A model generated the notes under the pieces. It did no database searches and had not been told where the DNA came from. It worked only from the letters and a program-made list of their open reading frames with translations. Both the position numbers and the translations under genes were made by a program. From IMG/VR virus record IMGVR_UViG_3300005086_000062, positions 1-20,210 of that record: a stretch of 20,210 nt of DNA; one strand, given 5' to 3'. Of this stretch, positions 1 through 20,210 are shown in pieces. The stretch comes from a virus. Position 1 is the first letter of the stretch; every line of letters starts with the position of its first letter.

Positions 1-47
1 GATTGAGACACCGCGCCACTAGGTTTGAAACTTCGATTCTCCCGCCT

Positions 48-1088
48 TTAATCGTCCTTTACCAGCCGCTTAAACACCACACTACCCAGCACCCGCCGGC
101 GGATGGTTTCGCTGTCCGCGTGGTTCGCATGAGCCACCCACGAGGCGATGCGCTGGCGGATCTCCGCCGGGGCGATCAGACCCCTGGCATACTGCCACTC
201 CATCTCCCGCATACGGCGCTTCATCCGCCGCACCGAGTCCTTGCGCAGTAGGCGCTTGTGGGGCCATATCCGGTAGCCCAGGAAGTTCACGCCCCGACTG
301 GCCGGCAGCACGCTGGCCTTGCTGAAGCGCATGCCCATGGTGGCCAGCTTGTCGTCGAACGCCTGGCGCAGCTCCAGGGCTTCCTCTTTGGTCCGCACCA
401 GCACCACCATGTCGTCCATATAGCGGGCATAGCGGCGCAGCCGCAGGTCACGCTTGGCCCACTGGTCGATGCGATTGCCCACCAGGTTGGCGATCCACTG
501 GCTGGTCAGGTTGCCCACGGGAATGCCTACGGGGTCCGGGTCCGCCGGGTCGGCGGTGCTGTCGATGACGGCGTCCAGCACCCGCAGGGTGGCCGTGCAG
601 CGGATGCGATCGCGGATCACCGCCTTGGCCAGGTCGTGGCTAATGGAGAAGAAATACTTGCTGACGTCCATTTTCAGCACCCAGGTGTCGCCGCTGGCGA
701 CCATGCCGCGCAGCCACTTCTCGACGCGATCCGCGCCCACGTGGGTGCCCTTGCCGACGCGGCAGGCGTAGTTGTCGAAGATCATGGAGCGGTCCCAGAT
801 GGGGCCGCAGATATTGCAGATGGCGTGCTGCGCCACCCGGTCACGGTAGGGCGCCGCCAGGATCTCGCGGCGCTTCGGCTCGTAGACCACAAAGGAGCGG
901 TAGCGGCCGGGGGCGTAGGTGCCCCACAGCAGCTCCATCTGGAGCGCGCCTAGCTCCTCCCATAGATTCGTCTCGAAGGCCGCCACCTCTCGGCGGTCGC
1001 GCTTTCCGCGCCTCGCCAGGCGGTGCGCCTCCATCAGATTGTCCCAGTCGATGATCTGCTCGATCAGGTTGTTTTGCTTGCGTGCCAT
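48..1088 (-). CDS. DGR reverse transcriptase
   Basis: This is an RNA-dependent DNA polymerase that, with Avd, copies the TR transcript into adenine-mutated cDNA. The product is 346 aa from the ATG at 1088. An in-frame TTG at 1103 would add five residues, but I prefer the ATG. Visible motifs in order are VLKMDVSKYFFSISHD (first catalytic Asp region, motif A), GIPVGNLTSQ (motif 4 with the SQ pair that marks DGR RTs, where retroviral and group II intron enzymes differ), YARYMDDMVVL (motif C with the two catalytic Asp) and VNFLGYRIWPHKRLLRK (thumb-side motif). There is no maturase or HNH domain, which argues against a group II intron. The gene ends 47 bases from the window edge with TAA. No clear Shine-Dalgarno precedes the ATG, and the GC-rich hairpin at 1112-1155 lies just upstream, so translation may be limited or coupled to RNA structure. 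Confidence 0.95.
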   Translation of the reverse strand: MARKQNNLIEQIIDWDNLMEAHRLARRGKRDRREVAAFETNLWEELGALQMELLWGTYAPGRYRSFVVYEPKRREILAAPYRDRVAQHAICNICGPIWDRSMIFDNYACRVGKGTHVGADRVEKWLRGMVASGDTWVLKMDVSKYFFSISHDLAKAVIRDRIRCTATLRVLDAVIDSTADPADPDPVGIPVGNLTSQWIANLVGNRIDQWAKRDLRLRRYARYMDDMVVLVRTKEEALELRQAFDDKLATMGMRFSKASVLPASRGVNFLGYRIWPHKRLLRKDSVRRMKRRMREMEWQYARGLIAPAEIRQRIASWVAHANHADSETIRRRVLGSVVFKRLVKDD

Positions 1089-1103
1089 TGGGTATCCATT
1101 CAA

Positions 1104-1259
1104 TTCAGGGCGCCCGGGCGGGGCTTTCGCTTGGCGCTATTCGCGCCGCCCGGGCTATCGTGTTCGGCCCGCCGGAGCGGGACCAGGATAGATCGGCTGA
1201 CCCCCTGTTAGGGATCTCAGGTGACAGCGACGCCGTCGCTGCCCTCTCTGGTATTGGTG
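1104..1259 (-). ncRNA. TR-RT spacer with three predicted hairpins (part of DGR RNA)
   Basis: This non-coding stretch lies between TR and RT. On the sense RNA it can form three hairpins. The first is 7 bp with a 3-nt loop at 1225-1231/1235-1241, starting 18 nt after the TR 3' end. The second, at 1166-1184, has stem CCCGC/GCGGG, a UCCG (UNCG-type) loop and a short extension across one bulged base. The third is a perfect 10-bp GC-only inverted repeat at 1112-1121/1146-1155, with an alternative inner stem at 1133-1137/1143-1147. In BPP-1 the RNA downstream of TR is needed for Avd-RT binding and cDNA priming, so a similar role is likely here. The folding is by eye, not computed. Confidence 0.6.
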
Positions 1260-1387
1260 GTCACAGACGCAGCGCAGCCCCACATTGCCATTCGCGTTCC
1301 ACGGATTCGCATTGGAGTTCAGACAGCGAGAGCCGCAGCGGACACCGTTGTCGAATTGGCCGCCGCCGATGAAGCTGCGCCAAGAGG
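1260..1387 (-). repeat. Template repeat (TR) of the DGR
   Basis: This 128-bp donor sequence matches VR at 115 of 128 positions. Read in the VR frame on the minus strand, it has seven AAY (Asn) codons, including the run NSNANPWNANGN, plus ATC, CAA, GAC and AGC codons. AAY codons give the widest amino-acid choice when A is randomised and can never become stops. TR lies between avd and RT, and I see no gene in it. Confidence 0.96.
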
Positions 1388-1415
1388 CGTCGAAACCCGA
1401 CCTACCCCTTAACGG

Positions 1416-1772
1416 TCAGGCGCCCAGTCGCTGGCGCCAGGCGCCGATCATGGCGCCGATCTCGGATAGCTGCTTGCTGGCATCTCCCACGCGCTTGATG
1501 CCCAGCAGCTTGCGTTCTGCTGCATGGCGCAGCAGGGCGTGAAGGTATCGGACCTGTTCATCTGCGCGGTAAACCTTGCTTTTCTGGTTGCTCATGGCCG
1601 CCTCGATCAGGCGCCGCACCAGCTCCCACAGCTCGTCCTCTAGCCGGATGGCGTAGCGGTAGCGCTGGTGTTTCGGGATCTTGTCGATGTGCGGCGCCAG
1701 GTCGATGATCAGCCGCTCGGCCTTGTTGACGATAACCAGACCCCGCTGTCGCGGGGCCTTTTCAGGGGTCAT
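1416..1772 (-). CDS. avd: DGR accessory variability determinant (Avd)
   Basis: Avd is the essential small partner of DGR reverse transcriptases. It forms a basic pentameric four-helix-bundle barrel that binds the RT and the TR RNA. The product here is 118 aa, about the usual size, all-helical in appearance and strongly basic, with an IPKHQRYRYAIRLEDELWEL helix and a basic C-terminal helix ending GAWRQRLGA. The call rests on family style and position between VR and TR. I chose the ATG at 1772, two bases past the target-gene stop. A GTG at 1778 would overlap that stop (GTGA) and add two residues. No clear Shine-Dalgarno is visible, so translational coupling to the target gene is likely. The first codons contain the hairpin at 1741-1756. 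Confidence 0.88.
   Translation of the reverse strand: MTPEKAPRQRGLVIVNKAERLIIDLAPHIDKIPKHQRYRYAIRLEDELWELVRRLIEAAMSNQKSKVYRADEQVRYLHALLRHAAERKLLGIKRVGDASKQLSEIGAMIGAWRQRLGA
1741..1756 (-). other. VR-proximal hairpin/cruciform with GACA tetraloop
   Basis: This is a perfect 6-bp GC stem (CCCCGC/GCGGGG) with, on the sense strand, the loop GACA. It starts 27 bases downstream of the VR end. Known DGR targets often carry a GC-rich hairpin with a GRNA-type tetraloop just after VR, and it increases retrohoming. GACA fits that pattern. It lies inside the start of avd and has no T-run, so it is not a terminator. Confidence 0.7.
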
Positions 1773-1774
1773 GG

Positions 1775-2845
1775 TCACAGGGCGTCACAGACGCAGCGCA
1801 GCCCCACATCGCCAAGCGCGCCCCACGGACCCGCAATGGAGATCAGACAGCGAGAGCCGCAGCGGACACCGTAGGCGAATGGGCCGCCGCCGACGAAGCT
1901 GCGCCAAGAGGACGCATCGCCCGCCCCGTAGACGTAGGTGTAAGCCTGCCCGCGCGCAAAGGCGGCATCCTTGCCCACGTCCACAATGCCCGCGGACCAG
2001 GCAGCGCGGTTTTCCAGGCCCAGGTCGTGGTGGTCGTCCAGCCACTCCCACAGGTTCCCGGCTGCGTCCACCACGTTGAACATGGAGACCGCCTTGGCCA
2101 CCGCGCCGGTGTTGGTCGGCCCGGTGTTGGTGGTCGCGCTCCAGGCGGTGTCGTTGTTGCCGTCGTTGCCCTGGGGGGCGCCCTCGGCGTAGGTCAGGAA
2201 CTCCTCGGCGGACGGCAGCCGCTTGCCGGCATTGCGGGCCAGCAGGTGGAAGTCCACACGCGCGTAGATGTCGTCCTTGATCGGCGGCACGCCGTAGCGG
2301 CTCACCGGGATGTTCTCCGGCCAGGTGCCGATGCCTTCGCTCGCCAGGTAGATGTCCACCCACAGCTTGCCCGGGATCACCTCCACCATGCCGGTGGGGT
2401 CGCAGGTGGGGCGGTGCTGCAGGTCCCACACGCTGTTGGGCACGATCTGCACCGCCGGCGCGTAGGCCGTGTCGTAGCGGTTGGCCACCGGGCGCACGCG
2501 GCCGTAGTGGAAACCGCCGATCTTGCGGCTGTTGGCGCTGGTGTAGCCGCCCGGCACGGTGATGTTGGTGCTGGCGATCAGGCCGGCGCGGCCGTCGTCG
2601 CTCTGCACCGCGTACAGGTACACGTCGTCACCCAGAGCCAGCGCGTCCAGCGAGCCGTCCTGATTGGCCACGGCGGTCGGGTCCCAGTCGGTCACCGCCT
2701 CCAGCACGTAGCCCTTGCCGTTGCCGCCGATGTTCAGGATGCCCTCGGGGAAGTCCAGGCGCATGGCGCCGGACGCCTCGATCGACCCCATCAGCTCGAA
2801 GTGTCCCGCCCCCTGGGCGGGGATTGCATACGTCCGCTGGACCAT
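1775..2845 (-). CDS. DGR target protein: FGE/C-type-lectin-fold variable receptor-binding protein (Mtd-like)
   Basis: This is the likely receptor-binding tip protein whose C-terminus is diversified. It is 356 aa. The ATG at 2845 follows GGAGG and overlaps the upstream stop (TGATG). Residues about 1-150 are beta-rich with no family I can name. From about 150 it resembles formylglycine-generating-enzyme-type C-type lectin domains: KRLPSAEEF, DAAGNLWEWLDD and the terminal GLRCVCD. VR covers residues about 312-354. Relative to TR, ten residues differ: V318 (TR Ile), P322 (Gln), A324 (Asp), Y325, I335, I337, G339, G342, L344 and D346 (all Asn in TR). The fixed residues between them (RCGSRC, PW, GLRC) would be the scaffold. 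FGE catalytic activity is not expected in this DGR family. Position after gp48 suggests a tail-fibre tip role by inference. Confidence 0.92.
   Translation of the reverse strand: MVQRTYAIPAQGAGHFELMGSIEASGAMRLDFPEGILNIGGNGKGYVLEAVTDWDPTAVANQDGSLDALALGDDVYLYAVQSDDGRAGLIASTNITVPGGYTSANSRKIGGFHYGRVRPVANRYDTAYAPAVQIVPNSVWDLQHRPTCDPTGMVEVIPGKLWVDIYLASEGIGTWPENIPVSRYGVPPIKDDIYARVDFHLLARNAGKRLPSAEEFLTYAEGAPQGNDGNNDTAWSATTNTGPTNTGAVAKAVSMFNVVDAAGNLWEWLDDHHDLGLENRAAWSAGIVDVGKDAAFARGQAYTYVYGAGDASSWRSFVGGGPFAYGVRCGSRCLISIAGPWGALGDVGLRCVCDAL
1784..1911 (-). repeat. Variable repeat (VR) with 3' IMH-like segment
   Basis: This 128-bp recipient region ends in the last codons of the target gene. The substituted plus-strand positions are 1810, 1815, 1816, 1821, 1822, 1830, 1831, 1836, 1842, 1873, 1875, 1881 and 1894. 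Each corresponds to a TR adenine on the sense strand. Seven of the 20 TR adenines are unchanged. The 26 bases at 1784-1809 are identical to TR and GC-rich, as expected for the initiation-of-mutagenic-homing (IMH) segment that fixes the 3' boundary. Confidence 0.96.
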
Positions 2846-3195
2846 CAGACAGCCTCCAGATCAGTGATTGCTTGTTCGACTTCCTGCACCGTGAAGCCCA
2901 GCCGGAAGATCTCCGCCTGCGGGCTCTCGATGCGCTTCATCTGCACGCGCCGGGTCTCGCCGGTTTCCTCGTCCTCCACGTTCAGCACGCGGTAGTCCGG
3001 CATATCGCCGTCCGGGCTCTCGGCCTCGGCCAGCTCCCGGTCGTGCACGTAGGTGAAGCGCCCGGACAGCAGGCCCTCAAAGTGCCGCTTGAGCGTGGCC
3101 ACGCCCTGCGGGCGGATCTCGCCCTGGGTGGCCAGGCCCTGCAGCAGGTCATAATCGGCCCGCGTGCGCAGGCCATAGCGGGGTACTCCCTGCAT
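2845..3195 (-). CDS. Unrecognised phage protein between fibre-like gene and DGR target
   Basis: This 116-aa acidic protein is not one I recognise. The ATG at 3195 directly abuts the TAA of the gene before it, and its own TGA overlaps the target-gene ATG (TGATG). It is therefore tightly coupled to the target. The sequence is soluble-looking, with a mid-protein segment YRVLNVEDEETGETRRVQMK that may be a beta-hairpin, and a helical C-terminus (FTVQEVEQAITDLEAV). There is no signal peptide or membrane segment. Given the position, it could be an adaptor or chaperone joining the variable protein to the tail, or part of the fibre. This is inference only. Confidence 0.8.
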   Translation of the reverse strand: MQGVPRYGLRTRADYDLLQGLATQGEIRPQGVATLKRHFEGLLSGRFTYVHDRELAEAESPDGDMPDYRVLNVEDEETGETRRVQMKRIESPQAEIFRLGFTVQEVEQAITDLEAV

Positions 3196-3465
3196 TTAGA
3201 CTTCCTCCACAGTAATGACCGCCACACCGTCCACGCGGCTGACCGCGCGGCGATCGGCGATCGCGTTGATAGCCGCTGCCAGCTGCGTCTCGTCCTGCAG
3301 GTCGGCGTTAATGCCGGCATCCGCCAGAACGTTCAGCAGCTCGCGCTGCAGCATGTTGAAATACGCGGCCAGCATGGGCGTCGCTCGGACGTTGCTGGCC
3401 GGGTCCCCGTTTCTCCACTCACCCTCGGACGTGGTCCGCTCGGTGAAGGCGCCTACCTTCTCCAT
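3196..3465 (-). CDS. Short tail-fibre-like protein
   Basis: This 89-aa protein starts at the ATG at 3465, with GGAGG about 6 bases upstream. The frame is open further back, but that extension lies in the end of the gp48-like gene. The segment FNMLQRELLNVLADAGINAD followed by DETQLAAAINAI is like the N-terminal part of phage and R-pyocin tail fibres, which carry a similar helix followed by D-x-TQL-x-x-AI. Here only that segment exists, with no shaft or tip. It may be the piece that docks the variable protein on the baseplate. The fibre resemblance is from memory of the family pattern. Confidence 0.75.
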   Translation of the reverse strand: MEKVGAFTERTTSEGEWRNGDPASNVRATPMLAAYFNMLQRELLNVLADAGINADLQDETQLAAAINAIADRRAVSRVDGVAVITVEEV

Positions 3466-3467
3466 CG

Positions 3468-4094
3468 TTAAGCCTCCTGATAGCCCACATTCAAAATCAG
3501 CCAGGACGGCGCGGCTTCGTGCAGTGCGCACTCCACCAGCTGATCGCCCCAGCTCCGCAGCGGGTCGCCAATCTCCGACGCGCCGATCTCAGCCACGCGC
3601 ACCACGCCATCCGGCACCAGCACGTCCCAGGCCCACAGCCAGTCCTCGCCGTTCATCGGGTCGCCGATCTCGGCACCCCTCGGCCCGGCCCCGGCGGCCA
3701 GCTCCATGGTCGCCTCCTGGTGCTCGATGATCTGCGCACCCTCGTAGCCCAGCCCCTCGGCCAGGTCGATATAGTCCTGCTTGCGCATGCCGCCCCGGCC
3801 GACGATCCGGCCGATCAGCGCCACGCGGCGATCGGCCAGGCTCTGCTCGGTCGGCGCGCACTCGCTGGGCAGGCTGTAACTGCTCTCCCACTCAGGGAAC
3901 AGCGCATCCGCCTGGCGCGGGTCCGCCTCGGCCAGCAGCTCCAGGGCGCGGGCATCCACCCGGGCGAACTCCTGGGCGCTGCCATCCAGCAGCCGCTGCA
4001 GGTTGCTCTCCGGCTCGGTCGGCCAGACCATCCCCGGCGGCAGCAGGCTGAAAAGCAGCCCGCGATAGTCAGCACCCGTCAGCCCTGCACCCAT
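3468..4094 (-). CDS. Mu gp48-like baseplate/tail protein (YmfQ / DUF2313 family)
   Basis: This 208-aa protein is of the gp48/YmfQ family, which sits at the baseplate periphery and in Mu precedes the tail-fibre genes. The N-terminus (YRGLLFSLLPPGMVW, then LQRLLDGSAQEFARVDARA) is the usual family opening, and RVALIGRIVGRGGMRKQDYI with EGLGYEGAQIIEH follows the family layout. The ATG at 4094 has GGGAGG upstream and overlaps the gp47 end by 16 bases. The length is normal for the family. Confidence 0.9.
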   Translation of the reverse strand: MGAGLTGADYRGLLFSLLPPGMVWPTEPESNLQRLLDGSAQEFARVDARALELLAEADPRQADALFPEWESSYSLPSECAPTEQSLADRRVALIGRIVGRGGMRKQDYIDLAEGLGYEGAQIIEHQEATMELAAGAGPRGAEIGDPMNGEDWLWAWDVLVPDGVVRVAEIGASEIGDPLRSWGDQLVECALHEAAPSWLILNVGYQEA

Positions 4095-5131
4095 GTCACG
4101 CCTCCCCAGATCGGCAGCACGCCCGTGGCGTGGGTCACGTCAGCAACGGGCGACTGCAGGTCGTAGTCCTCCACACCGGGCGCCAGACTGATCGCCGCGC
4201 GGATGCGGGAAATCAGCAGGGTGCCGCCCGGCTCACCCTCACGCTCCACCAGGCCCGCCAGGGCCTGGGCGGCGGCGCTGCGCACCTCCTCGGTGTCCGG
4301 CGTGACGATCAGCTCCGGCGCGAACGCCTGGGTATCCGGCGCCACCACGTACACCTGGGCCTGCACGTTCTTGCGCTCCTCGATGTAGGCCAGCACCGCG
4401 TCCAGCAGCTGCTGCGAGGGCAGCGGGCCGTCGCTGGCATCGTCCGCCATGATCCGCAGCACCACGGAGCCCGGCCCCATGCCCAGCGGGTCCTCCCAGG
4501 CCCGGGTCACGCCCGGCACCTCCAGCGCCCAGCCTTCCCAGTCGCCCTGGGCGCCGCCACGCGGCACCCGCGCCCGGCGCAGCAGGATGCGATCGCGCCA
4601 GCTGCTGTGCGTCTCCAGATCGGCACCGCCGCGCAGCCCCTCGGCACCCACCACGGCCGCCGCCGAAACGCCCGGCAGCGGCGACACCAGGCGCAGCTCC
4701 GCGCCGGCGTCCTGGTCACCGGCCAGGCCGGCCTCCAGCGCCTCCACGGCGGCCGTGGCCGTGCCGGCGGCGATCACCGCCTCCTCGGTGGTCTCGTACT
4801 CCTGGCCATCCAACTGCAGCCGCGTGCCGGTGACAATCACCGCGTCGTCGCTGCCCTCGAAGGTCACCTCGCCGGTGGCCTTGGCCGCCTGGCGGCGTGG
4901 CACGCCGGCGCTGTGCAAATGCAGCAGCTCGTCGTCGCAGGTCTCCGGGAACAGCTGGCGCTCCAGCCACTGCAGATACCCATACAGGCCGTGCGTTACC
5001 CCGGCCTGGCTCGTGGCCAGGGCCTTGGTCAGGCGCGTGGCCAGCGCCGCCTGCGCACCCGGCAGCCGCGACAGCAGGTCCTGGTCGACCCGCGTCATCA
5101 GCTCCGGTAATGAAGGCCGTTTAAACGCCAT
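4079..5131 (-). CDS. Baseplate J family protein (Mu gp47-like)
   Basis: This 350-aa baseplate wedge protein is of the baseplate J/gp47 family. It opens with FKRPSLPELMTRVDQDLLSR, has a central PRRQAAKATGEVTFEGSDDA segment typical of the family, and ends with ISLAPGVEDYDLQSPVADVT before the short C-terminus. The ATG at 5131 is preceded by GGAGGGG. It sits between gp46-like and gp48-like genes, as in Mu. Confidence 0.95.
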   Translation of the reverse strand: MAFKRPSLPELMTRVDQDLLSRLPGAQAALATRLTKALATSQAGVTHGLYGYLQWLERQLFPETCDDELLHLHSAGVPRRQAAKATGEVTFEGSDDAVIVTGTRLQLDGQEYETTEEAVIAAGTATAAVEALEAGLAGDQDAGAELRLVSPLPGVSAAAVVGAEGLRGGADLETHSSWRDRILLRRARVPRGGAQGDWEGWALEVPGVTRAWEDPLGMGPGSVVLRIMADDASDGPLPSQQLLDAVLAYIEERKNVQAQVYVVAPDTQAFAPELIVTPDTEEVRSAAAQALAGLVEREGEPGGTLLISRIRAAISLAPGVEDYDLQSPVADVTHATGVLPIWGGVTWVQG

Positions 5132-5142
5132 TTACCCCTCCG

Positions 5143-5586
5143 TTATGCAGCGTTTCGCCACACATAGTCGTATTGCCGTTCCAGCACCGCGCGATCGCCG
5201 CGCCGGATCACCACCCGCAGGCCCAGCGTGTCGCGGCGCATGTGATACGCCTCAACCTCCACCGCCTCGGCCACTTCGTCCTCCACCAGCCAGGCCAGCG
5301 CCTCCTCGGCGTACACCTGGGCGCGGCGCAGCACCTCGTCCTGTTCCTTCTCACGATGCAGCAGCCACAGCCGGGAGCCGTGCGGGCGGTCGTTATAGGC
5401 GTCTGCCCAGTAGCCCCGACGGTCGCTGGTGCCGTCCGGCAGCCGGTCCTCCTCCAGGGCGCGGCGGTCGGTGAACAGCGACAGGATCACCGCCGTCTCC
5501 AGGCCCTCGTCGGTCGCCAGGTCGCCGCCCTCGATGTCCAGGTCGAAGCGCTTGGCGCCCGGGTCGAATCGCAATGCAATGTCCAT
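5143..5586 (-). CDS. Mu gp46-like baseplate protein
   Basis: This 147-aa protein of the phage gp46 family is a baseplate component related in position to T4 gp25-type proteins. Typical features are DLATDEGLETAVILSLFTDRRA, the GYWADAY motif and an EEALAWLVEDEVAE helix followed by a beta-rich end. The ATG at 5586 overlaps the spike-gene stop (TGATG). Confidence 0.93.
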   Translation of the reverse strand: MDIALRFDPGAKRFDLDIEGGDLATDEGLETAVILSLFTDRRALEEDRLPDGTSDRRGYWADAYNDRPHGSRLWLLHREKEQDEVLRRAQVYAEEALAWLVEDEVAEAVEVEAYHMRRDTLGLRVVIRRGDRAVLERQYDYVWRNAA

Positions 5587-6185
5587 CAGTTCATCCCCTG
5601 GTTAGGCGTGCCGGTCGTGCCGCCGCTGTCGCCCGGGTGGTTGTGCCCGTTGTAGATGTCGCGGATGCCCTGCATGGAACCCACGCCGTCGGTAATGTCG
5701 CCGGTGGCGTTGATGTTGCCGTCCACCACTACGTTGCCGTTGATGGTCACGTTGCCGTCGTGGGTCGTGGTCGCCGTGATGTGGCAGGTCGGTGCGGTCA
5801 CCTCCAGGTGCTGCACCGCCTCCACCTGGATCTTGTCGCGCTTGAACACGATCACGTTGCCCAGGTCGTCGTACATGGCCACCTCGCCCGGTGCCAGCGC
5901 CTTCATGCGGTAGCGCCGGTCATCCACGGCCAGCGCCACCAGGTGCGCCCGGGCGCCACCCACGGCCGCCACCACCGCCTCAGCCCCTGGGTGCGGGTGG
6001 CTGGTGTATCCGTACTCCTGGAAGCGCTCGGCCCACGCGGGCTCGCCACCCAGCAGCGACACCTGCACGCCCTGCAGCTTCAGGCTGTCGTCCACCAGCT
6101 TCAGCACGCCACGCGAAACCAGCAGGCGGATGCGCCGCCATACCGGTCCCATCAGCCGCGCCCAGGTGCGTCTCTGGTCCGCCAT
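5586..6185 (-). CDS. Tail spike / baseplate assembly protein (gpV, Mu gp45-like)
   Basis: This 199-aa protein forms the trimeric needle at the base of the contractile tail that pierces the outer membrane. An OB-like N-terminal region (residues about 20-110) is followed by a repetitive beta-helix stretch (VTINGNVVVDGNINATGDI) and a C-terminus with HNHPGDSGG. The HxH pair in this place binds iron at the tip in P2 gpV and Mu gp45. The ATG at 6185 overlaps the hub-gene stop by one base. A GTG at 6188 is an alternative. Confidence 0.94.
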   Translation of the reverse strand: MADQRRTWARLMGPVWRRIRLLVSRGVLKLVDDSLKLQGVQVSLLGGEPAWAERFQEYGYTSHPHPGAEAVVAAVGGARAHLVALAVDDRRYRMKALAPGEVAMYDDLGNVIVFKRDKIQVEAVQHLEVTAPTCHITATTTHDGNVTINGNVVVDGNINATGDITDGVGSMQGIRDIYNGHNHPGDSGGTTGTPNQGMN

Positions 6186-7255
6186 CACATCACCACCCAG
6201 CCGGTTGTCTGATTGCCGCTGCCGCCCTCGGCCTCCAGCTCCGGTACCGGCACTGGCTCGAAAGCCGCCGGCGGAGCCACGCGCAGCTCGGCGGTGCGGC
6301 CCTGTTCGTTCTCGATCAGCTGCACATCGCTGATCAGCATCTGTTCATCCAGCCCCAGGTAGGCATCGCGCACCAACACCAGGTCGCCCGGGCGCCACAC
6401 GCCCTGCTCATGCCGCCAAGTGCCCACGGTGTAGGTCACGCCCCGGCCCTTGGCCCAGCGCATGCGCGCCTCCAGCTCCGCCCGGGCCTTGCAGTCGGCC
6501 GGGTCGGCCGGGGTGTCGCACACGATCAGGGTGGTGCGGGGCTTGCGCACGCGGGGGTCGGTTGCCTCGGCCCGGGGGCCGGCCGCGTCCTCGCCGTTCC
6601 AGCTGTCGGTACCCGGCGTCTGGCCTTCCACGATGTAGGTGTTGAAGCGGTCCCGGTCACTGAATGCCCCGGAGCCCTTGCGGATGTTCCCGCCCAGCTC
6701 CAGCGGCGTGCGGATCTCCCGCTGCACCGCGTGCACGATCACCAGGCGGCCCTGGGCATCGCTCACGATCCGCGCGCCCCGGATCTGCGCCGCCCGCTCG
6801 ATGGCCTCGGCGATCGGCTGGCCATCCTCCAGGGCGAACTCCCGGAAGGGCTTGTCCGCGCCCACGGTGTCGATCACCTCGATGCCGTAGGGCTTGGCCA
6901 GGGCGGTGGCGATCTGCAGCAGAGTCTGTCCGTCGAAGCGCTGGTCCTTGCCGCTGCAGTCGATCAGGTCCGCCGCCTTGCTGCGGCCGCTGGCCGCGAT
7001 GGTGTGGCTGGTCGCGTCGTAGTCCGGCAGCACCTCGTCCAGGTAGCCGGTCACCACCAGCTCGTCGCCCACGTGCACCGTGCAGGCTTCGCCCGGCGTC
7101 ACCGGCCGCACCAGGCCGGACTCGGCCCAGCGTTCGGTCAAGGTCAGCTCGAAGCTGTCGGCGATCTGCTCCAGGGATAGGCGAATGCGCACTTCCTGCC
7201 AGCCCTGGTGGCGCTGGCTGCCAATCTGCAGCACGACCGGCTCGCGGTTACTCAC
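6185..7255 (-). CDS. Baseplate hub protein (Mu gpP/gp44-like)
   Basis: This 356-aa protein is of the Mu gpP (gp44) family, the central hub equivalent to T4 gp27 and P2 gpD. It opens with LQIGSQRHQGWQEVRIRLSL and FELTLTERW, has CTVHVGDELVVTGYLDEVLP, and then the SGRSKAADLIDCSG motif shared by this family. The start is the GTG at 7255, with GGAGGT five bases upstream, and it overlaps the previous gene by 8 bases. Confidence 0.93.
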   Translation of the reverse strand: MSNREPVVLQIGSQRHQGWQEVRIRLSLEQIADSFELTLTERWAESGLVRPVTPGEACTVHVGDELVVTGYLDEVLPDYDATSHTIAASGRSKAADLIDCSGKDQRFDGQTLLQIATALAKPYGIEVIDTVGADKPFREFALEDGQPIAEAIERAAQIRGARIVSDAQGRLVIVHAVQREIRTPLELGGNIRKGSGAFSDRDRFNTYIVEGQTPGTDSWNGEDAAGPRAEATDPRVRKPRTTLIVCDTPADPADCKARAELEARMRWAKGRGVTYTVGTWRHEQGVWRPGDLVLVRDAYLGLDEQMLISDVQLIENEQGRTAELRVAPPAAFEPVPVPELEAEGGSGNQTTGWVVM

Positions 7256-8498
7256 TCAGCACCTCCAGCTCGATACCGCCGCGCAGGGCGCCGGGGTGGC
7301 GGGCGTTGTTGCGCACCGCGATCTCGTCCGCCCGGGTGGCGTCGCCATACAGCCGGTGGGCCACCACCAGCGCCGGCAGGGTCGTCTGCGGCGTGTAGGT
7401 GATCAGCCCCGGCAGGGCCACCGCCCGGGTGCGCAGGTCCTCAGAGACCGCCGCGCGCAGCGCCACCAGGGCGCCGTACACGCTGTCGGTGATCGCCTCG
7501 TCGGTGGTCATCTGGGCGTCGATCAGCGCCAGGGTGTCATTGCCGGCCGCGATCGCATCCTGGCGGCTCATCCAGTCGGTGTCCGCCACCAGGCGGGCCG
7601 CCGCCACGGTGGCCGCTCGGCCGTTCAGTTGCCGGGCCGCCACAGTGTTCTGGGCGCGCTGGATGCGCTCCGGGGTGTCCGCTGTTGGCGGTGTCACGCT
7701 GTCGCTGCTGGTGCCGGTGTCCAGCATCAGCCGGGCCGCGCGGGTCGGCGTGCCAGGCGTCAGCAGCACACGGCCACCGCCGCCGCTGTCCTTGTTGCCC
7801 AGGATGGTGTTGCCGCTGTACAGGTCCAGCGCCTTCACCGGGCGCAGCACCGCGTTGCGCAGGCGGTTGTAGCCACCCAGCACGATGCCCACCATGTTCA
7901 TCGGTGCGCGGATCTGCGCCGCCACCTCGTCGGCAATGCCGCCCACCACGTCCTCGATGCCGCGCACCACCGCCGCCAGGTCGCGCTCCACCGCCACCAG
8001 CGACCAGCCCAGCAGGCCGTCGACGCTCCACTTCTCGGCGAAGTCCTGGCCCAGCTCCTCCTCGAACAGGTCCGCCGCCTGGCGTACCTCGCGCTGGGTG
8101 TCCACCGTGGTGGCCGGGTAGGCTTCCTCGCCGGCCTCGGCGAACGTCACCTGGAAGCTGCACACGCCGCCGTCCCGGGTGCTCTCGCTCCAGCGCACGT
8201 CGCTGGCCACGGCCTTGAAGCTGCCCAGGTACGGGTGCACCAGGGTGGCGGAGCCGGGGGCGTCCAGGGCCTCGATCAGTGCATCACGCTGCCGGTCGTA
8301 GTCGTCACCAGCCACGAACAACGACAGACGCCACTCGCGAGCCTTGCGGCCCATGTCCTCGGCGTAGGGCCTGTCGCGGCGCGGGTACTCATGGATCAGC
8401 CAGCGGCGGCCGCCGGTGGTGTCGGAGCGCTCCACGTGGAAGCGCACCCCGCGATAGGAGCCCGCCAGTTCCGGGTCGATGCGATCACGCCAGGTCAT
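7248..8498 (-). CDS. Mu gpN-like tail/DNA circularisation N-terminal domain protein
   Basis: This 416-aa protein has the DNA-circularisation N-terminal domain at residues 1-100 (WRDRIDPELAGSYRGVRFHV, HEYPRRDRPYAEDMGRKAR, HPYLGSFKA), as in Mu gpN (gp43). In Mu it is a tail/baseplate protein next to the tape measure. The family name comes from a claimed role in circularising incoming DNA. The ATG at 8498 has AGGAG eight bases upstream. The C-terminal two thirds is helical and variable. Confidence 0.92.
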   Translation of the reverse strand: MTWRDRIDPELAGSYRGVRFHVERSDTTGGRRWLIHEYPRRDRPYAEDMGRKAREWRLSLFVAGDDYDRQRDALIEALDAPGSATLVHPYLGSFKAVASDVRWSESTRDGGVCSFQVTFAEAGEEAYPATTVDTQREVRQAADLFEEELGQDFAEKWSVDGLLGWSLVAVERDLAAVVRGIEDVVGGIADEVAAQIRAPMNMVGIVLGGYNRLRNAVLRPVKALDLYSGNTILGNKDSGGGGRVLLTPGTPTRAARLMLDTGTSSDSVTPPTADTPERIQRAQNTVAARQLNGRAATVAAARLVADTDWMSRQDAIAAGNDTLALIDAQMTTDEAITDSVYGALVALRAAVSEDLRTRAVALPGLITYTPQTTLPALVVAHRLYGDATRADEIAVRNNARHPGALRGGIELEVLSE

Positions 8499-8541
8499 GT
8501 GCTAAGCTCCTGTTCGACCATGAATAAAAAAGGGGATCACC

Positions 8542-8748
8542 ATGAAAGCTACTGACAAAATCATGATTCAGGTGCTGATCATCAGCGCCATCCTTACCGG
8601 CGGCCTGTACTGGTGGATTTCGGACATGCACTGGGGTGTCTACCTCGGCGCCTGGTTCGTCTTTTCCGCCCTGGGATACAGCGAATGGGTGAAGCACGCC
8701 GCCAACGAGAAACAGGCAAACCAGGGCGACACAGCAGAGAATCGCTAA
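8542..8748 (+). CDS. Small two-helix membrane protein on the opposite strand (putative moron)
   Basis: This 68-aa protein is the only plus-strand gene I can support. The ATG at 8542 follows AAGGGGAT at a good distance. Residues about 8-26 (IMIQVLIISAILTGGLYWW) and 31-46 (WGVYLGAWFVFSALGY) are hydrophobic and could be two membrane helices. The tail is polar, ending KQANQGDTAENR. It fills the 252-bp gap between tape measure and gpN, stops two bases before the tape-measure stop, and is less GC-rich than its neighbours. Small membrane proteins inserted against the late operon are often lysogenic-conversion genes such as superinfection exclusion. That role is inference. Only 43 bases separate it from the divergent gpN start, so any promoter must be very short or overlap that gene. 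Confidence 0.75.
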   Translation: MKATDKIMIQVLIISAILTGGLYWWISDMHWGVYLGAWFVFSALGYSEWVKHAANEKQANQGDTAENR

Positions 8749-8750
8749 GC

Positions 8751-10700
8751 TCACGGCGCCACCCCCAGCACTCCAGCATCCACATCGAAGTCCATGCCCC
8801 CGTTGCGGCGCGCTTCCGCCACGCGGGGGCGCCCCTCGGAATCCACCACGATCCGCAGTTCGCCGCCCACCTCGGCCCGCGCCGGGCCGGGCATCGCGCC
8901 CCGGCGGTTGTCCGCCACCGGCGCGCCGGTGGGCATGGGTGCCTCCATGCCGCCGATGCCCAGGCGATCCTTCACCCAGTCCGGCATCCACTCGATCAGC
9001 CCGGTGATGCGCTCCGATAGCCAGCCGGTCAGCTGCGACCACTGGGCGCTGATCCCGTCCCACAGGCCACCGATCCACTCCTGGCCCAGCTCGGTCAGCG
9101 GGCGTGCGCCGAACAGCTCGAACACCGCGTCGATGCCCTTTAGCAGCAGCGCGGCCGGATTGAACGACAGCAGGCCCTTGGCCACCTGGCCGATGCCCTG
9201 GCTGAAATAGCCGGCGACGCCATCCCACAGCCCGCCAAACCACTCGGCGATACCGTCCCAGTGCCGGTAGATCAGCCCCGCCGGCGTCCAAGCCAGCAGG
9301 TCGCCCGCGATCTCGCCGGCGCCACGGCTGAAAAAGTCCTTCACGCCCTGCCACAGATTGCCGAACCACTCGGCAATGCCGTCCCAGTTGCGGTAGATCA
9401 GGTACACGGCACCGGCCACGGCCGCCACGCCGGTAATGATCCAGCCGATCGGGGTGGTCAGCAGGGCGAGCGACAGGGCGCGGATGCCGGCAATAGCAGC
9501 CGGCACCGCTCGGGCCACCAGCCCCATCAGGCCACGCGAAAGAGAAACCAGGGACGTAACAGCTAGAGCGACGCCGCGCACCGCGAATGAAACCAAGCTG
9601 CCGGAAGCGGCGACCACCCACCTGATAAAGGCCGGGCCATTCCTGGCGACGAACAGCCCAGCTTGAACCGACAGCCGCACGATTGATGCGCCAGCTACAG
9701 CGAGGGAGACCAGGAAGCGGCCGGCGATAAGCGCCGCAACCAGGGCAATCAGATTACCAAAGCCGCCCACTTCACCAGCGGCCCAGCTCACCGCCGCGCC
9801 CACCATCTGCATGCCACGCCACACGTCGCGGATGCCGTCCACGATGTCGCTGGCCACCGCCTCGCGGTTAGCCTGACCCAGGGCGCCCATGCGGCCGATC
9901 CACTCATTGATGGCCGGCAGCAGCTCGCCCACCACCGACGCCTGGATGCCGAACAGCACCGTGCGCAGGTCGCCCATCTGGCGGGTGTACTCGCGGCTGT
10001 TCTCGATCTCCTCCTCGGTCAGGATCGCGCCACGGTCCCGGCCGGCCTGCATCATCCGCTCGATCTCCTCGCGGGTGGCGCCCAGCATCTCCACCATCTG
10101 CTCCGCGCCCTGGCCGCCGAAGATCTCGTCCAGCACCCGCTGGCGGGCGGCGTCGTTCTCCAGGCTGCCCAGGCGCGAACGCACCAGGTCGAACATGGCG
10201 GCAGTGTCGCCGCCGGTCTTGCGCAGGTCGTCGATGTTGATGCCCAGGCGCCCGAATGCCTCGGCAGCCGGGCCGCCGGCGGTCATCACGAACTCGTCGG
10301 CGCGCAGGCTCAGCTCCTTCAGGCCGTCCACCAGGGCGTCGTTCTGCACGCCGAACTGTTTGCCGACGTACTGCCACTCCTGCAGCCAGGTGGTACCCAC
10401 GCCCACGCGCTCGGCGGCGTTCTTCACCTCGTTGCCCAGGTCGGTCACCCCCGACACCAGGCGTTCGGTGCCCCACACCGCGCCGGCGGTGATACCCCCC
10501 ATCCACAGCAGGCGCTGGCCCAGTCCCTGGGCGCGCTCCACCACCGCGCCCAGGGACTGGCTCACCCGGCGGCCGGAGGCGGCCAGGCGGTCCAGCCCGG
10601 CGCGCTGCGACAGGCCGGAGAGCGAGCGCTGGATACGACGAACCGGGCGGGTCACCCGGTCCACCAGCTCCATGACAACACTGGTCACCATGTTAGCCAT
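8751..10700 (-). CDS. Tail tape measure protein
   Basis: This 649-aa protein sets tail length and is threaded through the tube. The N-terminal half is helical, with TP901-type tape-measure character (GVGTTWLQEWQYVGKQFG, LGINIDDLRKTGGDTAAMFD). A central hydrophobic region (about 305-430) holds several possible membrane helices. Then comes a 42-aa tandem repeat built on NWDGIAEWFGNLW (about 437-446) and HWDGIAEWFGGLW (about 479-488), with a weaker third copy (WIGGLWDGISAQW). The ATG at 10700 overlaps the chaperone -1 frame by 8 bases. Confidence 0.94.
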   Translation of the reverse strand: MANMVTSVVMELVDRVTRPVRRIQRSLSGLSQRAGLDRLAASGRRVSQSLGAVVERAQGLGQRLLWMGGITAGAVWGTERLVSGVTDLGNEVKNAAERVGVGTTWLQEWQYVGKQFGVQNDALVDGLKELSLRADEFVMTAGGPAAEAFGRLGINIDDLRKTGGDTAAMFDLVRSRLGSLENDAARQRVLDEIFGGQGAEQMVEMLGATREEIERMMQAGRDRGAILTEEEIENSREYTRQMGDLRTVLFGIQASVVGELLPAINEWIGRMGALGQANREAVASDIVDGIRDVWRGMQMVGAAVSWAAGEVGGFGNLIALVAALIAGRFLVSLAVAGASIVRLSVQAGLFVARNGPAFIRWVVAASGSLVSFAVRGVALAVTSLVSLSRGLMGLVARAVPAAIAGIRALSLALLTTPIGWIITGVAAVAGAVYLIYRNWDGIAEWFGNLWQGVKDFFSRGAGEIAGDLLAWTPAGLIYRHWDGIAEWFGGLWDGVAGYFSQGIGQVAKGLLSFNPAALLLKGIDAVFELFGARPLTELGQEWIGGLWDGISAQWSQLTGWLSERITGLIEWMPDWVKDRLGIGGMEAPMPTGAPVADNRRGAMPGPARAEVGGELRIVVDSEGRPRVAEARRNGGMDFDVDAGVLGVAP

Positions 10701-10851
10701 GCTGTTTCATCTCCTCGGCCAGTTGCTCCGCCTGGTGGTACCACCACTCCAGGTCCTCCAGGTCCATCTCCAGCAGCTCCAGCGGGTTGAATCCCGTGAA
10801 GGCCACCGCCACGGTGCGGACTAGCGCCGCCCAGTCCGCGGGGGCCTGGGC
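10693..10851 (-). CDS. -1 frame extension of tail assembly chaperone (gpGT-type fusion)
   Basis: The frame read after a -1 shift at 10857-10851 continues for 52 residues (AQAPADWAALVRTVAVAF ... EEMKQHG) to the TAA at 10693. The fusion product would be about 164 aa. It lacks a convincing start of its own: the open frame runs back to about 10878, inside the upstream gene. The W-rich acidic segment (DLEDLEWWYHQAEQLAEEM) is typical of the T-domain of such chaperones and of GpE-like tail proteins. It sits directly before the tape measure, as in lambda, P2 and Mu. Confidence 0.8.
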   Translation of the reverse strand, partial: AQAPADWAALVRTVAVAFTGFNPLELLEMDLEDLEWWYHQAEQLAEEMKQHG

Positions 10852-11186
10852 AAAAAAGGCTTCATCGCTTCCAGGCACAGCACGATGTCGCGCCCGTCCA
10901 TCTCGTCACAGGCGTGCGGCGGGATGCCGGCCAGCTTGGCCACCAGGGCCATGGACTTGCCCATCTCGCCCTCGGCCTTGTCCAGCGCCTTCAGGTGCTT
11001 GCCCTTGACCTTCTTGGGCAGGGTCAGCGCCTCCAGGGTGCGCTCGCCGTCCAGCTTGCTGGCGGTGAACACCAGCGGCTCGGACAGCGCCACCTTGATG
11101 GCGTCGCCGGTGTCCTCGATGCGCGCCAGCTCCTCGTCGGTCAGGTCCATGTCCTCGCTGGCGGCGTAGATCGCTTCAATGCTCAT
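10821..11186 (-). CDS. Tail assembly chaperone, short form (Mu gp41-like)
   Basis: This 121-aa acidic, helical protein is of the Mu-type tail assembly chaperone family. It binds the tape measure during tube assembly and is not in the virion. Family features are SEPLVFTASKLDGERTLEAL (beta-rich opening common to these chaperones) and the helix pair with KALDKAEGEMGKSMALVAKL and CDEMDGRDIVLCLEAMKPF. It ends with TAG at 10821, shortly after the slippery site at 10857-10851, and the -1 shift makes the longer fusion. Confidence 0.88.
   Translation of the reverse strand: MSIEAIYAASEDMDLTDEELARIEDTGDAIKVALSEPLVFTASKLDGERTLEALTLPKKVKGKHLKALDKAEGEMGKSMALVAKLAGIPPHACDEMDGRDIVLCLEAMKPFLPRPPRTGRR
10851..10857 (-). 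promoter_or_regulatory. -1 programmed frameshift slippery heptamer
   Basis: On the minus strand the sequence is T TTT TTG in the zero frame (codons CCT TTT TTG), a standard X XXY YYZ heptamer. After slipping, the frame reads GCC CAG GCC and joins the open -1 frame up to the tape measure. Frameshifting at this place is conserved in long-tailed phages. Confidence 0.85.
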
Positions 11187-11189
11187 GCG

Positions 11190-11546
11190 TTAAACCCTCT
11201 CGCAGGTGCGGGCGGCCATGTTCAGCCGGATCTGGCCCTCGCCGCTGTTCAGTTCCGCTGTCTCGGTCACGAACGCCCCGGTCAGCATGTAGTCCTGTCC
11301 GTTGTCGCACTCGAACAGCACGGTGGCATCGCGGATCTTGCCGATCTCGATGATGTCCAGCTCCTCGGTGTGCAGAACGGTGGCCTGCAGCGTCGGCGCC
11401 ACCGGCTCCTCGTTGTAGTACACGCGCCGGCCGGCCATCTTGGTGGCGCGATTGACGCCACCCGGGTTCAGCGTGGCGCCGCGCTCGGTGGGGAACTCCT
11501 GACCATCCACGCGGATGGTCGCTACCCCTGTGATTCGTCCGCTCAT
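11190..11546 (-). CDS. Tail tube protein (Mu gpM-like)
   Basis: This 118-aa tube protein of the Mu gpM family stacks in rings inside the sheath. The family pattern is GVATIRVDGQEFPTERGATL, then a small loop and MLTGAFVTETAELNSGEGQI near the end. The ATG at 11546 follows AGGAGGG. It lies directly downstream of the sheath gene, as in other contractile phages. Confidence 0.94.
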   Translation of the reverse strand: MSGRITGVATIRVDGQEFPTERGATLNPGGVNRATKMAGRRVYYNEEPVAPTLQATVLHTEELDIIEIGKIRDATVLFECDNGQDYMLTGAFVTETAELNSGEGQIRLNMAARTCERV

Positions 11547-11585
11547 GGGTGTTTACCCTCCTGTTACACGGTGGTTAACCGGCGC

Positions 11586-13073
11586 TTAGCGCCGGAACTG
11601 GGTCTGCTGGGCGTGCACGCGGTACTGGCCGATCAGCATGGGCTGATCGATCACGTTCAGCCGGCCCGGGTCGTTCGGGTCGATGTTCGCCCGCAGGCTC
11701 TCGGCGTAGCCGCCGTAGTCGCGCACCCAGCCATAGGCCCCCATCAGCGTCAGCCGGTAGAGGTTCAGCAGCTCGGTCTTGGCCACCTTGGGCGTCATGA
11801 TCGGCTGGCTCGGGTCGTAGAACTCCCGGTCCTCGTCGGCGGCCAGCTTGTGGCGCGGGTACTTCTGCGCGAACAGGCTGATCTGCTCGAAGCGGATGCG
11901 CTCCAGCGTCTCCGGCGTGTTGATGTCCAGATAGCTGTCGTCCGCCACGCCGCTGGCGTTCTCCTGGTAGGTGGTGATCTGGCGCTCGATCTGCACACTG
12001 CCGTCGCTGGCCACGGTGTAGGTGGCAATGCCGTCGAACAGCAGCAGGTTGCGCTCGGCATCGTTCCAGCGCAGATCCTCCACCGGCGGAATCAGCCCCG
12101 GCAGGGTCAGGCGCTGCAGCGGTCGGGCCGGGTCGATGGCCAGCGACTGGGCCGCCACGATGGCGTTGGTCGCCGCCCACAGCCAGGTCGGGCTGGGCGT
12201 GATGTTGGTGCCCATGACGGTCAGGTGCGGCGAGTTGCGCCCGTTGCCCAGGGTCGCCGTCTCGCTGTGATTGCCCCGGAAGGCCGCGAACGCCCGCCCG
12301 CCGATCTGGCGCATGGGGCCGTAGCGGTCGGCCAGCTCGCCCTCGATCGCCTCCAGGCTCACCGTGTCGGTGTAGGGCAGCGCAATCCAGTTCCACCACT
12401 CGCTGCCCATGGCCGCGATCACCGGGTCCATCTCCGGGTTCACCGCGCCGCCGGTCGGCTGGGTGTAGGTCACCCGCAGGCCCTGGGGCCGCTGCTCGCC
12501 CTTCACGCTGTCGCGCAGGTCGATGTCGTCGCCGGTCTCGCCACCCCAGCGGCAGGTCAGCAGCACCTTGCTGGGCGTCACGCCGTCCACGGCCGCCGTC
12601 ACCGGCACCCGGTCGTCGGCGTTCACCGCGTCGACGATGGCCTGGGCCACCACCTGCGGGTCGTCGCCGCCGGTCATCTCCACCCACACGCGCCGGCCGC
12701 CGATGTACAGAGCCAGGGGGCGGGTCTCGGTGGGGCTGTCGGTCACCTCGATGGCGCCCTCGGCGGCCACGGCCGTCGCGGCATCCTCCAGGGCGATCGC
12801 CCAGGTCTCGGTGTACAGGTCCACCTCTTTGATGGCGCGCATCATCTCGGCCAGCATGGAGCCCCGGCCGAACAGCTCGTCGGCCTGCTCTTTGCTGGTC
12901 ACGCGCACCAGGCTGTTGGGGTCCTGGGTGCCGGTGGCCAGCTTCTGGCCGATCACCAGCAGCTTGCCCATGAACACCGCGTTGCCCGCCAGGCGGTTGT
13001 CGAACTCGATGTACCAGCCCGGCACCCGCAGGGCGGACGGGATCTCGTTAAATACGGTCGCACTGATCGCCAT
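11586..13073 (-). CDS. Tail sheath protein (Mu gpL-like)
   Basis: This 495-aa contractile sheath protein has the Mu gpL-type start (VFNEIPSALRVPGWYIEFDN), a middle region PLALYIGGRRVWVEM, and the conserved C-terminal region with APTREF-like equivalents and KTELLNLYRLTLMGAYGWV. The ATG at 13073 overlaps the gp38-like stop (TGATG). The length agrees with the Mu sheath, about 495 residues. Confidence 0.96.
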   Translation of the reverse strand: MAISATVFNEIPSALRVPGWYIEFDNRLAGNAVFMGKLLVIGQKLATGTQDPNSLVRVTSKEQADELFGRGSMLAEMMRAIKEVDLYTETWAIALEDAATAVAAEGAIEVTDSPTETRPLALYIGGRRVWVEMTGGDDPQVVAQAIVDAVNADDRVPVTAAVDGVTPSKVLLTCRWGGETGDDIDLRDSVKGEQRPQGLRVTYTQPTGGAVNPEMDPVIAAMGSEWWNWIALPYTDTVSLEAIEGELADRYGPMRQIGGRAFAAFRGNHSETATLGNGRNSPHLTVMGTNITPSPTWLWAATNAIVAAQSLAIDPARPLQRLTLPGLIPPVEDLRWNDAERNLLLFDGIATYTVASDGSVQIERQITTYQENASGVADDSYLDINTPETLERIRFEQISLFAQKYPRHKLAADEDREFYDPSQPIMTPKVAKTELLNLYRLTLMGAYGWVRDYGGYAESLRANIDPNDPGRLNVIDQPMLIGQYRVHAQQTQFRR

Positions 13074-13291
13074 CAGTCAGCCTCCTTTTGCTTGGTGGCT
13101 TCGCCCTGGGGCTTGGCCTTGGTTTTCGCCGGCGGCCTGGCCTCGACGATCGAGCCCTCCGCCTTACGGCGCGCCCAGTGGCCGCTCCAGTCCACCCAGG
13201 CTCCCTCGGCGGGCAGCGGGCGGCCGTTTTGCGGCTGGCGCACCACCAGGCCCTCGCGGGCCGGTTTGATGTATCGCTTGGTCACGGTCAT
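13073..13291 (-). CDS. Mu gp38-like small protein (DUF2635)
   Basis: This 72-aa protein is of the DUF2635 family, which in Mu-like phages lies between gp37 and the sheath gene. The N-terminus KPAREGLVVRQPQNGRPLPA, then a short WxxR segment (WSGHWARRKAEGSIVEA), is the family pattern. The C-terminus is rich in Lys, Pro and Ala. The molecular role is not known. The ATG at 13291 overlaps the preceding stop (ATGA). Confidence 0.88.
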   Translation of the reverse strand: MTVTKRYIKPAREGLVVRQPQNGRPLPAEGAWVDWSGHWARRKAEGSIVEARPPAKTKAKPQGEATKQKEAD

Positions 13292-13842
13292 GTCTCCTCG
13301 TTACCCGTGGGAATTTCGGCGTAGCTCTCGGTCGCCGGGCCTTCGCCCACCTCGTGGGTGGCGCTGTAGATGGCAAAGTCGGCCAGGTCGGCCAGATCGC
13401 GCGGCGCCGGGAAGGCCATCTCCAGCCCGAACGCCATCTCGTAGACGGCAACACCCTTGCGCTGGGCGCTGGCCGGGGTCAGCACCCGCAGCCCGTCGAA
13501 CCGCAGGCTGCCCAACTGGGCGGCCGGCTGCTGGTCCAGGGTGGGCACCACCCGCTCCACGATCTCGTAGGCGCCGATCTGGCGGCTGTTGCCGCGCTGG
13601 CGCTCCCGGCCACCGCTGGCATGGCTGGTCACCGCGTACACCAGGAAGCGGGCGGACAGGCGGCCACGGCCCCGGCCGGGGTTGCCGCCGTCGAAGTACA
13701 CCCACACGCCCGGCATCTTGCGGAAGGCCAGCGCCAGGGCGTCCTGGTCCCAGGGGCCGGGCAGGGTCTCGACGGTCTGCACCGTCTGACCCAGGGCGCC
13801 CTGGATGGCGGCGACGATGGCGTCCTCGGCGGCGGCAATCAT
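13288..13842 (-). CDS. Mu gp37-like protein (DUF1834), head-tail joining
   Basis: This 184-aa protein is of the DUF1834 family, equivalent in position to tail terminator/completion proteins. It opens with AEDAIVAAIQGALGQTVQTV, then DALALAFRKMPGVWVYF and RFLVYAVTSHASGG, and ends with a membrane-free polar tail. The ATG at 13842 overlaps the stop of gp36 by one base (TGATG). A head-tail joining role is from genome position. Confidence 0.9.
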   Translation of the reverse strand: MIAAAEDAIVAAIQGALGQTVQTVETLPGPWDQDALALAFRKMPGVWVYFDGGNPGRGRGRLSARFLVYAVTSHASGGRERQRGNSRQIGAYEIVERVVPTLDQQPAAQLGSLRFDGLRVLTPASAQRKGVAVYEMAFGLEMAFPAPRDLADLADFAIYSATHEVGEGPATESYAEIPTGNEET

Positions 13843-14252
13843 CAGTACCCCCGCAGCGTGTCGTTATCGAAGGTCCGGCCGGAGCCGGTCACCACCTTGG
13901 GTTCCGCGCTGGCCGGCGGCGGCGTATCCAGAGGCAGGTTGATCTCGCCCCGGGCGATCGCCTTCAGCTTGGCCACCGCGTCCTCGTAGCGCTGGCGCGC
14001 CTGTTCGGTGCTCACGCCCTTCTGCAGCCGGTACCGGGCAATGTCGGTGCACAGCAGCGACAGCAGGCGGGGCGTATCGGTCACCGGCAGGCGGTAGCGG
14101 GCCGCCAGGTAGCCGTCGATCTCGGCCGTGGCGTCCGTCAGGGCCTGCTCGGCCATGGCGTTGTCCACCGCCCCGGTGTGCTCCAGGTCGGTCAGCTCCA
14201 CGATCTCGGTCTCGCCGAATCGCTCGATCAGGTCGGCTACGCTGGCGTACAT
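13842..14252 (-). CDS. Mu gp36-like protein (DUF1320), head completion/connector
   Basis: This 136-aa protein is of the DUF1320 (gp36) family. Typical features are MYASVADLIERFGETEIVEL, then AEIDGYLAARYRLPV and CTDIARYRLQKG. Family members are taken as head-tail adaptor proteins with a gp6-like helical fold. It starts four bases after the preceding TAA and is coupled to gp37 downstream. Confidence 0.93.
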   Translation of the reverse strand: MYASVADLIERFGETEIVELTDLEHTGAVDNAMAEQALTDATAEIDGYLAARYRLPVTDTPRLLSLLCTDIARYRLQKGVSTEQARQRYEDAVAKLKAIARGEINLPLDTPPPASAEPKVVTGSGRTFDNDTLRGY

Positions 14253-14255
14253 CGC

Positions 14256-14669
14256 TTACCCCTTGGCCTTGGTGGTGGACTTGCTGGCCGCCTTGGGCTT
14301 GGCTTCCTGGTCTGCCTTCGCTTTGGCTTCTTCCTCGGCCTTCGCCTTGGCTTCCTGGTCCGCCTTCTCCTGGGCTTCTCGCTCGGCCTGCTCCTGGGCC
14401 TCCTTCTCGGCCTGGGCTTTGGCTTCCTCGTCAGCCTTCGCCTGGGCTTCCTTCTCGGCCTGGGCCTCCGCCTCGGCCTTCGCTTTGGCTTCCGCCTCCG
14501 CTTCTGCCTGGGCGTCGTCCTCGGATGTCTCGCGCACATCGCGGATCACACCCTTGCGGGCCAGGCGGTCGATCTCCTCGGCGTCCTGCTCGACGTCCAG
14601 CTCCACCTCGGCGGGCGGCTTGTGCGTCTTGCCGTTGCGGCGCAGCGGCTCGGTCACTGGAAATTTCAT
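14256..14669 (-). CDS. DUF7210-like small protein with Ala/Glu/Lys repeat tail
   Basis: This 137-aa protein starts at the ATG at 14669, preceded by GAGG. A GTG at 14675 is possible. The first 50 residues (MKFPVTEPLRRNGKTHKPPA ... IDRLARKGVIRDV) fit a small phage domain found next to capsid genes. Residues about 55-135 are an extended helix of eight-residue repeats of the form EAxxxAxx (EAQAKADE, EAKAQAEK, EAQEQAER, EAQEKADQ, EAKAKAEE, EAKAKADQ). These are 24-bp DNA repeats and resemble TolA-type coiled repeats. The function is unknown. The Arg-rich frame antisense or offset to it is a shadow. Confidence 0.82.
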   Translation of the reverse strand: MKFPVTEPLRRNGKTHKPPAEVELDVEQDAEEIDRLARKGVIRDVRETSEDDAQAEAEAEAKAKAEAEAQAEKEAQAKADEEAKAQAEKEAQEQAEREAQEKADQEAKAKAEEEAKAKADQEAKPKAASKSTTKAKG

Positions 14670-14688
14670 GCTCACCTCGTCATGGTTG

Positions 14689-14708
14689 CGGCCCGCCGGA
14701 GCGGGCCG
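14689..14708 (-). promoter_or_regulatory. GC hairpin with UCCG loop after the major capsid gene
   Basis: This is a perfect 8-bp stem with a UNCG-type tetraloop on the sense RNA, between the capsid stop (14717) and the next gene. It has no T-run, so it is more likely an mRNA-stabilising or attenuating hairpin than an intrinsic terminator. Seventeen bases of it recur in the DGR spacer. Confidence 0.55.
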
Positions 14709-14716
14709 TCAGTGGA

Positions 14717-15652
14717 TTACAGCGCGGCCACGTCCTGGATCAGGAAGCCGGACTCGATACCGGAGAGCACCGGGGAGCGCTCGTAGGTCACCGGATAGAT
14801 CCAGCTCTTGGCGTTGCGCTCGTTGTAGGGCTCCTCGACGATCGGGTGGCCTTCCAGGGTGTAGGTGTACCCGAAGGACGGCTCCGCCCGGGAACTCACC
14901 TGCTCGGGCACGTAGGCCAGCACGGCCGCATTGCCCCAGGCGTCCACCATCTGGTCGCTGCCTTCGTTCATGTACACCGCCTCGCCGATCACGATGCGGC
15001 GCAGGTTAAACAGCCGGGCCAGCATCTCCACGGTGATGGAATCGCTGGAGGTGTACTTGAACCGCTCCAGGATCTTCGGGTGCTCGCACAGGGCATTGAA
15101 GCCGGCCGCCGGGATCTCCAGCGTGTTGGGCCGGATGCCGATGATCGAGCGCACCGCCTCGCGGTACTCGCGGATCTGCTTGGCCGGGTCGGAGTTGGGA
15201 TCGGTCCACTGGTCGGTACCGGCCAGGGTGATCTTGTTGTTGACGCTGTAGTTCGCCGGGTTGGTGGCGATCTCGGCCTGCTCGATCTCCAGCGAGAGCG
15301 ACATGATGTTCATGGTCTCGTTGGTCGCCTGGGTGCCCAGGTCGATGCCCGGCACCTGGTTGGCGTCCTGCATGTGCTCCCAGGGCACCTGGCCCTCCAG
15401 GGCGTCCTGCACCAGGGCAAAGGGCTTGCCCTCGTAGCCGAACTGCACGCGCTTGGTGTTGGAGCCAGGCGCACGGCGGGTCTTGTAGCGCTTGAAGCTA
15501 TCGCGGCCGAACTCGATGATCTGCCCGCCGCGCTGCTTGACCGGCACACGGGGGAACAGGGCGAAGCCCACGCGCTCGGGGTGGCGATACCCCTGGGCGA
15601 CGTTGGAGAGGATCGGATCAATGACCCGGACCTGCTGGTTATTCATAGGCAT
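14717..15652 (-). CDS. Major capsid protein (Mu gpT position)
   Basis: This 311-aa HK97-fold-type coat protein is in the gpT position. It opens with NNQQVRVIDPILSNVAQGYR and HPERVGFALFPRVPVKQRGG, a style shared by coat proteins of this Mu-like group. It then has GIRPNTLEIPAAGFNALCEH and AWGNAAVLAYVPEQ. The first ATG at 15652 follows AAGGAG, and a second ATG is two codons on. No N-terminal delta domain is seen, which fits a separate scaffold. Confidence 0.92.
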   Translation of the reverse strand: MPMNNQQVRVIDPILSNVAQGYRHPERVGFALFPRVPVKQRGGQIIEFGRDSFKRYKTRRAPGSNTKRVQFGYEGKPFALVQDALEGQVPWEHMQDANQVPGIDLGTQATNETMNIMSLSLEIEQAEIATNPANYSVNNKITLAGTDQWTDPNSDPAKQIREYREAVRSIIGIRPNTLEIPAAGFNALCEHPKILERFKYTSSDSITVEMLARLFNLRRIVIGEAVYMNEGSDQMVDAWGNAAVLAYVPEQVSSRAEPSFGYTYTLEGHPIVEEPYNERNAKSWIYPVTYERSPVLSGIESGFLIQDVAAL

Positions 15653-15688
15653 GGTTTAACGTCTCCTTAACTCGGGTTTATGCGCCGC

Positions 15689-16033
15689 TTACTGGACCAG
15701 CAGCACTTCGATGAACTCACCGGCGCCACCCGCCGAATCCAGGGCCTTGGCGGCCACCACCTCGCCACCCACGCCGGGGTTGGTGATGGCCAGGCCGACG
15801 GCGTCGGACACCACCTCGTCGCCCACGGCGATCGCGCCGGCGGTCTCCACCACGGTGGTGCCCAACACGTCCACGCCCAGGTCCTGGCCGTCGGTGGCGT
15901 CGAAGGTGGCAACACCCAGGGTCTGGCCGCCGGAGGCGGACACCTGGGCGCCGTCGAAGCCCACGAAGCGGTGGGCGCTGACCGCGCCGATCGCGGAGAC
16001 GGTCAGGGTCAAAACAGGGATCTTCTGGCTCAT
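15689..16033 (-). CDS. Capsid decoration/cement-like protein (DUF2190-like)
   Basis: This 114-aa Gly/Ala/Val-rich beta protein (LTLTVSAIGAVSAHRFVGFD, AIAVGDEVVSDAVGLAI, VVAAKALDSAGGAGEFIEV) lies between protease/scaffold and coat protein. This is the place and style of DUF2190 or related capsid cement proteins. The ATG at 16033 overlaps the protease stop (ATGA). The family assignment is less certain than for the neighbours. Confidence 0.78.
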   Translation of the reverse strand: MSQKIPVLTLTVSAIGAVSAHRFVGFDGAQVSASGGQTLGVATFDATDGQDLGVDVLGTTVVETAGAIAVGDEVVSDAVGLAITNPGVGGEVVAAKALDSAGGAGEFIEVLLVQ

Positions 16034-16518
16034 GCGGCACCTCCTCGCTGGACGGCGCGCACGGCCGTCACGTAGTCACACTCGTTACGCTCCTGGTACG
16101 CCAGTGCCTGGCGGTGCAGGCGCACCTTGTCCGGGTCGGCCTGGTAGCCTTCCGGGGTCTCGAAGCTGTCGGCGGCGGCATCGTCGCCACCGGCGCCGGC
16201 ACGCTCGCTGTAGTCCACGGCCTGGGGCAGCTCCTTCAGGAACTCCTCCAGGAAGGCGCGGCCGGTGGTCTTCACCTTGCTGTCGCCCTCGCCGAACTCC
16301 AGCGCGCCCTCGGCGTCCTGGTTGGCCATGAACGCCACCAGGCCGTCGCGGTGCTTGGGCAGCACGCGGCCCTCGGTCACCAGCTGGTCGACCATCTTGG
16401 CGCTGGCCTCGGCCTGCTGTTGGCGGGTGCGCTCGGCGAACGCCGCCTCCTGCTCCTTGATGCGGCTCTCCCGCGCCTCGATTTCCTGGCGCTGGCGCTC
16501 CAGTTCTTGTTTGTCCAC
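16030..16518 (-). CDS. Internal in-frame scaffold product (Z-like)
   Basis: An AGGAGGTGA sequence at 16532-16524 precedes an in-frame GTG at 16518 by five bases, inside the protease gene at codon 211. The product would be 162 aa and starts with a charged coiled-coil (DKQELERQRQEIEARESRIK). Mu gene Z is likewise an in-frame internal start of gene I, coding for the scaffold. The Shine-Dalgarno and coiled-coil are seen; expression is inferred. Confidence 0.7.
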   Translation of the reverse strand: MDKQELERQRQEIEARESRIKEQEAAFAERTRQQQAEASAKMVDQLVTEGRVLPKHRDGLVAFMANQDAEGALEFGEGDSKVKTTGRAFLEEFLKELPQAVDYSERAGAGGDDAAADSFETPEGYQADPDKVRLHRQALAYQERNECDYVTAVRAVQRGGAA

Positions 16519-17148
16519 GTCGGTCACCTCCTGGGTGGTCTTGGGTTGCGGTTTGGCGGGCGCGGCGGCCTCGCTGTAGGCGGGCGAATCCGGCACCTCC
16601 AGGTGCTCGATCTCCCAGTCGGGCAGCACCTGGTCGGCGGCCTCGCGGCCCTTCTCGCCGATCAGGTGCTCGCGCAGGCTGCGGAACAGACGCTGCACCA
16701 CCCCCGCGCGCACCTCGCCGAACTCCAGCTCCACCACGTCGGTGTCACCGTCGGCGAACTCGATCTGCTTCAGGCCCTTGATGGCTGGCGGCTGGGCACC
16801 CAGAAAGCCCACGTGGCGCAGGTAGTACACGCCGGGCTTGGGGTTGGCGGGGGAATCGGGGCGGTAGAAGCTCGCGGACACCTTCTTGAAGCGTCCGGCC
16901 TCCACCAGCTCGGCGAACTGCGGCTCCACCTGGTCGGGCTCGGCCTCCAGGCTCTCGCCGTAGTTCAGCGATTTGACCCAGCCATAGGCGGGGTGGTCAT
17001 GGCTGGGGTGGCCCACGACGATGGGCGCTTCATGGAGCGCCGGGTCGTAAGCCTGGGCGGATGCGCGCAGCTCCGCCTCGGTAAAACCGATGGTCTCGCC
17101 GGACATCGCGGTGTGCTTGCCCGGCCGGAAAATTTCGATGCGCTGCAT
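16030..17148 (-). CDS. Prohead protease/scaffold (Mu gpI-like)
   Basis: This 372-aa protein matches Mu-like prophage I proteins. The N-terminal protease half shows FRPGKHTAMSGETIGFTEAE, IVVGHPSHDHPAYGWVKSLN and KVSASFYRPDSP (the conserved SASFY segment). It is followed by GVYYLRHVGFLGAQPPAIKG and a low-complexity linker. The C-terminal third is a coiled-coil scaffold with its own internal start (see 16030-16518). The ATG at 17148 has GGGAGG upstream. The protease matures the prohead and degrades the scaffold. Confidence 0.93.
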   Translation of the reverse strand: MQRIEIFRPGKHTAMSGETIGFTEAELRASAQAYDPALHEAPIVVGHPSHDHPAYGWVKSLNYGESLEAEPDQVEPQFAELVEAGRFKKVSASFYRPDSPANPKPGVYYLRHVGFLGAQPPAIKGLKQIEFADGDTDVVELEFGEVRAGVVQRLFRSLREHLIGEKGREAADQVLPDWEIEHLEVPDSPAYSEAAAPAKPQPKTTQEVTDVDKQELERQRQEIEARESRIKEQEAAFAERTRQQQAEASAKMVDQLVTEGRVLPKHRDGLVAFMANQDAEGALEFGEGDSKVKTTGRAFLEEFLKELPQAVDYSERAGAGGDDAAADSFETPEGYQADPDKVRLHRQALAYQERNECDYVTAVRAVQRGGAA

Positions 17149-17412
17149 AGCGGCCTCCCGTGTTCGTGGAGGCCAGTATCAGCAGGATCGCCGGAGGCAA
17201 TAAGGTGTAGGACTTCAGCAGGCAGGAAGGGGTGGCAGGGTGCCGGAAAAGTGGCGCGGACGCGCGCGAACCATGTAATCACCAGGCGGGGCCGCTGGCA
17301 AGTTGTTTAAGACCCGTTTAACGGCTCGCACAGCGGTTTAAAAACTTTTGGGCGGGCCTACGTTGCGCCCAGCCCTTAGAACGGCTCTGAGGGGCCTTAT
17401 AGGGCGTTTCCG
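17149..17412 (-). promoter_or_regulatory. 264-bp gap upstream of protease gene: candidate late promoter (P_I-like) region
   Basis: This is the largest non-coding gap in the head module, and it coincides with Mu's late promoter P_I. On the minus strand there is TATAAG at 17401-17396 right after the G stop, a weak stem (17350-17354/17366-17370) followed by AAAAGTTTTT, and three TTAAAC elements (plus-strand GTTTAA at 17305, 17316 and 17336). I cannot point to a convincing -35/-10 pair, as expected if an activator such as Mu C is needed. Confidence 0.5.
17345..17371 (-). terminator. Weak intrinsic-terminator-like hairpin after the G-like gene
   Basis: On the minus strand a six-pair stem (TGGGCG/CGCCCA) with an 11-nt loop is followed by AAAGTTTTT. 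The stem is short and the T-run interrupted, so this is only a candidate for ending the upstream head transcript before the P_I-like region. Confidence 0.35.
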
Positions 17413-17925
17413 TTACCGGGCCGTTTCGGGCAGCGTGTGCCGGGTCAGGATGGCGTCGATCGCGCGGCGGTCATCGTCGGACAGACCCAGGTACGGCCGC
17501 GCCGGAATCTCCACCTGCTTGACCATGGCGAAGGCCCCGCCGGCCCGGCCGATCGCCAGCGCCGGCGCACGCTTGGCCCGAATGATACCGCCCAGCTGGT
17601 GGATGGCGCCATAGATCTTGTTGGTGCCCTGCTCCAGGGAGTGGCTGCCCGCCTGGTAGTGGATGGAGCCGCGCAGGCCGCTGCCGCCGCTCTCGGTCAG
17701 GATCTGGTCGTTGCGCTTGTTGGCCTTGGTGAACTCCGACAGCGGCTCCCAGGGGTTGCCCTCGGGGTCGGTTTCGGTGCGGAAGCGCTCCTCCACGGAG
17801 CCCTGCAGGTGCTCGCCAATCTCCAGCAACGCCGGGCGCAGGCTGCCCATGTTGCGAATGATCTGGTCCAGCACGTCGCTGGTCACCTGGTCGCGGATCT
17901 CCGCCTTCAGCTCGATGCCCGCCAT
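17413..17925 (-). CDS. Virion morphogenesis protein (Mu gpG-like)
   Basis: This 170-aa protein is of the gpG virion morphogenesis/tail completion family. Features are LLEIGEHLQGSVEERFRTET, DPEGNPWEPLSEFT, GGSGLRGSIHYQAGSHSLEQ, YGAIHQLGG and a C-terminal PARPYLGLSDDDRRAIDAIL. The ATG at 17925 follows GGAGG and starts just after the TAA of the F-like gene. The frame stays open further upstream over the F gene, but that is an overlap artefact. Confidence 0.92.
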   Translation of the reverse strand: MAGIELKAEIRDQVTSDVLDQIIRNMGSLRPALLEIGEHLQGSVEERFRTETDPEGNPWEPLSEFTKANKRNDQILTESGGSGLRGSIHYQAGSHSLEQGTNKIYGAIHQLGGIIRAKRAPALAIGRAGGAFAMVKQVEIPARPYLGLSDDDRRAIDAILTRHTLPETAR

Positions 17926-17927
17926 GG

Positions 17928-18716
17928 TTACAGGTCCTCCGGGTCTTCGCGCAGCCGCGCGCGGATCTCGGCCATCATCGCCGTGGCCAGGGCGTCGGGC
18001 AGCTTGTCGCGCTTGCGCTCCACGCTCTGGCGGGTGCGCTCGGCCACACTGCGCCCGGGCGGGTAGTTGAAGCCGGGGTCCACACCGGCCGGCACGTCCT
18101 CCTGGCGGGCGCCGGTCGGGTCCTGCCAGGGCTCCCGCTGGACGGTCGGGGCATTGTCCGGGCCATCCTTGCCCAGGCGTTCCAGGTCGTCGCGGCTCAC
18201 CGCCACCACCTTGCAGCTGCAGCCCCAGCCGTTGGGCGGGTAGTGCTCGTTCCACCAGGGGTCGTCGGCACGCAGCACCAGGCCGTCCCACGCCAGGTGT
18301 TCGGGGCGCGGGTCGGCACTGCCGCCGTGCAGGTAGCGCCAGTACGGGCGCACCCGCAGCAGGTCGGGGTCGGTCAGCTGGGCGTGGCGGCCGGCGGCGT
18401 AGGCGGTGCGCAGGTTGGTCTCATAGATCACCCGCGTGCGCCAGCCGCGCCCGCCCCGGTATTCCCAGCCGGTGCGCTCCACGGTCTCGTCGAAGCGCTC
18501 GCGGAACTGCGCCAGGGTGGTGCCCTGGCTGATCGCCTCGTCCACGGCCGCCCGCAGGTCGTTCAGCAGATCCGCCTTGGCCGCACCGGCCACCATGAAG
18601 GCGCTGTCGTGGGCCTGCTTCCACACGTCCGTCCAGCGGGTGGTGGGCAGGTTCACCTTGTTGCGAAAAAAGGCGATCGCCTCCTCGAACGGCAGATCCT
18701 TGTACTCGACGGCCAT
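17928..18716 (-). CDS. Minor head protein (Mu gpF / SPP1 gp7-like)
   Basis: This 262-aa protein of the Mu F/SPP1 gp7 family is a minor head protein linked to the portal. The N-terminus (LPFEEAIAFFRNKVNLPTTR), a central RTRVIYETNLRTAYAAGR and the C-terminal YPPNGWGCSCKVV (the PPNGWGCxC signature) are all present. The ATG at 18716 shares a base with the portal stop (TAATG). Confidence 0.95.
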   Translation of the reverse strand: MAVEYKDLPFEEAIAFFRNKVNLPTTRWTDVWKQAHDSAFMVAGAAKADLLNDLRAAVDEAISQGTTLAQFRERFDETVERTGWEYRGGRGWRTRVIYETNLRTAYAAGRHAQLTDPDLLRVRPYWRYLHGGSADPRPEHLAWDGLVLRADDPWWNEHYPPNGWGCSCKVVAVSRDDLERLGKDGPDNAPTVQREPWQDPTGARQEDVPAGVDPGFNYPPGRSVAERTRQSVERKRDKLPDALATAMMAEIRARLREDPEDL

Positions 18717-20164
18717 TACTCGCCCTCGCTCACATCGGCCCGGCCGGACAGCTCAGCGGTGGCGATGGCCTTCTGCATCACCTTGGCCAGCTGCTCGCTG
18801 GGCATGTCCTCGTACAGATCCAGCAGCCCGTCGCGCAGCTCCTCCATAGTCGCCGCGCTCTCCACCAGGCGGCGCACCGGCTCCATCATCTCGGCCCAGG
18901 CCGGCTCCGCCTCACGCTCCAGGCGGTCGGCCATGCGGTCGCCCCGGCGCTTGGCGCTGGCGTCGTCGCGCTCGGCAAAGCCCAGCGACGGCGGCGGCGG
19001 CGGGCGGTTGTCCACTTCCCAGCCCTCGCCGTAGTGGTCCTCCACGTACTTCAGGGTCGGGCGGTAGCCCAGGCGGGCCACGCGCTCGTCGCGCTCGGCC
19101 AGCTTGTTCAGATCCTCCGGCTGCTCCATCTTGCGCCACACGCGCGGGACCTTGGCGCCGGGGTAGTTCCACTCGGTCAGCCAGCGGGCCACGCTCTGGT
19201 TGAAGCTCTCGCACACCACGTCGGCGTCGGCCTTCACGATGTCGTCGCGCACGTCGCCCGCCATGTCCTCGCCACCCAGGCGGCCGGGTGCGCTCTCGCT
19301 GGAGCCGGTATGGCCCAGGATCACCTTGGCGATGGCCCGATCCATCCGGTCATACAGCGAGGTGTAATCGCCGGTACCGGAGCGCGCGGCCTCGATCAGC
19401 TCGATCTGCATGCCCTCCGGCACGATCACGCCGGAGTCGCTGTGCACCGCCTGCAGGGCCTGCAGCAGGCGCTGCTTCTGGCTCTCGGTGCTCGACTGCG
19501 GAAAGGTGCCCTTGGCGGTGGGCTGGCCGAACTTGTCCAGGAACACCAGCCACAGGCGCAGGCCGTTGCGCTTGAAGAACACCGGCCAGTACAGCCAGTG
19601 CCCCAGGCCCTGGCCGTAGGGCTCGTCGTCGTGGTCCGCGCCGGTGCTGAAGGTCCAGAACTTGCGATCGGGCAGCAGCTCGCCGCTGGGGTCGCTGGAG
19701 GTCAGCAGGCGCAGGCGGCCGGCCCCGTCGAAACGGAAGCGGCGACGGTTGCGCACCTTGAGCGCATCCAGGGTCACGTGGCGGCCGTCGCGCCCCCACA
19801 GGCACTCGGCCACGGCGTAGCCGTAGAAGATCCCGTACAGCATGCTGTTGGTGGCGCGGTCGAAGCGGATGGCCTGCAGCTGCTCGCGCAGGAAGTCGGC
19901 GGCGGCCTTGTCCTGGCGGCGCTGGCCGCCGGGGATCACCTCCCACTCGGCGGACGTGACCGCCAGTTGGCGTTGCTGCCAGGTGGCCTTAACCTGGTCA
20001 TCGCGCAGCAGCTCCTGGTAGAGCCGCAGGTCGCCGCCGCCCCGGCCGGCCAGCACGCTGTCCGTGGGCTGCAGCAGCTGCAGCGGGGAGACGTACCCCC
20101 GGGTGATGTCGCGGCCATCCAGCGTGGTGGCCACCTCTTGCAATTCAGGCTTGTCGGTCGCCAT
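18716..20164 (-). CDS. Portal protein (Mu gp29-like, DUF935)
   Basis: This 482-aa portal protein forms the ring through which DNA enters the head. The N-terminus has DITRGYVSPLQLLQPTDSVL, then QLAVTSAEWEVIPGGQ, DFLREQLQAIRFD, GYAVAECLWG and KFGQPTAKGTF, in the order of the DUF935 family. The ATG at 20164 directly follows the TAA of the preceding gene. The length is typical. Confidence 0.95.
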   Translation of the reverse strand: MATDKPELQEVATTLDGRDITRGYVSPLQLLQPTDSVLAGRGGGDLRLYQELLRDDQVKATWQQRQLAVTSAEWEVIPGGQRRQDKAAADFLREQLQAIRFDRATNSMLYGIFYGYAVAECLWGRDGRHVTLDALKVRNRRRFRFDGAGRLRLLTSSDPSGELLPDRKFWTFSTGADHDDEPYGQGLGHWLYWPVFFKRNGLRLWLVFLDKFGQPTAKGTFPQSSTESQKQRLLQALQAVHSDSGVIVPEGMQIELIEAARSGTGDYTSLYDRMDRAIAKVILGHTGSSESAPGRLGGEDMAGDVRDDIVKADADVVCESFNQSVARWLTEWNYPGAKVPRVWRKMEQPEDLNKLAERDERVARLGYRPTLKYVEDHYGEGWEVDNRPPPPPSLGFAERDDASAKRRGDRMADRLEREAEPAWAEMMEPVRRLVESAATMEELRDGLLDLYEDMPSEQLAKVMQKAIATAELSGRADVSEGE

Positions 20165-20209
20165 TTAGAAACCCCCTGTGTCCGTGCCACCGCCGACGGC
20201 GCCCCAACC
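20165..20209 (-). CDS. C-terminal end of upstream gene, probably large terminase (partial)
   Basis: Only the last 14 codons are in the window: GWGAVGGGTDTGGF, then TAA directly before the portal ATG. In Mu-like genomes the gene before the portal is the large terminase (gp28). The identity is from position alone. Confidence 0.5.
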   Translation of the reverse strand, partial: GWGAVGGGTDTGGF

Positions 20210-20210
20210 T

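Follow-up and report, generated by a model that had tools for sequence, protein, structure and literature searches.

The window analysed here is the whole of a fragmentary virus record of 20.2 kb, and all coordinates refer to it. It carries a reverse transcriptase (RT) gene and, nearby, two copies of a 128-nt repeat that disagree only at adenines of one copy. Is this a diversity-generating retroelement (DGR) that has rewritten one of the virus's own proteins, and could it still be doing so? The cassette is a complete BPP-1-type DGR, a known kind of system, and its parts follow one another on the sense strand in the order target gene, avd, template repeat (TR), spacer RNA and RT, with the variable repeat (VR) at the end of the target gene:

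1775-2845, minus strand: target (variable protein) gene, 356 aa; Mtd homologue with a C-terminal C-type-lectin region
1784-1911, minus strand: VR, at the 3′ end of the target gene; 13 mismatches to the TR, all at TR adenines
1738-1759, minus strand: hairpin AGGCCCCGC-GACA-GCGGGGTCT, with a 9-bp stem (one G-T pair) and a GRNA loop
1416-1772, minus strand: avd (accessory variability determinant), 118 aa
1260-1387, minus strand: TR, with 20 adenines, defined by alignment of the repeat pair
1111-1249, minus strand: TR-RT spacer RNA, with four main stem-loops and a 2-bp inner helix
48-1085, minus strand: DGR reverse transcriptase, 345 aa, with YMDD and LTSQ motifs

The sequence-only reading of this DNA had reported a gap-free TR/VR pair with 13 differences confined to the 20 TR adenines, and recomputation on the minus (sense) strand (1387-1260 against 1911-1784) gave identical counts. 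The 128-nt alignment contains no gaps and 13 mismatches (six A>G, four A>T and three A>C). As the TR is composed of 20 A, 41 G, 39 C and 28 T, with no mismatch at a non-A base, the probability that 13 of 13 mismatches would fall on A is 3.7e-13 (hypergeometric). A repeat search of the window recovered the same pair independently (128 nt, 90 %), and no VR besides 1784-1911 was found in the 20.2-kb record. Beyond either end of the repeats, homology between the TR and VR breaks off abruptly; their final 24 nt are identical, and divergence begins only beyond them. Because 19 of the 20 TR adenines fall on first or second codon positions in the VR frame, nearly any mutagenic event is able to change an amino acid.

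A single genome cannot separate past from present activity, and the same pattern could belong to a genuine DGR that is now silent, its VR recording past events and its RT or a cis element having recently lost function. The condition of the parts argues against such a loss, as the RT, Avd, hairpin and spacer are all conserved. The RT, described in the earlier reading as an intact enzyme of the YMDD/SQ type accompanied by Avd, indeed retains the YMDD and LTSQ motifs, which align with those of BPP-1 Brt (42 % identity), and its catalytic site shows no inactivation. It matches RVT_1 (1.2e-14), phrog_1423 (1.7e-123) and PDB 8ub7 (1.4e-67); the last, its top match among solved structures, is an entry in which a DGR reverse transcriptase was deposited together with Avd. 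The accessory protein itself scores above the cut-off of the Pfam family bAvd (PF22296, 2.3e-19), and also matches phrog_3206 and PDB 4dwl (Bbp7). Both proteins are under purifying selection: against eight relatives, dN/dS was 0.06-0.27 for the RT (0.06 against the closest relative) and 0-0.23 for Avd, compared with 0.14-0.30 for the body of the target and 0.49-1.0 for the VR.

The cis-acting elements, which go beyond what the earlier reading named, are likewise in place. The hairpin at 1738-1759 lies 24 nt past the VR, within the first codons of avd, and no other GRNA hairpin with a stem of at least 8 bp occurs on the window's sense strand. In BPP-1, homing requires a downstream structure of this kind, and the hairpins of phage DGRs have GC-rich stems of 7-10 bp, GRNA loops and a distance of 4-34 bp (Guo et al. 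2011, PMC3240598), a description that the present hairpin fits. The GRNA loop is kept in all 18 aligned sequences, and the hairpin of one relative, L067, has changed on both sides of the stem with pairing retained.

In the spacer RNA, 97.5 % of cells were paired across 17 relatives, and 35 cells had changed on both sides of a pair, against a shuffle mean of 9.7 and at most 7 in slid controls. The Rfam model RF03022 (Phage_DGR) matched the spacer at 1114-1244, over its full length and in the correct place and strand, with a score of 23.3 bits against a gathering cut-off of 50, which was reached by none of 12 relatives and by BPP-1 at 104.7. A full-length match in the exact place that stays below the cut-off marks the spacer as a probable diverged homologue of the Phage_DGR RNA and not a member by Rfam's rule; the motifs GGUCAGC and (G)AAUAGCG...GCGAAA are common to both. 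A covariance model built from the clade, R1, found no match in BPP-1, phiARM81mr or ACA1 at E values up to 1, so the clade RNA cannot be tied to BPP-1 by that route.

Relatives with RT identities of 72-97 % to that of the window allowed the adenine rule to be followed across lineages. Their TR/VR mismatches lie essentially all at TR adenines, and the VR is far from identical in all relatives: in 12 of them, the VR bases disagree at 8-15 positions out of 16-20 shared TR adenines. Non-adenine differences between TR and VR, which the sequence-only reading had named as potentially damaging if they proved as frequent as adenine ones, are nearly absent. At sites where both TRs agree and carry a non-adenine base, the VRs differed at no site in ten comparisons and at one in two. 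Where the TR of the window and that of a relative differ at non-adenine bases, each VR has the base of its own TR. Such TR changes were mirrored in the VR at 6/6 sites in L004, 5/5 in L009, 13/13 in L007, 14/14 in L011, 14/14 in L012 and 27/28 in phage YPCBV-1, and this mirroring means that the VR has been rewritten from the TR since the lineages split.

Two pairs of sister phages isolate the effect of the DGR, both of them relatives and not the exact phage of the window (Avd of L067 is 72 % identical, and the RT of L034 78 %). The contigs L067 and L068 come from two IMG datasets. Their TRs are identical and their VRs show 14 differences, all at TR adenines, with only three differences outside the VR in about 11.4 kb. 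Similarly, between Bordetella hinzii L034 and Achromobacter pulmonis L035, the RT shows 4 differences in 1044 bases, the TR 1 in 127 and the VR region 13 in 130, all 13 of the last at TR adenines. A hypervariable VR beside a stable TR is what close sisters display. The expectation that the TR stays fixed holds at this range and fails over longer times, as the TR drifts and the VR follows. Six pairs were identical over the compared stretch, are probably the same genomes and are hence uninformative for the VR (L032/L004, L007/L008, L011/L038, L012/L037, L014/L036 and L064/L034). Exact-pattern scans for a closer relative carrying the TR of the window matched only the contig of L004.

The adenine-only changes, the mirroring and the VR hypervariation of sister pairs bear out the claim of past mutagenic retrohoming: this DGR has been active. 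The further suggestion of the earlier reading, that activity probably continues, gains indirect support from near-identical sister phages that differ almost only in the VR, at TR adenines. Present activity of the window phage itself is likely, as a strong inference from these members of its family. With recent activity in the sister phages and an RT dN/dS of 0.06 against the closest relative, we regard a cassette that has fallen silent as improbable.

A duplicated segment that diverged by ordinary mutation and positive selection, or by gene conversion, with no reverse transcription, is a far poorer account. Conversion could in principle produce the mirroring between TR and VR, but it has no adenine rule, and changes limited to adenines, to one strand and to one copy (at the probability given above), with the same in every relative and a DGR-type RT and Avd adjoining, leave it virtually no probability; adenine specificity already refutes both versions in practice. 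The joining in one contig of a VR and a TR from different variants or genomes is just as negligible and was rejected, for although the record is fragmentary and the scaffold of L035 shows assemblers stumbling at the VR, the layout and spacing recur in isolate genomes and in an isolated phage.

We hold with high confidence that a Mu-like transposable phage uses a functional BPP-1-type DGR to diversify its receptor-binding tail protein. The identity of the diversified protein rests on homology to the major tropism determinant (Mtd) of BPP-1. The target matches Pfam mtd_2nd (9e-23) and, weakly, FGE-sulfatase. It also matches the tail protein family phrog_11262 and PDB chains of BPP-1 Mtd (1e-17; 5e-23 by profile), and the homology to Mtd extends over the second domain and the lectin region. 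By homology to the solved Mtd, the VR thus lies at the C-terminal end of a C-type-lectin protein. An AlphaFold model of the target had a mean pLDDT of 41.9 and its C-terminus was unusable. In the ungapped lectin tip, window codons 322, 324, 325, 335, 337, 342, 344 and 346 correspond to diversified Mtd codons 344, 346, 347, 357, 359, 364, 366 and 368, a pairing that is our own reading of the alignment register and codon lists. By analogy with Mtd, the target is expected to be a receptor-binding tail protein whose lectin face contacts the host receptor.

For the biochemistry and the effect on host range we infer from BPP-1 a model in which a transcript of the TR and the folded spacer would be bound by the RT and Avd. 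The RT would copy the bound transcript, misreading adenines, and the resulting cDNA would take the place of the VR in the 3′-terminal part of the Mtd-like gene. Just downstream, the GC-rich GRNA hairpin would mark the VR as the recipient, and the TR, which has no such hairpin, would be spared. The predicted outcome is a set of changed residues on the lectin face, the surface expected to contact the receptor of the host.

The order and parts of the cassette match those of the DGR of Bordetella phage BPP-1 (mtd-avd-TR-brt). Beyond the 42 % identical RT and a target homologous to Mtd, both systems have a GRNA hairpin past the VR, and the diversified codons largely align with those of Mtd. The window differs from BPP-1 in that its hairpin lies 24 nt from the VR inside avd, the last 24 nt of its TR and VR are the same, and its spacer RNA is diverged; BPP-1, in turn, lacks the Mu-like context. 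A closer counterpart is Chromohalobacter phage YPCBV-1 (OP380511), published as a Mu-like phage with bAvd and bRT (PMC9769972). Its gene order is as in the window; at the nucleotide level, 96 % of the first 6 kb aligns at 78 % identity, and the RT and target are 77 and 64 % identical. The VR and TR sequences of YPCBV-1 differ from those of the window, and its own two repeats differ only at TR adenines (14 of 22). The homologue of the Mtd-like target, which carries the VR, is ORF53 (CDS 1795-2844 of L053, OP380511.1), described in the publication as a SUMF1/EgtB/PvdO non-heme iron enzyme that might be an auxiliary metabolic gene (PMC9769972). That enzyme label is probably a misannotation of a DGR target.

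Outside the cassette, the window consists of a Mu-like late region, with Portal_Mu, Phage_Mu_Gp48, Baseplate_J, a major head protein and a tape measure. In relatives, the phage sequence ends 3′ of the RT at ...GCGCTACA or ...GCGTTACA and is followed by different DNA. This right end was seen near 7100 in L004, L005, L006, L007, L032 and L037, and at 4766 in L067 and L068. Even L004 and L032, with no difference in the phage sequence compared, have different flanking DNA, as do L067 and L068. Varying DNA past a shared end fits random insertion by transposition. By comparison with L005, the window (relevant stretch 1-47) stops about 16 nt short of the phage right end. Judged by its gene content and by the ends of its relatives, the virus is a Mu-like transposable phage of bacteria, with the DGR as its last module before the right end.

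More than 30,000 DGRs have been catalogued, including phage lineages that diversify attachment proteins, 50-75 % of these being recently active (Roux et al. 2021, PMC8144416). To these, our analysis adds a well-preserved example from a phage, together with natural sister pairs in which the effect of the element is isolated: phages near-identical over about 11 kb, from different samples, with different variable repeats. It also provides a covariation-supported structure for a template-RNA spacer that falls short of the cut-off of the Rfam DGR model. For YPCBV-1, a published phage, it indicates that a reported ‘metabolic’ gene is the DGR target. The additions are modest, and consist of the diverged spacer RNA with covariation support, the avd-embedded hairpin and the natural sister pairs. 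The hosts of the clade include Bordetella, Achromobacter, Pusillimonas, Halomonas, Halothiobacillus and Desulfobulbus, and the VR differences between the Bordetella and Achromobacter phages may possibly reflect host switching. A broader and more tentative proposal, which we think somewhat more apt to prove wrong than right, is that this clade employs a distinct DGR template-RNA subfamily and an avd-embedded hairpin to move between host genera by rewriting its Mtd-like protein.

Several further observations concern the organization of the module in relatives. Across 48-5131 of the window, L009 has an Avd that is 100 % identical at the protein level and shares the TR and the RT (9.6 % different in nucleotides), whereas the start of the target gene and the genes upstream are very different, a pattern suggestive of transfer of the DGR as a block from phage to phage. 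In L069 (1-1336), L070 (3001-3339) and L071 (3001-3343), avd is cut at residue 72 with the hairpin kept, and the cut gene is joined to a second copy of upstream tail genes, forming a rearranged DGR module. The second target gene of L069 stops prematurely, and after it comes a lectin fragment whose end reads NNNPWNVNSNAGLRAACDSL. The Achromobacter pulmonis scaffold L035 contains at 4820-5260 repeated segments linked by Ns; at least two VR alleles, distinguished at TR adenines, are present among them, which suggests either one culture with several VR variants or the presence of several prophage copies.

Elsewhere in the window, a 139-aa ORF between head genes (14256-14675, minus strand) contains a 24-nt repeat that encodes an Ala/Glu/Lys-rich stretch, probably a coiled coil. 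Within the tape measure gene, two adjacent 126-nt copies at 9147-9398 (minus strand) are 71 % alike.
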